Shown: positions 1 to 15,903 of the stretch, piece by piece
How positions within the stretch are numbered: position 1 is the stretch's first letter
Layout of the letters: every line of letters begins with the position of its first letter
Assembly (NCBI GenBank): GCA_030425785.1
Contig: JAUHYJ010000016.1
Location: 1-15,903, forward strand
Length of the DNA stretch: 15,903 bases
Reading direction: 5' to 3'
From: Acidimicrobiia bacterium
GTDB taxonomy: Bacteria > Actinomycetota > Acidimicrobiia > Acidimicrobiales > Ilumatobacteraceae
Notes under the pieces: generated by a model
Databases searched by the model: none
What the model saw: the letters and a program-made list of their open reading frames with translations, nothing else
What the model was told of the DNA's origin: nothing
Translations under genes and position numbers: made by a program

Positions 1-894
1 GGCCTGGGCGAGCAGCGACTCGCTGAACCGCGACCGCAGCTGATAGCGGTGATCGATGCCCTGCTCGATCGCTCGCGCCGACTCGGTGGCGGCGAGGGTG
101 CCCAGCACCTGGATCAGAGCGGCGATCACGAGGTAGGCGCCGAGCCGACCCCACTCCGCGCTGTCGTCGGCCCGTTCGATGGTCGAGAGCGCGCCGAGGA
201 ACTGCAGTTGGGCGAGGTACGCGGCACCGAGCAGGTAGGTGGCGCGCAGCGGCCGACGGCGGGCTTCGGCGGTGAGCGCGATCCGCTCGAGGAAGATCAC
301 GGGCAGCGCGAGCAGGGCGATCTGCACGGCGAGACCGGCGACCTGGTCGACCACGTCGTCGGATCCGGCGATCCACTCGCTTCCGATCAGCCAGACGGCG
401 ATCAGGCCGGCCGGGAGGCTCAGCGCGGCGATGACCGGGTTGCGTCGGTTGCCCGTCGCCCGACCGACGTTGATTGCGGCGAGCGCGATCAGCGCCATCG
501 CGATCGGGACGACGGCGAACGCCACCCACCGCTCGACGACCCGAAGGGTGTCGAGGATGTCCCAGGTCCGGTCGAGCTGGCTCGTCAGGACGCCGCTGTC
601 ACGACTCTGCTGCCACAGCAGGAGCAGCACGACGGCGCCGGCGACGGTGAGCAGGCACAAGGCGGCCAGCAGCATCGACATCACGACGCGCAGCACCGAT
701 TCACCCGGGTACGGCTTTCGCGCCGGGGCACGAGCACCGTGGCGGACGCCACGCACGCGGTCGAGCGTGCGTCGAAGCGGGCCGCCGTCGGACGGCGTCA
801 CCGCTTCTCGCGTGATCGACTGACGGGCCTCGGCGACGCGCGCGGTCGTCACACGACCGCTCGCGTCGACGGCAGAGCCCGAGTCAGGGGTCAT
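1..894 (-). CDS. Multi-pass membrane protein of unknown function, 3'-truncated by the window
   Basis: I do not recognise the family. Reading the minus strand from the ATG at 894 gives 298 codons open to base 1, so the C-terminus lies outside the window. The first ~60 residues are polar and rich in Arg/Thr. After them come about six hydrophobic stretches at roughly residues 67-94, 121-143, 151-173, 183-204, 218-236 and 251-270, separated by short charged loops (for example RRRPLRA near 212-218). The length and polar N-terminus could fit an integral membrane protein with a cytoplasmic head. No catalytic motif is visible. No Shine-Dalgarno or clear -10 element precedes the ATG, so the start is uncertain and could lie further in. 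The gene is divergent from the DUF4032 gene, with 120 bases between the two starts. Coding is supported by consistent third-position G/C and coherent membrane segments. Confidence 0.72.
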   Translation of the reverse strand, partial: MTPDSGSAVDASGRVTTARVAEARQSITREAVTPSDGGPLRRTLDRVRGVRHGARAPARKPYPGESVLRVVMSMLLAALCLLTVAGAVVLLLLWQQSRDSGVLTSQLDRTWDILDTLRVVERWVAFAVVPIAMALIALAAINVGRATGNRRNPVIAALSLPAGLIAVWLIGSEWIAGSDDVVDQVAGLAVQIALLALPVIFLERIALTAEARRRPLRATYLLGAAYLAQLQFLGALSTIERADDSAEWGRLGAYLVIAALIQVLGTLAATESARAIEQGIDHRYQLRSRFSESLLAQA

Positions 895-1014
895 GGCCGC
901 CTGCACTCCCACACGTCTTCATCGTCGCACATCTCCGCCGACTTGAGCGCAAATGCCGCCGCATCGCGAACACGTCCCGAACGGTCGTCGACGTCGTCTG
1001 CGAGACTGGCGGCG

Positions 1015-2277
1015 ATGCGCCTCCAGGTGACGAATCCCGACGAGCACGAGCACCTCATCGAGTTCCCGTTCGACCAGCGTCTCGCCGACTGGGACCTCCC
1101 CAATCTGCACCGAGTGCTCGGCATCCATCGCCACGAGGTGAAGCTGATCGAGTTCGACCGCGTCTCGTACGTGATCAAGGAGCTCCCCGACCGACTCGTG
1201 CTGCGCGAGTACGAGCTGCTGCGCGAGGTCGACGATCTCGGTCTGCCGACGGTCGACGCCGTCGCGGCGGTGACCCAGCGCGAGACGACCGACGGTGACG
1301 GGTTGCTGATCACCCGGCACCTCGACTACTCGTTGCCCTACCGGTCGCTGCTGATGGGCCGAGGCCTCGAGATCCCCTACCTCGGCGAACGGCTGCTCGA
1401 CGCCATGGTGGCGCTGCTCGTGCGCATCCACCTGGCCGGCATCTTCTGGGGCGACTGCTCGCTGAACAACACCCTGTTCCGGCGTGACGCCGGCGCGCTG
1501 CAGGCGTACATCATCGACCTCGAGACCGCGGAGCAGCACGAGTCGCTGAGCACCGGCCAGCGCGAGCTCGACGTGATGATCGCCCGCGACAACATGGCGG
1601 GTGGCCTGCTCGACCTGCAGGCATCGGGGCGCCTGACGGCGCACATCGATCCGATCGACGCCGCGAACACGGTCGTCGAGCAGTACGAGGCGTTGTGGAA
1701 CGAGATCACGACGCCGATCGACGCCGCGATCGGCGACGCCGACCCGATCCGCCAGCACCTCGACCGGCTCCATTCGCTCGGCTTCGCCGTCGACGAGATC
1801 GAGGTCATCAGCAACCCCGACGGCCGCTCGGTCCGGATCATCCCGAAGGTCGTCGAGCACGGCTACCACGCCGAGCGACTGGCGAGCCTCACCGGGCTCC
1901 AGGCGGGCGACAACCAGGCCCGCCGGATGCTGCAGGACATCAAGAGCTTCCACGCCGACCAGCAGGCGCAGGCGGTCGAGAGCGGTGGTCGGCAGGTGCC
2001 GTTCAACGTGAGCGCGGTGCGGTGGCTCGACCGCGTGTTCGAGCCGACGATGGCGCAGGTCCCGCCCGAGTTGTTCGAGCGGCTCGAGGCCGCCGAGCTG
2101 TTCCATCACCTGCTCGATCACCGGTACTACATGGGTGAGCGACTCGGCCGCCCGGTCAAGCTCGCCGAGGCTCTCGAGGACTACCTCGAGCATCTGCGGG
2201 CAGCACCCGCCGAGCGGGTGCTGCTCACCGACGCCGCCGCCGTCGGTGACCCCACCGGCGAGATCACCTTCGACTGA
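1015..2277 (+). CDS. DUF4032 protein with lipopolysaccharide-kinase-like fold
   Basis: A 420-residue protein that I recognise as a DUF4032 family member, an actinobacterial group with a kinase-like (Kdo/WaaP-type) N-terminal half and a DUF4032 C-terminal half. A catalytic-loop-like element is visible at about residues 139-155: H139, G142, then GDCSLNN at 146-152 with D147 and N151/N152. It is followed by I166-I167-D168-L169-E170, which sits where the metal-binding DFG-like Asp of kinase folds lies. The N-terminal segment has a plausible nucleotide-binding Lys in YVIKELP near residue 60. The substrate is unknown, so kinase activity is inference. The ATG at 1015 was chosen because upstream in-frame residues look non-coding (Ser/Arg/Thr-rich) and overlap the divergent membrane gene. 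Only a weak GAG-rich stretch precedes it. Eno follows 78 bases downstream. Confidence 0.85.
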   Translation: MRLQVTNPDEHEHLIEFPFDQRLADWDLPNLHRVLGIHRHEVKLIEFDRVSYVIKELPDRLVLREYELLREVDDLGLPTVDAVAAVTQRETTDGDGLLITRHLDYSLPYRSLLMGRGLEIPYLGERLLDAMVALLVRIHLAGIFWGDCSLNNTLFRRDAGALQAYIIDLETAEQHESLSTGQRELDVMIARDNMAGGLLDLQASGRLTAHIDPIDAANTVVEQYEALWNEITTPIDAAIGDADPIRQHLDRLHSLGFAVDEIEVISNPDGRSVRIIPKVVEHGYHAERLASLTGLQAGDNQARRMLQDIKSFHADQQAQAVESGGRQVPFNVSAVRWLDRVFEPTMAQVPPELFERLEAAELFHHLLDHRYYMGERLGRPVKLAEALEDYLEHLRAAPAERVLLTDAAAVGDPTGEITFD

Positions 2278-3633
<1,356 letters not shown>

Positions 3634-3674
3634 CGTGCCACCAGCGGGCACTCACCGACTGGCAGACTGACGCG

Positions 3675-4169
3675 GTGAGCGACGGTACCAAGCAGGCGAC
3701 GCGCGTGTCGCGCCCCGAGCGGGCGGCGTCCGACGCCGGGCGCTCGCGACTCGGCGACTCGACCCGGCCCATCGCTCGCGAGCGGCGCATCCTCACCCAG
3801 CGGCGCAGCACCGTCCTGATGGCGCTCGTGGCGCTCGGCATCGCCGGGGCACTCGCCGTGGCGCTGTTCGGTATCCCGGTGCGCACCCTGTTCGACCAGG
3901 ACGCGCGGATCGAGCAACGCTCCGAGCAGGTGGCCGAGCTCGAGTCGGTCGTCGCCGACCTGCGCAGCGAGGTCGACCGGCTCCGCACCACCGACGGCAT
4001 CCGCGAGGCCGCCCGCGAGGAGCTCGGATACGTCGAGGCCGGTGAGATCCGCGAGACCGTGCTCGACTACCCCGACCTGCCGACCGACCTCCCCGACGGT
4101 TGGCCGTACAGCGTCATCAGCGGAATCGCCGACCTGCGCCGCAGCGGTTCGGTCCCGACGGCACCGTGA
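3675..4169 (+). CDS. Septum formation initiator family protein (FtsB/DivIC-like)
   Basis: A 164-residue bitopic membrane protein of the FtsB/DivIC family, a divisome component that bridges other cell-division proteins. The order is typical: a basic cytoplasmic tail of about 45 residues, one transmembrane helix at about 46-66, a coiled coil at about 76-104 (repeated E/L/V heptads, ending LRSEVDRLR), then the family's conserved REELGYVEAGEI block at 115-126. A Pro-rich C-terminal tail follows. The start is GTG at 3675, without a Shine-Dalgarno. CAGACT ending 6 bases upstream could be a poor -10 box, or the gene may be read through from eno. Its TGA overlaps the GTG of the Nudix gene (GTGA, 4 bases), which implies coupled translation. 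Position directly after eno supports the assignment. Confidence 0.88.
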   Translation: MSDGTKQATRVSRPERAASDAGRSRLGDSTRPIARERRILTQRRSTVLMALVALGIAGALAVALFGIPVRTLFDQDARIEQRSEQVAELESVVADLRSEVDRLRTTDGIREAAREELGYVEAGEIRETVLDYPDLPTDLPDGWPYSVISGIADLRRSGSVPTAP

Positions 4170-4711
4170 GCGAACCCGGGCGCTGGCTCGACCGGGGCGA
4201 CACCGTCATCTACGACAGCCCCTGGGTTCGGCTCGTCACGACCGACGTGGTGCTGCCCGACGGCACCCGCATCGACCACCACGTCGTGCGGATGGACCGG
4301 CCCGCCGCCGGGACGATCGTCGTCCGCGACGACGAGGTGCTGCTCATGTGGCGACACCGGTTCATCACCGACAGCTGGGGGTGGGAGATCCCCGCCGGCG
4401 GCGTCGACCCGGGCGAGGACCTCGCCGCCGCCGCCCGGCGCGAGGCACTCGAGGAGACCGGCTGGGAGCCGACGTCGGTGACATCGCTGTGCTCGTTCCA
4501 CCCGGCGAACGGATTGGTCGACCAGTCGTTCCACATCTTCGTGGCACACGATGCGACACACCGTGGCGACCCCTCCGACCCCAACGAGGCAGCACGGATC
4601 GAGTGGGTCGCCATCGACGAGGTCCGCCGACGCCTGCTCGCGGGCGAGATCACCGACGGACTCAGCTTCGCGGCCCTGGCGTTCGCCTTCACCGCCGGCG
4701 CACTCGCCTGA
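4166..4711 (+). CDS. Nudix hydrolase, ADP-ribose pyrophosphatase-like
   Basis: A 181-residue Nudix hydrolase. The Nudix box is complete: G78, E84, R92-E93, E96-E97, G99 and hydrophobic W100, matching Gx5Ex7REUxEExGU. The preceding WEIPAGG (residues 73-79) is typical of ADP-ribose or nucleoside-diphosphate-sugar pyrophosphatases, so hydrolysis of ADP-ribose to AMP and ribose-5-phosphate is the likeliest activity. Exact substrate preference cannot be read from the sequence. The GTG start overlaps the stop of the FtsB-like gene by 4 bases. An ORF open further upstream (from 4100) would overlap the FtsB gene deeply and is not needed. The pairing with a division gene is probably an expression unit rather than a functional link. 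Confidence 0.93.
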   Translation: MSEPGRWLDRGDTVIYDSPWVRLVTTDVVLPDGTRIDHHVVRMDRPAAGTIVVRDDEVLLMWRHRFITDSWGWEIPAGGVDPGEDLAAAARREALEETGWEPTSVTSLCSFHPANGLVDQSFHIFVAHDATHRGDPSDPNEAARIEWVAIDEVRRRLLAGEITDGLSFAALAFAFTAGALA

Positions 4712-4895
4712 TCCGGTGTCGGCGGCGTCCTGGGCGCAGCGGCGCACTGGGGCGACGTGTGGCCCGAGCCGCTGACCATCGTCGTGCTGGTCGCACCGAG
4801 CGGGGCGGGCGTGCTCGGCCAGCTCGCCCAGCTCAGCGTCGGCTGGTCCGACTCCAAGCGGAGCGCGCCGGCCGCCGCGGGTACGTTGGGGCGCG
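4712..4895. other. Spacer between the Nudix and K+ channel genes
   Basis: This is 184 bases without a convincing gene. The frame of the Nudix gene stays open after its stop (a GTG at 4757 could begin a peptide), but the peptide has no recognisable domain and the frame simply runs on as an out-of-frame reading of the channel gene. Only the promoter motif at 4882-4887 is identifiable. Confidence 0.5.
4882..4887 (+). promoter_or_regulatory. Probable -10 element (TACGTT) of the K+ channel operon
   Basis: TACGTT followed by eight bases (GGGGCGCG) and then the ATG at 4896. Sequence and spacing are nearly identical to the eno promoter. This suggests a leaderless transcript for the channel–HAD–membrane protein operon. 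Confidence 0.55.
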
Positions 4896-5888
4896 ATGAG
4901 GTCGACGATCGGGCGTCTGCGACTCGCGGTGGCGATGGTGCTGACGGTCTTCGTCGTCGGCACCATCGGCTACGCGGCCTTCGGGCTCTCGGTGCTCGAC
5001 GCGATGTACATGACGATCACGACGATCACGACGGTCGGCTTCCGCGAGATCATCGGACCGGACGTCACCAACGCCGAGAAGCTGTTCACGATGGCGATCA
5101 TCGTCACCGGTGTCAGCACCGTCCTGTACACGTTCACGCTCGGCGTGCAGGTCGTGGTCGAAGGTCAGTTGCGCGAGTTCGTGGGGAGGAGACGAATGGA
5201 CAAGCAGATCGCCGACATGCGCGGTCACGTCATCGTGTGCGGATGGGGCCGCGTCGGCAAGGCGGTGGCAGGCGACCTGCTCGCCGCCGGCCGCCCGGTC
5301 GTCGTGATCGACGTGAACGAGGAACGCATCCGCAGCATCGACGTCCCGACCGTGGTCGGCGATGCGACGCTCGACGCCACCCTGCGCGCCGCGGGGATCG
5401 AGCACGCCACCTCGCTCGTCGCGGCCCTCGAGGGCGACGCCGAGAACCTGTTCGTCACCCTGTCGAGCAAGGCCATCAATCCCGGGCTGTTCATCGTCGC
5501 CCGCGCCCGCCAGGAGGAGAGCGTCGACAAGCTCAGCCGCGCGGGCGCCGACCGGGTCGTCAACCCCCAGGAGCTGGGCGCCGCGCGCATGGCGTCGTTC
5601 GTCGTGCAGCCGAACGTGGCCGAGTTCGTCGACGTCGTCATGCACGAGCGCTCGATGGACTTCCGGATGCAGGAGGTCGACATCCCCGACGACTCGCCGC
5701 TCGCCGGGCAGTCGCTGCGGGAGGCCAACCTGCGCGAGCAGGCCGGCGTGCTCGTGCTCGCGTTGCGCGGTGACGACGGCGTGTTCACGACCAACCCGGC
5801 CCCCGACACGGTGCTGCACCCGCACAACGTCGTGATCGCCGTCGGAACCACCGATGCCCTCGACCGGCTCGTGAAGGTCGTGCAGTGA
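4896..5888 (+). CDS. Two-TM potassium channel with cytosolic RCK (TrkA-N/TrkA-C) domain
   Basis: A 330-residue K+ channel of the MthK-like architecture. TM1 is at about residues 8-30, the pore helix and filter at 33-52, and TM2 at 62-88. RCK-N starts at 110 with the Rossmann motif G116-W-G118-R-V-G121 and acidic D139 after the second strand (VVVIDVNEER). An RCK-C domain occupies about 250-330. It would conduct K+ across the plasma membrane, gated by a nucleotide or ion bound to the RCK ring. The filter reads TTVGFRE at residues 45-51, with Arg50 where classical channels have the second Gly of TVGYG. Met101 is preceded by an internal Shine-Dalgarno, suggesting a second product made of the RCK domain alone (see the internal RBS entry). 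The stop overlaps the GTG of the HAD gene by 4 bases. Confidence 0.93.
   Translation: MRSTIGRLRLAVAMVLTVFVVGTIGYAAFGLSVLDAMYMTITTITTVGFREIIGPDVTNAEKLFTMAIIVTGVSTVLYTFTLGVQVVVEGQLREFVGRRRMDKQIADMRGHVIVCGWGRVGKAVAGDLLAAGRPVVVIDVNEERIRSIDVPTVVGDATLDATLRAAGIEHATSLVAALEGDAENLFVTLSSKAINPGLFIVARARQEESVDKLSRAGADRVVNPQELGAARMASFVVQPNVAEFVDVVMHERSMDFRMQEVDIPDDSPLAGQSLREANLREQAGVLVLALRGDDGVFTTNPAPDTVLHPHNVVIAVGTTDALDRLVKVVQ
5183..5198 (+). promoter_or_regulatory. Internal ribosome binding site and in-frame ATG (Met101) inside the K+ channel gene
   Basis: GGGGAGGAG at 5183-5191 is a perfect anti-16S match four bases before an in-frame ATG at 5196. It spells Gly-Arg-Arg-Arg with AGG and AGA codons, which are rare in such GC-rich genes (neighbouring Arg codons are CGC/CGG/CGT). 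The product from Met101 would be a ~230-residue soluble RCK protein. MthK is known to produce its free RCK domain from an internal start at Met107. Confidence 0.7.
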
Positions 5889-6574
5889 CCGGTTCCGAAC
5901 GCACCCACGTCCTGCTCGACCTCGACGGCACCCTGTCGGACTCCGAGCCGGGGATCATGCGGTCGCTGCAATGGGCCTGCGAGCAGGAGGGCTTCCCGAT
6001 CCCGACCGAGGCGGAAGTGCGGTCGGTGATCGGACCGCCGTTCGAGATCGGCCTCCCGTCGATCGGCATCCCCGACGATGCGCTCGAACGGGTCATCAAC
6101 ACGTACCGCAGCCGATACGAACGGATCGGCGCCTTCGAGAACACCCTGTACGACGGCATCGTCGAGATGCTCGACGCGATGGCGGCGTCCGGCCTGTCGC
6201 TCTCGATCGCGACGGCCAAGCCGGAACAGACCGCGCACCCGATCCTCGACTACTTCGAGATCAGCGGCCGGTTCGAGGTCCGGGCCGGGGCGACGATGAC
6301 GTCCGAGCGTCGCACGAAGGCCCAGGTCATCGACCACGCGCTGCACGAGCTCGGCATCTGGGGTCACCCCGATCTCGAGGCGATGGTGATCATGGTCGGC
6401 GACCGCGACCACGACGTCCACGGGGCGATGCACCACGGCATCCCGTGCATCGGCGTGCGTTGGGGCTACGGCTCGATCGAGGAGCTGCTCACGGCCGGCG
6501 CCGTCGCCATCGCCGACACCCCGGCCGACGTTGCGGCGATGGTCGCCGAGCCGTACCGTTTGATCCGCTCATGA
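5885..6574 (+). CDS. HAD-superfamily hydrolase, phosphoglycolate phosphatase-like
   Basis: A 229-residue HAD phosphatase with all four motifs: I, D12-L-D14-G-T (nucleophile and acid/base); II, Thr110 in SIATAKPE; III, Lys145 in ERRTKAQ; IV, G172-D173-R-D-H-D177. A helical cap domain at about residues 20-90 places it in the Gph/PGP-like C1 group. It should hydrolyse a small phosphate monoester such as phosphoglycolate or a nucleotide, but the natural substrate is not evident. The GTG start lies in the 4-base GTGA overlap with the channel stop, and the TGA overlaps the next gene's ATG (ATGA), so it is the middle gene of a translationally coupled operon. Confidence 0.92.
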   Translation: MTGSERTHVLLDLDGTLSDSEPGIMRSLQWACEQEGFPIPTEAEVRSVIGPPFEIGLPSIGIPDDALERVINTYRSRYERIGAFENTLYDGIVEMLDAMAASGLSLSIATAKPEQTAHPILDYFEISGRFEVRAGATMTSERRTKAQVIDHALHELGIWGHPDLEAMVIMVGDRDHDVHGAMHHGIPCIGVRWGYGSIEELLTAGAVAIADTPADVAAMVAEPYRLIRS

Positions 6575-7011
6575 GCGACGCACCCCTCGACACCCGCCTC
6601 TCCGGCGACCCGGAGTACACGCTCTGCGATCCGCCGCCGCTCGGGCCGCCGCGCACCCGGGCCGATCGGTTCATGCGGCGCGTGCTCCGGCTGCCCGTCG
6701 ACGGACCGAAGGCGACGGCCGCCGAGGCCCAGCGGGCGTTCCAGACATCGGTCGCCGTGGCGGCCGTGCGCTGCCTGATCATGTACATCCTGCTGCCGTT
6801 CGTCCTCCCGGCGATCGGCATCGCGGCCGGGGTCGGGCCCTGGATCGGCCTGCCGATCGCCGTGGCGGCGATCGTCGCGGTCACGATGAGCATCCGCCGG
6901 TTCTGGCGCGCGGATCACTCGAAGCGCTGGCACTACACCGTGATCGGCAGCATCGTGATCGGCTTCATGGTCTACGAGATCGTGAAGGATCTCCGCGACA
7001 TCCTCACCTGA
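6571..7011 (+). CDS. Small membrane protein of unknown function, three predicted TM helices
   Basis: A 146-residue protein that I do not recognise. A polar N-terminal region of about 60 residues (Pro/Arg/Asp-rich) is followed by hydrophobic stretches at about 62-86, 90-107 and 122-137, and a short charged C-terminus (KDLRDILT). Its ATG overlaps the stop of the HAD gene (ATGA), so it is translated as the last gene of the channel–HAD operon. That position suggests a membrane role connected with the channel, but nothing in the sequence confirms it. The N-terminal TLCDPPPLGPPRTRADRFMRR stretch looks like a cytoplasmic tail. Gene reality is supported by the overlap, by the membrane segments and by third-position G/C. 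Confidence 0.8.
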   Translation: MSDAPLDTRLSGDPEYTLCDPPPLGPPRTRADRFMRRVLRLPVDGPKATAAEAQRAFQTSVAVAAVRCLIMYILLPFVLPAIGIAAGVGPWIGLPIAVAAIVAVTMSIRRFWRADHSKRWHYTVIGSIVIGFMVYEIVKDLRDILT

Positions 7012-7026
7012 CCCCGCCCCATCCCG

Positions 7027-7149
7027 CCCCGCTCACGTTCTGGTCGGAGTTCTGGCGCCCCGCTCACGTACTGGTCGGAGTTCCGGACGTCATGACGGCC
7101 GAAACTCCGACCGGAACGACCCCGGTTGGCGAGTTGTCCGACCGGAACG
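7027..7149. repeat. Cluster of four copies of a ~20-29 base repeat, two direct and two inverted
   Basis: Copies 1 (7027-7055) and 2 (7058-7086) are direct repeats of 29 bases with 27 identities, built on CGCTCACGTnCTGGTCGGAG. Copy 3 (7099-7118) is inverted: its reverse complement matches the core of copy 1 at 17 of 20 positions. A shorter inverted copy, TCCGACCGGAACG, is at 7137-7149 and is identical to 7106-7118. They fill the spacer between two convergent genes. Confidence 0.8.
7073..7112. terminator. Hairpin between convergent genes, possible bidirectional terminator
   Basis: Repeat copies 2 and 3 pair as a 14-bp stem with one C·A mismatch (7073-7086 with 7099-7112) around a 12-base loop that itself contains palindromic CGTCATGACG. 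It lies 61 bases after the stop of the + strand membrane gene and 64 bases after the stop of the - strand desaturase. No T-run follows, so intrinsic termination is not certain. Confidence 0.45.
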
Positions 7150-7176
7150 GGAACGGAGGGGATGGGAGGGACGTGG

Positions 7177-8196
7177 TCACATGGCGAGTTGGCTGTTGCC
7201 GGTCGCCTGCAGGCTCGGGCCGCGCTCCGCACCCGATGAGCACTGCCGCCAGAACGCCCGGTAGCTCGGGTACTCGAGCTCGGGCGTGATCCAGCCGCTC
7301 GCGACGAGCTCGTCGTGCAGGCGGGGCAGGTTCGTCCACGGCACCGCCATGTCGGCGTGGTGCGCCAGGTGCCAGCCGGTGTGGTACGGCACCATCCAGT
7401 AGCGGGCCAGCAGCGACTGACGGATCACGTGGGTCGTCTCGCGGCGATCGCGCGACCGGATCATGCCGCCGTGCTCGGCGATCGCCCGCAAGCGGTTCGA
7501 GAACTTCCAGAGCGTCGACCACGACAGGATCCAGACGAGATAGGCGAACGGCCGCTGGACGGCGATCGCAGCACCGAGCATGACGACGTGGAGCCCGAGG
7601 ATCATCAACGCCTCGGCCTTGCGAGCCCGGATCGCCGTGCCGAGCACGACGAAGTTCTTGTACGCACTCTGGCCGGTGAGGTCACGTCGCAGCTTGCGGC
7701 GCCACGACGCCTTCGAGATCGGGTAGCCGGTGTAGAGCGCCATGTCGGGCTCGTCGGGACCCATCTCGTCGCGGTGGTGGGCGAAGTGCGCCCGGCGGTA
7801 GGCCATCGTGGCGGTGTACGACGAGTAGCCGACGAAGCGGCCGACCAGGTCGTTCGCCCGCCGGTTCGAGAACAGCAGGCGGTGGGCGGCCTCGTGGGCG
7901 AGGATGTTGAGGCACACGTGCCCGCGTGCCATCAGGAAGAACGCGAGCACGTACGACCACCAGGTGTTGATCACCGCCGCCGCGATCACGACACCGTACG
8001 ACTGCAGGATCGTCGCGGTCACGGCGACGACGTTGCGCAGGTTCGGGATGGTGCGCAGCTCGTCGCGCAGCTCGCGGATCGGCATGCCGCGTGCGTTGAA
8101 GCGGTCGTTCGGCAGCACGGCGGGTCGCGCGGACGGCGGCGGGACCATGTTCGTGTGGGCGCTCGCGGGTGCTGCGTGTACAGCGGTGTCGGCCAT
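7177..8196 (-). CDS. Membrane fatty acid desaturase
   Basis: A 339-residue integral membrane di-iron desaturase. The three histidine boxes are present: H101EAAH105, H137FAHH141 (in RRAHFAHHRDE), and H276LAHH280 preceded by H272. E241-H242-GG adds a further likely ligand. Hydrophobic helices flank the boxes (about 57-98 and 195-230). It likely introduces a double bond into a fatty acyl chain to tune membrane fluidity; head group and regiospecificity cannot be told. The first 30 residues are a low-complexity Ala/Pro tail. The ATG at 8196 has no Shine-Dalgarno but has TAACAT 6 bases upstream. The gene is divergent from a PaaX-like regulator over 24 bases, which makes that regulator its probable controller. 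Confidence 0.93.
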   Translation of the reverse strand: MADTAVHAAPASAHTNMVPPPSARPAVLPNDRFNARGMPIRELRDELRTIPNLRNVVAVTATILQSYGVVIAAAVINTWWSYVLAFFLMARGHVCLNILAHEAAHRLLFSNRRANDLVGRFVGYSSYTATMAYRRAHFAHHRDEMGPDEPDMALYTGYPISKASWRRKLRRDLTGQSAYKNFVVLGTAIRARKAEALMILGLHVVMLGAAIAVQRPFAYLVWILSWSTLWKFSNRLRAIAEHGGMIRSRDRRETTHVIRQSLLARYWMVPYHTGWHLAHHADMAVPWTNLPRLHDELVASGWITPELEYPSYRAFWRQCSSGAERGPSLQATGNSQLAM

Positions 8197-8202
8197 ACCC
8201 CC

Positions 8203-8208
8203 ATGTTA
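8203..8208 (-). promoter_or_regulatory. Probable -10 element (TAACAT) for the desaturase
   Basis: On the minus strand TAACAT ends 6 bases before the desaturase ATG. It shares its TA with the opposite-facing TACACT of the regulator gene. Spacing predicts a leaderless or nearly leaderless mRNA. Confidence 0.5.
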
Positions 8209-8212
8209 CACT
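8207..8212 (+). promoter_or_regulatory. Probable -10 element (TACACT) for the PaaX-like regulator
   Basis: TACACT ends 8 bases before the GTG at 8221, with no Shine-Dalgarno between. It overlaps the minus-strand TAACAT box by the two bases TA, so the two promoters occupy only 10 bases (8203-8212). An in-frame ATG at 8203 lies upstream of this box and would not be in the mRNA. Confidence 0.55.
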
Positions 8213-8220
8213 TCGTGATC

Positions 8221-9000
8221 GTGGCGAGCAATGTACGTGACATCGCACCCGAGGTCGGCGCTCGCCCACTCAACGCCCGCTCACTGGCACTGTCGGCACT
8301 GCTCGGTACGCACCCACCGCGCTTGTCGGCGCACGGCCTGGTGGCGCTGGCCGAGGCGTTCGGCATCAGCGCCGGTGCGATGCGCACCGCGCTGTCACGG
8401 CTGGCGGCGGTCGGCGACGTCGTCAACGACGGCGGCACCTACTCCCTCACCGAGCGCCTCGCCGCACGCCAGGCCGCCCAGGACGCCGGACGGCGGCCAC
8501 CCGCGACGTGGGACGGTCGCTGGCGCACCGCCGTCGCCGCCGCCGACCAACGCGACCTGGCCGACCGCCGCCGAATCCGCAGCGTGTTCGCCGACGCCCG
8601 GTTCGGCGAGCTGCGCCCCGACACCTGGCTCCGGCCGGCGAACCTCGCCGCACCAGCGCTCGGCGACGACTGGATCGTGACGACCGGGGAGTTGTCGGGG
8701 GTGACGGCCGACGAGCTCGTCCGCCGCCTGTGGGACCTCGACGCGCTCGCAGCCGACGCACGCTCCCTCCTGGCCGCGCTCGACGTCGCGAGGGACGCGC
8801 TCGACGGATCCGACCCGGCGGCGATCCCGGCTGCGTTCGAGGTGTCCGCACGCGTCGTGCGCTTCCTGCGCAGCGAACCCCTCCTCCCCTGCGAGCTCGT
8901 GCCCGACAGCTGGCCGATCGCCGAGCTCCGCCGCCGGTACGACGGCGTCGAGGCCGCGCTGCAGGAACGCCTGCGCCCGATCCTGCTCGGCGACGGCTGA
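8221..9000 (+). CDS. PaaX-family transcriptional regulator
   Basis: A 259-residue regulator (start GTG 8221). The N-terminal block at about residues 17-75 (NARSLALSALLGTH … ISAGAMRTALSRLAAVGDVV) matches the PaaX winged-helix domain, with the recognition helix around GAMRTALSRL. The remaining ~180 residues resemble the PaaX central and C-terminal ligand-sensing region, including a late PxxxLP-like segment (SEPLLPCELVPDSWP). PaaX of E. coli represses phenylacetate catabolism and responds to phenylacetyl-CoA; no paa gene is nearby here. Its head-to-head position 24 bases from a desaturase suggests control of that gene, perhaps sensing an acyl-CoA, and autoregulation. The start follows the leaderless promoter model; in-frame ATG 8203 and GTG 8215 are alternatives. 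Confidence 0.88.
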   Translation: MASNVRDIAPEVGARPLNARSLALSALLGTHPPRLSAHGLVALAEAFGISAGAMRTALSRLAAVGDVVNDGGTYSLTERLAARQAAQDAGRRPPATWDGRWRTAVAAADQRDLADRRRIRSVFADARFGELRPDTWLRPANLAAPALGDDWIVTTGELSGVTADELVRRLWDLDALAADARSLLAALDVARDALDGSDPAAIPAAFEVSARVVRFLRSEPLLPCELVPDSWPIAELRRRYDGVEAALQERLRPILLGDG

Positions 9001-9035
9001 ACGACGACCGGCGCCGCAACGCCCCGCTCGGGAAC

Positions 9036-9041
9036 TATCGT
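9036..9041 (+). promoter_or_regulatory. Probable -10 element (TATCGT) for the substrate-binding protein gene
   Basis: TATCGT lies 74 bases before the ATG at 9116 and predicts a leader of about 65-70 bases. The start has a strong Shine-Dalgarno, GGGGAGGA, five bases upstream (9103-9110), unlike the leaderless genes here. An imperfect stem, 9044-9053 with 9061-9072, follows and could be a leader structure or the terminator of the PaaX-like gene. Confidence 0.45.
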
Positions 9042-9115
9042 GTGCCGACCGGCGTGAACAGCCGGCGTCGGCCCATCCCCCCGATCGGCCGAGCCCACCA
9101 TCCTGGGGAGGACAC

Positions 9116-10093
9116 ATGAAGAAGTCATTCGTTTCGTCGATCGCGGTCGTGGCTGCGCTCGGCCTCGTCGCCGCGGCGTGCGGTGGTGACGACGACGACG
9201 CTCCGGTCGACTCGTCGGCCGCCGAGGAGCCCGCCGGCGACGAGCCGGCGACCGACGAACCTGCGACCGACGAACCGGCAACCGACGAGCCGGCAGCCGC
9301 CGACGGGTTCGACCTCGAAGGTCGCACCGTCACGGTCGCCGTCGAGAACGCCTACCTGCCGTTCAACTACCTCGACCCCGAGACCGGCGAGCCGACCGGC
9401 TGGGACTACGAGGCGATCGACGCCATGTGCGGCATCCTGAACTGCACGCCGGAGTACCAGACCTTCAGCTGGGAGCCGATGATCCAGGCGGTCGCCGACG
9501 GCCAGTTCGACATGGCCGCCGACGGCATCACGATCACCGACGAGCGGGCCGAGATCGTCGACTTCTCCGACGGCTACATCTCGCTCGAGCAGCGTCTGCT
9601 CGTGGCGGCCGACAGCGAGATCACCGGCGCACAGGACATCATCGACTCGGGCTGCACCGTGGCGTCGCAGATCGGCACGACCAACCTCGCCACCGCGCAG
9701 GAGAACTTCGGTGAGGAGAACGTCGTCGCACTCGACGAGTTCGGCTTCGTCGTCCAATCGGTCATCGCCGGCGACAACTGCGCCGCTGTCATCGACGAGA
9801 CCGCCGGTCAGGGCTACGTCGGCGCCAACGCCGACGCCGTCAAGCTCGTCGGCGACTCGCTGTCGGCCGACGAACTCGGCTTCATCTTCCCGAAGGGCAG
9901 CGATCTGGTCGAGCCGTTCAACTACGCCCTCGATCAGCTGAAGGCCGACGGCACGCTCGAGACCATCTCGGCGAAGTACTTCGGCGACTCGTTCACGATC
10001 AGCTACGACGACATCGAGTTCCCCGAGTGCGGGCCCGAACAGGGCTGCGACGAGGAGTCGACCGATGACGGGTCGACGGAGGAGGACGGCTGA
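9116..10093 (+). CDS. ABC transporter substrate-binding lipoprotein, polar amino acid type (SBP_bac_3)
   Basis: A 325-residue exported lipoprotein. It has a KK-positive N-terminus, a hydrophobic core and a cleavage site before Cys22 (VAAAC). A Gly/Asp-rich linker then holds four DEPAT units (residues 42-61). A periplasmic-binding-protein type II domain covers about 68-295, with family-typical GRTVTVAVENAYLPFNY, FDMAADGITITDERAEIVDFSDGYI and late FIFPKGSDLVEPFNYALDQL blocks. It should capture an amino acid or related polar solute and deliver it to a permease. Several extra Cys (CGILNC, near 104-109; SGC; DNC; two near the C-terminus) may form disulfides. The acidic tail is unusual. The likely partner permease and ATPase are convergent, on the other strand, rather than in the same operon. 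Confidence 0.93.
   Translation: MKKSFVSSIAVVAALGLVAAACGGDDDDAPVDSSAAEEPAGDEPATDEPATDEPATDEPAAADGFDLEGRTVTVAVENAYLPFNYLDPETGEPTGWDYEAIDAMCGILNCTPEYQTFSWEPMIQAVADGQFDMAADGITITDERAEIVDFSDGYISLEQRLLVAADSEITGAQDIIDSGCTVASQIGTTNLATAQENFGEENVVALDEFGFVVQSVIAGDNCAAVIDETAGQGYVGANADAVKLVGDSLSADELGFIFPKGSDLVEPFNYALDQLKADGTLETISAKYFGDSFTISYDDIEFPECGPEQGCDEESTDDGSTEEDG
9239..9298 (+). repeat. Four tandem 15-base units coding for DEPAT in the lipoprotein linker
   Basis: Four in-frame 15-base units beginning GAC-GAG/GAA-CC. They differ at silent third positions and in the last unit's Ala for Thr. They form an acidic, flexible tether between the lipid anchor and the binding domain. The copy number is likely to vary among strains by slippage or recombination. 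Confidence 0.9.
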
Positions 10094-10123
10094 CCGACCC
10101 GGTCGACCGACCAACCTGTCGAC

Positions 10124-10159
10124 CGAGGGCCGGGTCCGCTGCGGCGGGCCCGGCCCTCG
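10124..10159. terminator. Strong GC hairpin, bidirectional terminator between convergent transport genes
   Basis: A 16-bp stem (10124-10139 with 10144-10159) containing a single G·T pair and a 4-base TGCG loop. It lies 30 bases past the stop of the substrate-binding gene and 13 bases past the stop of the minus-strand ATPase gene. There is no T-tract, as is common for actinobacterial terminators, and the symmetric position suits both strands. Confidence 0.75.
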
Positions 10160-10172
10160 TCGCGTCCCCGCC

Positions 10173-10913
10173 TCAGTGCTGCAGGATCTTGTCGAAGAAC
10201 GCCTTCGTGCGCGCTTCGCGCGGATGGTCGAAGATCTGGTCCGGCGTTCCCATCTCGACGAAGACACCCTCGTCGATGAACACGACCCGGTCGGCAGCGG
10301 CCCGGGCGAACCCCATCTCGTGGGTGACGACGACCATCGTCATGCCGGCCTTCGCCAGCTCGAGCATCACGTCGAGCACCTCTTTGACCATCTCGGGGTC
10401 GAGCGCGCTGGTGGGCTCGTCGAAGAGCATCACCTTCGGCCCCATGGCGAGCGAGCGGGCGATCGCCACCCGCTGCTGCTGGCCACCCGACAGCTGGCGC
10501 GGATACGAGCCGGCCTTCTCCGGAATCCCGACCCGGGTGAGCTGGCGCATCGCCTCGACCTCGGCCTCCTCCTTCGAGCGCTTGCGCACCTTGCGCTGGG
10601 CGAGGGTGATGTTGTCGAGCACGGTCAGATGCGGGAACAGGTTGAACTGCTGGAACACCATGCCGGTCTCGGCTCGCATCCGGTCGAGGTTCGCGTCCGG
10701 CGCGGTGACGTACTCGCCGTCGATACGGATCGCTCCCTCGGTCGGGATCTCGAGCATGTTGAGGCACCTCAGCACCGTCGACTTGCCGCTCCCCGACGGC
10801 CCGACGATCACGACGACCTCCCCGGGCGCGATCTCGATGTCGACGCCACGGACGGCGTGGATGTCCTTGCCGAACGTCTTGTGGAGGTTGGTCACCTCGA
10901 TCAGTGGCAGCAT
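10173..10913 (-). CDS. Amino acid ABC transporter ATP-binding protein (GlnQ/HisP-like)
   Basis: A 246-residue nucleotide-binding subunit. Visible motifs are Walker A G38PSGSGKS45, Q-loop Gln88/89 ([16 protein letters not shown], diagnostic for the polar amino acid class), signature LSGGQQQR at 141-148, Walker B VMLFDE at 161-166, D-loop SALDPE and switch His198. It hydrolyses ATP to drive uptake through the permease encoded just upstream. The ATG at 10913 overlaps the permease stop as TGATG, and GGAAGGGAG lies a few bases before it, so translation is coupled. A longer frame upstream is only the permease gene read in another frame. It converges on the binding-protein gene across the hairpin at 10124-10159. 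Confidence 0.97.
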
Positions 10914-11767
10914 CAGCGGGCTCCCTTCCGGTCCTGGCTGAGTCGTCGCTCGACGACCCCGAGGAGCAGGGACAGCACGACCGTGAGCGTGAGGTAGATG
11001 AAGGTGAGGGCCAGGTAGCTGTCGCGGAACTTGAAGCTGCCCGAGGCGTACTGGCGACCGCGTTGGGTGAGTTCGAGCACACCGAGCACCGACAGCAACG
11101 ACGTGTCCTTCAAGATGGCGATGAAGTCGTTGCCGAGCGGCGGCACGACGGCGCGGATGGCCTGAGGGAGCACGATCGACCGGGTCGTCTCGCGCCGGCT
11201 GAGCCCGAGCGACCGGCCGGCCTCGATCTGCCCCCGATCGACCGACTGGATGCCGGCCCGAAAGATCTCTGCGATGTAGCCCGCGTAGATCAGCGACAGG
11301 GCGATGATCGCGCGCCACTCCTGCGGCACACGGTTGGGCTGCCCCAGCGCATCACTCACCGAGGGCACGATCACCAGGGCGATGGTGAAGATCAGCACCA
11401 GGATCGGGATGCCGCGGATCAGCTCGACGTACGAGCGTGCGAGGTTGCGCGCCACCACGTTCTGCGATGTACGTGCGAGCGCGATGACCATGCCGATCAC
11501 GCACGAGATGACGAAGGAGTAGACGGTGGCCTTGACGGTGAGCCAGAGGCCCGGGATGATGCGATCGAACGCGATGTTGTACCCCTCGTTGAACGCGACG
11601 AGCAGACCGAGCACGACGAGCACCACCGCAACGATCACGCCCCACCACGGGAACGTGTCGTACCAGGGGTCGGTGTCGTTCCGATGGGTCCAGCGCGGCG
11701 CCGAGGTGTCCGGTGCCAGATCGAGCGAGGCGGTGTGTGACCGTGACGAGTTGCCGAATGCCGGCAT
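10913..11767 (-). CDS. Amino acid ABC transporter permease (HisM/GlnP-like)
   Basis: A 284-residue inner membrane subunit. A polar 38-residue N-terminus precedes helices at about 42-60, 72-98, 118-136, 152-170, 205-230 and 250-272. The EAA loop that docks the ATPase is clear at 181-202 (EAGRSLGLS … IVLPQ), followed by [18 protein letters not shown] typical of the His/Glu/Gln permease family. [10 protein letters not shown] at 118-127 is also family-typical. Only one permease gene is present, so a homodimeric pore is likely. The start ATG at 11767 has GGGAGGG five bases upstream. It is the first gene of a two-gene minus-strand operon with the ATPase, and divergent from the CoxS-like gene. Confidence 0.96.
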
Positions 11768-11914
11768 GGAGCCCTCCCTTGCGTGAGCACGTCATCTCAC
11801 CACATCCCGTCGGCGGACACCAACGGCCTCAGCACGAGCCCGAGGGCGATCCGGAGACCGGGACGGCGGGTGGAGCGGGCCGGGGCGGATGAGGCATGAT
11901 GGCGGGGCACCGAC

Positions 11915-11920
11915 TACGGT
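11915..11920 (+). promoter_or_regulatory. Probable -10 element (TACGGT) for the coxS-like operon
   Basis: TACGGT in the divergent spacer predicts a start near 11927 and a leader of about 38 bases. The leader ends in GAGGGGAG (11952-11959), a good Shine-Dalgarno five bases before the GTG at 11965. No matching promoter for the divergent permease was found. Confidence 0.45.
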
Positions 11921-11964
11921 CGGCGCCGCAACCGTCCCACGCAAGAAGACCGAGGGGAGTCCCA

Positions 11965-12423
11965 GTGGAGATCAGCGTCACCATCAACGGGGTCACGCAC
12001 ACCGGTGATGTCGAACCGCGCACCCTGCTCGTGCAGTACATCCGCGAGCACGTCGGGCTGACCGGCACGAACATCGGCTGCGACACCTCGTCGTGCGGTG
12101 CGTGCAGCCTGCACCTCAACGGTGAGGCGGTGAAGAGCTGCACCGTGCTGGCCGTCCAGGCCGACGGGCAGGAGATCACCACCATCGAGGGCCTCGCCTC
12201 CGAGGACGGCACCCTGCACCCGATGCAGCAGGCCTTCCAGGACAACCACGGCCTCCAGTGCGGCTACTGCACGCCGGGCATGGTCATGGCGGCGACGAGC
12301 CTGCTCAAGGAGAACCCGAACCCGACCGAGGACGAGGTCCGCATCGGGCTCGAGGGCAACCTGTGCCGGTGCACGGGCTATCACAACATCGTCCAGTCCG
12401 TCCTCGCCGCGGCGGGCAAGTGA
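11965..12423 (+). CDS. [2Fe-2S] small subunit of a CO dehydrogenase/xanthine dehydrogenase-family enzyme (CoxS-like)
   Basis: A 152-residue iron-sulfur subunit of the molybdenum hydroxylase family. All eight cluster cysteines are present: C39, C44, C47 and C59 ([10 protein letters not shown] … SC, plant-ferredoxin-like cluster) and C99, C102, C134 and C136 ([18 protein letters not shown], helical domain cluster). It would carry electrons between the molybdenum centre of a large subunit and FAD in the medium subunit. The GTG start was chosen because it is preceded by GAGGGGAG and gives the usual N-terminus (ISVTINGV). The CoxM-like gene follows after 14 bases. No large subunit is encoded next to it. 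Confidence 0.95.
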
Positions 12424-12437
12424 GAGAGGTCTGAGCG

Positions 12438-13262
12438 ATGATCCCAGCAGCATTCGAGTACGTCCGGGCCGGCTCGGCCGACGAAGCGATCAGCCTGATC
12501 GCCGAGCACGGCGACGAGGCCAAGTTCCTCGCCGGCGGCCACAGCCTCCTCCCCCTCATGAAGCTGCGCCTCGCGCAGCCCACGGTGCTCGTCGACATCG
12601 GTCGCGTCACCGATCTGTCCTACATCCGTGACGCCGGCGACCACGTCGCGATCGGCGCCCTCACCCGCCACATGGACATCGAGAACAGCGATCTCCTGCA
12701 GGCCGAGGTGCCGCTGCTCGCCCATGCCGCCCATCACGTCGGCGATCCGCAGGTGCGCCACCGCGGCACGCTCGGCGGCACGATCGCCCACGCCGACCCG
12801 GCGTCCGACCTGCCCGCCACCACGCTGGCGCTCGGGGCGACCTACGTCGCGCAGGGCCCGAACGGCACCCGCGAGATCGCGGCGGGCGACTTCTACCAGG
12901 GGTTCCTCACCTCGGCGCTCGCCGCCGACGAGATGCTCACCGAGATCCGCGTGCCGAAGATGCAGGGCGCCGGCTGGAGCTTCCAGAAGTTCAACCGTCG
13001 CGCCCAGGACTGGGCGATCGTCGGTGTGGCCGCCTGGCGCCGCAACGGCGACTCGGGCGTCGCGCTCGTCAACATGGGCGACACGCCCGTGCTGGCGTCG
13101 AGCGTGACGTCGGCCCTGTCGGGTGGCGCCTCGATCGAGGACGCCGCCGAGCAGGCGGCCGCCGAGGCCTCGCCGCAGGCCGACCTGAACGCGAGCGTCG
13201 AGTACCGGACCCACCTCGCCAAGGTGCTGGTCAAGCGGGCCCTCACCGAAGCCTCGAGCTGA
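12438..13262 (+). CDS. FAD-binding medium subunit of a CO dehydrogenase/xanthine dehydrogenase-family enzyme (CoxM-like)
   Basis: A 274-residue flavoprotein subunit. Both FAD pyrophosphate motifs of the family are seen: A32GGHS36 (FLAGGHSLLPLMKLRL) and T111LGGTIAHADP121. The C-terminal CO_deh_flav_C-like domain covers about 165-270. It should take electrons from the CoxS-like subunit and pass them to an acceptor. AGAGAGG lies seven bases before the ATG. The substrate is set by the absent large subunit, so CO, purines, nicotinate or other heteroaromatics are all possible. The TGA at 13260-13262 overlaps a CTG (13259) that may begin the next gene. Confidence 0.95.
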   Translation: MIPAAFEYVRAGSADEAISLIAEHGDEAKFLAGGHSLLPLMKLRLAQPTVLVDIGRVTDLSYIRDAGDHVAIGALTRHMDIENSDLLQAEVPLLAHAAHHVGDPQVRHRGTLGGTIAHADPASDLPATTLALGATYVAQGPNGTREIAAGDFYQGFLTSALAADEMLTEIRVPKMQGAGWSFQKFNRRAQDWAIVGVAAWRRNGDSGVALVNMGDTPVLASSVTSALSGGASIEDAAEQAAAEASPQADLNASVEYRTHLAKVLVKRALTEASS

Positions 13263-13324
13263 ACGAACCGAACGAACTGCCGCGACAGCTCGCGGACCTG
13301 ACCGACGGTCGGGTTCGCGAGCTG

Positions 13325-14227
13325 TTGCGCGTCCCGGCCGACGTCCCGATCGGCGTGCGCCGAGTCGGCGAGGGGTTCGGGTTGGCCTCGGTGATCGCTC
13401 GGGTCGACCTCGGCGACGGGCCACACGCCGCGTCGTACGCGGTCAAGCTCTGCAGCGCCGAGTTGGCCGACGCCGAGGCGTACGCCTACGACACGGTGCT
13501 GCCGCCGGTCGTGGGCCTCGCACACCCGCGGTTCGAGCAGGCGAGTTCGGACGGCGATGTCGGCGTCGTCGTGACCGAGTTCGTCGCCGGCGAGCAGGGT
13601 GACGTCCTGGCCGGATGCACCGCCGCCGACGCCGAACTCCTGACGCGCCGCGTTGCGCGGCTCCACGCAGCCTGGTGGTCCAACCCCGACCCGTCGCTGC
13701 CGAGGGTCTACGGAGCGAGGCCGCGCCCGCTCACCGACGAGCAGGTCGAACGATGCCTCGAGCGACACGGTGAGGTGCTCACCGACACGGACGCCACCGT
13801 CCTGCAGGGGCTGGCGGACCGGCTCGACCATGCGGCGTCGGTCCTCGACGAGCTCCCGGTGACCGTGCTGCACGGCGATCTCCACCTCGACAACGTGCTG
13901 TACACGACAGACGGTCCGGTCCTACTCGACTGGGCCGGAGTCCGCCGCGGGCCCGCCGTCGTCGACGTCGTCCGCTGCGTGGTCGAGTTCGGCGGCGGAG
14001 CCACCGGGCTCGCCGATGTGTACACCGACGAGACGCGCCGGCTCGGTGTGGACGACCCGGGGGTCACCGGCGAAACGATCGAGGCGGCGCTGGTGCTCGC
14101 TGTGTCACCCACGGTTCGCTGGGCCGTCAATCACGACCTGGGCCCCGACACCCGCGAGTGGCGTCTGTTTCGCTTCGGCCTGACGAGCACGCTCGCGCTG
14201 CTCGCCGCCTACAGCAGCCCCGCGTAG
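13325..14227 (+). CDS. APH-fold phosphotransferase (aminoglycoside phosphotransferase/choline kinase-like)
   Basis: A kinase-fold protein of 300 residues from the first standard start (TTG 13325). Motifs, numbered from that start: ATP-binding Lys41 (YAVKL), Brenner motif H183-G-D185-L-H-L-D-N190, and metal ligand Asp202 in LLDWAGV. The hydroxylated substrate is unknown; family members phosphorylate antibiotics, choline, ecdysteroids or sugars. The frame stays open upstream, with coding-like third positions and a helical segment typical of this family (LADLTDGRVRELL). The real start may therefore be CTG 13259, overlapping the CoxM-like stop as CTGA. Its 3' end overlaps the convergent SDR gene by 19 bases. 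Co-transcription with the CoxS/CoxM-like pair is likely. Confidence 0.85.
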   Translation: MRVPADVPIGVRRVGEGFGLASVIARVDLGDGPHAASYAVKLCSAELADAEAYAYDTVLPPVVGLAHPRFEQASSDGDVGVVVTEFVAGEQGDVLAGCTAADAELLTRRVARLHAAWWSNPDPSLPRVYGARPRPLTDEQVERCLERHGEVLTDTDATVLQGLADRLDHAASVLDELPVTVLHGDLHLDNVLYTTDGPVLLDWAGVRRGPAVVDVVRCVVEFGGGATGLADVYTDETRRLGVDDPGVTGETIEAALVLAVSPTVRWAVNHDLGPDTREWRLFRFGLTSTLALLAAYSSPA

Positions 14228-14937
14228 TCGCCGCCGTCGACGTGGAGTTGCACGCCGGTGACGAAGCGCGCCGACTCCGAGCACAGGAACGCGACGACCT
14301 TGCCGAAGTCGGCGGGGTCGCCGAGCGGGCGATCGGGCAGCCCGTCGCTGTAGATGTCGTGCACCCGCTCGGTCAGGTGGAGCCCGGGTTGGGCGCTGTT
14401 GACCGTCACGCCGCTGTCGGCGATCTCGCGGGCCAGCGTCTTCAGGAACCCGGTGGCACCCGCCCGAGCCGTGTTCGACAGGATCAGGCGCGGGTTCGGT
14501 TGCCGCACCGCCACCGACGTGATCGCGACGACCCTCCCCCACCCCTGGTCCTGCATCGCCGGGACGGCCGCCTTGCACATCGCCACCACCGACATCAGGT
14601 TCAGGTCGAGCGCCCCGGCGTAGGCGTCGACGCCGGTGTCGGCGAAGTTGCCGCCGGGCGGCCCACCGGCGTTGGTGACGAGGATGTCGACCGTGCCACC
14701 GAGCGCCTCGGCGGCGGCGTCGACGAAGGCGGCTGCGCCGTCCGGTGTCGACACGTCGCACACGAGTGGCACCGCCCGCTCGCCGATGCGCGCTGCCGCT
14801 GCATCGATGCGGGCACGGTCACGACCACAGATCGCGACGTGCGCCCCCTCGTCGGCGAGCGCCTGCGCACTCGCGAACCCCAACCCGGCCGAGCTCGCCG
14901 CCACGGCGGCCCGGCGTCCGGCAATACCCAGATCCAT
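14209..14937 (-). CDS. Short-chain dehydrogenase/reductase family protein, atypical active site
   Basis: A 242-residue Rossmann-fold SDR, FabG-like in length. The nucleotide-binding region is AASSAGLG at 13-20 (first Gly of the usual TGxxxGxG replaced), C60-D61-V supports cofactor adenine binding, and N89AGG92 is intact. Ser141 is in place, but the YxxxK pair is replaced by S154-N-T-A-R158. A subgroup of SDRs with an LSNxxRAG segment exists, from memory; its reaction is poorly defined, so reductase activity should not be assumed. The start at 14937 (MDLGIAGRRAAV) was preferred over 14970 because TACGGT ends 8 bases before it and the usual SDR N-terminus begins there. The stop TAG lies inside the phosphotransferase 3' end. 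Confidence 0.9.
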   Translation of the reverse strand: MDLGIAGRRAAVAASSAGLGFASAQALADEGAHVAICGRDRARIDAAAARIGERAVPLVCDVSTPDGAAAFVDAAAEALGGTVDILVTNAGGPPGGNFADTGVDAYAGALDLNLMSVVAMCKAAVPAMQDQGWGRVVAITSVAVRQPNPRLILSNTARAGATGFLKTLAREIADSGVTVNSAQPGLHLTERVHDIYSDGLPDRPLGDPADFGKVVAFLCSESARFVTGVQLHVDGGDYAGLL

Positions 14938-14945
14938 GCCGTCCG

Positions 14946-14951
14946 ACCGTA
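14946..14951 (-). promoter_or_regulatory. Probable -10 element (TACGGT) for the SDR gene
   Basis: On the minus strand TACGGT ends 8 bases before the ATG at 14937, with no Shine-Dalgarno, implying a leaderless mRNA. It overlaps the opposite-facing TACACT at 14950-14955 by the bases TA. Confidence 0.55.
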
Positions 14952-14955
14952 CACT
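14950..14955 (+). promoter_or_regulatory. Probable -10 element (TACACT) for the FAD oxidoreductase gene
   Basis: TACACT is identical to the regulator promoter at 8207-8212. It predicts a start near 14962 and a ~20-base leader containing AGGTGAG (14974-14980), a usable Shine-Dalgarno two bases before the ATG at 14983. It shares TA with the SDR promoter. Confidence 0.5.
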
Positions 14956-14982
14956 CGTGACGAATCGCACGGCAGGTGAGAC

Positions 14983-15903
14983 ATGTCCACGGAACTCGAC
15001 GACTACGACCAGCGTGACCTGGATGCGATCGCCGACGCCGACCAGTTCCCGTACTGGCTCGACGGCGCCGACGAACCCGACACCAACCCGACGCTCGTCC
15101 GCACCGAGAGCTGCGACCTGTGCGTCGTCGGCGGCGGGTACACCGGGCTCTGGACCGCGATCATCGCCAAGGAACGCGACCCGTCACGCGACGTCGTGCT
15201 GATCGACGCGGGTGCGTGCGGCGGCGCTGCGAGCGGCCGCAACGGCGGGTTCATGGATGCCAGCCTCACCCACGGCATCGCCAATGCGCTGGCCCGCTGG
15301 CCCGACGAGGTCGAGATCCTCGAGGAGCTCGGCTGGCGCAACCTCAACGAGATCGAGGCGTCGATCACGAGATACGGCATCAACTGCGACTACGAGCGCA
15401 CCGGCGTCATCGACGTCGCGAACGCCACTCATCCCCCGTCGTACCTCGAAGAGCTGCGCACCGAGTACGAGATGCTCCGCGGGTTCGGCTACGACGTCGA
15501 GTGGCTCGACGCCGACGCCATGCAGGCCGAGGTCCACTCGCCGATCTACACCGGCGGGCTCTGGAGCAAGTCCACGTCGGCGATCGTCGACCCGGCCAAG
15601 CTCGTGTGGGGCCTGAAGGCAACCGCCGAACAGCTGGGCGTCAGGATCTACGAGGACACCAAGGCCACCGAACTGAAGCGCGACGGCATCGGCGTCATGG
15701 TCACCACTCCCCTCGGCGCGATCCGGGCGGGCAAGGTGGCGCTGGCCACGAACGCGTTCAAGCCGCTCCTGCGTCGCCTCGGCAACTACATCGCGCCGGT
15801 CTACGACTACTGCATGGTCACCGAGCCACTCACCGACGAGCAGCTCGCGTCGATCGGCTGGTCGAACCGCCAGGGTCTGTCCGATCTGGCCAACCAGTTC
15901 CAC
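14983..15903 (+). CDS. FAD-dependent oxidoreductase (DAO family, gamma-glutamylputrescine/amine oxidase-like), 3'-truncated
   Basis: 307 codons open to the window end; the C-terminus is missing. After a ~44-residue N-terminal extension (PYWLDG region), the dinucleotide-binding motif G50-G-G52-Y-T-G55 appears with acidic D75 ending the second strand. A83-S-G-R-N-G-G89 follows, typical of the DAO/PuuB-like glycine and amine oxidase branch. Further conserved features are AIVDPAKLVWGLK (about 204-217) and KVALATNAF (about 247-255). It likely oxidises an amine or amino acid with FAD, releasing ammonia or transferring to an acceptor, but the substrate is not determinable. It is divergent from the SDR gene and close to an amino-acid ABC transporter, which fits a role in nitrogen compound catabolism. 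Confidence 0.92.
   Translation, partial: MSTELDDYDQRDLDAIADADQFPYWLDGADEPDTNPTLVRTESCDLCVVGGGYTGLWTAIIAKERDPSRDVVLIDAGACGGAASGRNGGFMDASLTHGIANALARWPDEVEILEELGWRNLNEIEASITRYGINCDYERTGVIDVANATHPPSYLEELRTEYEMLRGFGYDVEWLDADAMQAEVHSPIYTGGLWSKSTSAIVDPAKLVWGLKATAEQLGVRIYEDTKATELKRDGIGVMVTTPLGAIRAGKVALATNAFKPLLRRLGNYIAPVYDYCMVTEPLTDEQLASIGWSNRQGLSDLANQFH

Follow-up and report, generated by a model that had tools for sequence, protein, structure and literature searches.

Does the channel gene at positions 4896–5888 (+ strand) of the window, the whole stretch of 15,903 nt that was analysed, encode one protein or two? The gene has 330 codons and a stop, and the predicted mass of its full-length product is 35.4 kDa. 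A two-transmembrane (two-TM) pore followed by a single C-terminal RCK domain was supported by Pfam domains (Ion_trans_2, TrkA_N, TrkA_C), a predicted model of the monomer and a fold match to MthK. Pfam placed the RCK N-lobe (TrkA_N) at residues 112–224 (5229–5567, + strand) and the C-lobe (TrkA_C) at residues 259–327 (5670–5876, + strand); with one of each, the protein falls outside the two-RCK (GsuK-type) channels. In the model, the TM2 helix spanned residues 59–89, Met101 lay within a helix of residues 91–107, and the first RCK strand followed at 112–115. The GxGxxG motif of the RCK domain was intact. The selectivity filter was non-canonical: codons 46–51 (5031–5048, + strand) encode TVGFRE, in which Arg replaces the second Gly of the canonical TVGYG. 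Among 221 orthologues, 81 had TVGFRE and 31 TVGYRE. The next ORF (5885–6574), HAD-phosphatase-like by eye, starts with a GTG at 5885 and overlaps the end of the channel gene by 4 nt; the two are therefore probably co-translated. The genome to which the window belongs comprises 4.4 Mb in 857 contigs and is 83% complete.

The question of a second product arises from codons 96–101, which read GTG GGG AGG AGA CGA ATG (5181–5198). Codons Gly97–Arg98 form an internal Shine–Dalgarno (SD) sequence, GGGAGG (5184–5189, + strand), which ends 6 nt upstream of an ATG (Met101; 5196–5198, + strand) that is in frame with the ATG at 4896; the site lies between TM2 and the RCK fold. Letter by letter, GGGGAGGAG occupies 5183–5191, followed by ACGA at 5192–5195 and the ATG at 5196–5198. 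A preliminary description of this DNA had pointed to the SD and the in-frame ATG at this place, after TM2 and before the RCK domain, and its coordinates and frame were correct. It had also called AGG and AGA codons that are avoided elsewhere, in agreement with their share of 9 in 253 Arg codons (3.6%) in the 12 other window ORFs taken as genes; the channel gene has two AGG and one AGA among 25 Arg codons. On the basis of its domains and computed mass, the predicted second product (5196–5888, + strand) would be a free RCK subunit of 230 amino acids and 24.5 kDa.

Taken by themselves, the internal SD and ATG are no more than chance would give, and weak evidence without conservation. A comparable SD, defined as at least four matching SD bases at 3–12 nt, preceded 22 of the 213 internal in-frame ATG, GTG or TTG codons in 13 window ORFs, the site at 5196 included, and two of the 213 had one as strong as GGAGG. 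The 16S tail (GGATCACCTCCTTTCT) was taken from a same-genus genome; a search for 16S in the window's own incomplete genome gave no match. A special RNA structure over the site was considered and rejected, as the folds were weaker than those of most shuffles (z +1.06; 180 of 200 shuffles folded at least as well). Rfam at the gathering threshold gave no match anywhere in the window. Elsewhere in the window, a minus-strand ORF at 10173–11318, ABC-ATPase-like by eye, has an internal GTG at codon 170 behind GGGGAGGT, which probably reflects chance or the real start of that ORF.

Orthologues were collected with whole-genome searches in the genus, family, order and phylum and with one scan of named genomes, and 100 further matches (60 + 40) were taken from among the matches listed. 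The 284 loci yielded 253 with a match at E ≤ 1e-20 across codons 95–115 and 221 after removal of identical stretches, none with a gap at codon 101 (the close, same-genus relative L013 and the locus L059 are one sequence). Nearly all were from Actinomycetota; other record titles named Acidobacteriota (L116), Deltaproteobacteria (L127) and Omnitrophota (L128). The sequences were divided into three groups according to how closely they match the window's channel protein (at least 60%, 45–60% and below 45% identity). Since one peptide pattern of the named-genome scan contained Met101, key counts were redone on the 177 sequences from the other searches.

Synonymous codon choice at the SD was nearly fixed. 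Arg98 was encoded by AGG or AGA in 167 of the 178 orthologues having Arg98 (31/31, 77/86 and 59/61 in order of falling identity), compared with 7.0%, 10.9% and 27.4% of the other Arg codons in the same genes. For the two closer groups, no other column in which half or more of the sequences have Arg exceeded an AGG/AGA fraction of 0.36. The sequences below 45% identity showed raised values at Arg99 (0.56) and at column 230 (0.49), yet far under the 0.97 at Arg98. When the sequences were reduced to 108 clusters at 70% identity, AGG/AGA was found in 75 of the 78 with Arg98, whereas the codon usage of the individual genes predicts 11.5 (P about 9e-74, on the only roughly valid assumption of independent clusters). 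The subset of 177 gave the same picture, with 139/141 at Arg98 versus 699/3733 (19%) elsewhere. Gly97 was GGG or GGA in 95/97 cases, versus 37% of other Gly codons. That the site is a by-product of a conserved Arg-Arg-Arg-Met protein sequence combined with codon habit is therefore scarcely credible: residues R98, R99 and M101 are indeed 90% or more identical in a 41-sequence alignment, and a Met in Kch linkers has been noted before (excerpts of PMC2920069), but the synonymous choice itself is fixed.

A synonymous-recoding scan along the gene gave a single strong SD peak, at columns 100–103, in all three identity groups. The excess at column 101 was −4.85, −5.06 and −4.24 kcal/mol (all-column means 0.16, 0.04 and 0.00; sd 0.70, 0.64 and 0.50), and RNAduplex against the 16S tail concurred (−4.21 at the site, mean −0.03, sd 0.33). 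For individual sequences the recoding test was moderate (p < 0.05 in 22/31, 56/96 and 28/94), and the weight of this evidence rests on its repetition across lineages. Orthologues with ATG 101 had an SD of −7.6 kcal/mol or better in 166/193 cases and of −10.9 or better in 106/193; the respective counts for other in-frame ATGs of the same genes (codons 95–110 excluded) were 121/1139 and 25/1139. The conservation at the DNA level beyond that of the protein, on which the preliminary description had proposed to judge the site, was thus found. Its proposal that the AGG-AGA pair is kept held for the AGG at Arg98, within GGGAGG, but not for the AGA at Arg99, which was present in only 5/31 close orthologues.

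The start codon was conserved together with the SD. Codon 101 was ATG in 193, GTG in 10 and TTG in 2 of the 221 orthologues, giving a start codon in 205 (in the subset of 177, ATG in 155). An SD of −6 kcal/mol or better preceded 196 of these 205 starts, and the other nine had only a weak SD. Among the 16 orthologues without a start at codon 101, 14 had a start with an SD within codons 99–108, where 3.71 were expected; L174 and L283 had no such pair in that range. In eight sequences, from three families only, a TTG at codon 102 took over; TTG made up 0–18% of their other Leu codons. Val101 was encoded by GTG in 10 of 16 sequences, and the remaining six had a TTG and SD at 102 or 108, which again argues against a by-product of the protein sequence. 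The GTG at Val101 is weak evidence on its own, because GTG makes up 41% of the other Val codons, and chance could readily account for several of the relocations when each is taken singly (P 0.44 for L168, 0.60 for L172). An orthologue lacking Met101 had been named beforehand as evidence against an internal start, and one exists: L013 has Asn at codon 101 and a weak SD before it. This close relative, however, carries AGG AGG at codons 103–104, before an ATG at codon 108. Taken together, the SD, its spacing and the start codon are kept by selection on the nucleotides and shift together. Two genomes each had two channel paralogues, one with ATG 101 and one with TTG 102 (L252 and L263 in G504; L178 and L273 in G613), which prompts the question whether their rings are mixed. 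The idea of a separate RCK gene next to that of the channel was considered and rejected: more than one RCK match occurred in 3 of the 221 loci, many of the loci having only short flanks. The three were L170, L173 and L125, and in L125 the two matches are overlapping parts of a single gene.

The same observations bear on the possibility that the SD-like sequence and the rare AGG only pause elongation after TM2, aiding membrane insertion, with no start being used. The position directly after TM2 fits such a pause, and it has been proposed, not without dispute, that SD-like sequences within genes slow elongation (excerpts of PMC5100845). Against it, the SD tracks the start codon, and in L013, where Met101 is lost, the SD ahead of codon 101 is weakened and another has arisen in front of ATG 108. 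Such joint movement of SD and start codon is the strongest reason to doubt that the site does no more than pause ribosomes. A natural control was provided by 16 tandem-RCK paralogues from the same order (four same-genus loci, one of them, L015, shortened by a contig end, and twelve more, with the window's own genome included). GsuK-type channels of this kind share the two-TM pore and the RCK gating ring and differ in having two RCK domains per subunit (PMC3510474, in part). The paralogues share TM2 and the Arg-rich linker, yet their linker is mostly encoded by CGN, with AGG/AGA in only 3/73 Arg codons. A start codon just after TM2 (ATG in 15, GTG in L304) lacked an SD in 16/16, and the tandem-RCK loci in the window's own genome (L002/L297) had neither internal start nor SD. 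A moderate SD (−7.69) was found at one start only, a GTG present in 3/16 genes and located 15 codons downstream of the Arg block. We therefore regard a pause as improbable and favour internal initiation.

How the full-length channel is initiated was examined at the other end of the gene. A −10-like hexamer, TACGTT (4882–4887, + strand), lies 8 nt before ATG 4896, and this, together with the lack of an SD, suggests a leaderless mRNA for the full-length channel. The leaderless appearance of this start, remarked on in the preliminary description, was borne out in the family: TANNNT was found 6–9 nt before a candidate start in 29/31 orthologues at 60% identity or more (0.9 expected from shuffling), and an SD in 1/31. 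The pattern faded with distance, to 18/66 (2.7 expected) and then 7/58 (3.8 expected), and in these more distant groups an SD was present at a candidate start in 12 and 19 sequences, respectively. The leaderless long product thus appears to be a family feature, and the SD-led short product seems to span the phylum sample. A promoter inside the gene, giving a separate short mRNA on which the SD serves the RCK product, would equally explain the SD and ATG and is compatible with the SD data. However, TANNNT was less frequent 20–110 nt upstream of codon 101 than expected from recoding (6/31 versus 16.4, 20/95 versus 39.8 and 51/94 versus 55.8), a count that covers the −10 pattern only, and we consider such a promoter very improbable, more so than a pause.

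It is highly probable that this one gene gives two proteins, the channel from ATG 4896 and a free RCK regulator from ATG 5196; on the sequence evidence, internal initiation very likely yields a free RCK subunit of 24.5 kDa. The channel would be translated from a probably leaderless mRNA, beginning at ATG 4896, and the regulator from that same message, by ribosomes that the internal SD recruits. Pairing of four free with four channel-attached RCK domains may then build an octameric gating ring, the arrangement proposed for MthK. We infer that initiation takes place in the cell and that the product is stable and joins the ring; the ligand would be a nucleotide rather than Ca2+.

CglK of Corynebacterium glutamicum is an actinobacterial two-TM single-RCK channel, like the window channel; work attributed to Follmann in 2009 is said to have found that full-length and separate soluble RCK proteins are translated from its gene and that both are needed. 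MthK of Methanothermobacter has an internal start at Met107 (Jiang 2002, as described in excerpts of PMC2920069 and PMC9440719). By counting, the His in the first RCK strand comes 10 residues after Met107 in MthK and, equally, 10 residues after Met101 in the window channel. The two channels share about 27% identity, and the filter of MthK is TVGYG in place of TVGFRE. Again by counting, the MthK Ca2+ ligands D184, E210 and E212 align with A177, R203 and R205, and column 203 was Arg in 218/221 orthologues. Because residues 177, 203 and 205 are Ala, Arg and Arg, MthK-type Ca2+ gating of the window channel is unlikely. MthK, invoked from the outset as the model, thus remains apt for the architecture (two TM segments, one RCK domain, placement of the Met) but is no guide to the ligand. 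Another actinobacterial two-TM and RCK channel similar to CglK, MSMEG_1945 (MchK) of Mycobacterium smegmatis, is described as a homotetramer with a TxGYG filter, and no internal start is mentioned in the excerpts of that account (PMC9025972). General statements on internally started RCK subunits are found in PMC3510474 and PMC4565861 (both in part). Outside channels, a like logic is seen in cas8b, where an in-frame start inside the gene gives rise to Cas11b, a C-terminal subunit that belongs to the parent complex (excerpts of PMC11899642), although the proteins and the system are unrelated to RCK channels.

The generality of internally started RCK subunits is disputed on account of Escherichia coli Kch (PMC2920069, in part). 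Kch has more TM segments than the window channel; its RCK domain is likewise preceded by a Met (Met240), for which an AGGA stands at a spacing of 10. Removal of this putative internal start left expression and function unaltered (Kuo 2003, cited in excerpts of PMC2920069), which counts against internal initiation. Among other phyla, plasmid genes of Azospirillum argentinense, Burkholderia arboris and Sphingomonas insulae had an ATG in the corresponding position, preceded by GAGGA or GGGAG, and an A. lipoferum gene had a TTG there; no conclusion was drawn, because these are four genes and GAG GAA/GAT are ordinary codons. A Hymenobacter gene (L290) had no start at codon 101, a motif search for the internal site gave no matches in L310–L313, and two haloarchaeal loci (L294, L295) and a Listeria locus (L296) offered nothing usable for this comparison. 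No count given here draws on a tally of 229 rows in which loci of this sort were included. In Rhodococcus sp. DK17 (L289, 195–614) the channel gene is directly preceded by a universal stress protein gene, as is a channel-like gene in Halorussus vallis (L295, 1–236).

The principle is already known from the internal start of MthK, and the window channel adds a further case. What appears to be new is the nucleotide-level evidence over a phylum sample, the relocation of the start, the contrast with tandem-RCK paralogues and the pairing of a leaderless with an SD-led product; no earlier report of these (for the first, of nucleotide conservation of the internal SD) was found in the open-licence literature. 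Two modes of initiation may, as the preliminary description suggested, serve to set the ratio of the two products. Whether selection has put the two products on different initiation routes, so that shifts between leaderless channel and SD-led regulator alter ring make-up and gating, is doubtful on present evidence; if true, cell states that shift leaderless versus SD-led translation would exert translational control of channel activity through one gene. The TVGFRE and TVGYRE filters raise the question of ion selectivity in this channel family. Recoded synthetic genes for such channels may silently lose one of two products. Within a single phylum, evolution seems to favour the internal RCK start in many lineages, and where the subunit already has two RCK domains the site is absent; if this reading is true, the free subunit would be a predictable part of single-RCK channels.
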